Positions 1 through 64,000 of a DNA stretch of 64,000 bases are shown piece by piece. This DNA comes from Aliivibrio fischeri ATCC 7744 = JCM 18803 = DSM 507. GTDB lineage: Bacteria; Pseudomonadota; Gammaproteobacteria; Enterobacterales; Vibrionaceae. The stretch is from positions 992,001 through 1,056,000 of the forward strand of contig NZ_CP092713.1 of the NCBI RefSeq assembly GCF_023983475.1. The letters are read 5' to 3'. The position numbers were made by a program, and so were the translations under genes. The notes under the pieces are model-generated. The model saw only the letters and a list, made by a program, of their open reading frames with translations, did not search any database and was not told where the DNA came from. Numbering within the stretch: position 1 is the first letter of the stretch; each line of letters starts with the position of its first letter.

Positions 1-173
1 GTGTTTTCTTATTTCTTCAAACTAATGATTTCTGGCGTGACTATGAGTTTATGAAAGCTCAAGGTGTAGAATTTACTGAAGAGCCACGTGTTGAAGAATA
101 CGGCACAGTTGTTGTATTTAAAGACTTATACGGTACAAAATGGGACTTATTGCAGTTAAATCAAGCTGACTAA
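1..173 (+). CDS. VOC-family (glyoxalase/bleomycin resistance-like) protein, C-terminal part
   Basis: The reading frame is open from the window edge (first full codon at 3) to the TAA at 171-173, giving 57 residues. The end resembles VOC-fold proteins: a stretch with FLQTNDFWRDYEFM, then EEYGTVVVFKDLYGTKWDLLQ, the usual last beta strands with the D-x-x-G-x-x-W-x-L-x-Q pattern. VOC proteins bind a metal and act on small molecules or sequester drugs; the substrate cannot be read here. The N-terminal half lies outside the window. It is the last gene before attC 1. Confidence 0.75.
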   Translation, partial: VFLFLQTNDFWRDYEFMKAQGVEFTEEPRVEEYGTVVVFKDLYGTKWDLLQLNQAD

Positions 174-182
174 GCCTGTAGC

Positions 183-307
183 ATATAACAAATGCATCAA
201 CACGATTTGCTACATTCGGCATTCTAGGTTTCTTTGAGTTTACCGCGTTAAGTGGTAAATTTGAGCTTAATCTGCATGGTAGCAAACGTGTTATGCAGGC
301 GTTATGT
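183..307 (+). repeat. attC 1 (class 1)
   Basis: R'' ATATAAC at 183-189 and core site GTTATGT at 301-307. The arms GCTAC/GTAGC pair perfectly. Confidence 0.95.
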
Positions 308-323
308 GTTTATAGGAAAAAAT

Positions 324-755
324 ATGGATTTAGATCGTTACATCTCCGAATTAAAAGGTATTGTTGAAGAAATTGTCGATGAATTTGACTTTGATGAGGC
401 ACGTTTTGCTTTATTTGAACATGACTTGCAATCAGAAGGCTTTGAGAATTGGTTACAATTTAAAAGAGATAAGCTCTCAATAGTTAGAGATTTTATATCT
501 TCAACTCCATCACAGCGTAGTAAGCTGAAAAAGTTTCAAGAAAATTATTTTTTTATTGCATTAGCAGCATACCAAGAATGTATTGGTACAATTTGGATGC
601 TTGAATCTATGTCCAAAAGAAATCTCTTATCTGGTTTGCCGTACAGAAAATTCGCGGGACTAGCTAGTGAAACATTTTCTGAAATAGCTAACTTATCAAC
701 TGATTGTGAATTACCTTGGGGAGAGTTTTCGTTTGATGTGGAAACACACACATAA
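324..755 (+). CDS. hypothetical cassette protein, 143 aa
   Basis: The start is the ATG at 324, preceded by TAGGA at 313-317. An earlier ATG lies inside the attC and has no ribosome site. The product is acidic at the N-terminus (MDLDRYISELKGIVEEIVDEFDFDEARF) and mostly helical, with no membrane segment. No family is recognised. The TAA stop at 753-755 is formed by the R'' of its own attC, so gene and recombination site overlap. Single-gene cassette 302-870. Confidence 0.7.
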   Translation: MDLDRYISELKGIVEEIVDEFDFDEARFALFEHDLQSEGFENWLQFKRDKLSIVRDFISSTPSQRSKLKKFQENYFFIALAAYQECIGTIWMLESMSKRNLLSGLPYRKFAGLASETFSEIANLSTDCELPWGEFSFDVETHT

Positions 756-876
756 CAAAGCAATCAACACGATTTATTACATTCGGCGTTGTAGGTTTGT
801 CTTTGGGTTCGGTGTTTAAGGCAGTAAAATTCAGCTAAGTCGTCGTAGTAATAAACGTGTTATTGCGGCGTTATGC
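750..876 (+). repeat. attC 2 (class 6)
   Basis: R'' ACATAAC at 750-756, core GTTATGC at 870-876. Outer arm GCAATC pairs with ATTGCGG, inner arms ATTAC/GTAAT. Confidence 0.93.
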
Positions 877-1170
877 GCCAAAAATAGGGGAGATGTCCAT
901 GCTTTTGTGCAGGATTCTAATTATCTGTATTTGTTGGCTACCTGTTTGTTTGTAAAATATTACATGGCTACCTTGGGGAAATTTTCGATAACCATTCCTA
1001 ATTTCATCACAGCCTTTACCTATATCTGGATTTTCCGCTAACAACCAAAAAGAATCATCAAACTGTTTAAGGTAAATATTTCGTTGCTCTTTTCCCCAAC
1101 GACGAGCCGTAAATATAGCTACGTCCTTAAGATCATTTTTTGCTGAAATCGTTAATGTGAATGGCTTCAT
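871..1170 (-). CDS. parE: ParE/RelE-superfamily toxin
   Basis: This 99-residue protein has the ParE layout: N-terminal beta strand (FTLTISAKNDLKDVAIFTARRWGKEQRNIYLKQFDDSFWLLAENPDIGKGCDEIR), then NGYRKFPQGSHVIFYK and a final strand with IQIIRILHKSMD. ParE toxins typically poison DNA gyrase. It is encoded against the cassette orientation and overlaps the end of the antitoxin gene by 4 nt, so the two are translationally coupled. Its stop codon is the complement of the TTA in the core site at 871-873, so the gene fills the cassette to its edge. Confidence 0.85.
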   Translation of the reverse strand: MKPFTLTISAKNDLKDVAIFTARRWGKEQRNIYLKQFDDSFWLLAENPDIGKGCDEIRNGYRKFPQGSHVIFYKQTGSQQIQIIRILHKSMDISPIFGA

Positions 1171-1409
1171 TTTGAATTTTCGCTATCAAGTTCATTAATA
1201 AATGAATCTAGATCGTAATCAGCGACCCCGCTTTCTTCTCCTTCAATAAGAGAGTTACGTAATGTATGCAATTTTGTTTCTTGTGTTTCAAGTAAACGTA
1301 ATGCAGATCGAATAACCTCACTGGTTGAGCCGTATCTTCCTGATTGAATTTGTGAGCCAATAAAGCCTTCAAAATGATCACCTAAAGTAATACTTGTGTT
1401 TTTAGCCAT
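1167..1409 (-). CDS. parD: ParD-type antitoxin (ribbon-helix-helix)
   Basis: 80 residues with an N-terminal ribbon-helix-helix pattern: TSITLGDHFEGFIGSQIQSGRYGSTSEVIRSALRLLE, typical of ParD (…I..GRY.s.SEViR.aLRlLE). The acidic C-terminus (DYDLDSFINELDSE) would wrap the ParE toxin. It lies upstream of parE on the minus strand, with its own promoter at 1443-1470. It should neutralise the toxin and autorepress the operon. Such modules are thought to stabilise integron arrays against cassette loss. Confidence 0.88.
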   Translation of the reverse strand: MAKNTSITLGDHFEGFIGSQIQSGRYGSTSEVIRSALRLLETQETKLHTLRNSLIEGEESGVADYDLDSFINELDSENSK

Positions 1410-1442
1410 TGCCTTAACCTTAAAATACCAAATAATATGGTG

Positions 1443-1470
1443 ATTATGGTATAAAATTCAAATTAGTCAA
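1443..1470 (-). promoter_or_regulatory. candidate parDE promoter
   Basis: Read on the minus strand, TTGACT (1465-1470) and CATAAT (1443-1448) are separated by 16 nt, a good sigma-70 pair. A spaced TACCA/TGGTA inverted repeat lies between the promoter and parD and could be the ParD operator. Confidence 0.55.
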
Positions 1471-1475
1471 GTCGC

Positions 1476-1602
1476 GCATAACAAAGCAATCAACACGATT
1501 TGCTACATTCGGCATTCTAGGTTTGTCTTGGGTTTTGGTGTTTAAGGCGTTAAAATTCAGCTAAGTCTGCATGGTAGCAAACGTGTTATTGCGGCGTTAT
1601 GA
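1476..1602 (+). repeat. attC 3 (class 6)
   Basis: R'' GCATAAC at 1476-1482, core GTTATGA at 1596-1602. Outer arm GCAATC/ATTGCGG with GCTAC/GTAGC inner arms. Confidence 0.93.
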
Positions 1603-1935
1603 GAATTAAGGGATAATTTTAAATATGGATATTAAAATAGATGATTTGAATGGCGGTGAAGTTGTTCAGTTATTAAAAGAACACCTGGAAGATATGTATG
1701 CAATGTCTCCTCCTGAAAGTGTGCACGCTTTAGATGTCAGCGCTCTAAAAGTACCCGAGATTACGTTCTTTAGCTGCTGGAAAGGTGAGCAGTTATTAGG
1801 TTGTGCAGCAATTAAGGAATTGGATTCAAATCATGCGGAACTGAAGTCAATGAGAACCTCTAATCATGCGCGAAAATTGGGTGTAGGTACGCTTCTTCTC
1901 AATCATGTATTAAAGGTTTCATCGGATAGGGGTTA

Positions 1936-3224
1936 CAGGGTCCACGCATGAGTTGCTAAAATGTTAAATTACAGCTAAGTGCCAAATAATACCATCTCTC
2001 TAAAGTCTGTATTAAGTGCACATTTCAACTGCCGTTTCTTTAACGTTCCTTTTAAATCCACCAATTTTATGAAGTTCATACACATCTGGCGGATCCTAGA
2101 TAAATTCTCTGCAGCATGCTGATACATTATCTTACTGTCGTCTTCTTTCATTACGCTATCCAACCACCAATGCATACTTTCTACACCCCAATGGCCTCGG
2201 CATAATTTACCAAACTCTTCTGCTGATAATTTCTTAGATGATATGAAATATCTAATACCTAAAGACCCTGAGTTACTTTTGTTATGTTTATTATAAGTCA
2301 CTGCTATACATAAACTTTCTAGACCGTCCCAATCAACAGAGAAGTCTCCAAATGCTTCTGTAAATGGCACAACATAATAAGACCTAACCATTTTTCTTCC
2401 GCGCTTACCGACTTCTTCCGTTTCAAATTTATCACACTCTAAATGAACAAGTTGAGCAAAAGAAAATTTATTTAAAAACATATTACGTAAACGTTCTTGG
2501 TTACCTTTCACTGCTAATAAGTAATCACCTTTTCTATTAACAATATCTGCTGCAATTGTTCTCTGACAGCCCATTGCATCAAGACTAATAATTCTGTTTT
2601 TAACTTTAATTAGCTTTAGTATTTCAGGAATTGTCGTTATTTCATTGCTTTTGGAATCTGTTTTTAATTGGCCTAAAACCAAGCCTGTATCAACAGAATA
2701 AGCATTTACCATATGAGTTAAGCATTTGTTTTTACTATAGTCATATGTTCCTCTTAATGATTTCCCATCAATCGCTACATGAGTCGTATCTAATGATTTT
2801 TCATGCTGAATATCATTGCACCACCGTGTAAAACAAATTGAAAATTCATCGGGGTCAACCAAACTAACTATTCGAGCAATGGTATCGTGACTCGGTACTC
2901 CATGAGAGTAATCGCTAAATTTTCTAAACCACGTTAAATTCTCTTCACCAAAGGTATCTATCTCGTCCCAGGTCTTCATTCCACACAACATTGCGGTAAC
3001 CACTTGGAACATGACTTCAAAGAAATTATACGTCGATTTTCTCGACTGACGTGTATCGCTTAATATGTTAAAATGGTCTTTAAACTCGTCGTAATTCATT
3101 ATTTTGTCTTCTTCTGTTTTGTTAACAGTATAAGATCATTTCTAAACTTCGAATTCAAGCTATTTTAAAAAATTATATCCCGAAATATTAGAAATCACTG
3201 CGTAAATAACATGCGCGGACCCTG
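1936..3224 (-). mobile_element. ISAs1-family insertion sequence
   Basis: The 1289-bp element is bounded by 15-bp inverted ends, CAGGGTCCACGCATG on the left and CATGCGCGGACCCTG on the right (one mismatch). A 10-bp target duplication ATAGGGGTTA is at 1926-1935 and 3225-3234. It carries one transposase gene on the minus strand. The target length fits the ISAs1 family. Confidence 0.92.
1975..3099 (-). CDS. ISAs1-family DDE transposase
   Basis: 374 residues, related to the H-repeat (Rhs-associated) transposases. Visible landmarks are the N-terminal FKDHFNILSDTRQSRKSTYNF region, then HVAIDGKSLRGTYD (first catalytic Asp), IISLDAMGCQ (second Asp) and RGHWGVESMHWWLD (catalytic Glu region). The length is normal and no frameshift is seen, so it may be active. 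Confidence 0.93.
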   Translation of the reverse strand: MNYDEFKDHFNILSDTRQSRKSTYNFFEVMFQVVTAMLCGMKTWDEIDTFGEENLTWFRKFSDYSHGVPSHDTIARIVSLVDPDEFSICFTRWCNDIQHEKSLDTTHVAIDGKSLRGTYDYSKNKCLTHMVNAYSVDTGLVLGQLKTDSKSNEITTIPEILKLIKVKNRIISLDAMGCQRTIAADIVNRKGDYLLAVKGNQERLRNMFLNKFSFAQLVHLECDKFETEEVGKRGRKMVRSYYVVPFTEAFGDFSVDWDGLESLCIAVTYNKHNKSNSGSLGIRYFISSKKLSAEEFGKLCRGHWGVESMHWWLDSVMKEDDSKIMYQHAAENLSRIRQMCMNFIKLVDLKGTLKKRQLKCALNTDFREMVLFGT

Positions 3225-3388
3225 ATAGGGGTTATAAGAAAATTAGCTTGGAAACCGGTTCACAAGAGTTCTTCAAACCAGCTCGTAATATCTATGAAAA
3301 ATTTGGTTTTCAATATTGTGATCCCTTTGCTGATTACAAACCTGATCCACACAGCCAATTTATGTCGTTCACACTGGGTGAGACATTC

Positions 3389-3515
3389 TCATAACAAATG
3401 CATCAACACGATTTGCTACACTCGGCGTTGTCAGTTTGCCTTTAGTTTCAGTGATTAAGGCAGTAAAATTCAGTTTGGTCTGCATAGTAGCAAACGTGTT
3501 ATGCAGGCGTTATAC
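3389..3515 (+). repeat. attC 4 (class 2)
   Basis: R'' TCATAAC at 3389-3395, core GTTATAC at 3509-3515. Confidence 0.95.
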
Positions 3516-3538
3516 CGTTTTTAGGCTCAGGAGGGCAT

Positions 3539-4402
3539 TTGGATATTTTTAATAATCGAGAGTTAGCTACAGCTACTCTGGTCATTGTTGTCTTCATTTG
3601 GACTTCGATAAAAAGTAAGGAAGTTCTACCGGCTATAGAGTTAGTCCTAAAATCTTTTTGTCAAAAAGCCATACTGATAACTACTGGCACTCTACTTTTA
3701 TATATTTCAGTTGTCGTATATTTACTTTATAGCGTAGATGTTTGGAATGCAGGGCAACTTAAAAATACGATACTGTGGTTTGTGTTTATTGGCTTTGTTC
3801 AGCTTATGAATACGACTAAGATCACCGAACCCAAAGAGTACTTGAAAGCATCGTTAAATTCTCAAGTTAAGCTGATTGTACTAATTGAGTTCCTAGTAGC
3901 GTTTCATTCCTACGGTTTTATAACTGAATTATTTCTAGTAACGACAGCTACACTATTTGCGTGTTGTAGTGCTTTTACCGAAGGTAAACCAGAGTATAAG
4001 CAAGCACAAAAAATATCTGACTATATTTTAGCCATAATGGGAACTTTGATTTTCATCGACTCAATCTTAAATATATATAATGAGCCAGGTAAGTTTATCA
4101 GTGTTGATACATTCAGGGATTTCTTGGTTCCGATGTTGCTGTCGGTATCTTTACTACCATATGTGTATGTATTTTATTATCTTTTGGCTTACGAGAGGGC
4201 GTTTGTTATAACCCATATCTATACTGACTCTAAACAACTTCAACGGTACGCAAAAATACGATCATTTGTTGCCTTCAAAGGGAAGCCCAGCCTTATCCAT
4301 AAGTGGCTGATCTACTCTTGTACTCCAGAGTTTGAGTCAAAAAAAACGATCCGAACCTCAATAGATAAATTTAAAGAGCAGCAGCGTAAATCAACGGTAT
4401 AA
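3539..4402 (+). CDS. polytopic membrane protein, 287 aa
   Basis: The start is a TTG at 3539 placed 5 nt after the strong ribosome site AGGAGG (3528-3533). The N-terminus is ATATLVIVVFIWTSI, followed by about six or seven hydrophobic segments (for example ILITTGTLLLYISVVVYLLY, LIVLIEFLVAF, ILAIMGTLIFIDSIL, FLVPMLLSVSLLPYVYVFYYL). The last 80 residues are basic and cytoplasmic-looking. No family is recognised. The TAA stop overlaps R'' of attC 5. A lone membrane protein in a cassette could be an abortive-infection effector, but this is only inference. Confidence 0.75.
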   Translation: MDIFNNRELATATLVIVVFIWTSIKSKEVLPAIELVLKSFCQKAILITTGTLLLYISVVVYLLYSVDVWNAGQLKNTILWFVFIGFVQLMNTTKITEPKEYLKASLNSQVKLIVLIEFLVAFHSYGFITELFLVTTATLFACCSAFTEGKPEYKQAQKISDYILAIMGTLIFIDSILNIYNEPGKFISVDTFRDFLVPMLLSVSLLPYVYVFYYLLAYERAFVITHIYTDSKQLQRYAKIRSFVAFKGKPSLIHKWLIYSCTPEFESKKTIRTSIDKFKEQQRKSTV

Positions 4403-4521
4403 CAAATGCATCAACACGATTTGCTACATTCGGCATTCTAGGTTTCTTTGGGTTTACCGCATTAAGTGGTAAATTTAGGCTTAATCGGCATGGTAGCAAA
4501 CGTGTTATGCAGGCGTTATGT
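4397..4521 (+). repeat. attC 5 (class 1)
   Basis: R'' GTATAAC at 4397-4403, core GTTATGT at 4515-4521. Confidence 0.95.
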
Positions 4522-4547
4522 TTTAGATTGGTTAGGGTAGGTAGGAC

Positions 4548-5402
4548 ATGAATAATTCGATAAAAGTGGATGTAGATATAGGTTTGGACATATTGGGTAC
4601 AAAAGTTGAGTACAGGACTGGATCGTATAATTATAAGTTCATTCCGTCAATATACATAGTTATAGAGGATAAACTAGCAAAGTCAGTTATTGAAACTTTG
4701 TGGGATAGAAATGAAAGTGTTTCTGCTAAGTATATTTTTTCAGGCTCGTGGATGAATCAAGTTTCTTGCCTCTACGGTTTTTTTACATATGGTATGGAGT
4801 TGCAAGATAGTTTCAGTATACCTTCATTTGGCATTGTTGCAGTAAACGATGGAGACATTCCAGAAAAGAGTACCAATAAGCGAATAGATAGTGCAATTAA
4901 GGGCAATTTCCCTACAGACAAACAAAAGTTAATTAAAGACAAAATTTCAAAGTCAGTAATATCTTTTAATCTGGAAATCAACGATGAAAGCATCAAAGCG
5001 TTACCCGAGTACAATCATAAGAGGTGGTTTGAGGAAATTACTTTAAAGTCTATTAAAAATAGGCATCAAGAAGAAACGTTTTGTTTTTTACGTGATGAGC
5101 GCGAAATTGAAACTATGCTAGAGGTTATAGAGTTTTCAAAATCGTTACCAAATGAAGAGTTTCCTCTAACTAATGATAAGGGAAAGCTAGACTACCATCT
5201 TTATTACACAGCATTGAAAGCTTATAGACCTAAAAATACAGACCATAAAATGAACTCTATTCATTGGTATGTGCTCAGTGCGATAAAAGAGTATAACTTG
5301 TCCAAGTGGCAATTTTATACAAACGATGTAAAACAAGCAATTCTTAAGCTGTGTGACGAAAATAAAGATGCTTTTATAAGTAGTTCTTTCAACTTTGAAT
5401 GA
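4548..5402 (+). CDS. hypothetical protein, possible lone TOPRIM-like domain
   Basis: 284 residues, ATG start at 4548 after TAGGAC. The first half shows IYIVIEDKLAKSVIETLW, then a Gly turn (FSGSWMNQV), then FGIVAVNDGDIPE. This order (strand-Glu-x-x-x-D/K, then hydrophobic strand ending in DGD) resembles the TOPRIM nuclease domain of OLD-family endonucleases, here without the ATPase half. The second half is charged and helical (NRHQEETFCFLRDEREIETML, then HWYVLSAIKEYNL). The family link is by eye only. If real, the protein would be a metal-dependent nuclease of the kind used in antiphage systems. Confidence 0.6.
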   Translation: MNNSIKVDVDIGLDILGTKVEYRTGSYNYKFIPSIYIVIEDKLAKSVIETLWDRNESVSAKYIFSGSWMNQVSCLYGFFTYGMELQDSFSIPSFGIVAVNDGDIPEKSTNKRIDSAIKGNFPTDKQKLIKDKISKSVISFNLEINDESIKALPEYNHKRWFEEITLKSIKNRHQEETFCFLRDEREIETMLEVIEFSKSLPNEEFPLTNDKGKLDYHLYYTALKAYRPKNTDHKMNSIHWYVLSAIKEYNLSKWQFYTNDVKQAILKLCDENKDAFISSSFNFE

Positions 5403-5410
5403 CAACTAAA

Positions 5411-5535
5411 ACATAACAAATGCATCAACACGATTTGCTACATTCGGCATTCTAGATTTCTTTTGGTTTACCGTATTAAGTGGTAAATTTGAGCTTAATC
5501 TGCATGGTAGCAAACGTGTTATGCAGGCGTTATAA
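5411..5535 (+). repeat. attC 6 (class 1)
   Basis: R'' ACATAAC at 5411-5417, core GTTATAA at 5529-5535. The cassette termini match over 12 nt (GTTATGTTTTAG and CTAAAACATAAC). Confidence 0.95.
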
Positions 5536-5575
5536 GCACCGATTTATTAAGGTTATTTGAGCCAGAGGTAAAGGT

Positions 5576-6019
5576 TTGAAATTTTCTACGCGTTCAGCGA
5601 AAGATAGTGATTTTGAGTTCTTATTTGAACTTAAAAAGGCAGCTGAATTTGAGCCAATTAAGGCTGTATTTGGTTGGGACGATAAAATCCAACATGAAAT
5701 GCATCAAGATGAATGGGATGAAGAAAAGCCAACCATTATTGAAATATCAGGTGACGCAGTAGGTAGCTATTTGCTTCAAAACAAAGGTGATCATTTCTAT
5801 TTTTGCCGTTTCTTTTTATTACCAAGTTTCCACGGAAAAGGCATAGGAAGTCAGATTTTAAGTCAATGTTTAGAGTTTGCTGATAGTGAAAATAAACCAG
5901 TGAAATTGTGTTATTTGCAAGGTAATCGGGTAGGCGGTTTATATCGTAAATTTGGTTTCCAAGTAACATCCGAAGATGCTCAATTTGTTCATATGAACCG
6001 TGTGAGAATGTGCTTATAA
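5576..6019 (+). CDS. GNAT-family N-acetyltransferase (copy 1 of 3)
   Basis: 147 residues, TTG start at 5576 after GAGGTAAAGG. It begins MKFSTRSAKDSDFEFLFELK, a typical GNAT N-terminal strand and helix. The acetyl-CoA loop is RFFLLPSFHGKGIGSQILSQCL (R/Q-x-x-G-x-G/A as GKGIGS), and the end VGGLYRKFGFQVT is motif B. The acceptor substrate is unknown. Copies at 21437 and 22041 share leader and sequence; this one differs from the 22041 protein by His instead of Arg in IQHEMHQ. Confidence 0.9.
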   Translation: MKFSTRSAKDSDFEFLFELKKAAEFEPIKAVFGWDDKIQHEMHQDEWDEEKPTIIEISGDAVGSYLLQNKGDHFYFCRFFLLPSFHGKGIGSQILSQCLEFADSENKPVKLCYLQGNRVGGLYRKFGFQVTSEDAQFVHMNRVRMCL

Positions 6020-6138
6020 CAAATGCATCAACACGATTTGCTACATTCGGCATTCTAGGTTTCTTTGAGTTTACCGTATTAAGTGGTAAATTTGAGCTTA
6101 ATCTGCATGGTAGCAAACGTGTTATGCAGGCGTTGTGC
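6014..6138 (+). repeat. attC 7 (class 1)
   Basis: R'' TTATAAC at 6014-6020, core GTTGTGC at 6132-6138. Confidence 0.95.
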
Positions 6139-6590
6139 GTACTGAGTCCGAAATTTTTTGCACGGTTCATCAATAGATCCGAGACTTTCGTAGTTTCGGC
6201 TTAGTAAGCGTGAATTTCTTCTTTGTTGCCTTTTGGTTTCCGTTTCATCAAGTTCGGCAAATTAGCCCTTATTTCCCTAAGTTCAGGCGTTTCAGAGGCA
6301 TTTTTACGCTTCAATGGTTCTTTGGTGTTGCCTCATTTTAGCCTGCATCCGTGTTTTCCTCGCCACATTTTTAATCCCAATTGTGGTTAGGATATTTGGT
6401 TTATCAGTTCCAAATCTGCTGAAACTAAGCCGTACAAATGGTGTAAGAAATGTATCTGTTTTCCATTTACTTCATCTCGCAATTTAAGAACATTTTGTTC
6501 GCTTAATCGGTATCGGTAAATTAGAATCAGGGCTTAGAAAATGTTGGCCAGGCAGTTCTTTACCAAGTAGGCCAAGTCAAAAGTAAGCAC
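6133..6590 (+). repeat. type-A ORF-less cassette body, copy A1
   Basis: Starts TTGTGCGTACTGAGTCCG and ends in AAGCACGCACAAC, the hallmark of the family. It holds short open frames but none is kept between copies. The 3' half closely matches A6 (36206). Confidence 0.85.
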
Positions 6591-6716
6591 GCACAACAAT
6601 CGCATCAACACGATTTATTACACTCGGCGTTCTGGGTTTGCCTTGGGTTTTGTGATTAAGGCGGTAAAATTCAAGTTGTTTGGCATAGTAATAAACGTGT
6701 TATGCAAGCGTTAAAA
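6591..6716 (+). repeat. attC 8 (class 4)
   Basis: R'' GCACAAC at 6591-6597, core GTTAAAA at 6710-6716. Begins CAATCGCATC; ATTAC/GTAAT arms. Confidence 0.94.
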
Positions 6717-6733
6717 GTAAAAAGGATTATTTC

Positions 6734-7576
6734 ATGTTGATCATAATTTCGGTATTTGTAAATTTAGTATTTCTCGTTACATTATTAGCTTTTCAAGTCG
6801 ATTTGGGTGCATTTTTTGGAGTTCAAACCAATCCAACGACGATTTCATTACTTAAAGATTTGGTTATGCCAATTAGCACTGCATTTTTTGGTGCTGCTTT
6901 AGGTGCGTATCTAGCGTATAAATTTTCTATTCGTCAAATGCTTAAAATTGAAAGTAAAAAAGATCATTCAATATTACTCAATAGCTTTTATGTAATGAGT
7001 GCACAAATTAATGAATTGCTTGATTATAAAGTATGTATTTTAAAGCCGAATTATAATGAAAAACTTCGAGCTACAGCGATCATGTGGTGCTTAGATAGTG
7101 GAATAATGAAGGAATTAGTTAATAGTGAGGTTGGTTATGTTTTAGCTAAATATAAAGAGTTACCTGTTTATAAAGCCATGGCTAAGGGCCAGAATTCATA
7201 TCAAAAATCAATTTCTTTGATCCAACGTAGAAACGAACTTTACGATAGTTATAGAACTAGTCTCGATAAGAAAGTTAAGATGGGCAATAATATAGGTATA
7301 CATTTAATTGTTGAACATTTTGGTTATAATAACCTATGCAGATTGTATGATACTACTGAGAAAATGATTGAAAGCGTAGACGAGACAATTATTAATTTAA
7401 ACAAATCATTAGATTGTATAGCTCAAACTATGAATAAACATTTTCCTGATGATGAATATACTAACTTAGAATCATTTACTAAATCTGGGTACGAAGATAT
7501 ATTTGAACGTTGTCCCAAACCAATGATTTGTAATTTACAGGAATTAATGAAAATTATGGATAGTAACATTAGGTGA
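6734..7576 (+). CDS. two-TM membrane protein with long helical tail, 280 aa
   Basis: ATG at 6734 after AAAGGATT. Two hydrophobic stretches lie near the N-terminus (IIISVFVNLVFLVTLLAF and ISTAFFGAALGAYLAYKFSI), followed by about 220 charged residues, likely helical and cytoplasmic. No catalytic motif is visible. The layout (short anchor, long helical domain) recurs in the cassettes at 19213, 29545 and 48836. Function unknown; an abortive-infection type role is possible. Confidence 0.75.
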   Translation: MLIIISVFVNLVFLVTLLAFQVDLGAFFGVQTNPTTISLLKDLVMPISTAFFGAALGAYLAYKFSIRQMLKIESKKDHSILLNSFYVMSAQINELLDYKVCILKPNYNEKLRATAIMWCLDSGIMKELVNSEVGYVLAKYKELPVYKAMAKGQNSYQKSISLIQRRNELYDSYRTSLDKKVKMGNNIGIHLIVEHFGYNNLCRLYDTTEKMIESVDETIINLNKSLDCIAQTMNKHFPDDEYTNLESFTKSGYEDIFERCPKPMICNLQELMKIMDSNIR

Positions 7577-7583
7577 ATTTTAC

Positions 7584-7710
7584 TTTTAACAAATGCATCA
7601 ACACGATTTGCTACATTCGGCGTTGTCGGTTTGCCTTTAGTTTCAGTGATTAAGGCAGTAAAATTCAGCTAAGTCTGTATCGTAGCAAACGTGTTATGCA
7701 GGCGTTACAC
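7584..7710 (+). repeat. attC 9 (class 2)
   Basis: R'' TTTTAAC at 7584-7590, core GTTACAC at 7704-7710. Confidence 0.95.
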
Positions 7711-8162
7711 GAACTAAAGATTGCAGCTTTTTGGCTCAGTTCAGCGATTGAGCCGTTAGTTTTTTAGGTGTGAAAGTAAGGTGGATTTCCTTTTTCTTTG
7801 TTGCCTTTTAGTTTTCATTTCATCTGGTTCGGCAATTGGCCATTATTGCCAAAAGTTCATGGGTTTCAGAAACTAATTCACGCTTCAATTGTTCATGGTT
7901 TTGCCTCATTTTACTCTGCATCAGTGCTTTGCTCTCAGTATTTTTAATCCCAATTGTGGCAAAGATATTTGGTTTATCAGCTCCAAACTTGCTGAAACCA
8001 ATCGTCTAAATGGTGCTAGAAAAAGGATTGCTTCGTTTCGCAGTTTTTGTAGTTGAACGGTTCTTTTGTTCGCTAAATTAGCTTTTGTAATTTAGAATTG
8101 GTTTCTAAATATTATTGGTAAATCAGTTCTTTACCAATTAAAGCAAAGCGTTGACAAAGATC
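7705..8162 (+). repeat. type-B ORF-less cassette body, copy B1
   Basis: Starts TTACACGAACTAAAGATTGC and ends GATCGTGTAAC. A hairpin GGCTCA/TGAGCC is at 7733-7754 followed by a T-run. A second hairpin TTGGTAAA/TTTACCAA is at 8115-8137. By eye it is identical to B9 (48254) and B12 (60000). Confidence 0.85.
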
Positions 8163-8269
8163 GTGTAACAAAGCAATCAACACGATGCTAATTACACTCG
8201 GCGTTTGTGGTTTGGAGTGTAATTGGTTTTGAAAGTCGGTCGTTCGCACGTGTTATTGCGGCGTTAGGC
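8163..8269 (+). repeat. attC 10 (class 5)
   Basis: Short 107-nt site: R'' GTGTAAC at 8163-8169, core GTTAGGC at 8263-8269. Confidence 0.93.
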
Positions 8270-8283
8270 GAATTGAGGTTAAT

Positions 8284-9003
8284 ATGAGCGTAATTATTAA
8301 ACGAATAGAAAAATGTGAAATGTTAGTATCGACTATAGTCAATACCTATTTTCTTGCAGACCAAAATAGTAAATTACTCATTCACTTACTTGGAGAATCA
8401 AAGCACCTAGATCGTTGGAAGGATTCTTATGCAGCAAGCGGAGTAAATACACTTCGTTTTTCTTTATATATGCACGTACTTTCTGAAGTTAGAGCTATTA
8501 TGTTTGATTCGCATTCTAAAGTTGCGAGTGTACCAAATATAATCAAGGTACTCGATGATCTAGATTTTCGGAAGAAGTTGAAAAAATGGTTTTGCGATGT
8601 ATCTAGTTGTCAGGTGTATTCAATAGGTGATTCATTATCTGAAGAATCAATTGAGTACATTCGTCAAGAAGAAGCTAAGGATAAAGAATTATACTTTGAC
8701 GAACTTTTATATAAAGCTACGGAGAATTATAAAAACTTAATTTCGTCTGAGCTTGGGATAAGGGTTAATAACGCAAGAAATAAAATGATTTCTCATAAAG
8801 AGTTCCAAACCACGAAGGAAGATGGACGTAGAGTTTTTGATGCATCAGATTTTGGCTTGGTTTATTCTGATGCAGCAGACATTCTAGAGGCATCTCATGA
8901 TATTATTTTCTCTTTATATTCTCTGTTTACAAAATCTCACTTTGATAGTCGAAATGAGATTAAGCATCATGAATTTGTAGCAAATGAGTTTTGGTCAAAG
9001 TAA
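8284..9003 (+). CDS. HEPN-motif protein, AbiU2-like
   Basis: 239 residues, ATG at 8284 after GAGGTTA. The protein is all-helical in appearance, with a stretch typical of AbiU2/HEPN proteins (LYMHVLSEVRAIMFD early) and the signature VNNARNKMISHKEF near residue 168, in which R and H are spaced as in the HEPN RNase site (R-x4-6-H). HEPN proteins are often RNases acting in toxin-antitoxin or abortive-infection systems. No antitoxin partner is in the cassette. The AbiU2 link is from pattern only. Confidence 0.65.
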   Translation: MSVIIKRIEKCEMLVSTIVNTYFLADQNSKLLIHLLGESKHLDRWKDSYAASGVNTLRFSLYMHVLSEVRAIMFDSHSKVASVPNIIKVLDDLDFRKKLKKWFCDVSSCQVYSIGDSLSEESIEYIRQEEAKDKELYFDELLYKATENYKNLISSELGIRVNNARNKMISHKEFQTTKEDGRRVFDASDFGLVYSDAADILEASHDIIFSLYSLFTKSHFDSRNEIKHHEFVANEFWSK

Positions 9004-9006
9004 TTC

Positions 9007-9133
9007 GTCTAACAAATGCATCAACACGATTTGCTACACTCGGCATTGTCAGTTTGCCTTTAGTTTTAGTGATTAAGGCAGTAAAATTCAGTTAAGTCTG
9101 TATCGTAGCAAACGTGTTATGCAGGCGTTATGT
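9007..9133 (+). repeat. attC 11 (class 2)
   Basis: R'' GTCTAAC at 9007-9013, core GTTATGT at 9127-9133. R'' mismatches the cassette's GTTAGGC start by one G:T pair, the only such mismatch found. Confidence 0.94.
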
Positions 9134-9147
9134 GAATGGAGTCTAAA

Positions 9148-9663
9148 ATGTCCTCAGTCCCAAAAAATAAAGATGAGTTAGTTGATGCGATTAGCTCTAT
9201 TTCATCTAAATTATTAGTTGATTATCAATCTATTCCATCGGAGTTATCTCGTTATTTGGAAATTGAAGGAAACGTAAAAAATACAAAAGTTAGTGTTTGC
9301 GATACTCTTTCATATTTAATAGGTTGGGGTAAGCTGGTTCTTAAATGGTATCAGCTAAAATCAGATGGAAAGTCTGTAGATTTCCCTGAGACCGGTTATA
9401 AATGGAATCAACTAGGTGAATTAGCTCAAAGCTTCCAAGCTCATTATAAAGACTGGGATTTCGTTGATTTACAGCTTGAGTTTAAATCGACAACTAAAGA
9501 AATTTTAGATCTAATTAATAGCCTTGATAATTATGTTTTATATGAAATCCTGTGGTATGAGCAATGGACGTTAGGACGAATGATCCAATTTAATACATCG
9601 TCACCAATGAAAAATATGAGAACAAAAGTAAGACGCTTTAAAAAGGCTCATGGGATCAATTAG
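9148..9663 (+). CDS. dfsB: ClbS/DfsB-family protein
   Basis: 171 residues with the family pattern from end to end: VPKNKDELVDAISS, then SVCDTLSYLIGWGKLVLKWYQLKSDGKSVDFPETGYKWNQLGELAQSF, and the final WTLGRMIQFNTSSPMKNMRTKVRRFKK. The fold is a four-helix DinB-like bundle. ClbS of the colibactin cluster is a cyclopropane hydrolase that protects DNA from colibactin; cassette relatives may resist genotoxins. I chose ATG 9148 because GGAG at 9138-9141 is correctly spaced from it; the in-frame ATG at 9136 has no ribosome site. Confidence 0.88.
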   Translation: MSSVPKNKDELVDAISSISSKLLVDYQSIPSELSRYLEIEGNVKNTKVSVCDTLSYLIGWGKLVLKWYQLKSDGKSVDFPETGYKWNQLGELAQSFQAHYKDWDFVDLQLEFKSTTKEILDLINSLDNYVLYEILWYEQWTLGRMIQFNTSSPMKNMRTKVRRFKKAHGIN

Positions 9664-9670
9664 GCAATTC

Positions 9671-9797
9671 ACATAACAAATGCATCAACACGATTTGCTA
9701 CACTCGGCGTTGTCAGTTTGCCTTTAGTTTCAGTGATTAAGGCGTTAAAATTCAGCTAGACCTGTATGGTAGCAAACGTGTTATGCAGGCGTTGTGC
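9671..9797 (+). repeat. attC 12 (class 2)
   Basis: R'' ACATAAC at 9671-9677, core GTTGTGC at 9791-9797. Confidence 0.95.
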
Positions 9798-10247
9798 GTA
9801 CTGAGTCCGAAATTTTTTGCACGGTTCCTCAATGGAAACGAGACTTTTGTAAACGCTATTTAGTTATCGCAACTCCTCTTCTTTGTTGCCTTTTAGTGTT
9901 CGTTTTATCAGGTTCGGCAATTAAGTATTGTCGGCCTAAATTCATGCGTTTCAGAGGCATTTTTACGCTTCAATGGTTCTTTGTGTTGCCTCATTTTAGC
10001 CTGAATCCGTGTTTTCCTCGCCGCATTTTCAATCCCAATTGTGGTTAGGATATTTGGTTTTTTAGTTCCAAACTAGCTGAAACCAAGCCGTTCAAATGGC
10101 GTTGTAAATGTATTTGTTTTTCTTCACATTATTTCTAGTTTTATGTTCATTTTGTTCGCTTAATTACCATCGGTGAATTAGAATCAGGGCTTAGACAATT
10201 TTTGCGGGGCAGTTCTTTACCAAGCTAGCCAAGCCGAAAGTAAGCAC
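9792..10247 (+). repeat. type-A ORF-less cassette body, copy A2
   Basis: Variant with the AAACGAGACTTTTGTAAACG 5' segment instead of the usual CTTTCGTAGTTTCGG stem. Family start and GCACGCACAAC end are intact. No conserved frame. Confidence 0.85.
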
Positions 10248-10372
10248 GCACAACAATCGCATCAACACGATTTATTACACTCGGCGTTCTGGGTTTGTCT
10301 TGGGTTTTGTGATTAGGGCGGTTAATTCAGGTTGGTTTGTATAGTAATAAACGTGTTATGCCAGCGTTATGT
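10248..10372 (+). repeat. attC 13 (class 4)
   Basis: R'' GCACAAC at 10248-10254, core GTTATGT at 10366-10372. Confidence 0.94.
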
Positions 10373-10387
10373 GCAAGGTAGGAAAAG

Positions 10388-10825
10388 TTGAAAACTAAAA
10401 TGGATTGGAAAATGTGGCAGCTTATGGAAGCACCGTCATTAATTCAGCAAATTGAAATGTGGTTGGACTTAATCGATAAATATGGAGCAGATGAATGGTC
10501 TAGTTGTGATATGGAAGCTGATGGCTGGCAATTATTATTGAGGTGTAGAACTAATGATATTGTTGGTAATTGTATGGTTATTGCTACAATACGGCTTGAT
10601 GAAAAATTGCAGAATAAAGGCAGATTAAAATCGTTTCTTAATTATTTATCAGATGTTACACCTTGGCCGACAATAGCAATTGAGCAAATAGAGAATAAAG
10701 ATTTAATTAGGTTTTGTAAAAAAAATAAATTTACACAGATTAGTCCTCGGTACAGTGACTCTTTTCGTATAGAAAAAGATAAACTAATACGATTTAATGT
10801 GGATGAATTTCAAGCATATATTTAG
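10388..10825 (+). CDS. hypothetical protein, weakly GNAT-like
   Basis: 145 residues. The TTG at 10388 is preferred because AGGA at 10380-10383 is nearby; an ATG follows at 10400. It opens MDWKMWQLMEAPSLIQQIEMWLDLIDKYGADEW. The C-terminal segment ENKDLIRFCKKNKFTQIS resembles the last helix and strand of acetyltransferases (…a..fyek.GF), and KGRLKSFLNYL could be a degenerate CoA loop. The family is not certain. Confidence 0.6.
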   Translation: MKTKMDWKMWQLMEAPSLIQQIEMWLDLIDKYGADEWSSCDMEADGWQLLLRCRTNDIVGNCMVIATIRLDEKLQNKGRLKSFLNYLSDVTPWPTIAIEQIENKDLIRFCKKNKFTQISPRYSDSFRIEKDKLIRFNVDEFQAYI

Positions 10826-10830
10826 TAAGC

Positions 10831-10955
10831 ACATAACAAATGCATCAACACGATTTGCTACATTCGGCATTCTAGATTTCTTTTGGTTTACCGTATTAAG
10901 TGGTAAATTTAGGCTTAATCTGCATGGTAGCAAACGTGTTATGCAGGCGTTATGT
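10831..10955 (+). repeat. attC 14 (class 1)
   Basis: R'' ACATAAC at 10831-10837, core GTTATGT at 10949-10955. Confidence 0.95.
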
Positions 10956-10991
10956 GTACATAGAGACTCTACCAAAAGGACTCGGTATTAA

Positions 10992-11549
10992 ATGAAAATT
11001 GTAATAGTTACAGATATCTTCGGACTATGTGAGTCGATTGATAACCTAATCAGGCATCTAGCTCATTATATGATAAATCCTGTGGTTATTGAGCCATATC
11101 AAGGCGTACGTTATAACTTTCTTAGTGAGCAAGACGCTTATGAAGCTTTTATTGAGCAATGCGGTCATGATAAATACTTCTCTTTGGTTTCTAAGTCTCT
11201 TTCAATAGAGAAGCCGGAATTAATTATTGGTTTTAGTGCAGGAGCAAGCGCGGTGTGGAGGGTATCTAATTTGGATAATTTAGAGTGCAGGGGAGCAATC
11301 TGTTTTTATCCGGCACAAATACGAAATCATCTTGATATTAAGCCTAAATTTCCACTAAAGGTAGTTTTCCCCTGTACAGAGAGTGCATTTGATGTGCTCG
11401 ATATTAGCAATAGGGTTTTATCCTATGAAAATGTAAACACAGACATCACTCCTTTTCAGCATGGTTTTATGAACAATCGTTCTGCGGCATATGATTTATC
11501 GGGTGAGATGTATGGTTTGAAACTTATCGAAATGAATATATCATCTTAG
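10992..11549 (+). CDS. alpha/beta-hydrolase, dienelactone hydrolase-like
   Basis: 185 residues. The first strand KIVIVTDIFGL is followed by a helix, then ELIIGFSAGASAVWRV, which holds the nucleophile elbow G-F-S-A-G. Near the end QHGFMNNRS gives a catalytic His in the HGF/HAF context usual for dienelactone hydrolases. The acid residue cannot be placed with confidence. ATG at 10992, about 11 nt after AAAGGA. The substrate is unknown. Single-gene cassette. Confidence 0.78.
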   Translation: MKIVIVTDIFGLCESIDNLIRHLAHYMINPVVIEPYQGVRYNFLSEQDAYEAFIEQCGHDKYFSLVSKSLSIEKPELIIGFSAGASAVWRVSNLDNLECRGAICFYPAQIRNHLDIKPKFPLKVVFPCTESAFDVLDISNRVLSYENVNTDITPFQHGFMNNRSAAYDLSGEMYGLKLIEMNISS

Positions 11550-11568
11550 CGTATCGGTGTAAGCGTAC

Positions 11569-11695
11569 ACATAACAAATGCATCAACACGATTTGCTACA
11601 CTCGGCGTTGTCAGTTTGCCTTTAATTTCAGTGATTAAGGCGTTAAAATTCAGCTAGGTCTGCATGGTAGCAAACGTGTTATGCAGGCGTTATAA
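11569..11695 (+). repeat. attC 15 (class 2)
   Basis: R'' ACATAAC at 11569-11575, core GTTATAA at 11689-11695. Confidence 0.95.
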
Positions 11696-11713
11696 CAAAG
11701 AGGAGTTCTAAAT

Positions 11714-12856
11714 TTGAGTGAAATATTTGAAATAGCATATGCAGCAGCTTCCAATAGAATATGTTTTTTCACTGGTACAGGTTTTTCAAAAGCAGTTACA
11801 GGTGGAAGGGCTCCAAGTTGGCAAGGATTGTTGGAAGATTTGACTGATTTATTGCCAAATGGAAAAGATACGAAGAACGCATTATTCCCAGAAGATGGAA
11901 AAAATCCTTTGAGCTTAGAAGAGTGTGCTCAAGTCATCGGGATAGAGTTGTCGAGTATTGGCTTAAATATACATACAGAAACCGCACGTTTGATAGAGTC
12001 TGTAGATATTTCTGATGATATAGAACCTATAGTTGAATTTATGTCTAAAAGATCTTTTCGTGCAGTGACAACTAACTACGATAAGCTACTTGAGCAAATT
12101 TCTGGTGAATCTGATTGTCACTCTATCGCACCAGGGCTTCCAATTCCAAGGTCACTATCTCGAGCTAAAGTTTACCATGTACATGGTTCAATTGATTCTG
12201 CTAATAATATGATTATCACTTCAGATGATTACTTTAAGTTTTTAAATGGAGAATCGTACTTTTCTAGGAAATTAAGCACAGTTCTACATGAAAACACTGT
12301 AGTTATTTTAGGCTACTCACTTGGTGATACTAACTTAAAAGCAATTATTAGTGACTATAAAGGTTTTTCTAAAAACCATGTAGTTAGCTCAAATATTTTT
12401 CTTGTCTCTAGATCACCGGTTGTTCAGCAGGTCAAAGATTACTACTCGCATTGCTATGGAATAAGAGTTATTGATAACACTGATGTTCTCGAATTTTTCA
12501 TATTGCTTAATGATCGCTTAGCCGAAGCTGAAAAATGTGTTGAATTCTCAGTTAGTAATATTAAAAAGGTTATTCTCGAAAATCATTCATATAAAAAGAC
12601 TTATTTGAGTGTGTATAACTCGTTTTATGAAGTTATTTCCTCAATTGCAGCTGCTGGTTTTAGTATTAATAATACAAGGGTCGTAGAAGCACTAGGTAAG
12701 ATCATAGAATCAAAAACGGAACTTACTCATGAAAATAATGCGTGGGATCAATACGTTCAATTGGCTAATTGGTTGATATATATTGCTAGTATTTTAGATA
12801 TAAAAGGTACATCCCTTGAAGATTGTCTCGTCCTAAAATACGTTGACGATTTTTAA
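11714..12856 (+). pseudogene. SIR2-family NADase-like defence protein, truncated by an IS
   Basis: TTG start at 11714 after AAGAGGAG. It holds the SIR2 Rossmann motifs: RICFFTGTGFSKAVTGG near residue 12 (NAD-binding G-T-G-F/A), RAVTTNYDKLLEQ near 117, KVYHVHGSID near 155 (the catalytic His context of SIR2) and TVVILGYSLGDTNL. Such proteins degrade NAD+ during phage infection in several systems. An IS3-family element entered after the codon for Asp in GTSLED (12821-12823), so the last ten residues here are IS-encoded. The original C-terminus survives at 14137-14337. The SIR2 domain is complete, so partial activity is possible. Confidence 0.85.
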
Positions 12857-12863
12857 TTGAAAG

Positions 12864-13697
12864 CTAAGTGCGTACGCACTTGGCTTTTTTGTGTACTTGA
12901 TTTGGTGTACTCATTCCCAAGCTTAAATGTGGCCGCATTTCATTATAAATAAAAATAGATTCTTCAACTAAATGCCTTAACTCCTCTAAATCTTTACAGT
13001 CATACAAAAGAAACTCTTGTTTAAGTATCCCATTTATTCGCTCTGCTAATGCATTTTGATAGCAATCATAACCATCCGTCATTGATGGCTTAATATCATT
13101 TTTATTCAATTTTTCCTGATAAACCTTTGAACAATACTGTAATCCTCGGTCTGAATGATGAATCGTACTCCTTTGATATTGACGGCTATCTATCGCCATA
13201 TCAAGAGCTTTGACTACATCAGTAGCTTTCATTTCATCACTTAATTCATATCCCATTATCTTTCGACTATAAGCATCTGTTACTAAAGATAAATAATGAA
13301 TACCTTTTTGTGATTGAACGTAAGTGATATCACTAACAAAAACCTCTTCAGATGCTTGAGGTGTTACTTCTTTAAGTAAATTAGGATGTTTTTTCATCCA
13401 ATGCTTACTATAGGTAGTTTTTGTATAACTTCGTTTAGGTTTTACTAATAAGCACTCATTTCTTAAATAGGAAAAAAAGTTATCTCTGCCTAACTTTATG
13501 CCATGAGTGATGAATTTGGGCTTAAGTAAAAAATATAATTTTTTACCTCCAATACGAGGCATATATCGACGAATTTCTTGCACCATATTTTTAACCGGTG
13601 AAAGTTCAACGGCACGTTTCAGAGCTCTACGTTCTTGTTGGTATATACATTGTCTTGTAATGCCAAGTAGCTGACTAGCTCGCTCTAAGCTGATCAT
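12864..13697 (-). CDS. IS3-family transposase OrfB (integrase core)
   Basis: 277 residues. It begins MISLERASQLLGITRQCIYQ, then the HTH_21-like region (RRYMPRIGGKKLYFLL), and an rve core with VFVSDITYVQS (first Asp), HHSDRGLQYCS (second Asp) and NALAERINGILKQEF (Glu). It starts with an ATG that overlaps the OrfA stop by 4 nt, so translation is likely coupled. It looks intact. Confidence 0.93.
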   Translation of the reverse strand: MISLERASQLLGITRQCIYQQERRALKRAVELSPVKNMVQEIRRYMPRIGGKKLYFLLKPKFITHGIKLGRDNFFSYLRNECLLVKPKRSYTKTTYSKHWMKKHPNLLKEVTPQASEEVFVSDITYVQSQKGIHYLSLVTDAYSRKIMGYELSDEMKATDVVKALDMAIDSRQYQRSTIHHSDRGLQYCSKVYQEKLNKNDIKPSMTDGYDCYQNALAERINGILKQEFLLYDCKDLEELRHLVEESIFIYNEMRPHLSLGMSTPNQVHKKAKCVRT

Positions 13698-14092
13698 TTT
13701 CTGCTTTTGAAGACTTCTTGCTCCTTGGCAATATACTTTTTTCTAAGGCCTGCACCATGTTCTGCGTCCATGATATTCACTACTTCATTAAGTAATAAAT
13801 TACGCATTCTTTCATCATCAAGCTCTCGCTCTAAACGTTTAATTTTTTGTGCAGGCGATTCTTTCGCTTTCGGGGATTTAGGCATAATAATCTTAGGTGA
13901 TTGAGACCAGTCCATCTTACCGTGTTTTCTTAACCAAGTAAGTACGGTAGATCGACCTTGAATGCCATAAATGTTTTGAGCTTGCTTATAGGTCATATCG
14001 CCTTTTTCTATAGCGGCAACAAGCTGCAATTTAAAGCCTAATGAATAATCGCGTTGAGTTCGCTTATTCTTTGTTTTTTCTTGATTTGTCAT
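13694..14092 (-). CDS. IS3-family transposase OrfA
   Basis: 132 residues with an N-terminal helix-turn-helix (DYSLGFKLQLVAAIEKGDMTYKQAQNIYGIQGRSTVLTWLRKHGK) and a C-terminal coiled coil (KIKRLERELDDERMRNLLLNEVVNIMD). It recognises the IS ends and partners OrfB. Confidence 0.92.
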   Translation of the reverse strand: MTNQEKTKNKRTQRDYSLGFKLQLVAAIEKGDMTYKQAQNIYGIQGRSTVLTWLRKHGKMDWSQSPKIIMPKSPKAKESPAQKIKRLERELDDERMRNLLLNEVVNIMDAEHGAGLRKKYIAKEQEVFKSRK

Positions 14093-14136
14093 ATAAAAGT
14101 CCTAAATGTGTAAACACATTTCAGGACGAGACAGAT

Positions 14137-14337
14137 ATATATCTAAAAGCAGTGAAACGTTCGATGGAAACAATGAGGCGTGAACTTTATTTTGGTTATT
14201 CATGGCATGCTTATAAAGCTTGGAATAGAGGTTGGGCAAATATAACCCCTGAAAATAGGTCTCTCATTAAGCAGTTTATTGAAGCTAATTCTACGTATGA
14301 AGATGCCTTAGCAATTGTCCAGAAATCTTTGTTATAA
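14137..14337 (+). pseudogene. detached C-terminus of the SIR2-family protein
   Basis: In frame with 11714-12823 once the IS and one GAT copy are removed, it encodes IYLKAVKRSMETMRRELYFGYSWHAYKAWNRGWANITPENRSLIKQF and ends KSLL. The restored protein would be about 435 residues. The cassette start (GTTATAACAAAG) mirrors the end (CTTTGTTATAAC at 14327-14338), confirming one disrupted cassette. Confidence 0.85.
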
Positions 14338-14456
14338 CAAATGCATCAACACGATTTACTACACTCGGCATCTCAGGTTGTCGGGTGTTTCTCGTTTTAA
14401 GGCGTCAATATTGAGTATAATTGCATAGTAGTAAACGTGTTATGCTGGCGTTACAC
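14332..14456 (+). repeat. attC 16 (class 3)
   Basis: R'' TTATAAC at 14332-14338, core GTTACAC at 14450-14456. Confidence 0.95.
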
Positions 14457-14911
14457 GAACTAAAGATTGCAGTTTTTTTGGCTCAGTTCAGCGATTGAGC
14501 CATTAGTTTTTTAGGCGTGAAAGTAAGGTGGATTTCCTTTTTCTTTGTTGCCTTTTAATATTCGTTTTATCAGGTTCGGCAATTGACCATTATTGCCAAA
14601 AGTTCATGGGTTTCAGAAACCAATTTAGGCTTCAATTGTTCATGGTTTTGCCTCATTTCAGTTTGCATTAGTGTTTTGCTCGCAGCATTTTCAATCCCAA
14701 TTGTTGTTGGGATATTTGGTTTATCAGCTCAAAACTGGCTGAAACCAAATCGTACAAATGGTGCAAGAAAAAGGGATTGTTTCGTTTCACTGTTATTGTC
14801 GTTGAAATGATATTTTGCTCGCTTAATTTAGCCAGTCTAATTAAACTCAGTTTACAGTAAGTCTTGGTAAATCAATTCTTTACCAATTAAAGTGAAGCGT
14901 TGACAAAGATC
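14451..14911 (+). repeat. type-B ORF-less cassette body, copy B2
   Basis: Family start and end are intact, with the GGCTCA/TGAGCC hairpin. Unlike most B copies it ends in a class 2 attC rather than class 5, so its recombination site has been exchanged. Confidence 0.85.
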
Positions 14912-15038
14912 GTGTAACAAATGCATCAACACGATTTGCTACACTCGGCGTTGTCAGTTTGTCTTTAGTTTCAGTGATTAAGGCAGTAAAATTCAGCTAG
15001 GTCTGTATGGTAGCAAACGTGTTATGCAGGCGTTAGGT
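14912..15038 (+). repeat. attC 17 (class 2)
   Basis: R'' GTGTAAC at 14912-14918, core GTTAGGT at 15032-15038. Confidence 0.95.
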
Positions 15039-15059
15039 GAAAATTAAGAGGGTTAATAG

Positions 15060-15683
15060 TTGTCAAAAGTTGAAGATACAGTTACTTTTCGGGTATATGA
15101 AATTATTCGTGAGGAATCTCCTAGATGTTCAGATCCATTTTATGAGTCAGTTGAATTTGAAATAATTAATTTTACCAAAAAAAGAACACATAAATTTTGG
15201 GCTTTTTTGGATGAGTTAGTTCCTAATCATGTCTGTAACCGACAGCGTTGTTATCCTGTTTGTGGTTGTTTAGATTGTAATACATTAAAAAGTGAAGAGG
15301 TTTTGAAATTAGAAGAGTTACAAAATACATACGATCATGGTTGGCCTGTATTTGATTGGGGGCAATTTAATATGCCAAGAGGCATTAAGTTCACACCTGA
15401 AAGCCAAGTTTTGAATAAACGTCCTCAAACTTATGATAGAGAGAAGCGACTCAATAAGCAGGAGATTATCAATGTGATTGGTGCAGTTAATGAAATAATT
15501 AAAAGGCATAGATCTGAGATTGGTGCATTTCCATATATAGCACTACCTATATCTGAAAATGTGGATTCAATTTATAAAAAAGCGATGAATGGTAATCTAG
15601 GAATTAACTTGCATTTTCCTGTATCAAGAGTAACACTAAGGTATGAAGATAAAGAATGCGGAGCTGCTTATGTTATATGCTAA
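15060..15683 (+). CDS. cysteine-rich hypothetical protein, 207 aa
   Basis: TTG start at 15060, after AAGAGGGTT. The middle carries CNRQRCYPVCGCLDCN, a cluster of five cysteines with C-x4-C-x3-C-x-C-x2-C spacing that could bind zinc. The rest is charged with no membrane segment. No family is recognised. The 3' end overlaps the next frame by 41 nt, which suggests coupled translation or an old frameshift. Confidence 0.6.
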   Translation: MSKVEDTVTFRVYEIIREESPRCSDPFYESVEFEIINFTKKRTHKFWAFLDELVPNHVCNRQRCYPVCGCLDCNTLKSEEVLKLEELQNTYDHGWPVFDWGQFNMPRGIKFTPESQVLNKRPQTYDREKRLNKQEIINVIGAVNEIIKRHRSEIGAFPYIALPISENVDSIYKKAMNGNLGINLHFPVSRVTLRYEDKECGAAYVIC

Positions 15684-15990
15684 TTTATTATGTAAACGTG
15701 ATACAACAGTACAATCTGTGAAAGTATTAGCGATTCGTAGACAGATAACAATTATGCATACTATGAAAATCGGAACAAATGTATATGATGTTCATACTAC
15801 ACTCGCTGATTTTTACAGAGCTGCATTTATTCAGTCTTCTATTAATCGAGATTATATTCAATCCTCTATTGATCGAGATTATATACAACCTAGATTGCAA
15901 GCTAGAATTGCCAGAGCTAAATTAGCTAGAAAGAATAAAAAAACAATAGTTCTAGTGTCTGGCGATGAACGATTTTCAGGCTTCGATTAA
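15643..15990 (+). CDS. small basic hypothetical protein with an internal repeat
   Basis: 115 residues in the +1 frame relative to its neighbour, ATG at 15643 after TAAGG (or ATG 15670). It has a tandem repeat of about ten residues, with FIQSSINRDYIQSSIDRDYIQ seen as two near-copies of YIQSSI(N/D)RD, then a basic tail (RLQARIARAKLARKNKK). The stop lies just before attC 18. It could be the continuation of the upstream gene after a frameshift. Confidence 0.45.
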   Translation: MKIKNAELLMLYANLLCKRDTTVQSVKVLAIRRQITIMHTMKIGTNVYDVHTTLADFYRAAFIQSSINRDYIQSSIDRDYIQPRLQARIARAKLARKNKKTIVLVSGDERFSGFD

Positions 15991-15994
15991 TTTC

Positions 15995-16119
15995 ACCTAA
16001 CAAATGCATCAACACGATTTACTACACTCGGCATCTCAGATTGTCGGGTGTTTCTCGTTTTAGGGCGTCAATATTAAGTATAATCGCATAGTAGTAAACG
16101 TGTTATGCAGGCGTTATGC
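15995..16119 (+). repeat. attC 18 (class 3)
   Basis: R'' ACCTAAC at 15995-16001, core GTTATGC at 16113-16119. Confidence 0.95.
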
Positions 16120-16144
16120 CTCAGTTTTGCTTTGAAATACGGTT

Positions 16145-16171
16145 TTGCTCATTATGCAGCAACTTTATAAT
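16145..16171 (+). promoter_or_regulatory. candidate cassette promoter
   Basis: A perfect TATAAT at 16166-16171 is preceded by TTGCTC at 16145-16150 with a 15-nt spacer. It sits in the 125-nt leader of this cassette. The spacer is short, so strength is uncertain. Confidence 0.35.
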
Positions 16172-16243
16172 AGAGCATATTGTTCAAATTGTATTTTTAG
16201 TTAAGTATTCGTCCTATGTTATAAAGCATTTATGGGAATACTT

Positions 16244-16678
16244 ATGAATTGGCGTATTTTTCGGATAATAATTATTACTTTGAGCACATGCATAAGTATC
16301 ATGTCAACTTACTATACAGTTCCTTTAGAAAGTACAAATCTACCATTAATTGAACAATTAAAATCTCTACTGCTTATTTTTGTTGCAAGTCTTTTAGGTT
16401 TGTTTTTTATCATTGGTATTCAGGCATTTAATCCGTATTCAAGTAAACTGTGGGTTGTTCCGTCTTGGGAAATAAACCCATTTACAAAAAAGCAACCAAT
16501 TGTGTTTTTTCATTTCGTCGCATGGTTCATTACTGTTCAATCTATTGTTCAATTAATATTCAGCATACTTTGTGGTTATTCGTATTGGTCTGCATTATTA
16601 GGGACTGTATTTGGTCTATCAATATTTATCGGGTTAAGGCTAGTACGAATAGCATTTCATTTTAAGTTTCGAGATTGA
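16244..16678 (+). CDS. membrane protein, 144 aa
   Basis: ATG 16244 is chosen because GGGAA lies 6 nt upstream; an in-frame ATG at 16232 lacks a site. About four membrane segments are seen: RIIIITLSTCISIMS, LLLIFVASLLGLFFIIGI, FFHFVAWFITVQSIVQLIFSIL and ALLGTVFGLSIFIGL. No recognised family. The cassette has an unusually long leader with a possible own promoter. Confidence 0.7.
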   Translation: MNWRIFRIIIITLSTCISIMSTYYTVPLESTNLPLIEQLKSLLLIFVASLLGLFFIIGIQAFNPYSSKLWVVPSWEINPFTKKQPIVFFHFVAWFITVQSIVQLIFSILCGYSYWSALLGTVFGLSIFIGLRLVRIAFHFKFRD

Positions 16679-16719
16679 TTTCTATAAAAGAATTTATTTA
16701 TTGTTATCGAAACGTATAG

Positions 16720-16844
16720 GCATAACAAATGCATCAACACGATTTACTACACTCGGCATCTCAGGTTGTCGGGTGTTTCTCGTTTTAAGGCGTCAATATT
16801 GAGTATAATTGCATAGTAGTAAACGTGTTATGCAGGCGTTAACT
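16720..16844 (+). repeat. attC 19 (class 3)
   Basis: R'' GCATAAC at 16720-16726, core GTTAACT at 16838-16844. Confidence 0.95.
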
Positions 16845-16860
16845 GTCATTGGAGGTTAAA

Positions 16861-18192
16861 TTGACAAAGAAAAAATACAATTGTTTTGAGTCTTATGAGT
16901 TTTTTGGGGAGTTTTTTCCGAGCTATGATTCTAATGATGGACGGTTTGCCGGTAAAATAAAATATTCTCCTGAAAATGGATTACAGTTAGAATATTGTTT
17001 ATCAAATAGTGCTGCGCCGACAAAATGTGACAAGTTATTTGGATTTTTAAATAATGGTAAAAAATGTACTTTGGTTGGTCAATTTGACTTTGATCGTGGA
17101 ACTCATTATTTAGGTGATGTAACTGTTAAATCAGGATTACATGGTTTTTACTATCTACTAATTGGAGCTTTTGTTAACGATATTTCAAATGTTAAATTTG
17201 CCAACTTTACATTTAATGGTATGCAAGAATTTATTCATCCCCAAGGATTTATTAGCCAACTTAAATATCAAGACGAACCAATCCTAACTACAAAAGGAAA
17301 TGATTGGCTGATTGAAGTTAGAAATAACGCTACATATTCGGTCGTTGGTGATGACATTATTAATCTGATACATACTAGAGATGATGAAGCTCAAGAAAAG
17401 CTGAAGCTTTCGTTAGAGAAAATAAAAGGAGAGCATCCAAAGTTATATTTTACGCTAAGAAAAACTTTTCAGTATACTTTTAAATATAAATCTGTTCTAG
17501 CCCTGAATACGGATGAAACACTTCAAAATATTATAAAAATAGCTGCGCTATTTTCTATATTAATGGCTCGACCTAAATTCCCAGATGAAATTGAGTTTTA
17601 TTTTGATAATGAAGATTCGGTACAAGTATTGAATAGCATGTGCTTGGAAAGGAGAACTATAAAACTTGCTCAACAAGATATAAGTCATATGTTGATGCCT
17701 CTAAATTGGAAGCAAATTGATATGGAGTCTGCTTTGAGTCGTTGGTTTGACTTATATGATGATTTTCAAGTGCTTTCCGTATCGCATCAATATGAGACGG
17801 GATTTAAGACTCTTCATTATGCACATAGTGATATTATTCTATACTCAACTCAGCTAGAGGCCATTAATGCAGACCTTGGCGGAAAGACAGGTGAAAAATA
17901 CACTCGACCAATAGAGACATATGCTTCGCCAGAATTAATATTAAGTTTGAAAAAGGTATTTAGTAAAATTAATGAAGAAGAGTTAGGAAAGAATATATCG
18001 AATCTAAGGAATGAATTAGCACATGTTGGTCGACCTAAAGTAATGATGAAAAAATTATCAATTGATGATTATGTTGATGTAGGCAGAATTTTTCAATTAG
18101 TTGTAGTTTCCCATTTACTAGCTAAATTGGGTGTCTCTACAAAGTATATTTATCATTATCAAAATCGTCTCATCCCTTTAGATGACAGTTAA
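16861..18192 (+). CDS. apeA-like: ApeA-like HEPN antiphage protein
   Basis: 443 residues from the TTG at 16861, 6 nt after GGAGG (16850-16854). The N-terminal half is beta-rich (GEFFPSYDSNDGRFAGKIKYSPENGLQLEY, then LFGFLNNGKKCTLVGQFDF), like the N-terminal domain of ApeA. The C-terminal half is helical and ends with ISNLRNELAHVGRPK, a clear HEPN R-x4-H RNase motif. ApeA proteins of similar size protect against phages, probably by RNA cleavage. The match is by layout and motif. The stop TAA is provided by the attC R''. Confidence 0.7.
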   Translation: MTKKKYNCFESYEFFGEFFPSYDSNDGRFAGKIKYSPENGLQLEYCLSNSAAPTKCDKLFGFLNNGKKCTLVGQFDFDRGTHYLGDVTVKSGLHGFYYLLIGAFVNDISNVKFANFTFNGMQEFIHPQGFISQLKYQDEPILTTKGNDWLIEVRNNATYSVVGDDIINLIHTRDDEAQEKLKLSLEKIKGEHPKLYFTLRKTFQYTFKYKSVLALNTDETLQNIIKIAALFSILMARPKFPDEIEFYFDNEDSVQVLNSMCLERRTIKLAQQDISHMLMPLNWKQIDMESALSRWFDLYDDFQVLSVSHQYETGFKTLHYAHSDIILYSTQLEAINADLGGKTGEKYTRPIETYASPELILSLKKVFSKINEEELGKNISNLRNELAHVGRPKVMMKKLSIDDYVDVGRIFQLVVVSHLLAKLGVSTKYIYHYQNRLIPLDDS

Positions 18193-18313
18193 CAAAGCAA
18201 TCAACACGATTTACTACATTCGGCATTCTAGGTTTGTCTTTAGTTTCAGTGATTAAGGCGGTAAAATTTAGCTTAGTTTATGTTGTAGTAAACGTGTTAT
18301 TGCGGCGTTATAA
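18187..18313 (+). repeat. attC 20 (class 6)
   Basis: R'' AGTTAAC at 18187-18193, core GTTATAA at 18307-18313. Outer arm GCAATC/ATTGCGG with ACTAC/GTAGT. Cassette termini match over 12 nt. Confidence 0.93.
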
Positions 18314-18333
18314 GTACAAATTTGCATCAATAC

Positions 18334-18360
18334 TTGATCATCGGTTTGATCCTATATAAT
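18334..18360 (+). promoter_or_regulatory. candidate toxin-antitoxin promoter
   Basis: TTGATC (18334-18339) and TATAAT (18355-18360) with a 15-nt spacer. A repeated TTGATC within the spacer may be part of an operator for the XRE antitoxin. Confidence 0.45.
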
Positions 18361-18393
18361 ATGTGGCCTATATTAAGGTTGTAGGGAATTATT

Positions 18394-18738
18394 ATGTGGG
18401 AAGTTATTACTACGGATACATTTGATGAATGGTTTGATTCACTAAACGATTCAGAACGTGCAAATGTGATCGCAGGTATGTTGTTACTTCAAAATAAAGG
18501 TCCGCACCTTTCTAGGCCTTACGCTGATACTGTTTATGGCTCGAAGTTTACAAATATGAAAGAGCTTCGTGTTCAAAGTAACGGTGACCCATTGAGAGCA
18601 TTTTTTGCTTTCGATCCTGAGCGTAAAGGTATTTTATTATGTGCTGGTAACAAAGGCGGTAATGAAAAACGTTTTTACAAACAGATGATCCCAATAGCAG
18701 ATCAAGAATTTCAAGCTCATTTGAATAATAGAGGGTAA
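18394..18738 (+). CDS. RelE/HigB-superfamily toxin
   Basis: 114 residues. It has the HigB-2/Gp49-like layout: WEVITTDTFDEWFDSLNDSERANVIAGMLLLQ, then RPYADTVYGSKFTNMKELRVQSNGDPLRAFFAFDPERKGILLCAGNKGG and a basic end (NEKRFYKQMIPIADQEFQAHL). Members cleave ribosome-bound mRNA. The ATG lies after GTAGGGAATT. The XRE antitoxin follows after 4 nt, giving the reversed toxin-first order usual for this class. Confidence 0.88.
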   Translation: MWEVITTDTFDEWFDSLNDSERANVIAGMLLLQNKGPHLSRPYADTVYGSKFTNMKELRVQSNGDPLRAFFAFDPERKGILLCAGNKGGNEKRFYKQMIPIADQEFQAHLNNRG

Positions 18739-18742
18739 TAAT

Positions 18743-19045
18743 ATGGCTCGTACACTTCAAGAAATAATGGCGAATGAAAAGCCAGAAGTTGTTGCTCAAG
18801 CTCAAGAGTTGGCAACAGAAATGTTATTAAACATTCATTTAGCAGAATTACGTGAAAGAGCTGCTTTAACTCAGAATGAATTAGCTCTAGCTATGGGTGT
18901 AAAACAACCGACTATTTCTGGTATGGAAAAAATAGGGCAAGATATTAAATTGTCATCACTAAAAAAATATATTGAAGCTACGGGTGGCAAGTTACGTCTT
19001 GATGTTGAAATGTCAGATGGTAGTCACTTTGGTTTTGCGGTGTGA
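18743..19045 (+). CDS. XRE-family antitoxin
   Basis: 100 residues. An N-terminal acidic region precedes a Cro/CI-type helix-turn-helix (LRERAALTQNELALAMGVKQPTISGMEK) and a short beta end (GGKLRLDVEMSDG). It should neutralise the upstream toxin and repress the operon through the 18334-18360 region. Confidence 0.9.
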   Translation: MARTLQEIMANEKPEVVAQAQELATEMLLNIHLAELRERAALTQNELALAMGVKQPTISGMEKIGQDIKLSSLKKYIEATGGKLRLDVEMSDGSHFGFAV

Positions 19046-19050
19046 TGTAC

Positions 19051-19175
19051 TTATAACAAATGCATCAACACGATTTACTACACTCGGCATCTCAGGTTGC
19101 CGGGTGTTTCTCGTTTTAAGGCGTCAATTTTAAGTATAATTGCATAGTAGTAAACGTGTTATGCAGGCGTTATAT
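19051..19175 (+). repeat. attC 21 (class 3)
   Basis: R'' TTATAAC at 19051-19057, core GTTATAT at 19169-19175. Confidence 0.95.
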
Positions 19176-19212
19176 TTTTAATCTAGCTTTTGGCTAAAAA
19201 TGAGGTAAATAG

Positions 19213-19968
19213 GTGAGAAGGACAATTCTCCGAGCATTCTTTGATTCAAGTAGAGCGATGCAAAATGTATATATTGGTTTAATTTTACTCTTTTTGAGTT
19301 TATTACGGATAACCCTTGAGATTTACCCTACGACTGAACAAAATGAAAATGGTATAACTTACCCATTGTGGGACTATTTTTCAGGTAATTTGTTACCGGA
19401 AATATCGGGAATGGTTATTGAGGTTTTACTATTTCTATTTGTTATTGATGTTATACGAGAATTTGAACGCGTCAAATTAGAGAAAAAAGCAGAATTAGAA
19501 CTAAAGCGGTTAGAAGAAAATCAAAAACTGTCTGAGTTACGTAGAAAAATAGAAATTGAACGGCGATTAAGGCATCAATTGAGAGTTTTAATCAGAAGAA
19601 TATTTGAAGATGTTGAAATCATACATGAAGAAACCTGTGCTGATTTTAAATTCCACGCAAATAAATACCTAGAAAATCAGACTCTTTTTGTTGAGCTTAT
19701 GTCTAAAGTTTCTGAAGAAACTGTTGATAGTGCTTTTTATGAAGAAGCTGCAAATCTGGCTAAATTCGAGCTTGAATTACTAATGTCAATAACACAATCA
19801 TGCACTGAATTGAGTAGTCAGCATATGAAATCATGGATGAACATTTTGTTTTTTCTTAAACAGTTATCAATTGGAAAGGAAGTTAACGAGAGTGCAATAA
19901 AATTAATATCAAATATAGCAAATTTTGAAAAATGTAGTCGAGCATTAGGCTATGACGCTCAAATATAA
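19213..19968 (+). CDS. two-TM protein with coiled coil, 251 aa
   Basis: GTG start at 19213 after GAGGTAAATAGG. Two membrane segments (VYIGLILLFLSLLRITL and ISGMVIEVLLFLFVIDVI) precede a strong charged coiled coil (FERVKLEKKAELELKRLEENQKLSELRRKIEIERRLR) and a helical C-terminus. No family is recognised. The TAA stop overlaps the attC R''. Confidence 0.72.
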   Translation: MRRTILRAFFDSSRAMQNVYIGLILLFLSLLRITLEIYPTTEQNENGITYPLWDYFSGNLLPEISGMVIEVLLFLFVIDVIREFERVKLEKKAELELKRLEENQKLSELRRKIEIERRLRHQLRVLIRRIFEDVEIIHEETCADFKFHANKYLENQTLFVELMSKVSEETVDSAFYEEAANLAKFELELLMSITQSCTELSSQHMKSWMNILFFLKQLSIGKEVNESAIKLISNIANFEKCSRALGYDAQI

Positions 19969-20087
19969 CAAATGCATCAACACGATTTGCTACATTCGGC
20001 ATTCTAGGTTTCTTTGAGTTTACCGTATTAAGTGGTAAATTTGGGCTTAATCTACATGGCAGCAAACGTGTTATGCAGGCGTTATGT
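19963..20087 (+). repeat. attC 22 (class 1)
   Basis: R'' ATATAAC at 19963-19969, core GTTATGT at 20081-20087. The arm reads GCTAC/GCAGC, a partly broken pair. Confidence 0.93.
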
Positions 20088-20105
20088 GTTTAAAAGGTTG
20101 AGTTA

Positions 20106-20684
20106 ATGACTACAAAAGAAATAAAGAAAAAAATTATAGATTTAACACTGTTACCTGTATTAGCTTCTGCATTTTTGTATATATTGGGCTTGAGTTATTT
20201 TGCAGGAGGTTACAACCAATTAAATATTTCAGCAGTGGTAAACACTCCTAATGTTTATTCTATTTTAGTTAATGGTTTTTATGCGTTATTTGGGAGTTTA
20301 ATGTTCTACCCTAAAGTCTCTGGGGTAATGCTAGTGATCTATGTTATTGTAATATATCGTTTTACAAAGGGGCGTGATTCTGGTTTCAAATTATCTATAG
20401 CTTCAATATTATTTATTTTACCTTTTTCTTTAATTACATACCTATCTGGTGGTGAGTTATCAAAGAAAATTGAAAGTGAAGCTCGACAATTTCTGTCTAA
20501 CCAAATAGAAACTACAAATTATTCAACTAAAGTGGCTGTTAAATATTCAGTTAATAAAGCTGATATTAGTTCTATTGAGGGAATGCTTCTTACTACTTCT
20601 GGTGATTTCTTAATAGTAATCCAGCAAAATGTTATCCAAGTGATTCCTCGCAAAAATATAATGGAAATAATTATTTATAAGTAA
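20106..20684 (+). CDS. membrane protein, 192 aa
   Basis: ATG at 20106. Three or four hydrophobic segments (LLPVLASAFLYILGLSYFAG, YALFGSLMFY, GVMLVIYVIVIYRF, SIASILFILPFSLITYL) are followed by an extracytoplasmic or cytoplasmic domain of about 75 residues ending IPRKNIMEIIIYK. No recognised family. Confidence 0.7.
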   Translation: MTTKEIKKKIIDLTLLPVLASAFLYILGLSYFAGGYNQLNISAVVNTPNVYSILVNGFYALFGSLMFYPKVSGVMLVIYVIVIYRFTKGRDSGFKLSIASILFILPFSLITYLSGGELSKKIESEARQFLSNQIETTNYSTKVAVKYSVNKADISSIEGMLLTTSGDFLIVIQQNVIQVIPRKNIMEIIIYK

Positions 20685-20692
20685 CTTAAAAC

Positions 20693-20818
20693 ACATAACA
20701 AATGCATCAACACGATTTACTACACTCGGCAATCTCAGTTTGCCGGGTGTTTCTCGTTTTAAGGCGTCAATTTTAAGTATAATTGCATAGTAGTAAACGT
20801 GTTATGCAGGCGTTGTGC
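20693..20818 (+). repeat. attC 23 (class 3)
   Basis: R'' ACATAAC at 20693-20699, core GTTGTGC at 20812-20818. Confidence 0.95.
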
Positions 20819-21270
20819 GTACTGAGTCCGAAATTTTTTGTACGGTTCATCAATAGAATCGCGGCTTTCGTAGTTTCGGCTTAGTAAGCGTAAATTTCTT
20901 CTTTGTTGCCTTTTGGTTTTCGTATCATCAAGTTCGGCAAATTAGCCATTATTTCCATAAGTTCAGGCGTTTCAGAGGCTATTTTACGCTTCAATTGTTC
21001 TTTGGTTATGCCTCATTTTAGTTTGCATCAGTGTTTTGCTCGCAGTATTTCCAATCCCAATTGTGGTTAGGATATTTGGTTTATTCGTTCCAAACTTGCT
21101 GAAACCAAGTCGTTCAAATGGCGTAAAAAATGTATCTGTTTTCCATTCACTTTATCTCGCAGTTTAAGAACATTTTGTTCGCTTAATTGGCATCGGTAAA
21201 TTAGAATCTAGGCTTAGAAAATCTTGGCAGGGCAGTTCTTTACCAAGCTGGCCAAGCCGAAAGTAAGCAC
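20813..21270 (+). repeat. type-A ORF-less cassette body, copy A3
   Basis: 458 bp, identical by eye to A7 (38564-39021), and their attC sites are identical too. The two lie 17.8 kb apart in different surroundings. Confidence 0.87.
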
Positions 21271-21396
21271 GCACAACAATCGCATCAACACGATTTATTA
21301 CATTCGGCGTTCTGGGTTTGCCTTTAGTTTTGTGATTAAGGCAATAAAATTCAGGTTGGTCTGCATGTTAATAAACGTGTTATGCCAGCGTTATAA
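21271..21396 (+). repeat. attC 24 (class 4)
   Basis: R'' GCACAAC at 21271-21277, core GTTATAA at 21390-21396. The right arm GCATGTTAATAAACG is a variant shared only with attC 47. Confidence 0.94.
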
Positions 21397-21436
21397 GCAC
21401 CGATTTTTTAAAGTTGTTTGAGTCAGAGGTAAAGGT

Positions 21437-21880
21437 TTGAAATTTTCAACGCGTTCAGCGAAAGATAGTGATTTTGAGTTTTTATTTGAACTTAAAAAGG
21501 CCGCTGAATTTGAGCCAATTAAGGCTGTATTTGGTTGGGACGATAAAATCCAACGTGAAATGCATCAAGATGAATGGGATGAAGAAAAACCAACCATCAT
21601 TGAAATGTCAGGTGAAGCTGTAGGTAGCTATTTGCTTCAAAACAAAGGCGACCATTTATATTTTTGCCGCTTCTTTTTATTACCAAAATTTCACGGGAAA
21701 GGAATAGGAAGTCAGATTTTAAGCCAATGTTTAGAGTTTGCTGATAGTGAAAATAAACCAGTGAAATTGTGTTATTTACAAGGCAATCGGGTAGGTGGTT
21801 TATATCGTAAATTTGGTTTCCAAGTAACATCAGAAGATGCTCAATTTATTCATATGAGCCGTGTGAGAATGTGCTTATAA
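21437..21880 (+). CDS. GNAT-family N-acetyltransferase (copy 2 of 3)
   Basis: 147 residues, TTG start after GAGGTAAAGG. It is the diverged member of the trio: MSGEAVG for ISGDAVG, LYFCRFFLLPKFHGKGIG for FYFCRFFLLPSFHGKGIG, and FIHMSRV for FVHMNRV. It lies next to copy 3, separated by attC 25, so the neighbouring cassettes carry paralogues. The CoA-binding loop is intact. Confidence 0.9.
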   Translation: MKFSTRSAKDSDFEFLFELKKAAEFEPIKAVFGWDDKIQREMHQDEWDEEKPTIIEMSGEAVGSYLLQNKGDHLYFCRFFLLPKFHGKGIGSQILSQCLEFADSENKPVKLCYLQGNRVGGLYRKFGFQVTSEDAQFIHMSRVRMCL

Positions 21881-22000
21881 CAAATGCATCAACACGATTT
21901 ACTACACTCGGCAATCTCAGTTTGCCGAGTGTTTCTCGTTTTAAGGTGTTAATTTTAAGTATAATTGCTTGGTAGTAAACGTGTTATGCAGGCGTTATAA
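21875..22000 (+). repeat. attC 25 (class 3)
   Basis: R'' TTATAAC at 21875-21881, core GTTATAA at 21994-22000. Confidence 0.95.
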
Positions 22001-22040
22001 GCACCGATTTATTAAGGTTATTTGAGCCAGAGGTAAAGGT

Positions 22041-22484
22041 TTGAAATTTTCTACGCGTTCAGCGAAAGATAGTGATTTTGAGTTCTTATTTGAACTTAAA
22101 AAGGCAGCTGAATTTGAGCCAATTAAGGCTGTATTTGGTTGGGACGATAAAATCCAACGTGAAATGCATCAAGATGAATGGGATGAAGAAAAGCCAACCA
22201 TTATTGAAATATCAGGTGACGCAGTAGGTAGCTATTTGCTTCAAAACAAAGGTGATCATTTCTATTTTTGCCGTTTCTTTTTATTACCAAGTTTTCACGG
22301 AAAAGGCATAGGAAGTCAGATTTTAAGTCAATGTTTAGAGTTTGCTGATAGTGAAAATAAACCAGTGAAATTGTGTTATTTGCAAGGTAATCGGGTAGGC
22401 GGTTTATATCGTAAATTTGGTTTCCAAGTAACATCCGAAGATGCTCAATTTGTTCATATGAACCGTGTGAGAATGTGCTTATAA
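22041..22484 (+). CDS. GNAT-family N-acetyltransferase (copy 3 of 3)
   Basis: 147 residues, one residue different from the 5576 copy (Arg for His in IQREMHQ). Leader, TTG start, coding sequence and attC centre are nearly the same as copy 1, 16.5 kb away. This points to recent copying of a whole cassette. Confidence 0.9.
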   Translation: MKFSTRSAKDSDFEFLFELKKAAEFEPIKAVFGWDDKIQREMHQDEWDEEKPTIIEISGDAVGSYLLQNKGDHFYFCRFFLLPSFHGKGIGSQILSQCLEFADSENKPVKLCYLQGNRVGGLYRKFGFQVTSEDAQFVHMNRVRMCL

Positions 22485-22603
22485 CAAATGCATCAACACG
22501 ATTTGCTACATTCGGCATTCTAGGTTTCTTTGAGTTTGCCGTATTAAGTGGTAAATTTGAGCTTAATCTGCATAGTAGCAAACGTGTTATGCAGGCGTTA
22601 CAC
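22479..22603 (+). repeat. attC 26 (class 1)
   Basis: R'' TTATAAC at 22479-22485, core GTTACAC at 22597-22603. The 3' edge is 2 bp from an IS insertion. Confidence 0.94.
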
Positions 22604-22666
22604 GATGGTGTGCCCACAGAATTAGAACACATTCTATACTTAGGTTATACCTATCTGGAGGCTACC

Positions 22667-22975
22667 ATGAGCAAGCATTATACTAAATCTTACCCTGAAG
22701 AGTATCGTAAAGAAGCTGTCCGACTCGCAGATCAAAAAGATAGAACGACGGCTTCCGTCGCGAAGGAATTAGGGTTACACCCTAATCAAATTTATAACTG
22801 GCGAAGACAGTTTAACCTTCTGACAAATAAACAGTTTACGGTTCATGATGGTATCGATTATTCAATAAAAGAAAACTCAGAAATGCGTAAGATGAGAAAA
22901 GAGCTAAATGACCTAAAAAAAGAGAATGAGTTCTTAAAAAAGGCAGCGGCGTACTTTGCCAAAAACCAAGAGTAA
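22667..22975 (+). CDS. IS3-family transposase OrfA
   Basis: 102 residues, ATG 22667. The helix-turn-helix is YRKEAVRLADQKDRTTASVAKELGLHPNQIYNWRRQF, followed by a leucine-zipper coiled coil (MRKMRKELNDLKKENEFLKKAAAYF). The slippery heptamer A-AAA-AAG at 22936-22942 sits within its end. Confidence 0.93.
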   Translation: MSKHYTKSYPEEYRKEAVRLADQKDRTTASVAKELGLHPNQIYNWRRQFNLLTNKQFTVHDGIDYSIKENSEMRKMRKELNDLKKENEFLKKAAAYFAKNQE

Positions 22976-23832
22976 AGTACGCACTTATTCGTGATTTTAG
23001 AAGTAACTATAGTGTTCGTTTTCTTTGCCGAGTTTTAAAAGCATCTTCAACTGGTTTTTATGCATGGCATAATAAATCATTAAGCAAAGCCTCCAAAAGG
23101 AGGCTAGACTTTGAAAAGAAGATATTATCAACCTTTGCTGAGTTTGAGGCTAAATACGGCTCTAGAAGAGTTAGGAATGAGCTTGTAAAGCTAGGATATC
23201 CTTGTTCAACTAATTATGTAGCAAAGATCATGAAGGATCGAGGTATTAGAGCCCATAACGGAAAAGGCTTCCGTTATGGACGACGAGTTGAATCAACTCG
23301 TAATGTGGTAGGCAACATTTTAGACCGGCGCTTTACCGCTGAAAGCCCCAATGAACGTTGGACAACAGATATTACGTACATTTGGGTTAACGATAAATTT
23401 ATGTACCTGGCCGTTGTTATGGACTTATTTTCAAGGAAAATAATTGGGTGGTCATTAGACGACTCAATGACTGAGGTTCTTATTTCAGATGCATTAAAAA
23501 TGGCCTTCCGTCGAAGAAAGATTAAACAAGGTTTAATCATTCATTCAGATCGAGGAGTTCAATACCGTTCTAACAATTATCAAGAACTTATAAATGATAA
23601 TGGTTGCGTCCAAAGTATGAGTCGAACAGGAAACTGCTGGGATAATGCAGCAATGGAATCCTTTTTCAGTCGACTAAAAGTCGAACTGATTTACCCAAAG
23701 AATTATCAAACAGTTACCGATGTTCAAACTGGCATATTTGAATATATTGAGATCTTCTATAATCGTAAGCGCAGTCACTCAACATTAAACAACTTGAGTC
23801 CATTTGAATTTGAAAGTAAATTTGTAAAATAA
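22936..23832 (+). CDS. IS3-family transposase OrfB, made by -1 frameshift
   Basis: The -1 frame is open from the slippery heptamer to the TAA at 23830-23832, 298 codons. It encodes the HTH_21 region (YALIRDFRSNYSVRFLCRVLKASSTGFYAW) and the rve core: WTTDITYIWV (Asp), IHSDRGVQYRS (Asp), MESFFSRLKVELIY (Glu). There is no ATG before 23230, so expression as an OrfAB fusion by programmed frameshifting is the natural reading. Confidence 0.88.
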   Translation, partial: KKGSGVLCQKPRVKYALIRDFRSNYSVRFLCRVLKASSTGFYAWHNKSLSKASKRRLDFEKKILSTFAEFEAKYGSRRVRNELVKLGYPCSTNYVAKIMKDRGIRAHNGKGFRYGRRVESTRNVVGNILDRRFTAESPNERWTTDITYIWVNDKFMYLAVVMDLFSRKIIGWSLDDSMTEVLISDALKMAFRRRKIKQGLIIHSDRGVQYRSNNYQELINDNGCVQSMSRTGNCWDNAAMESFFSRLKVELIYPKNYQTVTDVQTGIFEYIEIFYNRKRSHSTLNNLSPFEFESKFVK

Positions 23833-23859
23833 AGTGTTCGCTTTTCGAGGGGCACACCA

Positions 23860-24316
23860 ACGAACTCTAAGAATGCATTTTTTTGGCTCAGTTCAGCGAT
23901 TGAGCCGTTAGTTTTTTAGGCGAGAAAGTAAGGTGGATTTCCTTTTTCTTTGTTGCCTTTTAGTTTTCATTTCATCAGGTTCGGCAATTAAACATTATTG
24001 TCAAAAGTTCATGGGTTTCAGAAACCAATTCACGCTTCAATTGTTCATGGTTTTGCCTCATTTTAGTCTGCATCAGTGTTTTGCTCGCAGCATTTTTAAT
24101 CCCAATTGTGGCGAGTATATTTGGTTTATCAGCTCAAAACAGGCTGAAACCAAATCGTACAAATGGTGTAAGAAAAAGGGATTGTTTCGTTTCACAGTTA
24201 TTGTCGTTGGTTGGATATTTTGCTCGCTTAATTGAGTCAGTCTAATTAAACTCAGTTTACAGTAAATCTTGGTAAATCAATTCTTTACCAAGTTAATAGA
24301 AGCGTTGACAAAGATC
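23860..24316 (+). repeat. type-B ORF-less cassette body, copy B3 (IS-interrupted)
   Basis: The first 8 bases of this copy are at 22598-22605, left of the IS. The body runs from ACGAACTCTAAG to GATCGTGTAAC. The GGCTCA/TGAGCC hairpin is kept. Confidence 0.85.
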
Positions 24317-24423
24317 GTGTAACAAAGCAATCAACACGATGCTAATTACACTCGGCGTTTGTGGTTTGAAGTATAATTGGTTTGGAAAGTAAGGTGTTCG
24401 CACGTGTTATTGCGGCGTTATAT
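24317..24423 (+). repeat. attC 27 (class 5)
   Basis: R'' GTGTAAC at 24317-24323, core GTTATAT at 24417-24423. Confidence 0.93.
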
Positions 24424-24526
24424 GCTTATCAAAAACGTGAAGAAAGCCGAAGTTATCTCTTATTTATTAGCTCGTGCAGACAATAGTCATATACTAGCAT
24501 CAGTATAATAAATAAAGGATTATGTT

Positions 24527-25663
24527 ATGTCTAAAGGCGTTAAAGTTGGTGATATAGGTACGGCTCATGATGGTTTCCCTGAAACCCCAATTTTATCTGG
24601 TTCACCAGATGTAAAATTTGATGGCCAACCAGCAGCAAGGGTCGGTGACCCTTTACTTCCACATAGTAAGCCCAAACATCCTCCGCATCCTAGGACAATA
24701 TCATCAGGCTCTTCAACTGTCTTTATTAATGGTAAACCTGCTGCTATTACGGGTGGTGAAATTAGTTGTGGAGGGGTAACTATTGGAAGTGGGACAGTTA
24801 ATATCGGAGACAAATATCAACCACCTACAAGTAGTCCACTTTCGGAATTAGAATCAGGTGAAAGCAAGAGAATAACCACAGCACGCACTAATAGCGCTAA
24901 TTCGCAAACATCACAACCAATCAGAATACCAAGTGGTTCGGGATATTGGCCACCTTATAACCCTTTAGCCAAAGATGGGGAAAAGGAGCTAAATGTAGAA
25001 TATACACAAGATATTGTTAAGTTTGCTGTTCTTGAACCTGATGAGTGGGCTGTTTTTTTTGATTCTTTCGATAAATTGAAAACATTAAAGAATACGGTTA
25101 CTGGACTTTATGATGCCAAAGAAACGGCAAAAGCTCTAGGAGGGTTAGGGGTTACGGCATTAGTTAAGAATATTGATGGTGTAGATTATGTTATTCTTAA
25201 AAATTATGACAAATGGAGCCAAACGTTACTTCATGGTGGTGTATTTAAAGCTAATAATGCTCAAGTTATAAAACTAGGTTTAGGCGCTCTAGATTCCGTT
25301 AAAGGGATGGCTAGATTTGTTAAAGTTAGTGCTCCAATGGAGATTTTGGTTGGCTCAGGAATAAACGTACTGCAATTTATAGTTAATGATGAATATACGT
25401 TAACTAAGTTAGGGGTAGAACAGGCAAAGTTATTTGTTAATGTCCTTATAGTTTCAGGTATTTCGTTAGGTGTTGGAATGGCTGCATCAGTTTTAGTTCC
25501 TGTAACATTTGTGGGCGGTAGTGTTATTTTTGCTGCAACTAGTGTCGTAGTTTGGTGGACAGATAAGCAAACGGATTTTCAAGAAAAGTTAGTTGTTAAT
25601 AGTACTAATTTTCTTGAGTCTGTAGTGAATGAAGTTATTGAGGTTTTTGATGGAACACAGTAG
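24527..25663 (+). CDS. PAAR-domain T6SS effector
   Basis: 378 residues, ATG after AAAGGA. Residues 1-95 are a PAAR domain: VGDIGTAHDGFPETPILSGSPDVKFDGQPAARVGD, then HPRTISSGSSTVFINGKPAAITGGEISCGG. PAAR caps the VgrG spike of the type VI secretion system. A Ser/Pro-rich linker follows, then a C-terminal domain with long hydrophobic stretches (LFVNVLIVSGISLGVGMAASVLVPVTFVGGSVIFAATSVVVWW), which suggests a membrane-disrupting toxin. A short 28-codon frame at 24422-24508 lies upstream and TATAAT is at 24504-24509. The next gene overlaps and is probably the immunity gene. Confidence 0.85.
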   Translation: MSKGVKVGDIGTAHDGFPETPILSGSPDVKFDGQPAARVGDPLLPHSKPKHPPHPRTISSGSSTVFINGKPAAITGGEISCGGVTIGSGTVNIGDKYQPPTSSPLSELESGESKRITTARTNSANSQTSQPIRIPSGSGYWPPYNPLAKDGEKELNVEYTQDIVKFAVLEPDEWAVFFDSFDKLKTLKNTVTGLYDAKETAKALGGLGVTALVKNIDGVDYVILKNYDKWSQTLLHGGVFKANNAQVIKLGLGALDSVKGMARFVKVSAPMEILVGSGINVLQFIVNDEYTLTKLGVEQAKLFVNVLIVSGISLGVGMAASVLVPVTFVGGSVIFAATSVVVWWTDKQTDFQEKLVVNSTNFLESVVNEVIEVFDGTQ

Positions 25664-26081
25664 AAAAAAATTAATAATATCTTTTTTAATTATATTTATT
25701 TTTTGGTTTATCATATTTTGGATTAGCTATCAATTAATTACACCTCTAATTTTTGGTGTTGAAGTCGGTGATTCGCTATTGTTTAGTTTCGATTCATTTG
25801 TTCCTGTGGTCGTGTTTACTGCTAATGGATTTTTTCTTGAATTACTTTATTTGGGAGTCTTAGCAATAAGAGATAAGTTTAATTATAAAAACAGGGTGGT
25901 TAGAAAGTTAAAATATTATCCTATGCTAATTTTTGGAGTTATTGGATTAACTGTCAATTATGCAAATTATTTCTTAGTTATTAAGCCAAATGGCTTACTT
26001 CAATGCTCTGATAAAATGGGGTATAAACAAAATTTAATGCATGATTATGTTCACGATTTAACTTATTGTGAACGAAAATAA
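25650..26081 (+). CDS. putative immunity protein (membrane) for the PAAR effector
   Basis: 143 residues from ATG 25650, which lies 6 nt after GAGG; it overlaps the effector gene end by 14 nt. Three membrane segments are seen (IISFLIIFIFWFIIFWISYQLI, FVPVVVFTANGFFLELLYLGVLAI, YYPMLIFGVIGLTVNYANYFLVI). Immunity proteins to membrane-acting T6SS toxins are typically small membrane proteins encoded directly downstream. The role is inferred from position and topology only. Confidence 0.65.
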   Translation: MEHSRKKLIISFLIIFIFWFIIFWISYQLITPLIFGVEVGDSLLFSFDSFVPVVVFTANGFFLELLYLGVLAIRDKFNYKNRVVRKLKYYPMLIFGVIGLTVNYANYFLVIKPNGLLQCSDKMGYKQNLMHDYVHDLTYCERK

Positions 26082-26085
26082 GCGC

Positions 26086-26212
26086 ATATAACAAATGCAT
26101 CAACACGATTTGCTACACTCAGCGTTGTCAGTTTGCCTTTAGTTTCAGTGATTAAGGCAGTAAAATTCAGCTAGGTTTGCATGGTAGCAAACGTGTTATG
26201 CAGGCGTTAGCT
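26086..26212 (+). repeat. attC 28 (class 2)
   Basis: R'' ATATAAC at 26086-26092, core GTTAGCT at 26206-26212. Confidence 0.95.
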
Positions 26213-26498
26213 GTTGAACTACTTCATATTTCTATTTCAATGAAAAGTAGGTTTTGAGCATTTCGATGCATATTGAAGTAATTATTAATGAAAATTTAAA
26301 TTGAGATTTCCAATTATCTTCTTATTTACTGTGAAGTGACTCCTAGTGAGCTAGTTACTCTGGAGTGATTTCCTCAGAAAGTCGTGATTAACATACCGTT
26401 TCTTTTAGAAAACTACCGTATAAGCTGAATTTCTATGCTGTTCTAATTTAACCTAAGATACCCCAAGGACGTAACTAATCATAATAAAAGAGATTAAT

Positions 26499-26786
26499 AT
26501 GGAATTTAAAAAATTAAGTGCAGGAACAATATATAAACACCTCACAATCGGAGCTCTGATAGGCTCTTTACCTGTAGGGCTTTTATTTGGAATTTCAAGC
26601 ATGTTCGATATGTCATCGATTAAATTGAACGAGACGCCAGTAATAGGTGTGATGGCCTTGGTAGTGGCTCCACTTTTTCTATTCTTTGTTAGTATTTTCT
26701 TTATCACTTTAATCGTATTGGGTTTATGGATTTATTCACGGATTAACAAAACAAAAGTTTATTACTATCGTGATGAAAACAGCTAA
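26499..26786 (+). CDS. small two-TM membrane protein, 95 aa
   Basis: ATG 26499. Two membrane segments (HLTIGALIGSLPVGLLFGISS and GVMALVVAPLFLFFVSIFFITLIVLGLWIY). No family is recognised. The TAA stop is part of the attC R''. The 286-nt leader (26213-26498) has no frame or clear promoter that I can support, unusually long for a cassette leader here. Confidence 0.68.
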   Translation: MEFKKLSAGTIYKHLTIGALIGSLPVGLLFGISSMFDMSSIKLNETPVIGVMALVVAPLFLFFVSIFFITLIVLGLWIYSRINKTKVYYYRDENS

Positions 26787-26904
26787 CAATCGCATCAACA
26801 CGATTTGCTACGTTCGGCATTCTAGATTTCTTTGGGTTTACCGCATTAAGTGGTAAATTGGACTTAATCTGCATGATAGCAAACGTGTTATGCAGGCGTT
26901 ATGT
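26781..26904 (+). repeat. attC 29 (class 1, CAATCGCATC left end)
   Basis: R'' AGCTAAC at 26781-26787, core GTTATGT at 26898-26904. The left end is of class 4 form while the centre is class 1. Confidence 0.93.
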
Positions 26905-26924
26905 GCTTTCAAAAGGAAATTGAT

Positions 26925-27368
26925 ATGGATAATCGAGTTAGAAATCTTAAAACTGTAGATTCATGTGCGAAGTTTAGAAAAAACGCTCTTAGATTGGGAG
27001 AGAGTGACTTGGCACAACAAGCTCAAGTTAGAGCTATCGAAATTAGGGCTGAGCTATATGGATGCCAAACAATGGCGGAAAAATTATCTCTTGAAGCAGT
27101 TTATGCGTATGAAGCTATTTTAACTAAAAAGAATGGTAAAACAACACGAGCTAGTCGCACTTGGCAAATGATAAAGCGTCATGGAATAATTGAAGCAGTT
27201 GAGAGAGCAGTTAATCGAGAATCAGTAACACAAGGATATACAGCTTTAGTTGAAATGGGATTAGAAAAATATGCATTTGAAGCAGTCATTTTAAAATACC
27301 CTAAACTTTTTTCTATCGATGCAGTTAAAAAATCTGAAGAACGCATGAATATTTGGTTACGCACATAA
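26925..27368 (+). CDS. hypothetical helical protein, 147 aa
   Basis: ATG 26925 follows AAAGGA at 26912-26917; the frame extends back into the attC but without a ribosome site. It reads MDNRVRNLKTVDSCAKFRKNALRLGESDLAQQAQVRAIEIRAE, then AYEAILTKKNGKTTRASRTWQMIKRHGIIEAVERAVNRE. It is basic, soluble and helical. No recognised family. The ASRTWQMIKRHG segment could be a helix-turn-helix. Confidence 0.7.
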   Translation: MDNRVRNLKTVDSCAKFRKNALRLGESDLAQQAQVRAIEIRAELYGCQTMAEKLSLEAVYAYEAILTKKNGKTTRASRTWQMIKRHGIIEAVERAVNRESVTQGYTALVEMGLEKYAFEAVILKYPKLFSIDAVKKSEERMNIWLRT

Positions 27369-27489
27369 CAAATGCATCAACACGATTTGCTACACTCGGC
27401 GTTGTCAGTTTGTCTTTAGTTTCAGTGATTAAGGCAGTAAAATTCAGTTAAGCCTGTATCGTAGCAAACGTGTTATGCAGGCGTTATGT
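27363..27489 (+). repeat. attC 30 (class 2)
   Basis: R'' ACATAAC at 27363-27369, core GTTATGT at 27483-27489. Confidence 0.95.
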
Positions 27490-27601
27490 GCTTTTTTGTT
27501 GCTTATAGGTGGTCTTTCTTTTCTATTGAACTAGTGCACATTTTATTTATCGTGAAAGGTATACCTTAGTCTTTGTATTAATTAAGCAAAGAGTGTGAGT
27601 T

Positions 27602-27901
27602 ATGATCAAACAATGGAAAAATAAACGCTTTGAACGCTGGGCTCTTACACGTAAAAAAGGACAGCTAAATTATGTGCTCAAACAAACTTTGCTCATTGGT
27701 GGCGCGGTTTTTTTTGGGTATTTGGTTGGGTTTATTGTTTTCGACAAAGTTCGTTCATGGGAAGAATACCGATTAGACTTATACGTTCAAATTCCTTTTT
27801 TGTTCGTTTTTGGACTAATCCTGAATTACTTTGGGTGGATAATAAATGAAGTGATTTACGAAAAAGAATATAAGAAAAGAGGGTTATCAAAACCTAAGTA
27901 A
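27602..27901 (+). CDS. small membrane protein, 99 aa
   Basis: ATG 27602. A basic N-terminus (IKQWKNKRFERWALTRKKGQLNYVLKQ) precedes two membrane segments (TLLIGGAVFFGYLVGFIVF and IPFLFVFGLILNYFGWI) and a charged tail. No recognised family. Confidence 0.68.
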   Translation: MIKQWKNKRFERWALTRKKGQLNYVLKQTLLIGGAVFFGYLVGFIVFDKVRSWEEYRLDLYVQIPFLFVFGLILNYFGWIINEVIYEKEYKKRGLSKPK

Positions 27902-27930
27902 ATAAATATGGTATTTAAAGTTTGCTACGC

Positions 27931-28057
27931 ACATAACAAATGCATCAACACGATTTGCTACACTCGGCATTGTCAGTTTGCCTTTAGTTTCAGTGACTAA
28001 GGCGTTAAAATTCAGCTAGGATTGTATCGTAGCAAACGTGTTATGCAGGCGTTATAC
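27931..28057 (+). repeat. attC 31 (class 2)
   Basis: R'' ACATAAC at 27931-27937, core GTTATAC at 28051-28057. Confidence 0.95.
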
Positions 28058-28513
28058 GAACTCTGAGAATGCAGTTTTTTGGTTCAGTTCAGCGATTGAA
28101 CCATTAGTTTTTTAGGTATGAAAGTAGGGTGGTTTTCCTTTTTCTTTGTTTCCTTTTGGTGTTCGTTTCATCAGGTTCGGCATTGAACTATTATTGCCCC
28201 AAATTCAGGCGTTTCAGAGGCTATTTTAGGCTTCAATTGTTCTTTGGTGTTGCCTCATTTTAGCCTGCATCAGTGTTTTCCTCTCAGCATTTTCAATCCC
28301 AATTGTGGTTAGGATATTTGGTTTATTAGCTCAAAACCTGATGAAACCAAGTCGTACAAATGGTGTAAGAAAAAGGGATTGTTTCGTTTCACAGTTATTG
28401 TCGTTGATTGGATATTTTGCTCGCTTAATTGAGCCAGTCTAATTAAAATCGTTTTACAGCAAATCTTGGTAAATCAGTTCTTTACCAAGTTAATTGGAGC
28501 GAAAGCAAGGTTC
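28052..28513 (+). repeat. type-B ORF-less cassette body, copy B4
   Basis: TTATACGAACTCTGAG sub-type ending GTTCGTATAAC. The 5' hairpin is GGTTCA/TGAACC (28081-28102), a compensated change relative to GGCTCA/TGAGCC in other copies. Confidence 0.85.
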
Positions 28514-28620
28514 GTATAACAAAGCAATCAACACGATGCTAATTACACTCGGCGTTTGTGGTTTGAAGTATAATTGGTTGGGAAAGTAAGGCGTTCGCAC
28601 GTGTTATTGCGGCGTTATGT
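28514..28620 (+). repeat. attC 32 (class 5)
   Basis: R'' GTATAAC at 28514-28520, core GTTATGT at 28614-28620. Confidence 0.93.
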
Positions 28621-28636
28621 GTTTTAGGAGAAAACT

Positions 28637-28918
28637 ATGAACCCAGAGAAATATCAGAGAAGTATTCGCATGTTATGTCCTACATGTGGTTGTAGTGATT
28701 TTAATATTGAGCGTGGAGCAGACCATGCAATAGAAGTAATGGAATGTGCACGGTGCAACCGCTCACTCACTAAGGATGAGTTATTGCTAGAAAATAGTGA
28801 AGCTGTTCATGAAAACATTCAAGAAGTCAAGCCAGAGATACTTGAAGACGCAGCAGATAAAATACGGGAAATGTTACATAATGCAGTTAAGGGCAACAAG
28901 AATATTAGGTTTAAATAA
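28637..28918 (+). CDS. small zinc-ribbon-like protein
   Basis: 93 residues, ATG after AGGAGAAA. CPTCG near residue 14 and CARC near residue 32 form a two-CxxC zinc ribbon. The C-terminal half is acidic and helical (ENIQEVKPEILEDAADKIREMLHNAVKG). It is the first gene of a two-gene cassette; its TAA stop overlaps the next ATG by one base, so translation is coupled. Function unknown. Confidence 0.75.
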   Translation: MNPEKYQRSIRMLCPTCGCSDFNIERGADHAIEVMECARCNRSLTKDELLLENSEAVHENIQEVKPEILEDAADKIREMLHNAVKGNKNIRFK

Positions 28919-29391
28919 TGGCTATTACAATTGATTTTGGTGATATTGTTTCAACATTTGCTTTGATTTTGTCATCGTATGCTACTTGGAAAACAGTGGT
29001 TTTTAACAAACGTCAAAAGTCACTTATTGATAGTCAAGAGAGACTAAATAAGCTGTTAGTTGATAAAGAAACAGGTGAAGTATTAAGCGATAAAAAGGCT
29101 GATCTGAGCGCTAATATTATTCATCTTGGTAATAATAAGTATAAGCTCAAGGTTTTGAATAAAGGTAAATCTGTTGCTCGAAATGTTAGAATTGAATTTC
29201 CTGAAGGTAATCATATTGTCATTGATTCGGAAATTCATGATAAGTTTCCTCTTGAATCTTTAGAAACTTTTGGGTCTGTTGAGTTAATTGCAATAGTACA
29301 TACGCAAACGCCGAGTAAGCATACAATTAAACTACTTTGGGCTGATGATTATAGAAACAATAATGAGAAATTGGTCTATCCAACAGTATAA
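28918..29391 (+). CDS. membrane-anchored protein with beta domain, 157 aa
   Basis: The ATG overlaps the upstream stop (TAATG). An N-terminal membrane segment (IVSTFALILSSYATWKTVVF) and a short charged helix precede a beta-rich domain (NIIHLGNNKYKLKVLNKGKSVARNVRIEFP) resembling an Ig-like fold. No recognised family. Its partner is the zinc-ribbon protein. Confidence 0.72.
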   Translation: MAITIDFGDIVSTFALILSSYATWKTVVFNKRQKSLIDSQERLNKLLVDKETGEVLSDKKADLSANIIHLGNNKYKLKVLNKGKSVARNVRIEFPEGNHIVIDSEIHDKFPLESLETFGSVELIAIVHTQTPSKHTIKLLWADDYRNNNEKLVYPTV

Positions 29392-29393
29392 AC

Positions 29394-29520
29394 ACATAAC
29401 AAATGCATCAACACGATTTGCTACACTCGGCGTTGTCAGTTTACCTTTAGTTTCAGTGATTAAGGCGTTAAAATTCAGCTAGGTCTGTATCGTAGCAAAC
29501 GTGTTATGCAGGCGTTATAT
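29394..29520 (+). repeat. attC 33 (class 2)
   Basis: R'' ACATAAC at 29394-29400, core GTTATAT at 29514-29520. Confidence 0.95.
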
Positions 29521-29544
29521 GGTTTCATCATTTATGGAGTTAAA

Positions 29545-30072
29545 ATGAAATTTGTAGAATTAGTAATTGAGCATTGGAGTCAGGTAATTAGTTTATTAGC
29601 AGTAGTAGCGGCGTTTTTGTCATCTTGTGCTGCATTTATGTCAGCATTTTCAGCAAAAAAATCAGCTAACTTGGCTGAATCACAACAAAAATTATTATTA
29701 ATTCAATCTATCTCAAACTCATTACAGTCAATCTGTAGTGGTGTTAATTTAGCTAAGGAAACTAAAACGACTATCGATTTTGCTTACGCAGAATTAGCGG
29801 TGTTTTGTGGGCAGGTTGGGGGGAGTCGTCAAATTGTAGCTAATAAACAAACTGAAGAACGTGTAAATGATTTATTGCCACTCGAAGACATTGCGTTAAA
29901 TAAGTTAGCTTTAATAAGTAGTTTTTCTTCTTTAACGATTTCACAATTAATAATTGAGCAAGCCTCCTATGAGGCTTTCAACCAACAAGTAGCAAGCTCT
30001 TGGTCTTTGTTAAACCAAGAGTTAGGTGATGTCATGCGGTCACTAGAAATACACAGAAAAAAAGCCATATAA
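29545..30072 (+). CDS. membrane-anchored helical protein, 175 aa
   Basis: ATG 29545 follows GGAG at 29535-29538; an upstream in-frame ATG is inside the attC. One N-terminal membrane segment (VISLLAVVAAFLSSCAAFMSAF) is followed by long amphipathic helices. No recognised family. The stop overlaps R'' of attC 34. Confidence 0.7.
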   Translation: MKFVELVIEHWSQVISLLAVVAAFLSSCAAFMSAFSAKKSANLAESQQKLLLIQSISNSLQSICSGVNLAKETKTTIDFAYAELAVFCGQVGGSRQIVANKQTEERVNDLLPLEDIALNKLALISSFSSLTISQLIIEQASYEAFNQQVASSWSLLNQELGDVMRSLEIHRKKAI

Positions 30073-30191
30073 CAAATGCATCAACACGATTCACTACACT
30101 CGGCATCTCAGGTTGTCGAGTGTTTCTCGTTTTAAGGCGTCAATATTAAGTATAATCGCATAGTAGTAAACGTGTTATGCAGGCGTTATGG
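30067..30191 (+). repeat. attC 34 (class 3)
   Basis: R'' ATATAAC at 30067-30073, core GTTATGG at 30185-30191. The left arm reads GATTCACTAC, one base off its partner. Confidence 0.93.
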
Positions 30192-30205
30192 TGCAGGAGA
30201 TTAAA

Positions 30206-30541
30206 ATGGTTTATTTGTTAGCTAATAAAGGTGATAAAAACCAAATGTTATATGCTTTTGATCCAACATTACCAATGGATCAAATAAATTATAAATTGGT
30301 TCGTCTTACTCATGTTGAGTACGATAATGAGGGTAACATACTGGTTAACAGTAAGATTCTTTCTGAACTTGAAAGTTTAAATGTCCCACTTTTTGAGAAG
30401 AAATCTTCTGCGAAACTGTTTGTTAAAGGGTTGTCATTAGTTCCAAGTGTAAAATATATTGGTATACGCTTTCGGCTTTCTCATGAACTCAATATGATTA
30501 AACTCGACGGGCAATCAAGCTGGACTCAACTTAATCGATAA
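30206..30541 (+). CDS. hypothetical protein, 111 aa
   Basis: ATG 30206 lies 7 nt after AGGAG. Reads MVYLLANKGDKNQMLYAFDPTLPMDQINYKLVRLTHVEYD, with mixed strands and helices, soluble. No recognised family. The cassette termini match over 11 nt (GTTATGGTGCA and TGCACCATAAC). Confidence 0.68.
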   Translation: MVYLLANKGDKNQMLYAFDPTLPMDQINYKLVRLTHVEYDNEGNILVNSKILSELESLNVPLFEKKSSAKLFVKGLSLVPSVKYIGIRFRLSHELNMIKLDGQSSWTQLNR

Positions 30542-30553
30542 CTAAAAGTTGCA

Positions 30554-30678
30554 CCATAACAAATGCATCAACACGATTTGCTACATTCGGCATTCTAGAT
30601 TTCTTTTGGTTTACCGTGTTAAGTGGTAAATTTGAGCTTAATCTGCATAGTAGCAAACGTGTTATGCAGGCGTTACAC
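30554..30678 (+). repeat. attC 35 (class 1)
   Basis: R'' CCATAAC at 30554-30560, core GTTACAC at 30672-30678. Confidence 0.95.
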
Positions 30679-31133
30679 GAACTAAAGATTGCAGTTTTTT
30701 TGGCTCAGTTCAGCGATTGAGCCGTTAGTTTTTTAGGCGTGAAAGTAGGGTGGCCTTCCTTCTTCTTTACTGCCTTTTAGCTCTCGTTTCATCTTGTTCG
30801 GCAATTAACTATTGTCGGTCTAAGTTCATGCGTTTCAGAGGCTATTTTACGCTTCAATGGTTCTTTGGTTATGCCTCATTTTATTCTGCGTCAGTGCTTT
30901 CCTCGCGGCATTCTCAATCCCAATTGTGGCGAGGATATTTGGTTTATCAGTACAAAACTTGTTGAAACCAAATCGTTCAAATGATGCTAGAAAAAGGATT
31001 GCTTCGTTTCACAGTTATTGCCGTTGATTGGATATTTTGCTCGCTTAGTTGAGTCAGTCTAATTAAAATCCTTTAACAGCAAATCTTGGTAAATCAGTTC
31101 TTTACCAATTAAAGTGAAGCGTTGACAAAGATC
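30673..31133 (+). repeat. type-B ORF-less cassette body, copy B5
   Basis: TTACACGAACTAAAG sub-type with GGCTCA/TGAGCC hairpin and TTGGTAAA/TTTACCAA hairpin. No conserved frame. Confidence 0.85.
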
Positions 31134-31240
31134 GTGTAACAAAGCAATCAACACGATGCTAATTACACTCGGCGTTTGTGGTTTGAAGTATAATTGGTTT
31201 GGAAAGTCAGTCGTTCGCACGTGTTATTGCGGCGTTATGC
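31134..31240 (+). repeat. attC 36 (class 5)
   Basis: R'' GTGTAAC at 31134-31140, core GTTATGC at 31234-31240. Confidence 0.93.
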
Positions 31241-31249
31241 GCAGTCAAA

Positions 31250-31278
31250 TTAACCTATTGAATTGCCTGTGTTATAAT
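31250..31278 (+). promoter_or_regulatory. candidate promoter of the TIR-like gene
   Basis: TATAAT at 31273-31278 with a weak TTAACC at 31250-31255, 17 nt apart. It lies 31 nt before the ATG. Confidence 0.4.
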
Positions 31279-31309
31279 AAAAGCCTTGTTAAAAGTAGGT
31301 GTAAAGTAA

Positions 31310-32161
31310 ATGGAAAAACCACGATTATTTATTGGATCGTCTTCGGAAAGCTATGATGTCGCAAGCGCTTGTAATGTCTGTTTAGATCGAAAAGTTGAAG
31401 TAACCATTTGGGATAAAATCTTTGAACCTGGCGGTGATACTTTAAGCTCATTGTTAACTAAAGCAAATAATGTGGATTTTGCATTATTTATCTTTACTCC
31501 TGATGACCTCACTAATATGAGAGAAAACTTAAAGCCAACCGTCCGTGATAATGTTTTATTTGAACTTGGATTATTTATAGGTGCTTTAGGAAAAGAACGC
31601 TGTTTTATATTAAAACCGCGAGATGAAAAGCTGCATATGCCAACCGACCTTCTTGGGATAAATACTTGTGATTATGCTCCAAATCGTGGTGATGGAGATA
31701 TGGAATCGGCAGTAAATGCAGCTTGTACTAGATTTATAACACAGATTAAAAAACTAGGTTTTTTTCAACGTCAGTCTAGAGATATTGTAAAAGTTAATAG
31801 CAAAAAAGGGATGCCTGAACACCAAATTACGGATTCGATGATTAAAATGATGGGGACGTTATTACCAACATTAACAGATCGTATGTATTTAAATTCTTCT
31901 GAATTTCAAAGTTCAATCCCAGATTATAAGTTCAACTTATCTTTAATTAAGCTTGAGAAACTCAATTTAATCGAAAGAGTTATAGATAGTGATTTTAATG
32001 GTAATGAGTGGTTTGGTTATAAACTCACAGGTGATGGAGGTGACTATCTTCTAGATAATGAAGATAGTTTAGATAAGATATTTAATCCGCCTCAAGTTCA
32101 AGCTATTCCAAAGCAATATGCTGAACCACCAATGAACTTTGATGATGATATCCCGTTCTGA
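31310..32161 (+). CDS. TIR-like nucleotide-binding effector with SSB-type C-terminal tail
   Basis: 283 residues. Residues 4-145 form a TIR-like domain of the CAP12/Pycsar-effector type: RLFIGSSSESYDVA, EVTIWDKIFEPGGDTLSSLL, VDFALFIFTPDD, RDNVLFELGLFIGALGKERCFIL (catalytic Glu context). Such domains cleave NAD+ or bind nucleotides when defence is triggered. Residues 165-255 look like a winged helix. The last residues are EPPMNFDDDIPF, matching the SSB C-terminal tip, preceded by a flexible Pro/Gln linker. The kinase at 54387 ends the same way. No cyclase is in the cassette, so the trigger may come through the SSB-like tail. Confidence 0.82.
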   Translation: MEKPRLFIGSSSESYDVASACNVCLDRKVEVTIWDKIFEPGGDTLSSLLTKANNVDFALFIFTPDDLTNMRENLKPTVRDNVLFELGLFIGALGKERCFILKPRDEKLHMPTDLLGINTCDYAPNRGDGDMESAVNAACTRFITQIKKLGFFQRQSRDIVKVNSKKGMPEHQITDSMIKMMGTLLPTLTDRMYLNSSEFQSSIPDYKFNLSLIKLEKLNLIERVIDSDFNGNEWFGYKLTGDGGDYLLDNEDSLDKIFNPPQVQAIPKQYAEPPMNFDDDIPF

Positions 32162-32168
32162 GGCGTGC

Positions 32169-32293
32169 GCATAACAAATGCATCAACACGATTTACTACA
32201 CTCGGCATCTCAGGTTGTCGGGTGTTTCTCGTTTTAAGGCGTCAATTTTAAGTATAATTGCATAGTAGCAAACGTGTTATGCAGGCGTTATAT
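32169..32293 (+). repeat. attC 37 (class 3)
   Basis: R'' GCATAAC at 32169-32175, core GTTATAT at 32287-32293. Arms ACTAC/GTAGC carry one mismatch. Confidence 0.93.
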
Positions 32294-32376
32294 TTTTCCT
32301 ATATGATATTTACTGTTTGCATTCACAGTTGTGTTTATGTACAGTTCCGTTGATTGTAATTAATAGGAATGAAGTT

Positions 32377-32979
32377 ATGAAAAGTACAAATAGAGTTGCA
32401 ATTGTATGGATGTTGTCCGTCTCTTCTTTTTCTTCTTTTGCTTCGAGTGATAAAGTCAATATGGCAATGGAAGCTGCGCAAGCCCTATGTACAACACCGC
32501 AGCAATTTGGCAATGGAACAAGTCTTAAAATTTCTGCGAGTGCTAAGGCGAATGTAGGCAAAATTATACGAAATCTGGTATCTGCTGAAAGTCAAGTGGA
32601 TGCAGAGTACACAGAGGAAGATTGGCTAGGTGTGAGGCAAGAGGAACTTGCTGAAGCAATGAAAAATAGTAACAGTTGTAAGAGTCAGGTTTTTACTTTA
32701 GTAATGCAAGATTTTGGAGGAGAAGGTTGGCAGAAAAATACAAAAGAACAACAAAAAAAACAACCTTATTTAAGCAATCCTGATGGCGGAACTACTGCTA
32801 TAACCAAAACATCTGATGTTTTTGATTATAAAGATGCATGTTATGCGGAATCAGGATCTAAAGTTAAATTACTAAGCGAGGAGCAAACTCCTTTTACAAG
32901 CATGATTAAAGTTAGAATTTTAAATGGCACTTGTATAGGGCGAATTGGCTGGACAAGTAAGAATAACTATAAAATATAA
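32377..32979 (+). CDS. secreted protein with SH3-like C-terminus, 200 aa
   Basis: ATG 32377 after AGGAATG. The N-terminus is a signal peptide (MKSTNRVAIVWMLSVSSFSSFAS, cleavage likely after AS). The mature part has paired cysteines. The C-terminal 45 residues (ACYAESGSKVKLLSEEQ, then IKVRILNGTCIGRIGWTSKNNY) resemble a bacterial SH3-type domain. Probably periplasmic. Function unknown. Confidence 0.75.
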   Translation: MKSTNRVAIVWMLSVSSFSSFASSDKVNMAMEAAQALCTTPQQFGNGTSLKISASAKANVGKIIRNLVSAESQVDAEYTEEDWLGVRQEELAEAMKNSNSCKSQVFTLVMQDFGGEGWQKNTKEQQKKQPYLSNPDGGTTAITKTSDVFDYKDACYAESGSKVKLLSEEQTPFTSMIKVRILNGTCIGRIGWTSKNNYKI

Positions 32980-33099
32980 CAAATGCATCAACACGATTTA
33001 CTACACTCGGCAATCTCAGTTTGCCGGGTGTTTCTCGTTTTAAGGCGTCAATATTGAGTATAATTGCATAGTAGTAAACGTGTTATGCAGGCGTTACAC
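32974..33099 (+). repeat. attC 38 (class 3)
   Basis: R'' ATATAAC at 32974-32980, core GTTACAC at 33093-33099. Confidence 0.95.
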
Positions 33100-33553
33100 G
33101 AACTCTAAGATCGCAGTTTTTTGGCTCAGTTCAGCGATTGAGCCGTTAGTTTTTTAGGTGTGAAAGTAGGTGATTTTCCTTCTTCTTTGTTTCCTTTTAA
33201 TATTCGTTTCATCTGGTTCGGCAATTGACTATTATTGCCAAAAGTTCATGGGTTTCAGAAACTAATTCAGGCTTCAATTGTTCATTGCCTTGCCTCATTT
33301 TAGTCTGCATCAGTGTTTTGCTCGCAGCATTTTCAATCCCAATTGTTGTTGGGATATTTGGTTTATCAGCTCAAAACAGGCTGAAACCAAATCGTACAAA
33401 TGGTGTAAGAAAAAGGGATTGTTTCGTTTCACAGTTATTGCCGTTGAAATGATATTTTGCTCGCTTAATTGAGCCAGTCTAATTAAACTCAGTTTACAGT
33501 AAATCTTGGTAAATCAATTCTTTACCAAGTTAATAGAAGCGTTGACAAAGATC
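33094..33553 (+). repeat. type-B ORF-less cassette body, copy B6
   Basis: TTACACGAACTCTAAG start, GATCGTGTAAC end, GGCTCA/TGAGCC hairpin. Ends in a class 2 attC like B2. It is followed directly by type-A copy A4. Confidence 0.85.
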
Positions 33554-33680
33554 GTGTAACAAATGCATCAACACGATTTGCTACACTCGGCGTTGTCAGT
33601 TTGTCTTTAGTTTCAGTGATTAAGGCAGTAAAATTCAACTAGGTCTGTATGGTAGCAAACGTGTTATGCAGGCGTTGTGC
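33554..33680 (+). repeat. attC 39 (class 2)
   Basis: R'' GTGTAAC at 33554-33560, core GTTGTGC at 33674-33680. Confidence 0.95.
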
Positions 33681-34130
33681 GTACTGAGTCCGAAATTTTT
33701 TGCACGGTTCATCAAAAGGATCGAGGCTTTCGTAGTTTCGGCTTAGTAAGCGTGAATTTCTTCTTTGCTTCCTTTTGCTTTTCATTTCATCAGGTTCGGC
33801 AAATTAGCCCTTATTTCCCCAAGTTCAGGCGTTTCAGAGGCTATTTTACGCTTCAATTGTTCTTTGGTTATGCCTCATTTTGGCCTGTATCAGTGTTTTC
33901 CTCTTAGCATTTTCAATCCCAGTTGTGGCAAGGATATTTGGTTTATCAGCTCCAAATCTGCTGAAACCAAGCAGTTCAAATGGCGTAAAAAATGTATTTT
34001 TTCCATTTACTTTATCTCGCAATTTAAGAACATTTTGTTCGCTTAATTGGCATCGGTAAATTAGAATCTAGGCTTAGAAAATCTTGGCAGGGCAGTTCTT
34101 TACCAAGCTGGCCAAGCCGAAAGTAAGCAC
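33675..34130 (+). repeat. type-A ORF-less cassette body, copy A4
   Basis: Standard A layout. Two overlapping short frames exist but are not shared by other copies. Adjacent to the chimeric A5 cassette. Confidence 0.85.
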
Positions 34131-34255
34131 GCACAACAATCGCATCAACACGATTTATTACATTCGGCGTTCTGGGTTTGCCTTTAGCTTTGTGATTAAG
34201 GCGGTTAATTCAGGTTGGTTTGTATAGTAATAAACGTGTTATGCCAGCGTTGTGC
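34131..34255 (+). repeat. attC 40 (class 4)
   Basis: R'' GCACAAC at 34131-34137, core GTTGTGC at 34249-34255. Confidence 0.94.
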
Positions 34256-34560
34256 GTACTAAGCCCGAAATTTTTTGCACGGTTCATCAATGGAAACGAG
34301 ACTTTTGTAAACGCTATTTAGCTATCACAAATCCTCTTCTTTGTTGCCTTTTAGTATTCGTTTCATCAGGTTCGGCAATTAAGTATTGTCGGCCTAAATT
34401 CAGGCGTTTCAGAGGCATTTTTACGCTTCAATTGTTCTTTGGTTATGCCTTTTTCAGTTTGCATCAATGTTTTGTTGGCAGTATTTTCAATCCCGATTAT
34501 AGCGAGAATATTTTGTTTATCAATTCCAAATATTCTGAAATTAAATCGTTCGAATAATGC
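34250..34560 (+). repeat. type-A cassette A5, 5' part (chimeric cassette)
   Basis: Begins TTGTGCGTACTAAGCCCG and follows the A consensus through the CCAAAT-CTGAAA-TCGTTCGAAT region, then turns into the leader of a protein gene. The 3' part is at 35419-35498. Confidence 0.8.
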
Positions 34561-34634
34561 AAAAAATTTCCATTCTTCACGAGGAATATATATATTTAAC
34601 TCACTTAAATGAAATAACAAAATTGGAGCGTAAT

Positions 34635-35192
34635 ATGAAAGTAATAAAATCAGCACTAGCATTATTTCCTATTCTTTTATCGACTACGACTATGGCTGGA
34701 TCTTGGGACTTTGAAAATAATGTTGATGAATTTACTGGTGAAACTATAACTCAAATTACTTCTCCGAAAAGTAATATGCGCTTCAGTTGTGATGATTCTG
34801 GTGACATTAAACGCATCATACTGTTCAATGATTGGATAGGTGAAGTTGGAACTACAATAAATTGGGTAACTGACAATAAATCCCGTGGTGAAAGTCAAGG
34901 TTATGGTTTTAAAAAAACTATTCAAGGTTACTTTGAGATCCTAACGCCGGGAGAAATGGGAGATAAACGATTTGAAACGTTTCAAGATAATCCTGATTGG
35001 TATATTGGTCATTATAAAGAGCAATATAATCTAATTAAAGCTATGAAGTCTGGAAACTCAATTCAGTTTCGTGCTACTACTTATGACAAAGTATTTACTA
35101 CGACTGATAAGATTTCGTTGAATGGTTTCTCAAAAGTATTTGATAAACTTTATTCAACTTGCAACAAGCGAAACAATTTAAACGATAAATAA
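34635..35192 (+). CDS. secreted protein inside a type-A cassette, 185 aa
   Basis: ATG 34635 is placed after GGAG (34625-34628). The signal peptide is MKVIKSALALFPILLSTTTMAG. The mature protein starts SWDFENNVDEFTGETITQITSPKSNMRFSC and has two further landmarks, VGTTINWVTD and SIQFRATTYDKVFTTTDKISLNGFSKVFDKLYSTC, a pattern seen in small periplasmic proteins of unknown role. The surrounding sequence is type-A cassette DNA, so this gene appears to have been inserted into an ORF-less cassette. Confidence 0.75.
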   Translation: MKVIKSALALFPILLSTTTMAGSWDFENNVDEFTGETITQITSPKSNMRFSCDDSGDIKRIILFNDWIGEVGTTINWVTDNKSRGESQGYGFKKTIQGYFEILTPGEMGDKRFETFQDNPDWYIGHYKEQYNLIKAMKSGNSIQFRATTYDKVFTTTDKISLNGFSKVFDKLYSTCNKRNNLNDK

Positions 35193-35418
35193 TAGAGGTA
35201 ATTATGAGCGACGGTCTAAAACTATCATTAATCTTGAGATAGATAGCTTGTAGTCTGATAACTTTGAAGTTGTTAACGCTACTACAAAAACTCCAACTTG
35301 AGAGATTAAAGGTGATGAATGGAAATTAATAAGCCTATATACCGAATGATGCTTTATTCGTTGAAAGAGGTAAAGTACCATCACCTAGGATTGATGTTCA
35401 TAAGATTTATAAATGCGT

Positions 35419-35498
35419 GATATTTTTTCGGTAAATTAAAATTAGGAAGTATTGGTAGGGTAGCTCTTTATCAAATTAGCCAAGCCGAAAGTAAGCAC
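35419..35498 (+). repeat. type-A cassette A5, 3' part
   Basis: Resumes the A consensus with TCGGTAAATTAAAATT and continues to GCCAAGCCGAAAGTAAGCAC before attC 41. Between 35193 and 35418 is 226 nt with no supported gene. Confidence 0.75.
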
Positions 35499-35624
35499 GC
35501 ACAACAATCGCATCAACACGATTTATTACACTCGGCGTTTTTGGTTTGCCTTGGGTTTTGTGATTAGGGCAGCTAAATTTAGGCTGGTTTGCATAGTAAT
35601 AAACGTGTTATGCCAGCGTTATGC
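35499..35624 (+). repeat. attC 41 (class 4)
   Basis: R'' GCACAAC at 35499-35505, core GTTATGC at 35618-35624. Confidence 0.94.
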
Positions 35625-35652
35625 GTACTTTTTTGATTAAGGGAGTTTGAGT

Positions 35653-36090
35653 TTGAAAGGTATTTGTTTGTGTGGCGAGGTGTCGTTTGAGCTATCTGGT
35701 GCCTTACCTCCGATTTATCAGTGTCATTGTTCGCTTTGTCGCAAAGTATCTGGGTCGTCATCGAATTCAGCTTTAATTGTTAAAGCGGATAGTTTCAAAT
35801 GGCTTTCGGGTACAAATTCTATTGGTCGTTATGTTTCAAGTTCAGGCTTTAAATCGGAATTTTGCCAGTGTTGTGGAAGCCCTGTGCCGAACCTTAGCTC
35901 AAGCAAAGATAAATATTGGGTACCAGCAGGATTGATGTCTGAAGATTTAGAAACAACAATCAAGGCTCATGTCTATGTTAATTCGCGAGCAAACTGGGAT
36001 GAGGCATTTATCTGCGATAACGTCGAAGAATTTGCCACAATGCCTTCAGAATCTGAATGGTTGAAACTATCGGATAAACCGTACGCATAA
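35653..36090 (+). CDS. GFA-family (Mss4-like) zinc protein
   Basis: 145 residues. The zinc ligands are in the family order: CLCG at the start, CHCSLCRK near residue 27 and CQCCGSP near residue 75. The family takes its name from glutathione-dependent formaldehyde-activating enzyme, but most members have unknown substrates. I chose the TTG at 35653, 8 nt after GGGAG; the TTG at 35647 is too close. The TAA stop lies in the attC R''. Confidence 0.88.
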   Translation: MKGICLCGEVSFELSGALPPIYQCHCSLCRKVSGSSSNSALIVKADSFKWLSGTNSIGRYVSSSGFKSEFCQCCGSPVPNLSSSKDKYWVPAGLMSEDLETTIKAHVYVNSRANWDEAFICDNVEEFATMPSESEWLKLSDKPYA

Positions 36091-36211
36091 CAAATGCATC
36101 AACACGATTTGCTACACTCGGCGTTGTCAGTTTGTCTTTAGTTTCAGTGATTAAGGCAGTAAAATTCAGTTAAGTCTGTATCGTAGCAAACGTGTTATGC
36201 AGGCGTTGTGC
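36085..36211 (+). repeat. attC 42 (class 2)
   Basis: R'' GCATAAC at 36085-36091, core GTTGTGC at 36205-36211. Cassette ends match over 11 nt. Confidence 0.95.
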
Positions 36212-36662
36212 GTACTGAGTCCGAAATTTTTTGCACGGTTCCTCAATAGAAATGAGACTTTTGTAAGCGCTATTTAGCTATCACAAATCCTCTTCTTTGT
36301 TGCCTTTTAGCGTTCGTTTCATCAGGTCGGCAATTAAACATTGTCGGCCTAAATTCAGGCGTTTCAGAGGCATTTTTACGCTTCAATGGTTCTTTGGTGT
36401 TGCCTCATTTTAGCCGGCATCCGTGTTTTCCTCGCCACATTTTTAATCCCAATTGTGGTTAGGGTATTTGGTTTATCAGTTCCAAATCTGCTGAAACTAA
36501 GCCGTACAAATGGTGTAAGAAATGTATCTGTTTTCCATTTACTTCATCTCGCAATTTAAGAACATTTTGTTCGCTTAATCGGTATCGGTAAATTAGAATC
36601 AGGGCTTAGAAAATGTTGGCCAGGCAGTTCTTTACCAAGTAGGCCAAGTCAAAAGTAAGCAC
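36206..36662 (+). repeat. type-A ORF-less cassette body, copy A6
   Basis: 5' third like A2, the rest almost identical to A1, so it looks recombined between two A variants. Confidence 0.85.
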
Positions 36663-36788
36663 GCACAACAATCGCATCAACACGATTTATTACACTCGGC
36701 GTTCTGGGTTTGCCTTGGGTTTTGTGATTAAGGCGGTAAAATTCAAGTTGTTTGGCATAGTAATAAACGTGTTATGCAAGCGTTAAAT
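36663..36788 (+). repeat. attC 43 (class 4)
   Basis: R'' GCACAAC at 36663-36669, core GTTAAAT at 36782-36788. Confidence 0.94.
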
Positions 36789-36810
36789 GTAATCGTCAAG
36801 GAGGGCGTAA

Positions 36811-37407
36811 ATGAAAGTATATGGTGACCTACAATCAGGAAACTGTTTGAAAGTTAAGATGTTACTATCGTTTTTAAATATTAAGCATGAGTGGATTCAT
36901 GTGAATATTTTAGATGGTGAAACAAAAACAACTGAATTTCTATCTAAATACCCGAATGGAAAAATTCCTGCGGTTGAATTAGATGATGGACGTTATCTGT
37001 GTGAATCAAATGCAATTTTAGGGTACTTTTCTGAAAATACAGCATTTCTACCAAAAGATACGTACTTAAAAGCAAAGGTGTATGAATGGTTGTTCTTTGA
37101 ACAATACAGTCATGAGCCATTCATTGCTGTCGCTCGTTTTATTCAAAAATATTTAGGTATGCCAAAAGAAAGGGAAGCTGAATATGTTTCACTTCAAGAG
37201 GGTGGCCATAAAGCTCTACAATTAATGGAAAGCCAATTGAGTAAAACTAAGTATCTAGTTGGTGATGAAATGACAATTGCTGATATTTCTCTTTATGCTT
37301 ATAGTCATGTTGCAGATGAAGGTGGTTTCGATTTAACTCAATATCCAGCAATTCAAAATTGGTGTCATCGAATTCAATCAACCCCAGGATACGTAGGTAT
37401 GGCGTAA
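36811..37407 (+). CDS. glutathione S-transferase family protein (copy 1)
   Basis: 198 residues, strong AAGGAGGG ribosome site. Residues 1-78 form the thioredoxin-like domain (MKVYGDLQSGNCLKVKMLLSFLNI, then NGKIPAVELDDGRYLCESNAILGYF, where cis-Pro and ESNAI bind glutathione). Residues 90-198 are the helical domain, with LVGDEMTIADISLYAY as the conserved N-capping box. It conjugates or reduces electrophiles. An identical copy is at 60587. Confidence 0.92.
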   Translation: MKVYGDLQSGNCLKVKMLLSFLNIKHEWIHVNILDGETKTTEFLSKYPNGKIPAVELDDGRYLCESNAILGYFSENTAFLPKDTYLKAKVYEWLFFEQYSHEPFIAVARFIQKYLGMPKEREAEYVSLQEGGHKALQLMESQLSKTKYLVGDEMTIADISLYAYSHVADEGGFDLTQYPAIQNWCHRIQSTPGYVGMA

Positions 37408-37412
37408 ATTAC

Positions 37413-37537
37413 ATTTAACAAATGCATCAACACGATTTTCTACACTCGGCGTTGTCGGTTTGTCTTTAGTTTCAGTGATTAAGGCAGTAAAATTCAGTTC
37501 AGTCTGTGGTAGCAAACGTGTTATGCAGGCGTTATAA
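37413..37537 (+). repeat. attC 44 (class 2)
   Basis: R'' ATTTAAC at 37413-37419, core GTTATAA at 37531-37537. Left arm TTTTCTAC is mismatched to GTAGC. Confidence 0.92.
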
Positions 37538-37662
37538 CCTAGGTGAGATATTTCTCAAATACACTTAAATATTAATTGTTTAAGTGATAGTTAAGGTAGA
37601 ATTGATTTAATACTATAGATTGCAGCTATTTAGTAATCATTGAATAAAAAAGGACTTTGAAA

Positions 37663-37809
37663 ATGACAACTCTTCAAAAAATTGCAATAGGGCTTGGATC
37701 TGGTTTACTTGTTGGATCTGTTTCAACGGTGCTACCTAGCTTACAATTTTGGTGTTTTGTCATTGGATTAACTCTAGTTAATTACGTTATTGTTACGACG
37801 AAAAAATAA
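37663..37809 (+). CDS. 48-aa membrane mini-protein (copy 1 of 3)
   Basis: ATG 37663 after AAAGGAC. Reads MTTLQKIAIGLGSGLLVGSV, then a Pro turn and FWCFVIGLTLVNYVIV, ending TTKK: two short membrane segments with a basic C-terminus. The 125-nt leader and 119-nt trailer are conserved in all three copies and lack other frames. Possible small toxin-like or membrane-stress protein; function unknown. Confidence 0.65.
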   Translation: MTTLQKIAIGLGSGLLVGSVSTVLPSLQFWCFVIGLTLVNYVIVTTKK

Positions 37810-37928
37810 AGCAAATAATTGATAGTTATCGGTGCCAAAGAGCATGACTTGCTGGAAATAAGATGATCAAGGTAGTGATTATAATGTTGAAGGTAAACAG
37901 TTACGGTTTCAGTAACATTATCAGATGG

Positions 37929-38053
37929 TTATAACAAATGCATCAACACGATTTGCTACATTCGGCATTCTAGGTTTCTTTTGCTTTACCGTGTTAAGTG
38001 GTAAATTTGAGCTTAATCTGCATGGTAGCAAACGTGTTATGCAGGCGTTATAA
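37929..38053 (+). repeat. attC 45 (class 1)
   Basis: R'' TTATAAC at 37929-37935, core GTTATAA at 38047-38053. Confidence 0.95.
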
Positions 38054-38178
38054 CCTAGGTGAGATATTTCTCAAATACACTTAAATATTAATTGTTTAAG
38101 TGATAGTTAAGGTAGAATTGATTTAATACTATAGATTGCAGCTATTTAGTAATCATTGAATAAAAAAGGACTTTGAAA

Positions 38179-38325
38179 ATGACAACTCTTCAAAAAATTG
38201 CAATAGGGCTTGGATCTGGTTTACTTGTTGGATCTGTTTCAACGGTGCTACCTAGCTTACAATTTTGGTGTTTTGTCATTGGATTAACTCTAGTTAATTA
38301 CGTTATTGTTACGACGAAAAAATAA
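38179..38325 (+). CDS. 48-aa membrane mini-protein (copy 2 of 3)
   Basis: Second half of a perfect 516-bp tandem duplication (37532-38047 and 38048-38563). Same start, ribosome site and sequence as copy 1. Confidence 0.65.
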   Translation: MTTLQKIAIGLGSGLLVGSVSTVLPSLQFWCFVIGLTLVNYVIVTTKK

Positions 38326-38444
38326 AGCAAATAATTGATAGTTATCGGTGCCAAAGAGCATGACTTGCTGGAAATAAGATGATCAAGGTAGTGATTATAA
38401 TGTTGAAGGTAAACAGTTACGGTTTCAGTAACATTATCAGATGG

Positions 38445-38569
38445 TTATAACAAATGCATCAACACGATTTGCTACATTCGGCATTCTAGGTTTCTTTTGC
38501 TTTACCGTGTTAAGTGGTAAATTTGAGCTTAATCTGCATGGTAGCAAACGTGTTATGCAGGCGTTGTGC
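38445..38569 (+). repeat. attC 46 (class 1)
   Basis: R'' TTATAAC at 38445-38451, core GTTGTGC at 38563-38569. Identical to attC 45 up to the core. Confidence 0.95.
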
Positions 38570-39021
38570 GTACTGAGTCCGAAATTTTTTGTACGGTTCA
38601 TCAATAGAATCGCGGCTTTCGTAGTTTCGGCTTAGTAAGCGTAAATTTCTTCTTTGTTGCCTTTTGGTTTTCGTATCATCAAGTTCGGCAAATTAGCCAT
38701 TATTTCCATAAGTTCAGGCGTTTCAGAGGCTATTTTACGCTTCAATTGTTCTTTGGTTATGCCTCATTTTAGTTTGCATCAGTGTTTTGCTCGCAGTATT
38801 TCCAATCCCAATTGTGGTTAGGATATTTGGTTTATTCGTTCCAAACTTGCTGAAACCAAGTCGTTCAAATGGCGTAAAAAATGTATCTGTTTTCCATTCA
38901 CTTTATCTCGCAGTTTAAGAACATTTTGTTCGCTTAATTGGCATCGGTAAATTAGAATCTAGGCTTAGAAAATCTTGGCAGGGCAGTTCTTTACCAAGCT
39001 GGCCAAGCCGAAAGTAAGCAC
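38564..39021 (+). repeat. type-A ORF-less cassette body, copy A7
   Basis: Identical by eye to A3 (20813-21270), including its attC. Confidence 0.87.
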
Positions 39022-39147
39022 GCACAACAATCGCATCAACACGATTTATTACATTCGGCGTTCTGGGTTTGCCTTTAGTTTTGTGATTAAGGCAATAAAA
39101 TTCAGGTTGGTCTGCATGTTAATAAACGTGTTATGCCAGCGTTATGT
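39022..39147 (+). repeat. attC 47 (class 4)
   Basis: R'' GCACAAC at 39022-39028, core GTTATGT at 39141-39147. Confidence 0.94.
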
Positions 39148-39165
39148 GATTGGAGATATCAACGT

Positions 39166-39678
39166 ATGTCAGATGCAAAAAAATTTGGATTACATTTCCC
39201 TATAGGTAACGATCAAACACTACAGGTGCTTAAAGGTCACTTATTACTTGAAGAGTCTATCCGTGAATTCTTAATTGTATTAACTAGTCATCCAGCAGCG
39301 TTAAAAGGTGATTCAGGAACATCATTTGATTGCCATCAAGCAATTTGTATTGTTCAAGCATTTTATCCTTTTAGTGATCAAATTGATTGGGTTTGGGAGT
39401 CAGCTAAACGATTAAATAGATTAAGAAATAAGTTAGCTCATAACCTGGAACCAAACGGGGTGAGTGATTCGATAGCTGCTTTCAATAAGTATGTGTATGA
39501 ATGCGCACCTTCTCAGATTGAGGAAGCTAAAAATAGTGAGTTGGGTACTTTAAAAAATGCTGATTTTATGTTTTCAGTTATGGCTGTATGTAGCCAATTA
39601 GCTGTTCATAAAGAAGAGTTTAAGCAAATATCACATAACAAATGCATCAACACGATTTGCTACACTCGCCGTTGTTAG
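39166..39678 (+). CDS. HEPN-motif protein, 170 aa
   Basis: ATG 39166 after TGGAG. The helical protein carries WESAKRLNRLRNKLAHNLEP near residue 90, a clear R-x4-H HEPN site. The order (helix with FLIVLTSHPAAL, loop with CHQAICIVQAFYP, then the motif) resembles small HEPN/MltR-like proteins. Unlike its neighbours the frame has no stop before the attC and runs 40 nt into it, so the last 14 residues (HNKCINTICYTRRC) are attC-encoded. It may be an RNase toxin without a visible partner. Confidence 0.65.
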   Translation: MSDAKKFGLHFPIGNDQTLQVLKGHLLLEESIREFLIVLTSHPAALKGDSGTSFDCHQAICIVQAFYPFSDQIDWVWESAKRLNRLRNKLAHNLEPNGVSDSIAAFNKYVYECAPSQIEEAKNSELGTLKNADFMFSVMAVCSQLAVHKEEFKQISHNKCINTICYTRRC

Positions 39679-39759
39679 TTTGCCTTTAGTTTCAGTGATT
39701 AAGGCGTTAAAATTCAGCTAGGTCTGTATCGTAGCAAACGTGTTATGCAGGCGTTAAAT
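39633..39759 (+). repeat. attC 48 (class 2)
   Basis: R'' ACATAAC at 39633-39639, core GTTAAAT at 39753-39759. The centre has CTCGCCGTTG in place of CTCGGCGTTG. Confidence 0.93.
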
Positions 39760-39775
39760 CGCAAAGGAAAGTATA

Positions 39776-40498
39776 TTGAAAGATAAAGAGAAAATTGCAT
39801 TATTCATCGATGCAGACAATGCTCCAGCAGCTAAAATTGATTCAATTCTTTCTGAATTAGCTAAGTTCGGAGTTGTTAATATTCGTAAAGCTTATGGTAA
39901 CTGGAAAAATTGCACCTTGAAGTCTTGGGAAGATGTATTACATGAGTACGCAATACAGCCTATACAGCAATTTGATTTAGTAAAAGGTAAAAATGCGACA
40001 GATATTGCTTTGGTGATTGATGCAATGGATGTTTTGTATACAAAGGATGTAGATATTATCTGTATAGTATCTTCTGATTGTGATTTCACTCCATTGGTCA
40101 CTAGGGCTTTAGCTGACGGGAAATTTATAATCGGATTTGGTGAACGTAAAGCACCTTCTGCTTTTGTTAATAGTTGTTCTAAATTCCTCTATCTTGATCA
40201 AGAAGATGTTGAAAATAAACCTGTTCAAAAGAAAACCCAAAGTATAAAAAGTGACACTAAGCTTATGAATTTATTAAGACAAGCTATTGGTGCTGTTGAT
40301 GAAGATGATGGTTGGACAATGCTTGGGCAAATAGGTACGCATATATCAAATCATGCGTCGTTTGATCCTCGAAATTATGGTTTCAAAAAACTTAGCGATT
40401 TATTTTTAGCTATCGATTTATTCGAAATGAAAAAGACGCATGGTTCTGTTTATTGGGTAAGAGAAAAGAAAAAAGCTAAGAATAATAAAGCTAAATAG
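39776..40498 (+). CDS. NYN-domain nuclease with C-terminal LOTUS/OST-HTH domain
   Basis: 240 residues, TTG start after AAAGGA. The NYN (PIN-like) domain covers residues 1-145: ALFIDADNAPAAKID (first acidic pair), NATDIALVIDAMDVL, VDIICIVSSDCDFTPLVTRALADGKFIIGFG (second acidic cluster). These Asp residues bind metal for RNA cleavage. Residues 160-235 form an OST-HTH module (LMNLLRQAIGAVDEDDGWTMLGQIGTHISN, then YGFKKLSDLFLAIDLFEM), which binds RNA. Members of this LabA/MARF-like class act in RNA metabolism and some in defence. Confidence 0.87.
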   Translation: MKDKEKIALFIDADNAPAAKIDSILSELAKFGVVNIRKAYGNWKNCTLKSWEDVLHEYAIQPIQQFDLVKGKNATDIALVIDAMDVLYTKDVDIICIVSSDCDFTPLVTRALADGKFIIGFGERKAPSAFVNSCSKFLYLDQEDVENKPVQKKTQSIKSDTKLMNLLRQAIGAVDEDDGWTMLGQIGTHISNHASFDPRNYGFKKLSDLFLAIDLFEMKKTHGSVYWVREKKKAKNNKAK

Positions 40499-40507
40499 TT
40501 TTTTGCA

Positions 40508-40632
40508 ATTTAACAAATGCATCAACACGATTTGCTACATTCGGCATTCTGGATTTCTTTTGGTTTACCGTATTAAGTGGTAAATTTAGGCTTGATCTGC
40601 ATGATAGCAAACGTGTTATGCCGGCGTTATAT
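40508..40632 (+). repeat. attC 49 (class 1)
   Basis: R'' ATTTAAC at 40508-40514, core GTTATAT at 40626-40632. Arm ends TTATGCCGGCG. Confidence 0.94.
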
Positions 40633-40669
40633 GCATTTTAAGCTTAAAGGCTATTTTATTGGATTGTAG

Positions 40670-41302
40670 ATGATGGAATATTTATTGGTTCTTCTTCATG
40701 TAGCTTTAATTTGGATGCTAGCTGTCGCGACCCCTGGTGCTAATGTTCTTTTAACGATCAACACTGCACTTAATTACGATCGTAAAATTGCGGCTTTTTC
40801 TGCTTTCGGTGTTAGTTGTGCGACGTTATTGTGGTCGTTTTTTGGAGGCTCAGGCTTAGTTATTCTCTTTTCTCATTTCCCTAAATTATTTGGTTTAATG
40901 AAAGTGGTCGGTGGTAGTTATTTATTGTATTTGGGAATGCGTCAGATTTATCTAACTCGAAAAATAAGGAGGTTAGGTGAGTTAACAGAAATCAATCAAA
41001 CGATATTACCATCGAAAAGAAAGGTTTTTATTTCAGCTTTTATCACCAGTATTTTAAACCCAAAAACGGGTTTCTTCGTCGTTAGTTTATTCAGTGTTTC
41101 CATGCCTGAAAACATGAGTGCAACGATGATATTAGCAATTATGATAACAATGGTTTCAATTACACTTGGTTGGCATTTATTCTTAGCTACGGTGTTTTCC
41201 CATGAATCAGCTAAAAGCGTTTATGCTCGCATTTCTAGGGTTATAGATTATGTCACTGGTGGATTGTTTACCATTTTTGGCATCAAAGTAATGACCTCAT
41301 AG
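40670..41302 (+). CDS. LysE/RhtB-family amino-acid exporter
   Basis: 210 residues. The N-terminal signature is WMLAVATPGANVLLTINTAL (family: ..PGP..l). Hydrophobic segments at about 5-27, 40-65, 70-90, 120-145, 150-170 and 190-208 give six TMs. VFISAFITSILNPKTGFFVV is the second conserved NPK motif. It sits in the inner membrane and exports amino acids or homoserine lactones; the substrate is not predictable. Two ATGs are adjacent at 40670 and 40673. Confidence 0.9.
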   Translation: MMEYLLVLLHVALIWMLAVATPGANVLLTINTALNYDRKIAAFSAFGVSCATLLWSFFGGSGLVILFSHFPKLFGLMKVVGGSYLLYLGMRQIYLTRKIRRLGELTEINQTILPSKRKVFISAFITSILNPKTGFFVVSLFSVSMPENMSATMILAIMITMVSITLGWHLFLATVFSHESAKSVYARISRVIDYVTGGLFTIFGIKVMTS

Positions 41303-41319
41303 TAAGAATGGTTGTTTGC

Positions 41320-41444
41320 ATATAACAAATGCATCAACACGATTTGCTACATTCGGCATTCTAGATTTCTTTTGGTTTACCGAGTTAAGTGGTAAATTTA
41401 GGCTTAATCTGCATAGTAGCAAACGTGTTATGCAGGCGTTATAC
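41320..41444 (+). repeat. attC 50 (class 1)
   Basis: R'' ATATAAC at 41320-41326, core GTTATAC at 41438-41444. Confidence 0.95.
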
Positions 41445-41900
41445 GAACTCTGAGAATGCAGTTTTTGGGTTCAGTTCAGCGATTGAACCATTAGCTTTTT
41501 AGGTGTGAAAGTAGGGTGGTTTTCCTTTTTCTTTGTTGCCTTTTGGTGTTCGTTTCATCAGGTTCGGCATTGAACTATTATTGCCCCAAATTCAAGCGTT
41601 TCAGAAACCAATTTACGCTTCAATTGTTCTTTGGCTATGCCTCATTTTAATCTGCATCAGTGTTTTCCTCTTAGCATTTTCAATCCCAATTGTGGCTAGG
41701 GTATTTGGTTTATCAGCTCAAAACTGGCTGAAACCAAATCGTACAAATGGCGTAAGAAAAAGGGATTGTTTCGTTTCACAGTTATTGCCGTTGAAATGAT
41801 ATTTTGCTCGCTTAATTGAGTCAGTCTAATTAAACTCAATTTACAGCAAGTCTTGGTAAATCAGTTCTTTACCAAGTTTATCGGAGCGAAAGCAAGGCTC
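41439..41900 (+). repeat. type-B ORF-less cassette body, copy B7
   Basis: TTATACGAACTCTGAG sub-type; hairpin GGTTCA/TGAACC at 41468-41489. Here an 88-codon frame is open but is broken in sister copies. Confidence 0.85.
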
Positions 41901-42007
41901 GTATAACAAAGCAATCAACACGATGCTATTTACATTCGGCATTCGCGGTTTAGAGTATAATTGGTTTTGTAAGTCGGTCTTTCGCACGTGTTATTGCGGC
42001 GTTAGAA
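41901..42007 (+). repeat. attC 51 (class 5)
   Basis: R'' GTATAAC at 41901-41907, core GTTAGAA at 42001-42007. Diverged centre (CTATTTACATTCGG). Confidence 0.92.
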
Positions 42008-42033
42008 AAACTAATTTTATAAAGGAGTAAACT

Positions 42034-42267
42034 TTGAAAACAAGATTAAAATTAAATGAAGGTGAAACAATTAAACTAATTAGTAGCCGCTCTAAAGGGA
42101 CTATGGCTGAGATGGATATTTATACATACTCTGTTCTTAATTCTAATGGTGATGTTGTTGGAAGCGTTAAGCATACAGATCATACGGCAATACGAGGTTT
42201 CCAAAGAACACAAACATTAAATCAAACTGATAATTTAGGTAATGTCATTATTGATGTTACTTGGTAA
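42034..42267 (+). CDS. small hypothetical protein, 77 aa
   Basis: TTG start at 42034 after AAAGGAG. Beta-rich: MKTRLKLNEGETIKLISSRSKG, then DIYTYSVLNSNGDVVGSVKHTDHTAIRGF. It is the first gene of a two-gene cassette with the deaminase. No recognised family; it could be a regulator or partner. Confidence 0.65.
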   Translation: MKTRLKLNEGETIKLISSRSKGTMAEMDIYTYSVLNSNGDVVGSVKHTDHTAIRGFQRTQTLNQTDNLGNVIIDVTW

Positions 42268-42300
42268 ATAATCGTTATAATAATAAAGAAGGCTATAGTA

Positions 42301-42768
42301 ATGAATTTTTTAATTGAATCAAAACCTATGAGTAAATGGGATATTCGATTTTGTAAGTTGGCAAAACACGCATCTGAATGGTCTAAAGATCCAAATGCAC
42401 AAGTGGGAGCCGCTCTATTTTCAAAGAAAGGTGGCGATATATCTATAGGTTATAATGGATTTCCAATGGGAGTCGAAGATTCAGCCGATAGATTAAATGA
42501 CTCAGATGTTAAGTTAGAATTAGTTGTTCATGCAGAAGTGAACGCTATTATTGCTGCTGGTTCTCGTTCTTTTGGCTCAACATTGTATGTATGGGGAAAA
42601 CCTATTTGTGCAAGATGTGCAGGCCCAATTATTCAAGCTGGGGTTAAACGAGTTGTAGCCTTAAAACCTGGTGAATCTGACTCTAAATGGGATATTAGTG
42701 GTAAAACGGCATATGATATGTTTGTAGAGGCAGGTATTGAGGTTGATTTCTATTCTTTTAGTGAGTAA
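42301..42768 (+). CDS. cytidine/deoxycytidylate deaminase-family protein
   Basis: 155 residues. It has the zinc deaminase signature: VVHAEVNAIIAAG (His ligand and catalytic Glu) and KPICARCAGPIIQAGVKRVV (two Cys ligands, here P-x-C-x2-C with one extra residue before the first Cys). The rest (KWDIRFCKLAKHASEWSKDPNAQVGAALF, GYNGFPMG) is that of dCMP deaminases. It would deaminate dCMP or a related pyrimidine. Some relatives act in phage defence by draining dCTP. Start ATG 42301; ATG 42328 is an alternative. Confidence 0.85.
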   Translation: MNFLIESKPMSKWDIRFCKLAKHASEWSKDPNAQVGAALFSKKGGDISIGYNGFPMGVEDSADRLNDSDVKLELVVHAEVNAIIAAGSRSFGSTLYVWGKPICARCAGPIIQAGVKRVVALKPGESDSKWDISGKTAYDMFVEAGIEVDFYSFSE

Positions 42769-42798
42769 ATTTTCGTCGTACGAATTGCGCTAACGTTT

Positions 42799-42924
42799 TT
42801 CTAACAATCGCATCAACACGATTTATTACACTCGGCAATCTCAGTTTGCCGAGTGTTTCTCGTTTTAAGGTGTCAATTTTAAGTATGTTTGCACAGTAAT
42901 AAACGTGTTATGCAGGCGTTATAC
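42799..42924 (+). repeat. attC 52 (hybrid class 3/4)
   Basis: R'' TTCTAAC at 42799-42805, core GTTATAC at 42918-42924. Class 3 centre with class 4 left end and ATTAC/GTAAT arms. Confidence 0.92.
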
Positions 42925-43380
42925 GAACTCTGAGAATGCAGTTTTTTGGTTCAGTTCAGCGATTGAGCCATTAGTTTTTTAGTCGTGAAAGTAAGGTGGA
43001 TTTCCTTTTTCTTTGTTTTCTTTTGGTGTTCGTTTCATCAGGTTCGGCATTGAACTATTATTGCCCCAAATTCAGGCGTTTCAGCGGCTCATTTACGCTT
43101 CAATTGTTCTTTGGTTATGCCTCATTTTATCCAGCATCAATGTTTTTCTCTCAGCATTTTCAATCCCAATTGTGGTTAGGATATTTGGTTTATCAGTTCC
43201 AAACTTGTTGAAACCAAATCGTACAAATGGTGTAAGAAAAAGGGATTGTTTCATTTCACAGTTATTGTCGTTGGTTGGATATTTTGCTCGCTTAATTGAG
43301 CCAGCCTAATTAAAATCGTTTTACAGCAAATCTTGGTAAATCAGTTCTTTACCAAGTTAATTGGAGCGAAAGCAAGGCTC
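42919..43380 (+). repeat. type-B ORF-less cassette body, copy B8
   Basis: 5' hairpin GGTTCA/TGAGCC contains a G:U pair, an intermediate between the two fully paired forms. Followed directly by type-A copy A8. Confidence 0.85.
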
Positions 43381-43487
43381 GTATAACAAAGCAATCAACA
43401 CGATGCTAATTACACTCGGCGTTTGTGGTTTGAAGTATAATTGGTTTGGAAAGTAAGTCTTTCGCACGTGTTATTGCGGCGTTGTGC
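43381..43487 (+). repeat. attC 53 (class 5)
   Basis: R'' GTATAAC at 43381-43387, core GTTGTGC at 43481-43487. Confidence 0.93.
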
Positions 43488-43939
43488 GTACTGAGTCCGA
43501 AATTTTTTGCACGGTTCATCAATAGATCCGAGACTTTCGTAGTTTCGGCTTAGTAAGCGTGAATTTCTTCTTTGTTGCCTTTTGGTTTCCGTTTCATCAA
43601 GTTCGGCAAATTTGCCCTTATTTCCCTAAGTTCAGGCGTTTCAGAGGCATTTTTACGCTTCAATTGTTCTTTGGTTATGCCTCATTTTAGTCTGCATCCG
43701 TGCTTTATTCTTGGCATTTTCAATCCCAATAGTGGTGAGGATATTTGGTTTATCCGTTCCAAATTTGCTGAAACTAAGTCGTTCAAATGGTGTAAAAGGT
43801 GTGTTGGTTTTCCATTTACTTCATCTCGAAATTTAAGGATATTTTGTTCGCTTAATTACTACCGGTAAATTAGAATCAGGGCTTAGAAAATGTTGGCAGG
43901 GCAGTTCTTTACCAAGTTAGCCAAGCCGAAAGTAAGTCC
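43482..43939 (+). repeat. type-A ORF-less cassette body, copy A8
   Basis: Standard start; end variant AAGTCCGCACAAC shared with A9. No conserved frame. Confidence 0.85.
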
Positions 43940-44065
43940 GCACAACAATCGCATCAACACGATTTATTACACTCGGCGTTCTGCGTTTGCCTTGGGTTTT
44001 GTGATTAAGGCGGTAAAATTCAGGTTGGGTTGCATGGTAATAAACGTGTTATGCCAGCGTTAAAT
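43940..44065 (+). repeat. attC 54 (class 4)
   Basis: R'' GCACAAC at 43940-43946, core GTTAAAT at 44059-44065. Confidence 0.94.
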
Positions 44066-44377
44066 GCCAGTGATTAAAAAATCAATTGCAGCAATAATTT
44101 CATTTCTGAAAGTCGATAATTCATTAACTGGATCGGTTAGGATCTTAACCGGAACGCTTGTCATTTGTTGAGTTAGCATGACAAAGTCACCTTCATCAAT
44201 ATGAATTGTAGGACAAAGGTGACTTGGGGCTTTTTTATCAAGTAGTTCAATTGGCGTTAATGGAATGACTAATCGAGTATTTAGGTTATCGAGTAAATCA
44301 CTTTGAACATCTACAAAGTAAGGGTACGTTTTAGTTGAGCTTTTATCTTTGTTTTTATAAAGCGTAAATTGTGACAT
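44060..44377 (-). CDS. ccdB: CcdB-family gyrase toxin (copy 1)
   Basis: 105 residues: MSQFTLYKNKDKSSTKTYPYFVDVQSDLLD, then RLVIPLTPIELL, and the end FRNEIIAAIDFLITGI. CcdB traps DNA gyrase. It ends TGI where F-plasmid CcdB ends WGI. The sequence agrees with what I recall of CcdB(Vfi) of Aliivibrio fischeri. It is antisense to the cassette direction; its stop is the complement of the core-site TTA. Confidence 0.92.
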   Translation of the reverse strand: MSQFTLYKNKDKSSTKTYPYFVDVQSDLLDNLNTRLVIPLTPIELLDKKAPSHLCPTIHIDEGDFVMLTQQMTSVPVKILTDPVNELSTFRNEIIAAIDFLITGI

Positions 44378-44623
44378 TTAAAATACTCGGTATGAATCAG
44401 AAAAAAGACCATGTTTCTCGGTTAGTTCGTTGCAAGCATCAATAGCTTCTGAGTTTTGTTCTAACCACTCTTGTCTTTTTAGTTTACTTACTTCTTGTGA
44501 TAATGCTTTTTCCATTGTTGCTGAAAGGTTTATTTTTAATCGTTTTGCTTCAGCGAGTAGATCGCTGTTTAATGTTAGATTGGTTGCTTTTTTTATCGCT
44601 TGTGTATTGTATTGACTTCTCAT
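44378..44623 (-). CDS. ccdA: CcdA-family antitoxin (copy 1)
   Basis: 81 residues from the ATG ending at 44623 (MRSQYNTQAIKKATNLTLNSDLLAEAKRLKINLSATMEKAL), the typical CcdA N-terminal ribbon-helix-helix; the C-terminus WLEQNSEAIDACNELTEKHGLFSDSYRVF binds CcdB. The stop TAA is directly followed by the ccdB ATG. The frame extends upstream but without ribosome sites. Confidence 0.9.
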   Translation of the reverse strand: MRSQYNTQAIKKATNLTLNSDLLAEAKRLKINLSATMEKALSQEVSKLKRQEWLEQNSEAIDACNELTEKHGLFSDSYRVF

Positions 44624-44679
44624 AACGTTACCATTTATGCGCATTAAGTATGTGGATTCAGTATATACAGTTAGAAGGC

Positions 44680-44805
44680 ATTTAACAAATGCATCAACAC
44701 GATTTACTACACTCGGCAATCTCAGTTTGCCGGGTGTTTCTCGTTTTAAGGCGTCAATATTAAGTATAATCGCATAGTAGTAAACGTGTTATGCAGGCGT
44801 TATAA
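44680..44805 (+). repeat. attC 55 (class 3)
   Basis: R'' ATTTAAC at 44680-44686, core GTTATAA at 44799-44805. Confidence 0.95.
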
Positions 44806-44894
44806 GCTTAAATTGAAATGGTAATTACAACTGTTTCTTGGTTACTTTAAACTAGGCCAAGATATTGAGTAAAGGTTGAATTAATGGAGATGTC

Positions 44895-45566
44895 GTGGAA
44901 ATTCTAATCGTAATAGCTTTGATTTTTGTTCTAGTTTTATTTTTTATTACTAAGCTTAAATCAAGCCAATCATCGGCTAAAAGTGGTCATTCTTACCGTA
45001 AACTCGGGGCATTATTTACTCCTGCAGAACGTTCATTTTTTGGTGTACTTCAACAAGCCGTTGCTACGGATAATGTTCTAGTTTTTGGTAAAGTTCGTGT
45101 CGCTGATGTTATTACACCTGAAAAAGGAATGACAAAATCAGCATGGCAAATCGCGTTTAATAAAATATCAGCTAAGCACTTTGATTTCATTTTATGTAAT
45201 CAAGATGATTTATCAGTTATCTGTGCAATCGAACTAGACGACAGTTCTCATAATAATGCTAAACGAAAGTCTAGAGACCAATTTTTAGAAAGTGCTTGTG
45301 AATCGGCTCATTTCCCACTTATTCGTGTACCGGCTAAACAAGCTTACAGCATCGAAAGTATCAGGCTCAGCTTACAAAGTGTCTTATCAAATGATGAAAC
45401 TGAAATGCCTAGTTTTGGTCTTGAATCCGCCGATAAACATTGTCCTAAATGTTCATCGAATATGGTTCTTAAAGTGGCTAAAAAGGGTAAATCAGTTGGC
45501 AATGAATTTTGGGGTTGTAGTTCATTTCCAAAATGTAGGCATATCGAACAGAAAATATCTGAATAA
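44895..45566 (+). CDS. DUF2726 protein with zinc ribbon (copy 1)
   Basis: 223 residues, GTG start 5 nt after GGAG. An N-terminal anchor (EILIVIALIFVLVLFFI) precedes the DUF2726 domain, which resembles restriction-endonuclease folds: FGKVRVADVI, FDFILCNQDDLSVICAIELDDSSH, then RDQFLESACESAHFPLIRV. The E-x-D core could be catalytic. The end has a topoisomerase-type zinc ribbon (CPKCSSNMVLKVAKKGKSVGNEFWGCSSFPKC). A diverged copy is at 63209. May act on nucleic acid at the membrane. Confidence 0.85.
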   Translation: MEILIVIALIFVLVLFFITKLKSSQSSAKSGHSYRKLGALFTPAERSFFGVLQQAVATDNVLVFGKVRVADVITPEKGMTKSAWQIAFNKISAKHFDFILCNQDDLSVICAIELDDSSHNNAKRKSRDQFLESACESAHFPLIRVPAKQAYSIESIRLSLQSVLSNDETEMPSFGLESADKHCPKCSSNMVLKVAKKGKSVGNEFWGCSSFPKCRHIEQKISE

Positions 45567-45575
45567 TCAGTACGC

Positions 45576-45702
45576 TTATAACAAATGCATCAACACGATT
45601 TGCTACACTCGGCGTTGTCAGTTTGCCTTTAGTTTCAGTGATTAAGGCAGTAAAATTCAGCTAAGTCTGTATCGTAGCAAACGTGTTATGCAGGCGTTAT
45701 AA
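45576..45702 (+). repeat. attC 56 (class 2)
   Basis: R'' TTATAAC at 45576-45582, core GTTATAA at 45696-45702. Confidence 0.95.
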
Positions 45703-45728
45703 GCACGGTTTTTTCATGAAAAGGGATT

Positions 45729-46520
45729 ATGATGGAAGAACTTCAAGGTGGGCGCGAAGGGCTAGTTTTTCGCTCTGAAGATAAAGTATATCGACCAAGT
45801 GGTTTTTGGTCTGTTTCAATTCATAAGTTACTGTCTCACCTCGAAAGTGAAGGCTTTAATGGCGCTCCAAAATCATTTGGTTTTGACGACAATGGAAATG
45901 AGATTTTGTCTTATGTTTTGGGTGAGGTTTACAATTATCCATTAACTGGAAATATTGCCACGGATGAAGCATTAATTTCTGCTGGTAAGCTTTTGCGTCA
46001 ATATCATGATTCAACAGTTTCATTTATTTCTAGTCCGTCATTTCAAAAAACAGAATGGATGCTACCAAGTAGAAAACCGTATGAAGTTATTTGTCATGGA
46101 GATTTCGCTCCTTACAATGTAGCTTTAAATGGAAATCGAACTGTCGGTATTTTTGACTTTGATACGGCTCATCCTGCACCAAGGCTTTGGGATATTGCTT
46201 ATGCTGTTTATTGTTGGGCACCATTTAAGACCAATGAGTATGATGCATTAGGTGATTTAAGCTCACAATCGACTAGGGCTAAGTTGTTTTGTGATTCTTA
46301 TGGTTTATCAAATGCTGAACGTGAGAATTTAGTTGAAACTATGATAGATAGGGTTCAAACCTTAGTCGATTTTATGCAAAGTGAAGCTGACAACGGTAAT
46401 GAGGCATTTATTGAAAATATCAGTAATGGACATCATCTTGCTTATTTAGCTGACATCGAATACCTGAAACTAAATCATCAATCCATTACAAATAGTTTAT
46501 CTGGTGAAAGGTGCTTATAA
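45729..46520 (+). CDS. aminoglycoside phosphotransferase (APH)-family kinase
   Basis: 263 residues. Motifs: VICHGDFAPYNVAL (catalytic loop H-G-D-x4-N), GIFDFDTAHPAPRLWDIAYAVY (metal-binding D, equivalent to DFG). The N-lobe is short and lacks a clear VLK lysine except REGLVFRSEDKVYRPSG. Family members phosphorylate aminoglycosides, homoserine, choline or other small molecules; resistance cannot be inferred from sequence alone. ATGs at 45729 and 45732 follow AAGGGA. Confidence 0.85.
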   Translation: MMEELQGGREGLVFRSEDKVYRPSGFWSVSIHKLLSHLESEGFNGAPKSFGFDDNGNEILSYVLGEVYNYPLTGNIATDEALISAGKLLRQYHDSTVSFISSPSFQKTEWMLPSRKPYEVICHGDFAPYNVALNGNRTVGIFDFDTAHPAPRLWDIAYAVYCWAPFKTNEYDALGDLSSQSTRAKLFCDSYGLSNAERENLVETMIDRVQTLVDFMQSEADNGNEAFIENISNGHHLAYLADIEYLKLNHQSITNSLSGERCL

Positions 46521-46641
46521 CAAATGCATCAACACGATTTACTACACTCGGCGTTGTCAGTTTGTCTTTAGTTTCAGTGATTAAGGCAGTAAAATTCAGC
46601 TAGGTCTGTATCGTAGCAAACGTGTTATGCAGGCGTTATAT
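46515..46641 (+). repeat. attC 57 (class 2)
   Basis: R'' TTATAAC at 46515-46521, core GTTATAT at 46635-46641. Arms ACTAC/GTAGC carry a mismatch. Confidence 0.93.
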
Positions 46642-46662
46642 TCACAAAGCTTAAAAATTAAA

Positions 46663-46738
46663 TCCGTATTAGCTCCGTACAATTTGCACTTTGGTCGTTT
46701 AAATCTTATACTCATATTAAATACGGAATTACTCCGTA
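46663..46738 (+). promoter_or_regulatory. candidate antitoxin operators (TCCGTA boxes)
   Basis: TCCGTA occurs at 46663-46668 and 46674-46679 upstream of the promoter. A perfect inverted repeat TACGGA-5 nt-TCCGTA lies at 46722-46738 just after the -10. This arrangement flanking the promoter suits autorepression by the toxin-antitoxin complex. Confidence 0.6.
46684..46712 (+). promoter_or_regulatory. promoter of the DUF1778/GNAT toxin-antitoxin operon
   Basis: TTGCAC (46684-46689) and TATACT (46707-46712) separated by 17 nt, with the antitoxin ATG 40 nt downstream. Confidence 0.6.
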
Positions 46739-46752
46739 CAATTGGAGGTTTT

Positions 46753-47022
46753 ATGGCTACTGTAAGACTTGATATCCGTTTGGATGAAGAAATCAAAGCT
46801 AAGGCTGAGAAAGCTTCAGCTTTACTTGGTTTAAAAAGCTTAACTGAATACGTTGTTCGTCTAATGGACGAAGATTCAACTCAGGTAATTTCTGAGCATG
46901 AAAGCATCACTGTTGAAGCAAATGTATTTGATCAATTCATGATTGCTTGTGACGAGGCTAAGGCTCCGAATAAAGCATTACTTGAAGCCGCTGCATTTAC
47001 TAAAAGTGGTGAGTTTAAGTGA
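46753..47022 (+). CDS. DUF1778 antitoxin (TacA-like)
   Basis: 89 residues, ATG after GGAGG. The N-terminus is a ribbon-helix-helix (TVRLDIRLDEEIKAKAEKASALLGLKSLTEYVVRLMDED), the C-terminus a toxin-binding tail (NKALLEAAAFTKSGEF). It pairs with the overlapping GNAT toxin and probably binds the TCCGTA boxes. Confidence 0.9.
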   Translation: MATVRLDIRLDEEIKAKAEKASALLGLKSLTEYVVRLMDEDSTQVISEHESITVEANVFDQFMIACDEAKAPNKALLEAAAFTKSGEFK

Positions 47023-47549
47023 GTTATTCCAAAACTTTCAAAGAATTGGATAAATCACAGCACGATAGAGCATCATTTGACTGTGGGGAAAAAGAGTTAA
47101 ATGATTTTATCCAAACTCAAGCTGCTAAACATATGCAAGCAGGTATCAGCCGCACAATGGTTTTGCCTGCTTCAGTGCCATTACCAAATCAGAAATATCC
47201 AATTTGTTCATTTTATAGTATTGCGCCAAGTTCGATTAGCCGTGATACGTTGCCACAAGCGATGGCTAAAAAATTACCGCGCTATCCAGTTCCTGTTTTT
47301 CTTTTAGCTCAACTTGCAGTTCATAAAGAATTTCATGGAAGTGGGTTAGGTAAAGTTAGCTTAATCAAAGCTCTCGAATATCTTTGGGAAATTAATTCTC
47401 ATATGAGAGCTTATGCCATTGTTGTTGATTGTTTAACTGAACAAGCAGAGTCATTCTACGCAAAATATGGTTTCGAGGTTCTTTGTGAAATCAATGGTCG
47501 TGTAAGAATGTTCATTCCGATGAAAACAGTCGGTCAGTTATTCACTTAG
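47019..47549 (+). CDS. GNAT-family toxin (TacT/AtaT-like)
   Basis: 176 residues; GTG start overlapping the antitoxin stop by 4 nt. It begins FKELDKSQHDRASFDCGEKELNDFIQTQAAKHMQ, the usual opening of these toxins, then FLLAQLAVHKEFHGSGLGKVSLIKAL (CoA loop G-x-G-L-G) and FYAKYGFEVL. Such toxins acetylate the amino group of aminoacyl-tRNA and stop translation. Confidence 0.92.
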   Translation: MSYSKTFKELDKSQHDRASFDCGEKELNDFIQTQAAKHMQAGISRTMVLPASVPLPNQKYPICSFYSIAPSSISRDTLPQAMAKKLPRYPVPVFLLAQLAVHKEFHGSGLGKVSLIKALEYLWEINSHMRAYAIVVDCLTEQAESFYAKYGFEVLCEINGRVRMFIPMKTVGQLFT

Positions 47550-47561
47550 ACGTAAGAGTGA

Positions 47562-47686
47562 ATATAACAAATGCATCAACACGATTTGCTACACTCGGCA
47601 TTCTAGGCTTCTTTGAATTTACCGCGTTAAGTGGTAAATTTAGGCTTAATCTGCATGGTAGCAAACGTGTTATGCAGGCGTTATGT
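47562..47686 (+). repeat. attC 58 (class 1)
   Basis: R'' ATATAAC at 47562-47568, core GTTATGT at 47680-47686. Confidence 0.95.
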
Positions 47687-47703
47687 GTTCCCAAGGGGTA
47701 AGT

Positions 47704-48138
47704 ATGGATATCCAGTTTAAAAGAGCTTCTGAGCTAAAATATGCTGAGTCACTAACTCAATCCAATATGGTTAGTTATTATTTAACTCGGAATATCGTTT
47801 GGGATAGCAATCTATTTATCAACAATTGGGCTCTCTTGGATAACTTTGAAATATTCGTGGATAATCATCGAGTTGGTATTGTCCGTTTTAGCTATAACGA
47901 ATCAACCACTTTTCTGCGAGACTTACAGTTAAGCCCAGAATTTCACGGTAAGGGTATCGGTGCGAAAAGTCTCGATATGATTATAAATCACGCTAGACAG
48001 CATCAATCAAAAAAGTTACTTCTTCGTGTGTTCAGTGAAAATCCAGCAATCAAGTTATATAAAGAAAAAGGGTTTACGCAAACCGTGGAAGTGAATGGGC
48101 TAATAGAAATGGAATTTACTTTAAGTTCAAACACATAA
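47704..48138 (+). CDS. GNAT-family N-acetyltransferase
   Basis: 144 residues, ATG 47704 after AAGGGG. Central LRDLQLSPEFHGKGIGAKSLDMIINHA is the acetyl-CoA loop; LLRVFSENPAIKLYKEKGFTQTVEVNG is the motif B region. It is unrelated in detail to the 5576 family. Substrate unknown. The stop overlaps R'' of attC 59. Confidence 0.9.
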   Translation: MDIQFKRASELKYAESLTQSNMVSYYLTRNIVWDSNLFINNWALLDNFEIFVDNHRVGIVRFSYNESTTFLRDLQLSPEFHGKGIGAKSLDMIINHARQHQSKKLLLRVFSENPAIKLYKEKGFTQTVEVNGLIEMEFTLSSNT

Positions 48139-48259
48139 CAAATGCATCAACACGATTTACTACATTCGGCATTGTAGGTTTGTCTTTGGTTTTTGTGTTT
48201 ATGGCGGTAAAATTCAGTTTAATCTGCATAGTAGTAAACGTGTTATGCAGGCGTTACAC
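48133..48259 (+). repeat. attC 59 (class 2 centre, ACTAC/GTAGT arms)
   Basis: R'' ACATAAC at 48133-48139, core GTTACAC at 48253-48259. Confidence 0.93.
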
Positions 48260-48711
48260 GAACTAAAGATTGCAGCTTTTTGGCTCAGTTCAGCGATTGA
48301 GCCGTTAGTTTTTTAGGTGTGAAAGTAAGGTGGATTTCCTTTTTCTTTGTTGCCTTTTAGTTTTCATTTCATCTGGTTCGGCAATTGGCCATTATTGCCA
48401 AAAGTTCATGGGTTTCAGAAACTAATTCACGCTTCAATTGTTCATGGTTTTGCCTCATTTTACTCTGCATCAGTGCTTTGCTCTCAGTATTTTTAATCCC
48501 AATTGTGGCAAAGATATTTGGTTTATCAGCTCCAAACTTGCTGAAACCAATCGTCTAAATGGTGCTAGAAAAAGGATTGCTTCGTTTCGCAGTTTTTGTA
48601 GTTGAACGGTTCTTTTGTTCGCTAAATTAGCTTTTGTAATTTAGAATTGGTTTCTAAATATTATTGGTAAATCAGTTCTTTACCAATTAAAGCAAAGCGT
48701 TGACAAAGATC
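48254..48711 (+). repeat. type-B ORF-less cassette body, copy B9
   Basis: 458 bp, identical by eye to B1 and B12. Confidence 0.87.
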
Positions 48712-48818
48712 GTGTAACAAAGCAATCAACACGATGCTAATTACACTCGGCGTTTGTGGTTTGGAGTGTAATTGGTTTTGAAAGTCGGTCGTTCGCACGT
48801 GTTATTGCGGCGTTAACT
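48712..48818 (+). repeat. attC 60 (class 5)
   Basis: R'' GTGTAAC at 48712-48718, core GTTAACT at 48812-48818. Confidence 0.93.
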
Positions 48819-48835
48819 CTATTTTGGTAAGTGTA

Positions 48836-49492
48836 ATGGTTTTTAAAATTATAAGTTATATAGCTATTTTTTTACTTGGTGTGCTAATTGAAGCTACTGA
48901 TTATCAAGCTTTGGTTAAGGATGTTTCATGGACTGACATAATAGCAGCAATATCAACGTTCGCTACAGCTTTAATTGTATACAAAACATACTCAATGTGG
49001 CTTGAATCAAGAAAAAGGGAAGATTCTTATCAAACTTCAAAAGATTATATATCGGCTTTGGTTGCAATAGGGGATCACGTTGTTGAGCTAATGTACCCGT
49101 TTAATCTATCAGTCCCACAAGCTGGAGGTATTCCTATTGATTCTGAGCAGTGTCAAAAGTTATTAACAATGAGTAACCTTGCATTGCATAAACTTGTCAC
49201 AGAAAGAAGAAAATTGTTTCTAGTGCATGCTGAACTCGCTTTCTGGGGAGTATCCTTAACCTCAATATCTGAAAAAACGCACCAAAAAATATTACAAGAG
49301 CTGCAAAGTATTATTGTAATTACAGGGTCATTGCAAAGCCAGATTAATTATTACTATACTATGGACACAAAAGATATGTCAGGAATGTTGTCTGAGTTTG
49401 CTTTATTTAATGAAAAAGTTGGAAATTTAACGGAACACTTGAATAGTCGTTATAATAATAAATATTCTGATTTTTTTGTATATAAAAAATAA
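48836..49492 (+). CDS. two-TM helical protein, 218 aa
   Basis: ATG 48836 preferred over TTG 48824; the ribosome site is weak (GTAAGTG). Membrane segments VFKIISYIAIFLLGVLIEA and WTDIIAAISTFATALIVYKTY are followed by about 160 helical residues. No recognised family. Same layout as the 6734 and 29545 proteins. Confidence 0.7.
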   Translation: MVFKIISYIAIFLLGVLIEATDYQALVKDVSWTDIIAAISTFATALIVYKTYSMWLESRKREDSYQTSKDYISALVAIGDHVVELMYPFNLSVPQAGGIPIDSEQCQKLLTMSNLALHKLVTERRKLFLVHAELAFWGVSLTSISEKTHQKILQELQSIIVITGSLQSQINYYYTMDTKDMSGMLSEFALFNEKVGNLTEHLNSRYNNKYSDFFVYKK

Positions 49493-49619
49493 AGTTAACA
49501 AATGCATCAACACGATTTGCTACACTCGGCATTGTCAGTTTACCTTTAGTTTCAGTGATTAAGGCAGTAAAATTCAGTTAAGTCTGTATCGTAGCAAACG
49601 TGTTATGCAGGCGTTATAT
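49493..49619 (+). repeat. attC 61 (class 2)
   Basis: R'' AGTTAAC at 49493-49499, core GTTATAT at 49613-49619. Confidence 0.95.
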
Positions 49620-49632
49620 TTTTTATTGAAAC

Positions 49633-49661
49633 TTGCGTCATAATGCGCAACGCGCTACACT
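49633..49661 (+). promoter_or_regulatory. higBA promoter and operator
   Basis: TTGCGT (49633-49638) and TACACT (49656-49661), 17 nt apart. An inverted repeat TTGCG/CGCAA (49633-49650) overlaps the -35 and spacer, fitting HigA autorepression. The -10 ends 6 nt before the higB ATG, so the transcript probably starts at or next to the start codon. Confidence 0.65.
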
Positions 49662-49667
49662 CTTCGT

Positions 49668-49946
49668 ATGATTAAAACATTTAAGCACAAAGGTCTTAAA
49701 AAGTTTTTTGAGACTGGCAGTAAAGCGGGTATTCAAGCGAAACATGATCGCAAATTGAGAATGCAATTAGCCGCGATAGATACTGCAACCATTATTGATG
49801 ATGTTGATTTGCCGGGTTTCAAACTTCATCCTCTGAAAGGGGATAGAGATGGCATTTGGTCAATTACAGTAAATGGTAACTGGCGTGTTACTTTCGAGTT
49901 TGTCGATGGTAATGCTTACATTTTAAATTACGAGGATTACCATTAA
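49668..49946 (+). CDS. higB: HigB/GraT-type RelE-superfamily toxin
   Basis: 92 residues: MIKTFKHKGLKKFFETGSKAGIQAKHDRKLRMQLAAIDTA, then LPGFKLHPLKGDRDGIWSITVNGNWRVTFEF and YILNYEDYH. The family cleaves mRNA at the ribosome. No ribosome site precedes the ATG, which fits leaderless translation from the adjacent promoter. Its last base overlaps the higA ATG. Confidence 0.92.
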   Translation: MIKTFKHKGLKKFFETGSKAGIQAKHDRKLRMQLAAIDTATIIDDVDLPGFKLHPLKGDRDGIWSITVNGNWRVTFEFVDGNAYILNYEDYH

Positions 49947-50239
49947 TGGCTATGTACAATCCCCCACATCCAGGTGAGTTTATCCATGACGTTTATATGG
50001 AACCATTTGGCTATAGTTGTCGCTTTGTTGCTAAACAACTTGATGTTGCTGCTTCAACTCTAAATCGAGTGATAAAGGGTAAGAGCTCAATTTCACCTGA
50101 AATGGCGTTACGTCTTTCAAAGTCACTCGGTCGTACGCCTGAAAGTTGGCTAACAATGCAAGACAATTACGATCTCTGGCAAGCAAAACAAAATGTGAAT
50201 TTAACTAAGGTGCACACGATCAATTTTGCTATGGCGTAG
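49946..50239 (+). CDS. higA: HigA-type XRE antitoxin
   Basis: 97 residues, starting PPHPGEFIHDVYMEPFGYSCRFVAKQLDVAASTLNRVIKGKSSISPEMALRLSKSLGRTPESWLTMQ, the standard HigA helix-turn-helix and helix. It neutralises HigB and represses the operon. Confidence 0.93.
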   Translation: MAMYNPPHPGEFIHDVYMEPFGYSCRFVAKQLDVAASTLNRVIKGKSSISPEMALRLSKSLGRTPESWLTMQDNYDLWQAKQNVNLTKVHTINFAMA

Positions 50240-50243
50240 TAAA

Positions 50244-50368
50244 ATATAACAATCGCATCAACACGATTTACTACACTCGGCATCTCAGGTTGTCGGGTGT
50301 TTCTCATTTTAAGGCGTCAATATTAAGTATAATTGCATAGTAGTAAACGTGTTATGCAGGCGTTGTGC
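50244..50368 (+). repeat. attC 62 (class 3, CAATCGCATC left end)
   Basis: R'' ATATAAC at 50244-50250, core GTTGTGC at 50362-50368. Confidence 0.94.
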
Positions 50369-50819
50369 GTACTGAGTCCGAAATTTTTTGCACGGTTCAT
50401 CAATAGAAACGAGACTTTTGTAAACGCTATTTAGTCATCGAAACTCATTTTCTTTGTTGCCTTTTAGTATTCGTTTCATCAGGTTCGGCAATTAAGTATT
50501 GTCGGCCTAAGTTCAGGCGTTTCAGAGGCATTTTTACGCTTCAATTGTTCTTTGGTGTTGCCTCATTTTAACCTGCATCCGTGTTTTCCTCGCCGCATTT
50601 TCAATCCCAATTGTGGTGAGTGTATGTGGTTTATCAGCTCTAAACTTGCCGAAACTAAGTCGTTCAAATGGCGTGGAAAATGTATCTGTTTTTCTTCACA
50701 TTATTTCCAGTTTTATGTTCATTTTGTTCGCTTAATTACCATTGGTAAATTAAAATCAGGGTATCAAAAATCTTGGCAGAGCAGTTCTTTACCAAGCTAG
50801 CCAAGCCGAAAGTAAGTCC
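50363..50819 (+). repeat. type-A ORF-less cassette body, copy A9
   Basis: 5' segment like A2 (GAGACTTTTGTAAACG); end variant AAGTCCGCACAAC as in A8. Confidence 0.85.
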
Positions 50820-50945
50820 GCACAACAATCACATCAACACGATTTATTACACTCGGCGTTCTGGGTTTGCCTTGGGTTTTGTGATTAAGGCGGTAAAATT
50901 CAAGTTGTTTGGCATAGTAATAAACGTGTTATGCAAGCGTTATGA
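50820..50945 (+). repeat. attC 63 (class 4)
   Basis: R'' GCACAAC at 50820-50826, core GTTATGA at 50939-50945. Left end CAATCACATC. Confidence 0.94.
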
Positions 50946-50979
50946 GCTTTATTGGTTTTAGATAGAATGGAGGTGGGAA

Positions 50980-51738
50980 TTGAATAAAATTTATAAGTGG
51001 GCAATCGAAAGGATTTTGTCAAAACCAGCACCAAGTAGAGTCCCTCGTACTGGTGATAAGGCTCAAGATGTTGATTGTTACGTAATGTATATAGTTGGAG
51101 ATGACTCTTGTAATATGCTTGCGGAAAGTATTGATAACAAAGGAGTGCATGGTAAAGCATGGGGAGCTAAAGGTTATACTGAAGAAATAACAATTTCATT
51201 CGAAGAAGTTAAAAATGCAAAATTAGAAATTACGCATTTTTATAAAACAAATAACATTCAATATTTTAGTTTAAATGATTATCTGTTAAAAGGTGTACTA
51301 CCATATTATCAATTTGTAATTAGAGCCAATAAAGCGACGCAGATATTTTATAATAGTAAAGAATTAGCACGTTCAGAAAGAATGGAAACGCTTCGATTGA
51401 TCTTAGAAAAAACTATTGATGATAAATCATTTTCTGTAACTTCTTTAGGATTATCGGATTTGTTGCATACACAGCGTTGGTATTACCATCCTGACCGCGA
51501 TCGTAATTCTAACTATAATGATTTATTACTTGAATCATTAGTTGCGAGTGGTGACCTCACAAAAGAAAGCAATTTATATAAAATTTCTAGCTATGCAATG
51601 GTCTCATTATCACAGTATGAACAAGATGACAGAAAACACAAAGAAACTCTTCGCCAATCGAAAGCAATGAGTGTACTTACATTTGTATTAATAATTATTG
51701 GGGCACTTCAGGTTTATATCGCTTTTCTTAAACCTTAA
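50980..51738 (+). CDS. hypothetical protein with C-terminal membrane anchor, 252 aa
   Basis: TTG start 5 nt after GGAGGTGGG. Soluble N-terminal part with VDCYVMYIVGDDSCNMLAESIDNKG and a possible winged helix at 175-215 (LLLESLVASGDLTKESNLYKIS). The last 25 residues are a membrane segment (MSVLTFVLIIIGALQVYIAFL). No recognised family. A tail-anchored protein of this kind may signal at the membrane. Confidence 0.68.
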   Translation: MNKIYKWAIERILSKPAPSRVPRTGDKAQDVDCYVMYIVGDDSCNMLAESIDNKGVHGKAWGAKGYTEEITISFEEVKNAKLEITHFYKTNNIQYFSLNDYLLKGVLPYYQFVIRANKATQIFYNSKELARSERMETLRLILEKTIDDKSFSVTSLGLSDLLHTQRWYYHPDRDRNSNYNDLLLESLVASGDLTKESNLYKISSYAMVSLSQYEQDDRKHKETLRQSKAMSVLTFVLIIIGALQVYIAFLKP

Positions 51739-51744
51739 GTACGC

Positions 51745-51869
51745 TCATAACAAATGCATCAACACGATTTGCTACATTCGGCATTCTAGGTTTCTTTGAG
51801 TTTACCGTGTTAAGTGGTAAATTTGAGCTAAGTCTGCATAGTAGCAAACGTGTTATGCAGGCGTTAGCA
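51745..51869 (+). repeat. attC 64 (class 1)
   Basis: R'' TCATAAC at 51745-51751, core GTTAGCA at 51863-51869. Confidence 0.95.
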
Positions 51870-51896
51870 CTACTTTTTTGAGTATAGAGGTTAGAA

Positions 51897-52727
51897 ATGA
51901 ATAAGAAAGGGATTGTTGTGTCACCACCATTTGAATCTGTTTATACTGGTGGGATTAGTTGTGGCGGAGACCCTGACCCACTTGAACTTAGGAAATATCT
52001 TCTTTATTGGGATGAGATTGATTATCCAACAAATACTTTAATTCATATTAGTTCCAATGACATTGATTACCTTCAAACTACCGGAGTACTGAAAAGGACT
52101 CATGTAAATTTTAGAGGGACAGTTAGTTCTGGTAGAGGTGAATTTTTCATTGCAGCGCAAGAAGCTGCTTTTAAAAAGAATCAGGAAGATGAACCTGGCT
52201 GTTGGACTATGGCTCAATTATCAAATGTTCCATTTTATACACAGTCATCTATTGGTTTAGGGGTTGAAGTTGAACTTTATGACATGCTTCCAGTACCTAG
52301 CCAAGATACGCCATTATTAGATATTCTTGAATTTAAACATAAACGGAATGATGAGCTAGTAGCTTTTCGTTGTTATTTAGATGAGTTAAATGAAAAAATA
52401 ATAACATCTAAAGATATCCCTCGCGCAAAAAACGCTCAATTATCACGTCTAGAATTATCATTAAAAGATATAGATAGAACCATAAATGAATCTGGTTTTA
52501 AACGTATAACAACTAATTTAAAGCATGTAATTAATTCAGATTTTTCTGGTGTAGTCGGAGCTGGACTTGGTTCGGCAGGGTTAGCATCTATGATTCAAAT
52601 GTATCCATTAATTGCTGGAGTTGCTGGGGCTGGATTAGTTACTGGAATTAAAAGTATGATGATGCCTTCAGTACAATGTCAAACAGACTTTAATTACATA
52701 AACAGTGTAAGAAGAAACTTCAGATAA
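51897..52727 (+). CDS. hypothetical protein, DUF6236-like, 276 aa
   Basis: ATG 51897 after GAGGTTAG. It opens KKGIVVSPPFESVYTGGISCGG and has LYWDEIDYPTNTLIHIS, the type of start seen in DUF6236-like proteins. Residues 145-215 are helical and charged. A Gly/Ala-rich hydrophobic segment lies near the end (VVGAGLGSAGLASM, then IAGVAGAGLVTGI). Function unknown; family link is tentative. Confidence 0.65.
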   Translation: MNKKGIVVSPPFESVYTGGISCGGDPDPLELRKYLLYWDEIDYPTNTLIHISSNDIDYLQTTGVLKRTHVNFRGTVSSGRGEFFIAAQEAAFKKNQEDEPGCWTMAQLSNVPFYTQSSIGLGVEVELYDMLPVPSQDTPLLDILEFKHKRNDELVAFRCYLDELNEKIITSKDIPRAKNAQLSRLELSLKDIDRTINESGFKRITTNLKHVINSDFSGVVGAGLGSAGLASMIQMYPLIAGVAGAGLVTGIKSMMMPSVQCQTDFNYINSVRRNFR

Positions 52728-52732
52728 ATTAG

Positions 52733-52857
52733 TGCTAACAAATGCATCAACACGATTTACTACACTCGGCATCTCAGGTTGTCGGGTGTTTCTCGTTTTA
52801 GGGTGTCAATTTTAAGTATAATTGTTTGGTAGTAAACGTGTTATGCAGGCGTTAAAT
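52733..52857 (+). repeat. attC 65 (class 3)
   Basis: R'' TGCTAAC at 52733-52739, core GTTAAAT at 52851-52857. Confidence 0.95.
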
Positions 52858-53169
52858 GCCAGTGATTAAAAAATCAATTGCAGCAATAATCTCATTTCTG
52901 AAAGTCGATAACTCATTAACAGGTTCGGATAAGATTTTAACTGGAACACTTGTCATTTGTTGTGTCAGCATTATAAAGTCACCTTCATCAATATGAATCG
53001 TAGGACAAAGGTGACTTGGTGCTTTCTTATCAAGTAGTTCGATTGGTGTTAATGGAATGACTAATCGAGTATTTAAGTTATCAAGTAGATCACTTTGAAC
53101 ATCGACAAAGTAAGGGTAGGTTTTAGCGGAACTTTTATCTTTGTTTTTATATAGCGTAAATTGAGACAT
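52852..53169 (-). CDS. ccdB: CcdB-family gyrase toxin (copy 2)
   Basis: 105 residues; differs from copy 1 at four or five positions (SSAKT for SSTKT, FIMLTQQ for FVMLTQQ, KILSEPV for KILTDPV). By recollection this version is the closer match to published CcdB(Vfi). Antisense to the array; its stop again uses the core-site TTA. Confidence 0.92.
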   Translation of the reverse strand: MSQFTLYKNKDKSSAKTYPYFVDVQSDLLDNLNTRLVIPLTPIELLDKKAPSHLCPTIHIDEGDFIMLTQQMTSVPVKILSEPVNELSTFRNEIIAAIDFLITGI

Positions 53170-53415
53170 TTAAAATACTCGGTATGAATCAGAAAAAAGA
53201 CCGTATTTATCGGTTAGTTCGTTGCAAGCATCAATAGCTTCAGAGTTTTGTTCTAACCATTCTTGTCTTTTTAGTTTGCTCACTTCCTGTGAAAGTGCTT
53301 TTTCCATTGTTGCTGAAAGGTTTATTTTTAAACGTTTTGCTTCAGCAAGCAGGTCACTATTTAAAGTTAAATTGGTCGCTTTCTTTACCGCTTGTGTATT
53401 ATATTGATTTCTCAT
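53170..53415 (-). CDS. ccdA: CcdA-family antitoxin (copy 2)
   Basis: 81 residues (MRNQYNTQAVKKATNLTLNSDLLAEAKRL). Differs from copy 1 mainly at the toxin-binding end (CNELTDKYGLF for CNELTEKHGLF), so cross-neutralisation between copies is an open question. Stop directly abuts the ccdB ATG. Confidence 0.9.
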   Translation of the reverse strand: MRNQYNTQAVKKATNLTLNSDLLAEAKRLKINLSATMEKALSQEVSKLKRQEWLEQNSEAIDACNELTDKYGLFSDSYRVF

Positions 53416-53471
53416 AACGTCACCACTCATGCGCATTAAGTATGTGGGTTCAGTATATAACGTAAAAAGGC

Positions 53472-53598
53472 ATTTAACAAATGCATCAACACGATTTACT
53501 ACACTCGGCGTTGTCAGTTTGTCTTTAGTTTCAGTGATTAAGGCAGTAAAATTTAGCTAAGTATGTATCGTAGCAAACGTGTTATGCAGGCGTTAACT
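53472..53598 (+). repeat. attC 66 (class 2)
   Basis: R'' ATTTAAC at 53472-53478, core GTTAACT at 53592-53598. Arms ACTAC/GTAGC carry a mismatch. Confidence 0.93.
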
Positions 53599-53627
53599 GC
53601 TTTTTTAATCAACGAGAAAGGATTCGT

Positions 53628-54242
53628 ATGTTTATACCTAGAAATATGGAAATGAAAGATCATAATTTGATTTGTAACTTTATAAAAAATAATAACTTTG
53701 GGGTATTAACCTCATCAGATTTAACCGCAACACACATTCCATTTGTATTGAAATCGGATGAAGGAAATAAAGGTACTTTGTATGGTCATCTTACTAAAGC
53801 TAACAAGCACTGGAAACAGTTTCAAAATCAAAGAGTGTTAATTGTCTTTAATGGACCTCATGCTTATATCTCACCAACTTGGTATTTATATAAACCAGCA
53901 GTACCAACATGGAATTATGCCGCTGTTCACTGTTATGGAATAGTAGAAATTATTGATGGTGAGGGCGTAAATGAGGTTATGGACGATACAATTTTAGCTC
54001 ATGAACCTGAATTACTTTTAAATTCAGATATAATGTCAACTGAATATCAAGCGAAGCTAAAAAACGCGATAGTAGCTTTTAAGATTGTAATTGATGATTA
54101 TCAAGGTGTAGAAAAACTAGGGCAACAAAGAAAAATAGAAGATCAGCATGGAGTTCATCTTGCGTTGAAAGAGAGTAAATATTCAGGAGCTAATGAATTA
54201 GCTGAATATATGGAAAAGCGAGACCTCGGCATAGGCAGTTAA
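53628..54242 (+). CDS. PaiB-family FMN-binding protein
   Basis: 204 residues starting MFIPRNMEMKDHNLICNFIKNNNFGVLTS, the standard PaiB opening. KGTLYGHLTKANKHWKQF and VLIVFNGPHAYISPTWYLYKPAVPTWNYAAVHCYGIVEII are the flavin split-barrel motifs. PaiB proteins are described as FMN-binding negative transcriptional regulators, though the biochemical role is poorly known. The final TAA is part of the attC R''. Confidence 0.93.
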   Translation: MFIPRNMEMKDHNLICNFIKNNNFGVLTSSDLTATHIPFVLKSDEGNKGTLYGHLTKANKHWKQFQNQRVLIVFNGPHAYISPTWYLYKPAVPTWNYAAVHCYGIVEIIDGEGVNEVMDDTILAHEPELLLNSDIMSTEYQAKLKNAIVAFKIVIDDYQGVEKLGQQRKIEDQHGVHLALKESKYSGANELAEYMEKRDLGIGS

Positions 54243-54363
54243 CAAATGCATCAACACGATTTGCTACACTCGGCATTGTAAGTTTGCCTTTAGTTTCAGT
54301 GATTAAGGCGTTAAAATTCAGCTAGGTCTGTATCGTAGCAAACGTGTTATGCAGGCGTTAGTA
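54237..54363 (+). repeat. attC 67 (class 2)
   Basis: R'' AGTTAAC at 54237-54243, core GTTAGTA at 54357-54363. Confidence 0.95.
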
Positions 54364-54386
54364 CTCTCAGCAGTTTAGAGGTTAAT

Positions 54387-55586
54387 TTGGAAAAATATGT
54401 TAGTCACCTGAAACGTCAGGGTTTTGAATTACTTGAAGATATTGGTTCAGGGCTTTCAGGCAAAACAAAGAAAGCAAAGCAGCCATCTCTTGAGCGCTTT
54501 GTAGCGATAAAGTTCTTCGATAGTTTGTTTGTTCGAAATAATGCTGAGTTAAGAAAAAAATTTAAACGTGAGGCGTTTATTCTCGCAGAAGCACAGCATC
54601 CAGCAATCCCTTATGTGATTACTCATGGCGAAGTGCCGCTAAATGATACTTCTATCCCATATATAGTGATGGAGCATATTGATGGAATAAATTTAGATGA
54701 ATATATACTTAAAAATGGTGCATTAGAGCAAGATAAAGTTATAAATATTGCTACTCAAATATTAGACGCTCTATTGTTAGTGCATTCAAAAGGTATAATT
54801 CATCGTGATATTAAACCGTCAAATATTATGTTATCTACGAATGGCCATGCTTATTTAATAGATTTCTCTATAGGCTTTGCTCCTTCAGGTAATCCTAATT
54901 TTACGAGAGCAACGAGGACTGGTGATCATTTAGGATCTGCCGAATATATATCGCCGGAACAAAATGTAGATATGAAAAATGTAGACCAAAGAGCAGATAT
55001 TTATTCTCTTGGTTTAACACTGTGTAAACTTCTAACTGGAGTTCCAACACTTTCAGCGTTGGATAAGCCAGATCTTTCAATCTCTTATGCTTTACGTAAA
55101 TTAATTATGAAAGCGAGTGAATATAAAGTAGAAGATCGTTATCAGACTGTCGATGAAGTTATAAGAGAATTAAGAGGGCTATCAAATACAGGACTTTTTA
55201 CTATTAACACACCAAGTAAAGCTTTATGTAATCATTTAAAATGTCCTGATGCACACTGGTCACCAAATGGTTTTTATAAAGGTGCTAATTTTAAAGAGCA
55301 ATGTACTGATATTCATTGTACGTCTTGTGGAGGTAAACTGATCTATCAATGCCGATGCGGTTATCCGATAGCAGATACTCAGTATTGCGGAGGATGTGGA
55401 AATGAATTATTTAAAATCCCAGAATGCTTAATGTGTGGTTCTCATTTAAGTAAAGTTGACATAGATAAAGATACATCTAAAGGATGCTCTAAATGTCAAA
55501 GTAAGCAGCAAAAACAAGTTCAAGTTTGGGGACAATCAGCACCAGTTGATCCACCTATGAATTTTGATGATGATATTCCGTTTTAG
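54387..55586 (+). CDS. Ser/Thr protein kinase with zinc ribbons and SSB-type C-terminal tail
   Basis: 399 residues, TTG start after AGAGG. The kinase domain (1-270) is complete: GSGLSGKTKKA (Gly loop), VAIKFF (Lys), IIHRDIKPSNIML (catalytic Asp), YLIDFSIGFA (DFS in place of DFG), GSAEYISPEQ (activation segment end), DIYSLGLTL. Residues 285-375 hold about 14 cysteines in zinc-ribbon pairs. The protein ends VDPPMNFDDDIPF, as the TIR-like protein at 31310 does, matching the SSB C-terminal tip. Bacterial kinases such as Stk2 act in abortive infection. Confidence 0.88.
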   Translation: MEKYVSHLKRQGFELLEDIGSGLSGKTKKAKQPSLERFVAIKFFDSLFVRNNAELRKKFKREAFILAEAQHPAIPYVITHGEVPLNDTSIPYIVMEHIDGINLDEYILKNGALEQDKVINIATQILDALLLVHSKGIIHRDIKPSNIMLSTNGHAYLIDFSIGFAPSGNPNFTRATRTGDHLGSAEYISPEQNVDMKNVDQRADIYSLGLTLCKLLTGVPTLSALDKPDLSISYALRKLIMKASEYKVEDRYQTVDEVIRELRGLSNTGLFTINTPSKALCNHLKCPDAHWSPNGFYKGANFKEQCTDIHCTSCGGKLIYQCRCGYPIADTQYCGGCGNELFKIPECLMCGSHLSKVDIDKDTSKGCSKCQSKQQKQVQVWGQSAPVDPPMNFDDDIPF

Positions 55587-55596
55587 GTGAAAAGAG

Positions 55597-55721
55597 TACT
55601 AACAAATGCATCAACACGATTTGCTACACTCGGCATTCTAGGTTTCTTTGAGTTTACCGTGTTAAGTGGTAAATTTGAGCTTAATCTGCATGATAGCAAA
55701 CGTGTTATGCAGGCGTTACAC
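55597..55721 (+). repeat. attC 68 (class 1)
   Basis: R'' TACTAAC at 55597-55603, core GTTACAC at 55715-55721. Confidence 0.95.
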
Positions 55722-56175
55722 GAACTAAAGATTGCAGTTTTTTGGCTCAGTTCGGCGATAGAACCATTCGATTTTTAGATGTGAAAATAGGGTGGTTTTC
55801 CTTCTTCTTTGTTGCCTTTTAGCGTTCGTTTCATCAGGTTCGGCAATTAAGCATTGTCGGCCTAAATTCAGGCGTTTCAGAGGCATTTTTACGCTTCAAT
55901 TGTTCTTTGGTGTTGCCTCATTTTATCCTGCATTCGTACTTTGCTCGTAGCATTTTCAATCCCAATTGTGGTTAGGGTATTTGGTTTATCAGCTCCAAAC
56001 TTGCTGAAACCAAATCGTTCAAATGGTGCTAGAAAAAGGATTGCTTCGTTTCGCAGTTTTTGTAGTTGAACGTTTCTTTTGTTCGCTAATTTAGCTTTTG
56101 TAATTTAGAATTGGTTTTTAAATATTATTGGTAAATCAGTTCTTTACCAATTAAAGCAAAGCGTTGACAAAGATC
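55716..56175 (+). repeat. type-B ORF-less cassette body, copy B10
   Basis: The 5' hairpin region reads GGCTCAGTTCGGCGATAGAACC and no longer pairs fully. The middle resembles type A (TTCAGGCGTTTCAGAGGC), the ends type B. Confidence 0.83.
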
Positions 56176-56282
56176 GTGTAACAAAGCAATCAACACGATG
56201 CTAATTACACTCGGCGTTTGTGGTTTGGAGTGTAATTGGTTTTGAAAGTCGGTCGTTCGCACGTGTTATTGCGGCGTTAAAT
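56176..56282 (+). repeat. attC 69 (class 5)
   Basis: R'' GTGTAAC at 56176-56182, core GTTAAAT at 56276-56282. Confidence 0.93.
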
Positions 56283-56298
56283 CTATATAGGAGGCAGT

Positions 56299-57369
56299 GT
56301 GCCTTATAAATTAAAACTTGAAGATTTTGATTATTTTATGCCTGATGCTAATCAGGTCACTATAGACCAAATGTTGATGCTAGGGCATAAAATTCTGCCG
56401 GGTGTTAATGGTTGGTCAGGGTTTCTTACACAATATTTCCACCCTGATGATGAAACTATTTTGTATATAGATGAAAGAGAAAATGATGATCATTTATTTA
56501 TTGGTGGCTGCTTAGTTTCAGCAAAAGAAAAACATGAAATTTTGCCGGAACTTAGTCAATTTAAGAACACTTTTAGACCAGAAAATAATGCCGAACAATG
56601 GTTTTTAAAAGGTAGCGGAATGCATGCTGGTGTTGACAAAGATAACGGAGATGATGCTTTGTCACGATGGATTCTGTGGGCGAAATTTTTAAAAACATTT
56701 CCATGTTTTTACAGGTTTCACTCTGTGTCTTTAAACAAGAAGAAATTTATATATTCGGAGTCTCAACCGAAATGGAAGAATATTGAAAGATATCGTTGTG
56801 CATATGAAGCTTTGTTCAAGACATTGGAGCAAAATAGACATAGTAAAATTACTGTAGTTACTGATAATGTACAAGGCGCGCAATTGAAAGGGCTAAAACA
56901 AGCGATCGAAAACTCAGTTAATATTCTAGAGCGAAAAGTGTTACTTGATCCTCCTGTGCCTAAAGAGGATTTTTCAAGCGTAGATTCAAATTGGCTACAA
57001 TTTGTGGACATGCAGATTTATGCACTTTCAAGATTCATCTTTCCTTCAGGTAGAAATGTATTAATGGATTTTGAAAAGTATTCCTATGAAGTTTCGGAAG
57101 GAAATTTTATTATATCGAGCGATCCAAAAGAGTTAATGAAACAGCGTTTGCAAGTTTCTAAGTACTTTATCCTAAAAGATATATTTCATCATTTGAGGCT
57201 TAAATTTGTAACTAGATTAGTTAGTCCTCACTATACAGAGACGATATCATCTATGGTGTGTATTTCAGATAAAGAAGTTCTAAATTTCGCAGACATTGTC
57301 GATAAATCTATTCATGGGTTTTGTAATCGAGCTCATTCATCTATTACTTTTGATTTTCACGAAATATAA
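56299..57369 (+). CDS. DUF3800-family protein
   Basis: 356 residues, GTG start 5 nt after AGGAGG. DUF3800 landmarks in order: TILYIDERENDDHLFIGGCLVS (acidic D-E after a strand), ITVVTDNVQGAQL (second Asp) and NWLQFVDMQIYALSRF (the lQ.aD end motif). The fold is predicted RNase H-like, suggesting a nuclease. About 60 residues precede the domain. Many DUF3800 genes sit in defence islands; this one is alone in its cassette. Confidence 0.78.
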   Translation: MPYKLKLEDFDYFMPDANQVTIDQMLMLGHKILPGVNGWSGFLTQYFHPDDETILYIDERENDDHLFIGGCLVSAKEKHEILPELSQFKNTFRPENNAEQWFLKGSGMHAGVDKDNGDDALSRWILWAKFLKTFPCFYRFHSVSLNKKKFIYSESQPKWKNIERYRCAYEALFKTLEQNRHSKITVVTDNVQGAQLKGLKQAIENSVNILERKVLLDPPVPKEDFSSVDSNWLQFVDMQIYALSRFIFPSGRNVLMDFEKYSYEVSEGNFIISSDPKELMKQRLQVSKYFILKDIFHHLRLKFVTRLVSPHYTETISSMVCISDKEVLNFADIVDKSIHGFCNRAHSSITFDFHEI

Positions 57370-57496
57370 ATTTAACAAATGCATCAACACGATTTGCTAC
57401 ACTCGGCGTTGTCAGTTTGCCTTTAGTTTCAGTGATTAAGGCGTTAAAATTCAGCTAAGTCTGTATCGTAGCAAACGTGTTATGCAGGCGTTATAA
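57370..57496 (+). repeat. attC 70 (class 2)
   Basis: R'' ATTTAAC at 57370-57376, core GTTATAA at 57490-57496. Confidence 0.95.
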
Positions 57497-57621
57497 CCTA
57501 GGTGAGATATTTCTCAAATACACTTAAATATTAATTGTTTAAGTGATAGTTAAGGTAGAATTGATTTAATACTATAGATTGCAGCTATTTAGTAATCATT
57601 GAATAAAAAAGGACTTTGAAA

Positions 57622-57768
57622 ATGACAACTCTTCAAAAAATTGCAATTGGGCTTGGATCTGGTTTACTTGTTGGATCTGTTTCAACGGTGCTACCTAGCT
57701 TACAATTTTGGTGTTTTGTCATTGGATTAACTCTAGTTAATTACGTTATTGTTACGAAGAAAAAATAA
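57622..57768 (+). CDS. 48-aa membrane mini-protein (copy 3 of 3)
   Basis: Same cassette as 37663 and 38179, 19 kb away, with two or three base changes over 516 bp. One makes Thr to Lys at position 46 (ending TKKK). Confidence 0.65.
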   Translation: MTTLQKIAIGLGSGLLVGSVSTVLPSLQFWCFVIGLTLVNYVIVTKKK

Positions 57769-57887
57769 AGCAAATAATTGATAGTTATCGGTGCCAAAGA
57801 GCATGACTTGCTGGAAATAAGATGATCAAGGTAGTGATTATAATGTTGAAGGTAAACAGTTACGGTTTCAGTAACATTATCAGATGG

Positions 57888-58012
57888 TTATAACAAATGC
57901 ATCAACACGATTTGCTACATTCGGCATTCTAGGTTTCTTTTGCTTTACCGTGTTAAGTGGTAAATTTGAGCTTAATCTGCATGGTAGCAAACGTGTTATG
58001 CAGGCGTTACAC
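57888..58012 (+). repeat. attC 71 (class 1)
   Basis: R'' TTATAAC at 57888-57894, core GTTACAC at 58006-58012. Same as attC 45 and 46. Confidence 0.95.
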
Positions 58013-58464
58013 GAACTAAAGATTGCAGTTTTTTGGCTCAGTTCGGCGATAGAACCGTTCGATTTTAGATGTGAAAGCTGGGCGGTTTTCCCTCTTCTTT
58101 GCTGCCTTTTGGTGTTCGTTTCATCAGGTTCGGCAATTGACCATTATTGCCAAAAGCTCATGGATTTCAGAAACTAATTCACGCTTCAATTGTTCATGGT
58201 TTTGCCTCATTTTAGCTTGCATCAGTGCTTTGTTCGTAGCATTTTCAATCCCAATTGTGGAGATGATATTTGGTTTATCAGTACAAAACTTGTTGAGACC
58301 AAATCGTTCAAATGGTGCTAGAAAAAGGATTGTTTCGTTTCACAGTTATTGCCGTTGATTGGATATTTTGCTCGCTTAATTGAGCCAGTCTAATTAAAAT
58401 CGTTTAACAGCAAATCTTGGTAAATCAATTCTTTACCAATTAAAGCGAAGCGTTGACAAAGATC
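58007..58464 (+). repeat. type-B ORF-less cassette body, copy B11
   Basis: 5' hairpin region degraded as in B10. Otherwise standard, ending GATCGTGTAAC. Confidence 0.84.
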
Positions 58465-58571
58465 GTGTAACAAAGCAATCAACACGATGCTAATTACACT
58501 CGGCGTTTGTGGTTTGAAGTATAATTAGTTTGGAAAGTAAGGCGTTCGCACGTGTTATTGCGGCGTTATGT
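58465..58571 (+). repeat. attC 72 (class 5)
   Basis: R'' GTGTAAC at 58465-58471, core GTTATGT at 58565-58571. Confidence 0.93.
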
Positions 58572-58593
58572 GTTTTTTTGAGTTATCATCCTG

Positions 58594-58599
58594 TATAAT
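58594..58599 (+). promoter_or_regulatory. candidate -10 element (TATAAT)
   Basis: Perfect TATAAT preceded directly by TG, 32 nt before the next ATG. No good -35 is seen. Confidence 0.35.
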
Positions 58600-58630
58600 T
58601 CAATCTATTAAATTTATATGAGGTATTATT

Positions 58631-59143
58631 ATGTTTGGCGGTTTTTTTCTTTGGTTCTTATTTGCAGTTTTAGTGGGTTATTTTGCTTCAAACTATAATC
58701 GAAGTGGTTTTTTATGGTTTCTATTAGCCTGTATTTTATCACCTCTAATTTCGGGTATTATATTACTTGTTTTAGGGAAAAATGATGAAAATGAAATTTT
58801 GGATAACATTGAAAGGCTGAAGCGTGCACAACAAGATTATATTGAAATTTATTGTTCAAACGAATCAACAGTTACTGGAAATCCGATTCTGAAAAAGATG
58901 TTTAATGAACTATCGAGTAAAAAAATGACAAGTTCAACAAAAACGACCGTTGATGAAATAGAAAAGTATACAAATATGTTGTTGATGGAAATAGCTCGAG
59001 TAGAGACTGCTAAATCTCAAGAAACGAGTAATGATGCTAACGTATATGACGATATAGAAAAATTGAAAAAGTTATTGGATATAAATGCGATTACGGAAAG
59101 TGAATATAATAATCAGAAAGAAAAACTATTGTCTAAAATTTAA
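58631..59143 (+). CDS. membrane protein with C-terminal SHOCT-like domain
   Basis: 170 residues, ATG after ATGAGGT. Two membrane segments (FFLWFLFAVLVGYFAS and FLWFLLACILSPLISGIILLVL) precede a coiled helical region, then DDIEKLKKLLDINAITESEYNNQKEKLLSKI, which fits the SHOCT pattern (short C-terminal helix-turn-helix, L..L...G.IteeEf...K..LL). SHOCT modules mediate oligomerisation. Confidence 0.8.
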   Translation: MFGGFFLWFLFAVLVGYFASNYNRSGFLWFLLACILSPLISGIILLVLGKNDENEILDNIERLKRAQQDYIEIYCSNESTVTGNPILKKMFNELSSKKMTSSTKTTVDEIEKYTNMLLMEIARVETAKSQETSNDANVYDDIEKLKKLLDINAITESEYNNQKEKLLSKI

Positions 59144-59152
59144 CCTGTTAAC

Positions 59153-59277
59153 ACATAACAATCACATCAACACGATTTGCTACATTCGGCATTCTAGGTT
59201 TCTTTGAGTTTACCGTATTAAGTGGTAAATTTGAGCTTAATCTGTATGGTAGCAAACGTGTTATGCAGGCGTTATAT
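59153..59277 (+). repeat. attC 73 (class 1, CAATCACATC left end)
   Basis: R'' ACATAAC at 59153-59159, core GTTATAT at 59271-59277. Confidence 0.94.
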
Positions 59278-59294
59278 GCAATAAGGAGGTTAAA

Positions 59295-59786
59295 ATTAAT
59301 AGTTTAGATTACTTGAAAGAACGGTACGATGATGAACAGTCACGCTTTAAGCATTTTGAAGAGAAGTGTTCTAAATTTCTAGCTTTTCTTACTGCCGTAG
59401 TTGGTGGAATCTCTGCATGGGGGGCTTTTTCTAAAGATTCTTTATTTGTTCCTGTCGAGCCACAAGAATGGATACAATTAATCTTATTTTGTGTTGCTTT
59501 GTTTTGTGCCGTTTGTTCATGGGGGCACGCGATTTTAGCTATCAAAATTGGTGCTTGTCCAGTGTTACCTAAAAGTAGTGCTGCTATCTTGTATATCAAA
59601 AATTCTGATGACGAAGAGCGTACCTCGTATATTTTTGATAGTTATATTAATACTCTTGAAAAACTCTCAATTGTGATTGATGACAAATCAATAAATTTAG
59701 AGCACGCATATAATGAATTAATCTATAGCGCATGGGCTTTAGGGATATTAGGCTTTATTACGATAATTATTGAGGTAACGAAATGA
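59295..59786 (+). CDS. two-TM protein, SLATT-like layout, possible ATT start
   Basis: AGGAGG at 59284-59289 is 5 nt before an in-frame ATT (59295), while the next usable codon, TTG 59313, is 23 nt away. I therefore take ATT as the start (163 aa); TTG would give 157 aa. N-terminal charged helix (LKERYDDEQSRFKHFEEKCSKF), two membrane segments (FLAFLTAVVGGISAWGAF and IQLILFCVALFCAVCSWGHAILAI), a charged helix and a last hydrophobic segment (WALGILGFITIIIEV). The layout recalls SLATT effectors of nucleotide-triggered defence; tentative. Confidence 0.65.
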   Translation: MNSLDYLKERYDDEQSRFKHFEEKCSKFLAFLTAVVGGISAWGAFSKDSLFVPVEPQEWIQLILFCVALFCAVCSWGHAILAIKIGACPVLPKSSAAILYIKNSDDEERTSYIFDSYINTLEKLSIVIDDKSINLEHAYNELIYSAWALGILGFITIIIEVTK

Positions 59787-59878
59787 CAGAACAAAAAGTT
59801 CCACAAAGCAATCAAAGACCGCCAACGACTGAGTATGTTAGAAAATCTAAAGAGCCAGTATCTCAGCAGAAAAAATAA
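59783..59878 (+). CDS. 31-aa basic small protein
   Basis: ATG overlaps the stop of the two-TM gene by 4 nt (ATGA). It reads MTEQKVPQSNQRPPTTEYVR then KSKEPVSQQKK, Pro/Gln/Lys-rich and disordered. The tight coupling and the position just before the attC suggest a real second gene. Confidence 0.5.
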   Translation: MTEQKVPQSNQRPPTTEYVRKSKEPVSQQKK

Positions 59879-59880
59879 GC

Positions 59881-60005
59881 ATATAACAAATGCATCAACA
59901 CGATTTACTACACTCGGCATCTTAGGCTGTCGGGTGTTTCTCGTTTTAAGGCGTCAATTTTAAGTATAATTGCATAGTAGTAAACGTGTTATGCAGGCGT
60001 TACAC
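59881..60005 (+). repeat. attC 74 (class 3)
   Basis: R'' ATATAAC at 59881-59887, core GTTACAC at 59999-60005. Confidence 0.95.
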
Positions 60006-60457
60006 GAACTAAAGATTGCAGCTTTTTGGCTCAGTTCAGCGATTGAGCCGTTAGTTTTTTAGGTGTGAAAGTAAGGTGGATTTCCTTTTTCTTTGTTGCC
60101 TTTTAGTTTTCATTTCATCTGGTTCGGCAATTGGCCATTATTGCCAAAAGTTCATGGGTTTCAGAAACTAATTCACGCTTCAATTGTTCATGGTTTTGCC
60201 TCATTTTACTCTGCATCAGTGCTTTGCTCTCAGTATTTTTAATCCCAATTGTGGCAAAGATATTTGGTTTATCAGCTCCAAACTTGCTGAAACCAATCGT
60301 CTAAATGGTGCTAGAAAAAGGATTGCTTCGTTTCGCAGTTTTTGTAGTTGAACGGTTCTTTTGTTCGCTAAATTAGCTTTTGTAATTTAGAATTGGTTTC
60401 TAAATATTATTGGTAAATCAGTTCTTTACCAATTAAAGCAAAGCGTTGACAAAGATC
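60000..60457 (+). repeat. type-B ORF-less cassette body, copy B12
   Basis: 458 bp, identical by eye to B1 and B9. Confidence 0.87.
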
Positions 60458-60564
60458 GTGTAACAAAGCAATCAACACGATGCTAATTACACTCGGCGTT
60501 TGTGGTTTGGAGTGTAATTGGTTTTGAAAGTCGGTCGTTCGCACGTGTTATTGCGGCGTTAAAT
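60458..60564 (+). repeat. attC 75 (class 5)
   Basis: R'' GTGTAAC at 60458-60464, core GTTAAAT at 60558-60564. Confidence 0.93.
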
Positions 60565-60586
60565 GTAATCGTCAAGGAGGGCGTAA

Positions 60587-61183
60587 ATGAAAGTATATGG
60601 TGACCTACAATCAGGAAACTGTTTGAAAGTTAAGATGTTACTATCGTTTTTAAATATTAAGCATGAGTGGATTCATGTGAATATTTTAGATGGTGAAACA
60701 AAAACAACTGAATTTCTATCTAAATACCCGAATGGAAAAATTCCTGCGGTTGAATTAGATGATGGACGTTATCTGTGTGAATCAAATGCAATTTTAGGGT
60801 ACTTTTCTGAAAATACAGCATTTCTACCAAAAGATACGTACTTAAAAGCAAAGGTGTATGAATGGTTGTTCTTTGAACAATACAGTCATGAGCCATTCAT
60901 TGCTGTCGCTCGTTTTATTCAAAAATATTTAGGTATGCCAAAAGAAAGGGAAGCTGAATATGTTTCACTTCAAGAGGGTGGCCATAAAGCTCTACAATTA
61001 ATGGAAAGCCAATTGAGTAAAACTAAGTATCTAGTTGGTGATGAAATGACAATTGCTGATATTTCTCTTTATGCTTATAGTCATGTTGCAGATGAAGGTG
61101 GTTTCGATTTAACTCAATATCCAGCAATTCAAAATTGGTGTCATCGAATTCAATCAACCCCAGGATACGTAGGTATGGCGTAA
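60587..61183 (+). CDS. glutathione S-transferase family protein (copy 2)
   Basis: The same 198-residue protein as at 36811, with the same leader; only the attC differs at a few bases (for example GCTAC here against TCTAC there). The copies are 23.8 kb apart, so whole-cassette duplication is recent. Confidence 0.92.
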   Translation: MKVYGDLQSGNCLKVKMLLSFLNIKHEWIHVNILDGETKTTEFLSKYPNGKIPAVELDDGRYLCESNAILGYFSENTAFLPKDTYLKAKVYEWLFFEQYSHEPFIAVARFIQKYLGMPKEREAEYVSLQEGGHKALQLMESQLSKTKYLVGDEMTIADISLYAYSHVADEGGFDLTQYPAIQNWCHRIQSTPGYVGMA

Positions 61184-61188
61184 ATTAC

Positions 61189-61313
61189 ATTTAACAAATG
61201 CATCAACACGATTTGCTACACTCGGCGTTGTCGGTTTGTCTTTAGTTTCAGTGATTAAGGCAGTAAAATTTAGTTAAGTCTGTGGTAGCAAACGTGTTAT
61301 GCAGGCGTTGTGC
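61189..61313 (+). repeat. attC 76 (class 2)
   Basis: R'' ATTTAAC at 61189-61195, core GTTGTGC at 61307-61313. Confidence 0.95.
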
Positions 61314-61765
61314 GTACTGAGTCCGAAATTTTTTGCACGGTTCATCAAAAGGATCGTGGCTTTCGTAGTTTCGGCTTAGTAAGCGTTCCTTTCTTCTTTG
61401 TTTCCTTTTGGTTTTCGTTATTATCAGGTTCGGCAAATTAGCCCTTATTTTCCTAAGTTCAGGCGTTCAGAAGCTAATTTACGCTTCAATTGTTCTTTGG
61501 TTATGCCTCATTTTAGTCTGCATCAGTGCTTTCCTCGCAGCATTTCCAATCCCAGTTGTGGCAAGGATATTTAGTTTATCAGTTCCAAACTTACTGAAAC
61601 CAAGTCGTTCAAATGGCGTAAAAAACGTATCTGCTTTCCATTCACTTTATCTTGCAATTTAAGAACATTTTGTTCGCTTAATTGGCATCGGTAAATTAGA
61701 ATCAGGGCTTAGAAAATCTTGGCAGGGCAGTTCTTTACCAAGTTGGCCAAGCCGAAAGTAAGCAC
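61308..61765 (+). repeat. type-A ORF-less cassette body, copy A10
   Basis: Standard start and end. It lacks one base in GGCGTTCAGAAGC relative to GGCGTTTCAGAGGC, which would break any shared frame. Confidence 0.85.
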
Positions 61766-61891
61766 GCACAACAATCGCATCAACACGATTTATTACACTC
61801 GGCGTTCTGGGTTTGTCTTAGGTTTTGTGATTAAGGCTGTAAAATTCAGGTTGGTTTGCATAGTAATAAACGTGTTATGCCAGCGTTATAC
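61766..61891 (+). repeat. attC 77 (class 4)
   Basis: R'' GCACAAC at 61766-61772, core GTTATAC at 61885-61891. Confidence 0.94.
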
Positions 61892-61918
61892 GTTTCGGAA
61901 AATTTGGATGAGGAATCT

Positions 61919-62419
61919 ATGAAATTTAGTGAGCTAATGAAACTTAAGGCTGATGAAGCGGGTAATATTGATATTGGCGAGCTTGTACTTCATTTGCCGA
62001 ATACTCCGCTAGATGTAATTGAGCAGCTGTATTCTGATCATGGCGGAAATAGTGAATTTCAAGAACAATATGAACAAATTGATATTTCTAAATTAAAATG
62101 GGAATTAATTGAATTAAGTTTCGATGATATTGCTTGTGCATCAATATTTCCTGAATTTGAACGTTGGTCAATAATTTGTGCAATGAAGTCGGAACGAGTA
62201 TCTATTGATAATGACTGGGATTTAATTGGTCACAACCGAGCAATTGTGCAACATTGGAAAGAATATTCAACATGGTTAAGATCCCCAATTATGTTGTTAA
62301 GTAAATCTAATTATCATTTGGTCGAAGGTCATTCTAGGTATGGTTGTTTAACAGGACTAGTTAAGTCGGGGATGATTTCTTCAAAGAAAGTCCATAAAGT
62401 GTGGGTTGCAAACGTATAA
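61919..62419 (+). CDS. ParB/sulfiredoxin-like domain protein, 166 aa
   Basis: ATG 61919 after GAGGAATC. The C-terminal part reads WLRSPIMLLSKSNYHLVEGHSRYGCLTGLVKSG, resembling the ParB N-terminal box (P-I-x-V, then Y-x-L-x-x-G-H-x-R). The N-terminal part is acidic (IDIGELVLHLPNTPLDVIEQLYSDHGG). ParB-box proteins include CTPases, nucleases and sulfiredoxins; which applies here is unclear. The stop is in the attC R''. Confidence 0.65.
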   Translation: MKFSELMKLKADEAGNIDIGELVLHLPNTPLDVIEQLYSDHGGNSEFQEQYEQIDISKLKWELIELSFDDIACASIFPEFERWSIICAMKSERVSIDNDWDLIGHNRAIVQHWKEYSTWLRSPIMLLSKSNYHLVEGHSRYGCLTGLVKSGMISSKKVHKVWVANV

Positions 62420-62540
62420 CAAAGCAATCAACACGATTTATTACATTCGGCGTTGTAGGTTTGTCTTTGGCTTCGGTGTTTAAGGCAGTAAAATTCAGTT
62501 AAGCCGTCGTAGTAATAAACGTGTTATTGCGGCGTTGTGC
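62414..62540 (+). repeat. attC 78 (class 6)
   Basis: R'' GTATAAC at 62414-62420, core GTTGTGC at 62534-62540. ATTAC/GTAAT arms with GCAATC/ATTGCGG; close to attC 2. Confidence 0.93.
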
Positions 62541-62992
62541 GTACTGAGTCTGAAATTTTTTGCACGGTTCATCAATAGAATCGCGGCTTTCGTAGTTTCG
62601 GCTTAGTAAGCGTGAATTTCTTCTTTGTTGCCTTTTGGTTTTCGTATCATCAGGTTCGGCAAATTAGCCCTTATTTCCCTAAGTCCAGGCGTTTCAGAGG
62701 CTATTTTACGCTTCAATGGTTCTTTGGTGTTGCCTCATTTTAACCTGCATCCGTGTTTTCCTCGCAGCATTTTCAATCCCAATTGTTGCGAGGATATTTG
62801 GTTTATCAGTTCCAAACTTGTTGAAGCCAAGTCGTTCAAATGGCGTAAAAAGTGTATCTGTTTTCCATTCACTTCATCTCGCATTTTAAGAACATTTTGT
62901 TCGCTTAATTGGCATCGGTAAATTAAAATCAGGGCTTAGACAATTTTTGCGGGGCAGTTCTTTACCAAGCTAGCCAAGCCGAAAGTAAGCAC
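62535..62992 (+). repeat. type-A ORF-less cassette body, copy A11
   Basis: Start variant CTGAGTCTGAAATT. End as A2 (GCGGGGCAGTTCTTTACC). No conserved frame. Confidence 0.85.
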
Positions 62993-63117
62993 GCACAACA
63001 ATCGCATCAACACGATTTATTACACTCAGCGTTCTGGGTTTGTCTTGGGTTTTGTGATTAGGGCGGTTAATTCAGGTTGGTTGGCATAGTAATAAACGTG
63101 TTATGCAAGCGTTATAA
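62993..63117 (+). repeat. attC 79 (class 4)
   Basis: R'' GCACAAC at 62993-62999, core GTTATAA at 63111-63117. Confidence 0.94.
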
Positions 63118-63208
63118 GCTTAAATTGAAATGATAATTACAGCGGTTTCTTGGTTATTTTAAACTAGGCCAAGATATGGAAGTAAAAGGTTGAATTAATG
63201 GAGATATC

Positions 63209-63880
63209 GTGGAAATTATAATCGTAATAGCTTTGATTTTTGTTCTAGTTTTGTCTTTTGTTACTAAGCTTAAATTAAGCCAATCATCGCCTAAAAGTGA
63301 ACATTCTTATCGTCAACTCGGGGCATTATTTACTCCCGCAGAACGTTCATTTTTTGGTGTGCTACAACAAACCGTTGCTACTGATAATGTGCTAGTTTTT
63401 GGTAAAGTTCGTGTTGCTGATGTTATTGCGCCTGAAAAAGGAATGACAAAATCAGCATGGCAGATCGCGTTTAATAAAATATCAGCTAAGCACTTCGATT
63501 TTGTTTTGTGTAATCAAGATGATTTGTCAGTTATCTGTGCAATCGAGCTAGACGACAGTTCTCATAATAATGTTAAACGAAAGTCTAGAGACCAATTTTT
63601 AGAGAGCGCTTGTGAATCGGCTCATTTCCCACTTATTCGTATACCAGCTAAACAAGCTTACAGTATCGAAAGTATCAGACTCAGTTTACAAAGTGTCTTA
63701 TCAAATGCTGAACCTGAAATGCCTAGCTTTGACCTTGATTCCACCGATAAACAGTGCCCTAAATGTTCGTCGAATATGGTTCTTAAAGTGGCTAAAAAGG
63801 GTAAATCAGTTGGCAATGAATTTTGGGGTTGTAGTTCATTTCCAGCATGTAGGCACATCGAACAGAAAATATCTGAATAA
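63209..63880 (+). CDS. DUF2726 protein with zinc ribbon (copy 2)
   Basis: 223 residues, GTG start as in the copy at 44895. Roughly 20 substitutions separate the two, mostly at the anchor and linker (for example EPEMPSFDLDSTDKQC against ETEMPSFGLESADKHC), while FDFVLCNQDDLSVICAIELDDSSH and the zinc ribbon are kept. The leader (63118-63208) is also conserved, so the cassettes are paralogous units. Confidence 0.85.
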   Translation: MEIIIVIALIFVLVLSFVTKLKLSQSSPKSEHSYRQLGALFTPAERSFFGVLQQTVATDNVLVFGKVRVADVIAPEKGMTKSAWQIAFNKISAKHFDFVLCNQDDLSVICAIELDDSSHNNVKRKSRDQFLESACESAHFPLIRIPAKQAYSIESIRLSLQSVLSNAEPEMPSFDLDSTDKQCPKCSSNMVLKVAKKGKSVGNEFWGCSSFPACRHIEQKISE

Positions 63881-63889
63881 TCAGTACGC

Positions 63890-64000
63890 TTATAACAAAT
63901 GCATCAACACGATTTGCTACATTCGGCATTCTAGGTTTCTTTTGGTTTGCCGTATTAAGTGGTAAATTTGGGCTTAATCTGCATGGTAGCAAACGTGTTA
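63890..64000 (+). repeat. attC 80 (class 1), cut by the window end
   Basis: R'' TTATAAC at 63890-63896; runs to GTAGCAAACGTGTTA at the window edge, so the core site is missing. Confidence 0.93.

Follow-up and report, generated by a model that had tools for sequence, protein, structure and literature searches.

The locus considered here raises the question of why an immune-type protein carried by an integron cassette should end like a single-stranded DNA-binding protein (SSB). It lies in a stretch of 64,000 nucleotides of Aliivibrio fischeri ATCC 7744 (contig NZ_CP092713.1, positions 992,001 to 1,056,000), which is called the window throughout. The window holds 65 attC-like repeats by pattern, the gene at issue being one of its integron gene cassettes, and is a chromosomal integron array. 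In an initial annotation, a TIR-like defence protein had been described there whose last residues mimic the C-terminal tip of SSB (SSB-Ct). The features of this cassette, in window coordinates, are the following:

31137..31237 (approximate ends), + strand: attC-like repeat upstream of the TIR cassette (sequence pattern)
31250..31278, + strand: promoter-like site within the cassette, TTAACC-17-TATAAT with TG before the -10 (no more than chance)
31310..32161, + strand: TIR, predicted winged helix and SSB-tip protein of 283 aa (open reading frame), sole gene of the integron cassette
31322..31675, + strand: TIR domain, aa 5-122 (Pfam PF10137; PDB matches Cap12 and PycTIR)
31562..31564, + strand: codon of Glu85 within RDNVLFELG, invariant in the ten-row alignment A2
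31832..32083, + strand: predicted winged-helix domain, aa about 175-258 (AlphaFold fragment model; named by eye)
32084..32122, + strand: variable linker with Pro and Gln (alignments A2 and A4; low pLDDT)
32123..32161, + strand: SSB-like C-terminal tip EPPMNFDDDIPF and stop TGA, the last 12 codons (translation of the open reading frame; SSB comparison)
32172..32290 (approximate ends), + strand: attC-like repeat downstream of the TIR cassette (sequence pattern)

Domain architecture of the cassette protein

The description of the product as a TIR-like protein was borne out. Residues 5-122 match Pfam PF10137 with an E-value of 1.2e-30 and 106.4 bits against a curated cut-off of 24.7, which places the protein in this family. 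The related solved structures are those of Cap12 and PycTIR, and the PADLOC profiles for TIR effectors and PycTIR match the protein at 5.9e-45 and 6.7e-35, respectively. Glu85 and much of the TIR core were unchanged across the ten aligned relatives, and this residue is presumably the catalytic glutamate of TIR NADases. The Cap12 equivalogs of NCBIfam scored 113.2 and 90.5 bits against a whole-protein cut-off of 450, the better of them (NF050172) being confined to aa 3-148. Since this cut-off was failed and the gene stands alone in its cassette, membership of a CBASS or Pycsar system is not established. Among the window open reading frames near the gene, inspection by eye, together with a profile search of three neighbours, revealed no CD-NTase or Pycsar cyclase, and no cyclase was seen by eye at loci L144-L149, L150-L153, L157 and L158. 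The Pfam scan yielded PF10137 alone; the SSB OB-fold (PF00436) is absent, so that the protein does not belong to the SSB family.

In an AlphaFold fragment model, helices in the C-terminal half are followed by two strands and a further helix, with a block pLDDT of 79-93, and this predicted fold was read by eye as a winged helix. The tail reached a pLDDT of about 57-64 in the same model, and residues 261-283 fell below 50 in a modest whole-protein model (pLDDT 62.9), in which no docking place of the tip was visible. On these models, the tail is probably disordered. As for the flexible Pro/Gln linker that had been described, proline and glutamine are indeed present, and its flexibility is suggested by the low pLDDT.

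Comparison of the tip with the host SSB

The proposed mimic corresponds to the last 12 codons and the TGA of the open reading frame. The host SSB (L001, contig C1) ends in QYNEPPMDFDDDIPF, with the tip EPPMDFDDDIPF, and the TIR protein in QYAEPPMNFDDDIPF; the final 12 residues differ at one position, so that the mimicry holds against the host's own protein. Additionally, the last 23 positions of the NCBIfam SSB profile PRK09010 align to aa 261-283 of the TIR protein (E 0.0081), in a match of 16.1 bits that stays under the whole-protein cut-off of 260 bits. With an acidic run and I/V-P-F at the C-terminus, preceded by a linker of low pLDDT and predicted flexibility, the protein has the features of an SSB-Ct tip. 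The TIR gene and ssb share 83% DNA identity across the last 36 bases and 75% across 63.

At the base composition of the window, about 1e-4 occurrences of FDDDIPF before a stop are expected in a 4.5 Mb genome, a rough figure that ignores codon structure. In the 4.5 Mb genome to which the window belongs, the pattern DD[IV]PF-stop occurs three times (ssb, the TIR gene and a kinase cassette) and the reversed control pattern not at all. A chance match was rejected on this expectation, on the reversed controls, all of which gave 0, and on the genome surveys given below. A fusion with ssb by assembly error is unlikely, because the linker is unlike that of ssb and the intact gene has an attC-like repeat on either side.

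An internal FDDDIPF, counted where the next codon has A, C or G (and not T) as its first base, was found twice in 150 family genomes, both times in extended SSBs, and the motif is therefore essentially C-terminal. In these two family SSBs (L297, L298), a further C-terminal extension follows FDDDIPF and the tip is internal. In G265, a genome bearing a TIR gene of this kind, the main SSB ends WDDDIPF and the TIR protein FDDDIPF. Judged by its sequence, the tip is very probably a functional mimic of the SSB tip.

Retention of the tip in relatives found without it

The conservation of the tip cannot be judged from surveys in which the tip is itself the query, and relatives found by similarity of the TIR core or of the whole protein were therefore used. 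Fifteen of these share the architecture of the window protein: L003, L016, L017 and L020-L022, found with the whole window protein including its tail, and L299-L307, found with TIR-core patterns. An [IV]PF tip preceded by acidic residues was kept in nine (FKNDVPF, FDKDIPF, FDNDIPF, two FDDDIPF and four FSDDIPF), four were tipless (L003, L017, L022, L300) and two ended SDKPPF (L301, L302). In contrast, the tip was present in none of 17 TIR relatives with another C-terminal half (L023, L024, L140-L143, L293-L296, L308-L314; Fisher 1.8e-4), in a post hoc comparison chosen after the data had been seen, where another C-terminal half means a query match ending at or before residue 194 and may include other winged helices. 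With duplicates removed (L302 is an exact copy of L301, and L306 almost one of L305), eight of 13 keep the tip (Fisher 2.2e-4). The window protein, L018 (interrupted by IS30), L025 (stop codons in the match) and L026 (another TIR with a short match, ending NKLI) were left out of both sets.

The 17 tipless proteins rule out the tip as a general feature of PF10137 TIR domains. Six of the 15 relatives lack it or have it altered, and it is thus common and not obligatory. It had been held that close homologues lacking the tail with no loss of function would speak against the mimicry; such tailless homologues do exist, namely the four tipless relatives and the two ending SDKPPF, which is the part of that argument on which these data bear. 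The linker before the tip is conserved neither in sequence nor in length (A2, A4). Seven plasmid relatives of the TIR protein (H1-H6, H8) were examined among 624 matching records, a search of the phage collection with the protein gave one match, and a search of the class with A2 matched four of 368 other genomes at E 1e-20, via the TIR half only.

The tip also recurs within other families. Two homologues of a tip-bearing TIR_2 protein, at 49-50% identity, end QWDDIPF (L320, found through KEWQSEIE) and ESDDIPF (L321, on a Klebsiella plasmid). The plasmid matches of the TIR_2 protein came from seven records, with the C-terminus taken from one (H80); H81 equals it in coverage and identity, and H82-H86 are 28-39% identical in alignments that end before the tail. 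Among three viral DUF4062 relatives, one ends DDDIPF, one SDDSPF and one is without the tip. A tip on all DUF4062 proteins is ruled out by its absence from L317, L318 and L319, two of the tipless proteins being distant relatives.

Other carriers of the tip

Searching C-termini for the motif, as had been proposed, revealed FDDDIPF-stop on further CAP12 TIR proteins. Beyond what the initial annotation had foreseen, the tip was also found on other immune-type proteins, including the product of a second cassette of the window:

54387..55586, + strand: Ser/Thr kinase (aa 13-261) with a Cys-rich region, 399 aa (PF00069; PADLOC PD-T4-6)
55563..55586, + strand: SSB-like tip FDDDIPF and stop of the kinase, tail VDPPMNFDDDIPF (pattern scan and translation)

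The kinase matches Pkinase (PF00069, E 1.5e-37) and, over aa 8-260, the PADLOC model PD-T4-6 (5.2e-58), and would by these profiles be a kinase of the PD-T4-6 type. It ends PPMNFDDDIPF, with the DD[IV]PF-stop pattern at 55569-55586. In a BLASTP comparison of one pair, the window TIR protein against the window kinase, the last 13 residues formed the sole match with an E-value below 1. A kinase that is 74% identical occurs in a family genome (L107). The C-terminal part had no plasmid match; in 394 order genomes the relatives were of the kinase domain only, none extending past residue 282 among the matches listed; and on viral contigs neither the kinase subfamily nor the L146 protein described below had a relative.

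At the level of the family, at least one FDDDIPF-stop was present in 245 of 247 genomes, with a reversed control of 0 and roughly 0.03 matches expected by chance over the set. Single matches in genomes other than that of the window were taken as ssb, apart from the loci examined: 29 of the 30 matches at L052-L081, own ssb included, are SSBs by a simple motif, and the remaining one (L072), missed by this motif, has an SSB-like tail. Thirteen genomes besides that of the window have two matches each, and these 26 comprise 16 SSBs, among them second copies at L086, L089 and L093 (the other copy being taken as the main one), and 10 non-SSB proteins. Overall, 12 non-SSB carriers were counted in the 247 genomes, including the two of the window, and 10 of them are immune-like by profile or close homology, L091 by alignment and L096 by eye. 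CAP12 TIR proteins with the tip were found at L085, L090, L091 and L096, DUF4062 proteins at L084 and L101, and a TIR-like protein at L082; the 5' part of L082 and L096 is apparently out of frame. Flanks resembling attC were seen by eye at L085, L087, L090, L091 and L096.

Three of the family loci deserve a separate description. L087 (L150:4908-5297) is an orphan open reading frame of 129 aa with an SSB-like Gln/Gly linker and the tip, without a family match. The 271-aa product of L092 (L147:4188-5003), without a convincing family, has hydrophobic and coiled-coil-like stretches by eye and ends in QYLEPPMDFDDDIPF. At L148 (G585), the gene of a DUF4062 tip protein adjoins genes that resemble a small prophage by eye.

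At the level of the class, FDDDIPF-stop was present in 222 of 369 genomes (reversed control 0), 14 of which, besides that of the window, have two or more matches, and 29 matches were examined. Three carriers are immune-like, namely a TIR_2 protein (L120/L145, 9.2e-14), a HerA-like ATPase (L122/L144; DUF87 1.9e-9, PADLOC HerA 9.8e-26) and a TIR-like protein (L132/L146, PADLOC TIR effector 8.2e-7). They are exceeded by five non-immune carriers (L110, L114, L119 with DUF3127, L126 with DUF6511, and L137), some of which look like ssDNA-binding proteins by eye. L113, L124 and L135 are fragments at contig edges that could not be placed, and L117 is an SSB by eye that the motif missed. The HerA-like ATPase (L144:3999-6269, G716) ends GFDDDIPF and adjoins an AAA ATPase and an S8 peptidase. 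Downstream of it a methyltransferase-like gene was seen by eye, and PADLOC also matches mad8.

On viral contigs, at least 85 open reading frames end FDDDIPF, in a set made of the pattern-scan matches listed and 12 further loci. Of those listed, 40 match an SSB profile built here, and many of the remaining 45 resemble phage ssDNA-binding proteins by eye; one is a CAP12 TIR (L181, on the same contig as L307), another an unclassified protein of 392 aa (L214), and two helicases (L222, L248) end DFDDDIPF and DSFDDDIPF. As many of the viral carriers are SSBs or look like ssDNA-binding proteins, and two are these helicases, the motif is not specific to immunity. On the evidence of profiles and motif matches, the tip is a mark of ssDNA-handling proteins and of putative immune-type effectors.

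Genomic surroundings of the relatives

The TIR genes L301 and L303-L305 of viral contigs, and likewise the viral DUF4062 genes L315 and L316, have opposite-strand phage genes on at least one flank. Products of the neighbours tested are tail, baseplate and tail-completion proteins, together with an integrase and a transcriptional regulator. In P2-like prophages, positions of this kind house defence genes. No match was obtained by blastn with two prophage genes against E. coli genomes or with L303 against the phage collection. Close same-strand neighbours, which are possible partner genes, were found at L299, L145, L146, L017 and L157. Open reading frames lie just upstream of tip-bearing TIR genes at L145:6545-7213, L146:6065-6718 and L299:610-2930, and the one beside the L146 TIR gene has weak PADLOC PDC-M14B matches.

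A possible role for the tip

As the feature common to the kinase and the TIR proteins, the tail is most readily understood as a module for input or addressing. Its presence on proteins of distinct profile families (CAP12 TIR, PD-T4-6-like kinase, DUF4062, TIR_2 and TIR-like) would argue for docking, with the qualification that TIR, TIR_2, TIR-like and DUF4062 proteins are all of TIR type and less independent of one another than of the kinase. The tip is likely to be the docking input of an antiphage effector. Both uses suggested for it in the initial annotation, sensing of phage replication and delivery of the effector to forks, are possible, and a narrower form of sensing is preferred.

In that form, which is favoured here tentatively, the tip would bait those phage proteins for which SSB tails are a docking site. 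The C-terminus of the TIR effector, in imitating the SSB docking tip, would fill the pocket in which SSB-binding proteins receive the SSB tail, each binding step being conjectural. The most informative ligands would be the SSB-tail binders that a phage brings into play during infection, namely single-strand annealing recombinases (Sak/RecT/Red-beta) and Orf-type mediators. Some of these ligands form rings or filaments, so that one ligand could gather many effectors, whose TIR domains would then come together and start NAD breakdown and abortive infection. In the accessible part of one report, efficient annealing by Sak of phage 80alpha needs both its own C-terminal domain and the SSB tail (PMC11846896), and in that of another a dodecameric phage portal is modelled as gathering TIR dimers of SpbK (PMC12847820). 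These two reports, those of SSB as a trigger, that of Swarozyc as a portal-assembled DUF4062 NADase (PMC13174449) and the shared tail together favour a bait for oligomeric binders. On the other side, the tip would be open to binding by SSB partners of the host as well, so that the sensor could be blunted or set off wrongly, and the triggers given for a DUF4062 system and for SpbK, in the portions available of their descriptions, are portals and not recombinases. Also against the bait stand the lack or alteration of the tip in six of the 15 relatives, the carriers of the motif outside immunity, and the same-strand neighbours at L145, L146, L299 and L157, which could be partners.

More broadly, it is conceivable, and put forward with some reserve, that the SSB tip has been repeatedly recruited as a portable immune bait onto different bacterial immune enzymes, the carriers being three TIR-type families, DUF4062 proteins, PD-T4-6-type kinases and possibly HerA-type ATPases. 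With such a tail, each enzyme could sense proteins at work on phage DNA coated by SSB, or assemble on them, in an arrangement that may be likened to the integrated decoys of plant immune receptors.

A rather unlikely alternative is that the tip docks on host partners of SSB (chi, PriA, RecO, ExoI and others), by which the effector would be stationed at forks or sites of recombination, with a different trigger, for example DNA read by the winged helix or phage replication itself. Such recruitment would agree with a tip that copies that of the host SSB, with the prediction of a second, potentially DNA-binding domain and with the many host proteins that bind the SSB tip according to the accessible text of PMC10018359 and PMC11981726. 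However, a constitutive partner alone supplies no infection signal, and the same tip is found on kinase and DUF4062 proteins, neither of which was seen to contain a winged helix.

It is less probable still, and indeed doubtful, that a host SSB-binding protein holds the tip in healthy cells and that the effector is freed by a phage SSB with the same tip or by phage inactivation of the holder. SSBs from viral contigs do carry an identical tip, and phage SSBs are given as triggers of several defence systems in the parts available of PMC12904381, PMC13381803 and PMC10732053. Nevertheless, this release would require the host partner to be in excess over the effector, and a dedicated guardee is less to be expected when the carriers are mobile elements that occur in different hosts.

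Returning to a tip that baits phage proteins, two further explanations compete with it at very low probability. A near-exact mimic would compete with SSB, and the tail might thus jam SSB-binding proteins that the phage needs, the enzymatic domain mattering little; this is most improbable, given that SSB is abundant, that the ten aligned relatives show no change at Glu85 or over much of the TIR core and that a competitor has no need for a kinase. An ssb 3' end captured by recombination and devoid of any role, to which the 83% identity of the last 36 bases and the whole SSB-like linker of L087 might point, is just as hard to sustain, as identity drops to 75% over 63 bases, linkers differ while tips stay, tips show synonymous codon differences (partly conditional, most of those genes having been found by the tip) and the tip is kept in relatives found without using it.

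Relation to known systems

Cap12 (the TIR-STING of CBASS) and PycTIR (Pycsar) share with the window protein the TIR family PF10137 and the motif RDNVxFE. Both work with a cyclase partner and differ in their sensor domain, whereas the window protein has a predicted winged helix and the SSB tip, with no cyclase recognised nearby. The window kinase cassette, in turn, matches the PADLOC model of PD-T4-6, an anti-T4 gene, and we know of no SSB tip in its description. The tip of the window TIR protein is near-identical to SSB-Ct, but it stands on an enzyme-type protein.

To our knowledge, the way in which infection is sensed has been established for few single-gene TIR and kinase defence proteins. 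SpbK, a TIR NADase, has a sensing part of its own, activated by the ring-shaped phage portal YonE; this part is a folded N-terminal domain, and no SSB-like tail is described in the accessible portion of the report (PMC12847820). Swarozyc, a DUF4062 TIR-like NADase, is antiphage and portal-assembled according to the available text (PMC13174449), and the terms 'SSB' and 'single-stranded DNA' are absent from the main text of that paper. Its Pfam family differs from that of the window TIR protein, and some DUF4062 proteins share the tip. Hna, Retron-Eco8, Hachiman, Nhi and AbpAB likewise survey phage ssDNA handling, as far as the accessible parts of their descriptions go (PMC12904381, PMC13381803, PMC10732053), but they respond to SSB, whereas the window TIR protein imitates the SSB tail.

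In agreement with the initial annotation, which knew of no TIR protein with such a tail, no TIR protein or other immune protein with an SSB-like tip was found described in a partial coverage of the literature, with subscription papers mostly outside it. TIR effectors and SSB tips are known separately, and their combination and its recurrence appear to be new. A tail of about seven residues on different effectors points to a candidate input, the SSB interaction network, and a C-terminal [IV]PF preceded by acidic residues, on a protein other than SSB, provides a sequence handle for new defence genes. The shared tip may also be one reason for the recurrence of phage SSB and recombination genes among reported triggers.

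Further features of the cassette array

The promoter-like pattern at 31250-31278 was found once, against a mean of 0.7 in shuffles, a count that does not exceed chance; no promoter-like site was found before the kinase gene. Elsewhere in the window, an identical 50-aa peptide is encoded at 37657-37809 and 38173-38325, each copy being followed by an attC-like repeat, as in duplicate cassettes. On the minus strand, two adjacent open reading frames at 52852-53436 resemble, by eye, a CcdA/CcdB toxin-antitoxin pair in a cassette.
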